A DNA stretch of 5,120 nucleotides from Accumulibacter sp. (GTDB taxonomy: Bacteria > Pseudomonadota > Gammaproteobacteria > Burkholderiales > Rhodocyclaceae). The notes beneath the pieces are model-generated. The model saw only the letters and a list, made by a program, of their open reading frames with translations. It was not told the origin of the DNA and did no database searches. Positions 1 through 5,120 of this stretch are shown piece after piece (position 1 is the first letter of the stretch; every line of letters begins with the position of its first letter). Location of the stretch: the NCBI GenBank assembly GCA_003538495.1, contig DPSD01000637.1:1-5120 (forward strand). The letters run 5' to 3'. The position numbers were made by a program, and so were the translations under genes.

Positions 1-120
1 ATTTACTTTTCCAAAAATTTCAGCCAGTCGTTTCCGTAAGCACATGGTAATCCAAACAGGACTAAAGTTGGCCATCGAACATTAGGTTGGCCAGTTCACG
101 GCACTGTTTGGCGATCGCCA
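1..120. other. AT-richer segment downstream of the operon, no recognised gene
   Basis: GC is 38% over bases 1-60 and 52% over 61-120, against 60-70% in sampled lines of the ATPase gene. Two minus-strand frames remain open towards the left edge. One is 30 codons from a stop at 96-98 to TAA at 3-5, ending in GLPCAYGNDWLKFLEK. The other starts at an ATG at 45-43 without a convincing ribosome site and runs off the window. I recognise neither. The change in composition suggests the end of the cassette or DNA of another origin. Confidence 0.5.
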
Positions 121-170
121 AGACCACAGGAAACCGTCTTGCACCGCGGCGCTTTGTTTCCTGAATGGCT

Positions 171-178
<8 letters not shown>
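62..178 (-). CDS. Small overlapping ORF, 38 codons, unrecognised
   Basis: An ATG (178-176) overlaps the end of the ATPase gene as ATGAGTAG, an 8-base overlap typical of coupled operon genes. It has AAGGG seven bases upstream. The product begins MSRAIQETKRRGARR, which is strongly basic, then has a helix-like hydrophobic stretch (FPVVLAIAKQCRELANLMF) and stops at TAG 62-64. I do not recognise the family. It may be a genuine micro-protein, the 5' end of a gene broken by frameshift (the frame ending at 3-5 stays open for 30 codons downstream of 95), or a chance ORF. Against it: the first 120 bases are only 45% GC, unlike the operon, and the ORF contains several inverted repeats. Start placement and ribosome site are the only positive evidence. 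Confidence 0.3.
69..93. repeat. Paired TGGCCA palindromes (direct and inverted)
   Basis: GTTGGCCA occurs at 67-74 and again at 86-93. Because TGGCCA is self-complementary, the two copies form both an 8-base direct repeat and a 6-base inverted repeat with a 13-base loop. No T-run follows on either strand, so terminator activity is doubtful. Confidence 0.45.
108..121. repeat. Perfect 14-bp palindrome TTGGCGATCGCCAA
   Basis: The sequence equals its own reverse complement over 14 bases. Its core GGCGATCGCC has the form of the cyanobacterial HIP1 repeat and contains a GATC site. A single copy is visible, so it may be coincidental or a protein-binding site; no loop is available for a normal hairpin except by opening the centre. 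Confidence 0.6.
127..163 (-). repeat. Inverted repeat / potential RNA hairpin after the ATPase stop
   Basis: CAGGAAAC (127-134) and GTTTCCTG (156-163) are perfect 8-base complements separated by 21 bases. In the minus-strand RNA an inner GCGC-CGCG-GUGC stem-loop can nest inside (141-152, with one G:U pair). The structure begins 8 bases after the ATPase stop. No U-run follows, so it is not a standard intrinsic terminator. It could stabilise the 3' end, pause polymerase or weaken downstream translation. Confidence 0.5.
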
Positions 179-3509
<3,331 letters not shown>

Positions 3510-3516
3510 GGTGGTG

Positions 3517-3855
3517 TTACTCCGATTCGAGCACGGTTTTCAGTTGTTCCAGAAGCCCCGGCAGCGCGAGCTGCACGGTATCCCACAGGATGTTCTGGTT
3601 GATGTCGAAATACGCGTGCACCAGGCGATTGCGCATGCCGACAATCTGCGGCCAGGGTACGCCGGGAAACTCGCTGCGCCCGGCTTCGCTCACCTGAGTT
3701 GCGGCCTCGCCGACAATCTCCACGGCACGAGTCAATGCCAGGCGTAACATCGGGTCGCTCTCCAGGTCCTCCCGTTTACGCCCCTCGACGAAAGCCAGCG
3801 CCTGGCTAGCCGCATCGATCATGTGGCCGACCCGCCAACGATCATCCGGCGACAT
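3517..3855 (-). CDS. hepT: HepT (DUF86) HEPN-family RNase toxin
   Basis: This 112-residue, mostly helical protein belongs to the DUF86/HepT branch of the HEPN superfamily. The N-terminus (DDRWRVGHMIDAASQAL) is typical of the family. The catalytic RX4HXY motif is intact as R75, H80, Y82 in the segment MRNRLVHAYFDI (nt 3610-3633). R and H are the expected RNase residues, and Y82 matches the tyrosine that partner MntA proteins modify with AMP. The ATG at 3855 is preceded by GAGGT (3861-3865) with a 6-base spacer, and it overlaps the last 14 bases of mntA, so antitoxin and toxin are probably translated in a coupled way. The TAA stop lies 7 bases before the ATPase start. The toxin role, RNA cleavage restrained by MntA, comes from characterised pairs; its link to the flanking methylase and ATPase is inference from position. 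No truncation or missing key residue is seen. Confidence 0.93.
   Translation of the reverse strand: MSPDDRWRVGHMIDAASQALAFVEGRKREDLESDPMLRLALTRAVEIVGEAATQVSEAGRSEFPGVPWPQIVGMRNRLVHAYFDINQNILWDTVQLALPGLLEQLKTVLESE
3520..3523 (-). promoter_or_regulatory. Ribosome binding site of the DUF499 ATPase, embedded in the hepT 3' end
   Basis: GGAG on the minus strand forms the last sense codon of hepT, immediately before its TAA stop (3517-3519). It sits 10 bases before the ATPase ATG at 3509. Ribosomes finishing hepT would terminate over the entry site of the next gene, suggesting coupled translation. Confidence 0.65.
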
Positions 3856-4147
3856 ACTGCACCTCGGCCGTTCGAACCACCTCGTCGCGGAAGTAGCGAC
3901 TCAAGTCCTGCGCGGTACGCAGGTCGACTTTCCGCCCCCCGAGGGCTTGCGACAACTCGATTTCGATCTGCGCCATGTCGAGCAACGTCGGTCGCGCGTC
4001 AGGGAAGAACTCGACCAGCAGGTCGACGTCGCTGTCCGGCCTCGCCGTTCCCTTGAGTTGCGAGCCGAACAGCGACAGACAGCGAATGTTGTGCGCTTCG
4101 CAGAAGCGCGCCAGGGTCTCTTCGTCGAGGTTCAATAAACGTTTCAT
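3842..4147 (-). CDS. mntA: MntA-type minimal nucleotidyltransferase antitoxin
   Basis: This is a 101-residue protein of the MNT (minimal nucleotidyltransferase, polymerase-beta-like) family. The signature GSX10DXD is intact: G28-S29, then D40 and D42 within the PDSDVDLLVEF segment (nt 4022-4066). A third likely metal-binding acid is D75 in GRKVDLRT. The length is normal for the family. The start is set by AAGGAG six bases upstream; an in-frame ATG 33 bases further up would overlap the methylase gene and has no better site. In characterised HepT-MntA pairs, MntA transfers AMP groups from ATP to a tyrosine near the HEPN active site and so neutralises the toxin. All residues needed for that chemistry are present here. 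The gene ends 14 bases inside hepT, consistent with coupled translation. Sampled GC (55% over 4081-4140) is a little below the flanking large genes. Assignment is by motif and neighbour, not by a database search. Confidence 0.92.
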   Translation of the reverse strand: MKRLLNLDEETLARFCEAHNIRCLSLFGSQLKGTARPDSDVDLLVEFFPDARPTLLDMAQIEIELSQALGGRKVDLRTAQDLSRYFRDEVVRTAEVQYVAG

Positions 4148-4153
4148 GAAACG

Positions 4154-4159
4154 CTCCTT
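4154..4159 (-). promoter_or_regulatory. Ribosome binding site fixing the mntA start
   Basis: The minus strand reads AAGGAG followed by 6 bases and then ATG (4147-4145). This near-ideal Shine-Dalgarno favours the ATG at 4147 over the longer in-frame ATG at 4180, which would lie inside the end of the methylase gene. Confidence 0.85.
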
Positions 4160-4166
4160 CGCTGCT

Positions 4167-5120
4167 TCATTCTTGCCCAAACAGGTCGGGCGTACCAGGC
4201 GCCACCGCGCGGGGCTTTTCGGCGGCCAGGCGGGTGATTTCCGGCCAGCTCTGCACGAGACCGTTATAGGCCATGGCCTCGACGGCGCGCTTCTTGCGTT
4301 CGCACAGGGTATAGAGACGGTAACAGAGTTCGCGGGCGGTTTCCGCCTTGCCGCCGAGCTTGGCGATCAGCGCGGCGGCGGCGCTCTCACCGCCGGATTC
4401 CAGCGCGCGAATGAGGTGGTGCACGATCTCCCAGTGCGTGAGCCGCTTGTCAGTGAGCGGATCCCAGTTGGCGGGCAGCTCGGCGGGTTTAAGCAGGCGC
4501 ACCCTACCGGCCCGGGATACCAGAATGCCGGCTTCGTCGAGGCCGCCGACGCTGGTGTTCTTGGACTTGGAAAGCTGCTCGGCGACACCGTAATCGCCTT
4601 CGGCAAAGCCGGTCTGGTCGAACCAGGTGAGCGCCCAGCGGCTGTCGGCGTCGAAGTCGCCTTCCTGCTCGGCCAACGATTCGTCGAGGGTCTGGTTGAT
4701 CAGCGCCAGCGCGGACCGCACCGGCAGCGGTTTGCCTTCGGCGTCGAGAACCTTCGCGTAGCGGGTATAGACGGCCATGCCGGGGCCGATCGCCGCTTGT
4801 GCCAAGTCCACCGGAGCGATGTTGCCGGCCTGCAGGTGTGCCAGCGCCAGGGGAAGTTCAGCCTTGAGTGCAGTCACGAAATCGCGGCGGGTGGCGGTGG
4901 TGGCGGTGGCGGGGCGCGGCCGACAGACGAGGACGATACTGGAAGCGAGGGCGTTGGAGTCCATTGCACGCATACGGCCAGATCCCTCAGTTCGTATCGG
5001 CCATGTTCCACTGATTCCGAAACCGGCGCGGATCACCGCGTCGAGGAAAGTCTCCCAGCCGGTATTCGTCGTGCCCTGGGTACTGTCACTCTCTGCCTGC
5101 TTGAAGGCGTAGTAGATGGT
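4167..5120 (-). CDS. DUF1156 / COG1743-type DNA adenine methylase, C-terminal part (5' end outside window)
   Basis: The visible 317 residues run in frame from the right edge to a TGA at 4167-4169. The true start and the catalytic N-terminal half lie outside the window. A GTG at 5034-5036 could be mistaken for a start, but the frame stays open upstream of it and encodes the conserved TIYYAFKQ segment, so it is internal. Visible residues 1-70 look like the end of the Rossmann methyltransferase fold: TIYYAFKQ, then GWETFLDAVIRAGF, GTWPIRTE and the strand ASSIVLVCRPRP. The remaining ~250 residues, including NIAPVDLAQAAIGPGMAVY and EQEGDFDADSRWALTWF, match my recollection of DUF1156 methylase tails. 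The family is annotated as adenine-specific DNA methylases, presumably marking host DNA. The SAM-binding and DPPY-type motifs are not in view, so activity cannot be judged here. It is the first visible gene of the operon, 19 bases ahead of mntA. A short Thr-Ala repeat lies near visible residues 71-76. Confidence 0.9.
   Translation of the reverse strand, partial: TIYYAFKQAESDSTQGTTNTGWETFLDAVIRAGFGISGTWPIRTEGSGRMRAMDSNALASSIVLVCRPRPATATTATRRDFVTALKAELPLALAHLQAGNIAPVDLAQAAIGPGMAVYTRYAKVLDAEGKPLPVRSALALINQTLDESLAEQEGDFDADSRWALTWFDQTGFAEGDYGVAEQLSKSKNTSVGGLDEAGILVSRAGRVRLLKPAELPANWDPLTDKRLTHWEIVHHLIRALESGGESAAAALIAKLGGKAETARELCYRLYTLCERKKRAVEAMAYNGLVQSWPEITRLAAEKPRAVAPGTPDLFGQE
4890..4907. repeat. 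Tandem 9-bp repeat inside the methylase gene
   Basis: GGTGGCGGT occurs twice back to back and is followed by further GG runs (to about 4914). On the minus strand it reads in frame as Thr-Ala-Thr, Thr-Ala-Thr, within the PATATTATRR stretch between the methyltransferase fold and the C-terminal region. The closely spaced GG runs on the plus strand could in principle form a weak two-tier quadruplex. The unit length is a multiple of three, so gain or loss of a unit would keep the frame. Confidence 0.6.

Follow-up and report, generated by a model that had tools for sequence, protein, structure and literature searches.

A HepT/MntA-type toxin-antitoxin pair between hmaB and hmaC of an Accumulibacter Hma operon, with apparent exchange of the toxin plus half the antitoxin among related loci

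The window analyzed here is a 5,120-nt stretch of an Accumulibacter sp. contig (GCA_003538495.1, DPSD01000637.1), whose genes lie on the minus strand in the order hmaB, mntA, hepT and hmaC (Table 1). The spacings reported in the initial annotation, i.e., gaps of 19 and 7 nt around the pair and an internal overlap of 14 nt, agree with the gene boundaries, and its placement of a toxin-antitoxin pair between a methylase gene and a DUF499 ATPase gene was confirmed by PADLOC, which identified the flanking genes as HmaB and HmaC of one operon; the annotation had not recognized this operon as Hma. Its suggestion of shared ribosome sites held for hmaC, whose likely GGAG is located within the last codons of hepT, but not for mntA, which has its own AAGGAG in a spacer that is nearly the same in three related loci (L001, L002 and L015). 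No transposon scar was seen in the window by eye, and no sigma-70-like promoter or terminator was predicted at positions 3300-4500, which is a weak test.

Table 1. Features of the 5,120-nt window
Feature	Position	Strand	Basis
hmaB, C-terminal 317 residues, DNA adenine methylase, open at window edge	4167..5120	-	PADLOC HmaB 3.4e-136
hmaB-mntA spacer, 19 nt, with AAGGAG ribosome site of mntA	4148..4166	-	sequence reading
mntA, minimal nucleotidyltransferase antitoxin, 101 aa	3842..4147	-	Pfam Polbeta/NTP_transf_2; PADLOC PDC-S09 1.6e-23
GSX10DXD catalytic motif, MntA residues 28-42	4022..4066	-	motif definition in PMC7641770 (accessible text)
Site equivalent to the exchange breakpoint of relatives L015 and L002 (mntA nt 135-142)	4006..4013	-	
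mntA/hepT overlap, 14 nt	3842..3855	-	
hepT, HEPN-family RNase toxin (predicted), 112 aa	3517..3855	-	Pfam HepT-like 7.3e-25; AlphaFold model and fold ranking
RX4HXY motif of HepT (R75, H80, Y82)	3610..3633	-	invariant in 23/23 aligned HepTs
GGAG, likely ribosome site of hmaC, in last codons of hepT	3520..3523	-	sequence reading
hmaC, DUF499 AAA+ ATPase with N-terminal Swt1-type HEPN domain	171..3509	-	PADLOC HmaC 1199.9 bits; Pfam HEPN_Swt1 2.2e-35 and DUF499
HEPN domain of HmaC, residues 11-123, second predicted RNase of the operon	3141..3479	-	Pfam

A near-identical locus was found in Candidatus Accumulibacter contiguus (L001; HmaC 99% identical), where the C-terminal end of hmaA, a gene whose position falls outside our window, is located upstream of hmaB. 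According to the accessible text of PMC12839542, the anti-phage system Hma was reclassified in 2026 as Type-1 BREX-related, and HEPN domains, in some cases fused to MNT, are reported as suicidal backup effectors located in, or adjacent to, loci of BREX and related systems. The gap between hmaA and hmaB appeared to be a second, usually filled slot, exceeding 150 nt in 36 of 38 readable loci (a count including both L004 and its duplicate L023); in L001, it holds a Septu PtuA-PtuB pair (L001:2431-4451). The HEPN domain of HmaC carried the motif RN.[WY].H in 70 of 72 HmaC rows (sequences below 1000 residues, i.e., L021, L062 and L126, left out, and the duplicate L023 counted), and the other two, RHRWAH and RHVWAH, still conform to RX4H, so that this motif is present in all 72 rows whether the pair is present or absent. 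Within the same HEPN region, at window positions ~3290-3410 (HmaC residues ~34-73), nucleotide identity to L014, L022 and L114 fell to 41-53%, apparently reflecting two allele types. Other irregularities of the core genes were an hmaA that looks split between two overlapping frames (L022:88-3734), and an hmaC match ~1.27 kb longer than expected, as if it contained an insert (L042:5437-10040). No match to HmaC was found among 50,697 phage records.

The assignment of the pair to the class I HEPN/MNT (type VII) toxin-antitoxin modules is well supported by its sequence features. MntA matched the Pfam families Polbeta (5.9e-13) and NTP_transf_2 (2.2e-10), HepT matched HepT-like (PF01934), and the scores for PF01934 (87.4 bits vs. 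23.5) and PF01909 (41.2 vs. 21) were both above the gathering thresholds. With the NCBIfam models, MntA and HepT scored 53.2 and 34.9 bits, respectively, short of the curated cut-off of 60; these are narrow equivalog models, and the class definition in the accessible text of PMC7641770 consists of Pfam families plus motifs. The MNT gene lies directly upstream of the HEPN gene, as class I requires, and the initial description of a complete pair with all signature residues proved correct: GSX10DXD and R75/H80/Y82 are in place, and both motifs were intact in all 14 complete pairs found in this position. According to the same source, these motifs are tied to polyadenylylation of a HepT tyrosine. 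The AlphaFold model of HepT (mean pLDDT 90.8) retrieved 7bxo, 5yep and 7ae6, which are HEPN toxins of HEPN-MNT pairs, as the top three Foldseek matches (TMq 0.57-0.72, probability 0.99-1.00); since the E-values were weak (0.05-0.15, and 0 of 270 matches reached 0.001), the fold support lies in rank, probability and TM-score. With a single sequence, a search of the PDB yielded 1wot for MntA and no match for HepT, and a profile of 23 HepTs reached 5yep only at E 0.0057. HepT had no match among the PADLOC models, and Pfam shows it to be a single domain, with no HEPN-ABC NTPase fusion of the PrrC kind.

The pair looks functional and is under purifying selection. In comparison with L001, dN/dS was 0.15 for mntA, 0.07 for hepT and 0.07 for hmaC (first 500 codons), and the values against L003 were 0.29, 0.11 and 0.10, respectively; among the three loci as a whole, mntA and hepT ranged from 0.07 to 0.29 and hmaC from 0.07 to 0.10. 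In 13 of the 14 loci with the pair, hepT is co-directional with hmaC and stops 0-8 nt before its start (L052, where the hmaC-adjacent hepT is broken, is excluded, and the start listed for L022 deviates from the ATG by 3 nt), and a purine-rich, likely ribosome site of hmaC lies in the last hepT codons or across the hepT stop of these 13 loci. In loci lacking any insert, the end of hmaB supplies the likely site instead. That the pair is built into a defence operon, as first noted, is supported by selection and by its recurrence in 14 of 74 readable junctions; the annotation's further ideas, firing upon failure of the methylase or ATPase and addiction of the cell to the cassette, are conjectural. 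The truncated hepT next to an open hmaC in L052 counts against strong integration, and the 38 empty junctions imply that Hma can exist without the pair.

These counts come from a survey of homologous loci, as suggested with the initial annotation, which covered the best 80 of 567 confirmed hmaC relatives (L001-L080) plus 11 added loci (the window and ten fetched loci, L114 and L119-L127), a set of 91 biased to near kin. Exclusion of 16 loci without a readable hmaB end and of one duplicate left 74 distinct readable junctions: 38 were empty (up to 109 nt; limit 120 nt), 14, including the window, contained a class I mntA-hepT pair, and 22 had other or unrecognized content, so the pair recurs but is absent from 60. 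Of the cultured relatives, Lamprocystis purpurea DSM 4197 (L035) has the pair and Caballeronia glathei DSM 50014 (L007) has an empty slot. For L001-L080 alone, the corresponding numbers were 36, 12 and 19, with 13 junctions unreadable. A less biased draw covered 369 genomes from a single class, of which 17 had an HmaC relative; among 13 of these 17 examined, eight junctions were readable (two with the pair, three empty and three with other content), three were unreadable and two lay outside the classification. All 13 hepT matches (E<1e-5) in the 1,141,439 bases of L001-L080 were located in the hmaB-hmaC junction; the larger hmaA-hmaB gap and the examined flanks contained none. Such a concentration is far beyond chance.

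Profiles named the cargo in 12 of the 22 junctions with other content, and 10 of these 12 were defence- or toxin-like: zeta toxin (L005), Ser/Thr kinase-FHA (L012), PDC-M28C (L020), HATPase-DUF4325 (L027), PDC-S01 (L037), Ppl-like with Schlafen (L042), HEC-01 (L044), AAA with PIN (L051), 23S rRNA IVP (L060), PF05168 HEPN (L062), PDC-M45 (L063) and HEC-01A-like (L068). By eye, the cargo of L059, L066, L072, L078 and L120 resembled that named by profile and the cargo of L049 and L061 was transposase-like; no cargo was recognized in L070, L123 and L126. HmaC matched 137 plasmid records, and the slots of ten plasmid loci were read as five empty, two with a four-helix-bundle protein, one with HicA-HicB and two without a clear reading. 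The HicA-HicB slot, in Thermus thermophilus HB8 pVV8 (L153:3182-4948), is filled by this pair and two HTH genes. The initial statement that such pairs are usually free-standing is borne out to the extent that related pairs occur apart from hma: 17 of 31 rows in the HepT tree came from stretches (4.8-19.9 kb) without hmaB or hmaC matches, and in the seven such contexts listed, the recognizable genes look ordinary chromosomal by eye.

Phylogenetic analysis indicated that the pair is an optional and labile occupant of the Hma slot. Slot HepTs did not form one clade relative to the 17 HepTs from hma-less stretches (AU p 0.00038), with six changes between slot and non-slot, three of them forced by starred branches; the MntA tree required five changes (p 0.0185, bootstrap not settled). 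A single insertion inherited by all Hma loci was thereby ruled out. On the FastTree tree of 74 HmaCs, presence of the pair required eight changes, five of them forced, compared with a shuffled mean of 13 (0 of 500 shuffles as low), which suggests that the pair is clustered yet has been gained or lost repeatedly. When three slot states were distinguished, 26 changes were needed (shuffled mean 30.7; as low in 7 of 200).

Several slots contain more than one module. Two class I antitoxin frames each were found in L002 and L052, a second kind of MNT is also present in L002, L016 and L035, and the L014 slot additionally carries a zeta-like pair resembling that of L005 by eye. In five decayed modules (L002 twice, L016, L035 and L052), read where the slot was long rather than by systematic scan, the nucleotidyltransferase gene has an open frame, and its HEPN partner is truncated or missing. 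L062 has an open MNT frame together with a HEPN gene, and L020, with a HEPN-like ORF (by eye, no Pfam match) and no MNT noted, is a possible counterexample to MNT outlasting HEPN. The L002 slot holds a 354-nt repeat (80%) of the spacer plus mntA and, following a hepT truncated near codon 11, 63 nt that duplicate the beginning of hmaC (L002:6876-6938), an arrangement that we interpret as a recombination scar; this locus is a weaker witness, being either in decay or badly read, because its hmaC match has two in-frame stops. Stretches resembling dispersed repeats lie beside the decayed toxins at L052:7755-8000 and L035:7050-7360 (by eye).

Some antitoxins of the relatives appeared to be mosaic. 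L015 (filled) and L006 (empty) have sister HmaCs. Along hmaB of L015, 58 window-like sites against 107 L006-like ones changed to 22 against 2 in the last 114 nt (permutation p 0.0005). Within mntA, L015 switched at nt 135-142 from window-like (27 to 4) to L013-like (53 to 100), and the second antitoxin of L002 switched at the same place from window-like (29 to 6) to L009-like (47 to 100). This breakpoint lies directly behind the catalytic motif and was obtained in six comparisons (p 0.001-0.006); as breakpoints were located after inspection of the identity profile, the p values are post hoc. Between the window and the second L002 antitoxin, pS rose from 0.32 in the first 47 codons to 0.69 thereafter, and between the window and L015 from 0.39 to 0.56, whereas in the control comparison with L003 it was 0.24 and 0.14. 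Protein constraint as the sole cause was rejected, because synonymous sites show the mosaic too. In the DNA tree of mntA nt 1-141, the Accumulibacter sequences formed one group (75/96, not starred), and a single type-B group was rejected (p 0.007); in the tree of the rest of mntA plus hepT, a single Accumulibacter group was rejected (p 1e-77), and type B formed one group (100/99). Two kinds of antitoxin C-terminal half went with two kinds of HepT in the pairs compared (by eye). Thus, hepT and the 3' half of mntA appear to have been exchanged at one breakpoint among Accumulibacter relatives and, since L015 and L002 fall into different starred subgroups of the latter tree, this probably happened twice. 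L009 and L010 show a different irregularity, namely identical HepTs with a dS of 0.04 in hepT as compared with 0.19 in mntA and 0.15 in hmaC, perhaps from a recent hepT exchange.

The mosaic loci are metagenome assemblies, and chimeras were considered. For the L002 type, a chimera is less likely, because nine of the protein clusters listed, known from protein alone and perhaps not independent samples, were 96-100% identical to the mosaic antitoxin, and contigs as long as 318 and 466 kb carry two of these. Exclusion is less sure for the L015 type, for which three kin of this kind (91-93%) come from contigs no longer than 5.3 kb. As P0211 shares the odd upstream reading of L002, the tandem slot may also be present in another assembly, which perhaps stems from the same data. 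The breakpoint permutation test was liberal, giving p<0.05 in 14 of 22 runs (7/11 for hmaB and 7/11 for hmaC), with most breaks at some distance from the slot; recombination or unequal rates are therefore common on both genes. Significant switches near the slot were seen for L015 against L006 (-114) and for L016 (-12), and from the side of L006 against the empty L007 and L021 at -55 and -28; those in L066, L072, L027 and L022 were not significant, and L037 (-678, p 0.038) and L005 (-207 and -639; p 0.002 and 0.008) had breaks far from it. That cassettes travel together with the end of hmaB was not supported as a general rule. On the hmaC side, L015 showed no switch at the slot, and its difference from L006 could reflect either a gain in L015 or a loss in L006.

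In our view, the likeliest role of the pair, judged from its genes and their surroundings, is that of a backup abortive effector, and we lean, by a small measure, toward reading it as a type VII module that serves this purpose in the Hma cargo slot. MntA would adenylylate HepT on Tyr82 and keep it silent; infection would upset the balance between the two; and the freed HepT would cut RNA and arrest the cell, backing up the Hma nuclease and the HEPN domain of HmaC, with exchange of toxin alleles possibly helping it to stay ahead of phage inhibitors. This role is favored because the pair is under purifying selection, lies in an exact slot with mostly defence-like content and follows a published pattern. 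On the other hand, a second RNase may be redundant, since HmaC already has a HEPN RX4H motif in every row, and the five decayed modules with a truncated or missing HEPN partner show a pattern that a toxin retained for defence need not have. That antitoxin frames outlast toxins would better suit an addiction module, in which the pair mainly retains the Hma cassette and loss of the operon leaves free HepT, as would the likely hmaC ribosome site inside hepT and the stacked modules in L002, L014, L016, L035 and L052. We nevertheless regard addiction as unlikely: the pair is missing from 60 of 74 readable junctions, the toxin alone can evidently be lost, and the antitoxin acts by a covalent mark (accessible text of PMC7641770), so that the toxin presumably need not revive upon gene loss.

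The pair might also be a mobile passenger that entered a tolerant spot and is carried along, and hma-less pairs are indeed interspersed in the HepT and MntA trees, the 26 slot-state changes are hardly fewer than in shuffled labels, and some cargo has no obvious defence role (23S IVP or four-helix-bundle proteins, HATPase-DUF4325). We consider this improbable given a dN/dS of mntA-hepT about as low as that of hmaC, the tight co-directional junction with hmaC in 13 of 14 pair loci, the confinement of all 13 hepT matches to one junction, with none in the hmaA-hmaB gap or flanks, and the clustering of the pair on the HmaC tree. Least credible, and in our judgment very improbable, is a regulatory brake in which HepT/MntA acts on hma mRNA or on HmaC (e.g., by nucleotidylation of its HEPN domain), tuning rather than killing. 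Two HEPN domains do stand side by side in one operon, and the MntA frame of L052 is open beside an open hmaC although its HepT is truncated, but the HEPN of HmaC is of the Swt1 rather than the HepT type, and most readable junctions have no class I pair.

Several described systems are close to this one. Embedding of defence modules in Hma is already known, and the accessible text of PMC12988326, PMC10855318 and PMC12255303 reports 'guilt-by-embedding' and Hma-embedded candidates from a 2024 preprint by Payne; the initial annotation had missed this published pattern. PDC-S09, the model matched by MntA, is itself a candidate found by embedding (PMC12988326, PMC10855318). Like the HEC/PDC modules, which lie between Hma core genes and of which PDC-M05 is a nucleotidyltransferase plus HEPN pair, our module occupies a core junction; as far as the citing papers allow a comparison, it differs in having antitoxin and HepT as a pair, with a HepT that has no PADLOC model. 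The operon itself resembles Hma/Type-1 BR in hmaB, hmaC, the hmaA upstream in L001 and the HEPN-DUF499 fusion; PMC8565338 and PMC12839542 present a three-gene core, and their accessible text does not describe mntA-hepT at the methylase-ATPase junction as such. The type VII HepT/MntA of Shewanella oneidensis shares motifs, gene order and fold (predicted here), but similarity is low (the profile match to 5yep noted above) and the window pair is embedded in a defence operon. Toxic effectors as a second line within restriction operons are represented by PrrC in the PrrI type I R-M system (PMC3710099) and DarTG2 in a type I R-M island (PMC12255303); according to the accessible text of these papers, PrrC is a single protein that includes an ABC ATPase of its own and is held by the R-M complex, whereas the silencer in the window is a dedicated nucleotidyltransferase, and the DarTG2 toxin family is unrelated to HepT. 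HicA-HicB of pVV8 is a toxin-antitoxin pair at the same junction, but of an unrelated family and with two HTH genes added.

The apparent exchange of hepT with the 3' half of mntA is the new part of this analysis; such a mosaic was named in no title or abstract of the journal papers listed by literature searches, which were not aimed solely at it. Slot content varies among relatives and the junctions bear apparent recombination marks, and one tentative explanation, which we rate as possible but somewhat short of even, is that the slot is a cartridge site: recombination would swap hepT and the toxin-matching C-terminal half of the antitoxin, driven by phage counter-defence, and would leave the core genes and the modifying active site in place. 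In this scheme, recombination would be anchored on one side by the end of hmaB together with the conserved, catalytic half of mntA, and on the other by the beginning of hmaC.

Our results add one more toxin-antitoxin pair to the growing set embedded in BREX-like defence operons. To a specialist, the embedding itself will be unsurprising; the less expected part is the repeated breakpoint behind the catalytic motif of the antitoxin. The sister loci L006 (empty) and L015 (filled) and the mosaic antitoxins, whose halves have different histories, offer a natural experiment. Should the swap prove to be real and under selection, it would reveal how a changing toxin and its antitoxin stay matched, and the specificity of MntA for HepT could be tested with natural alleles.
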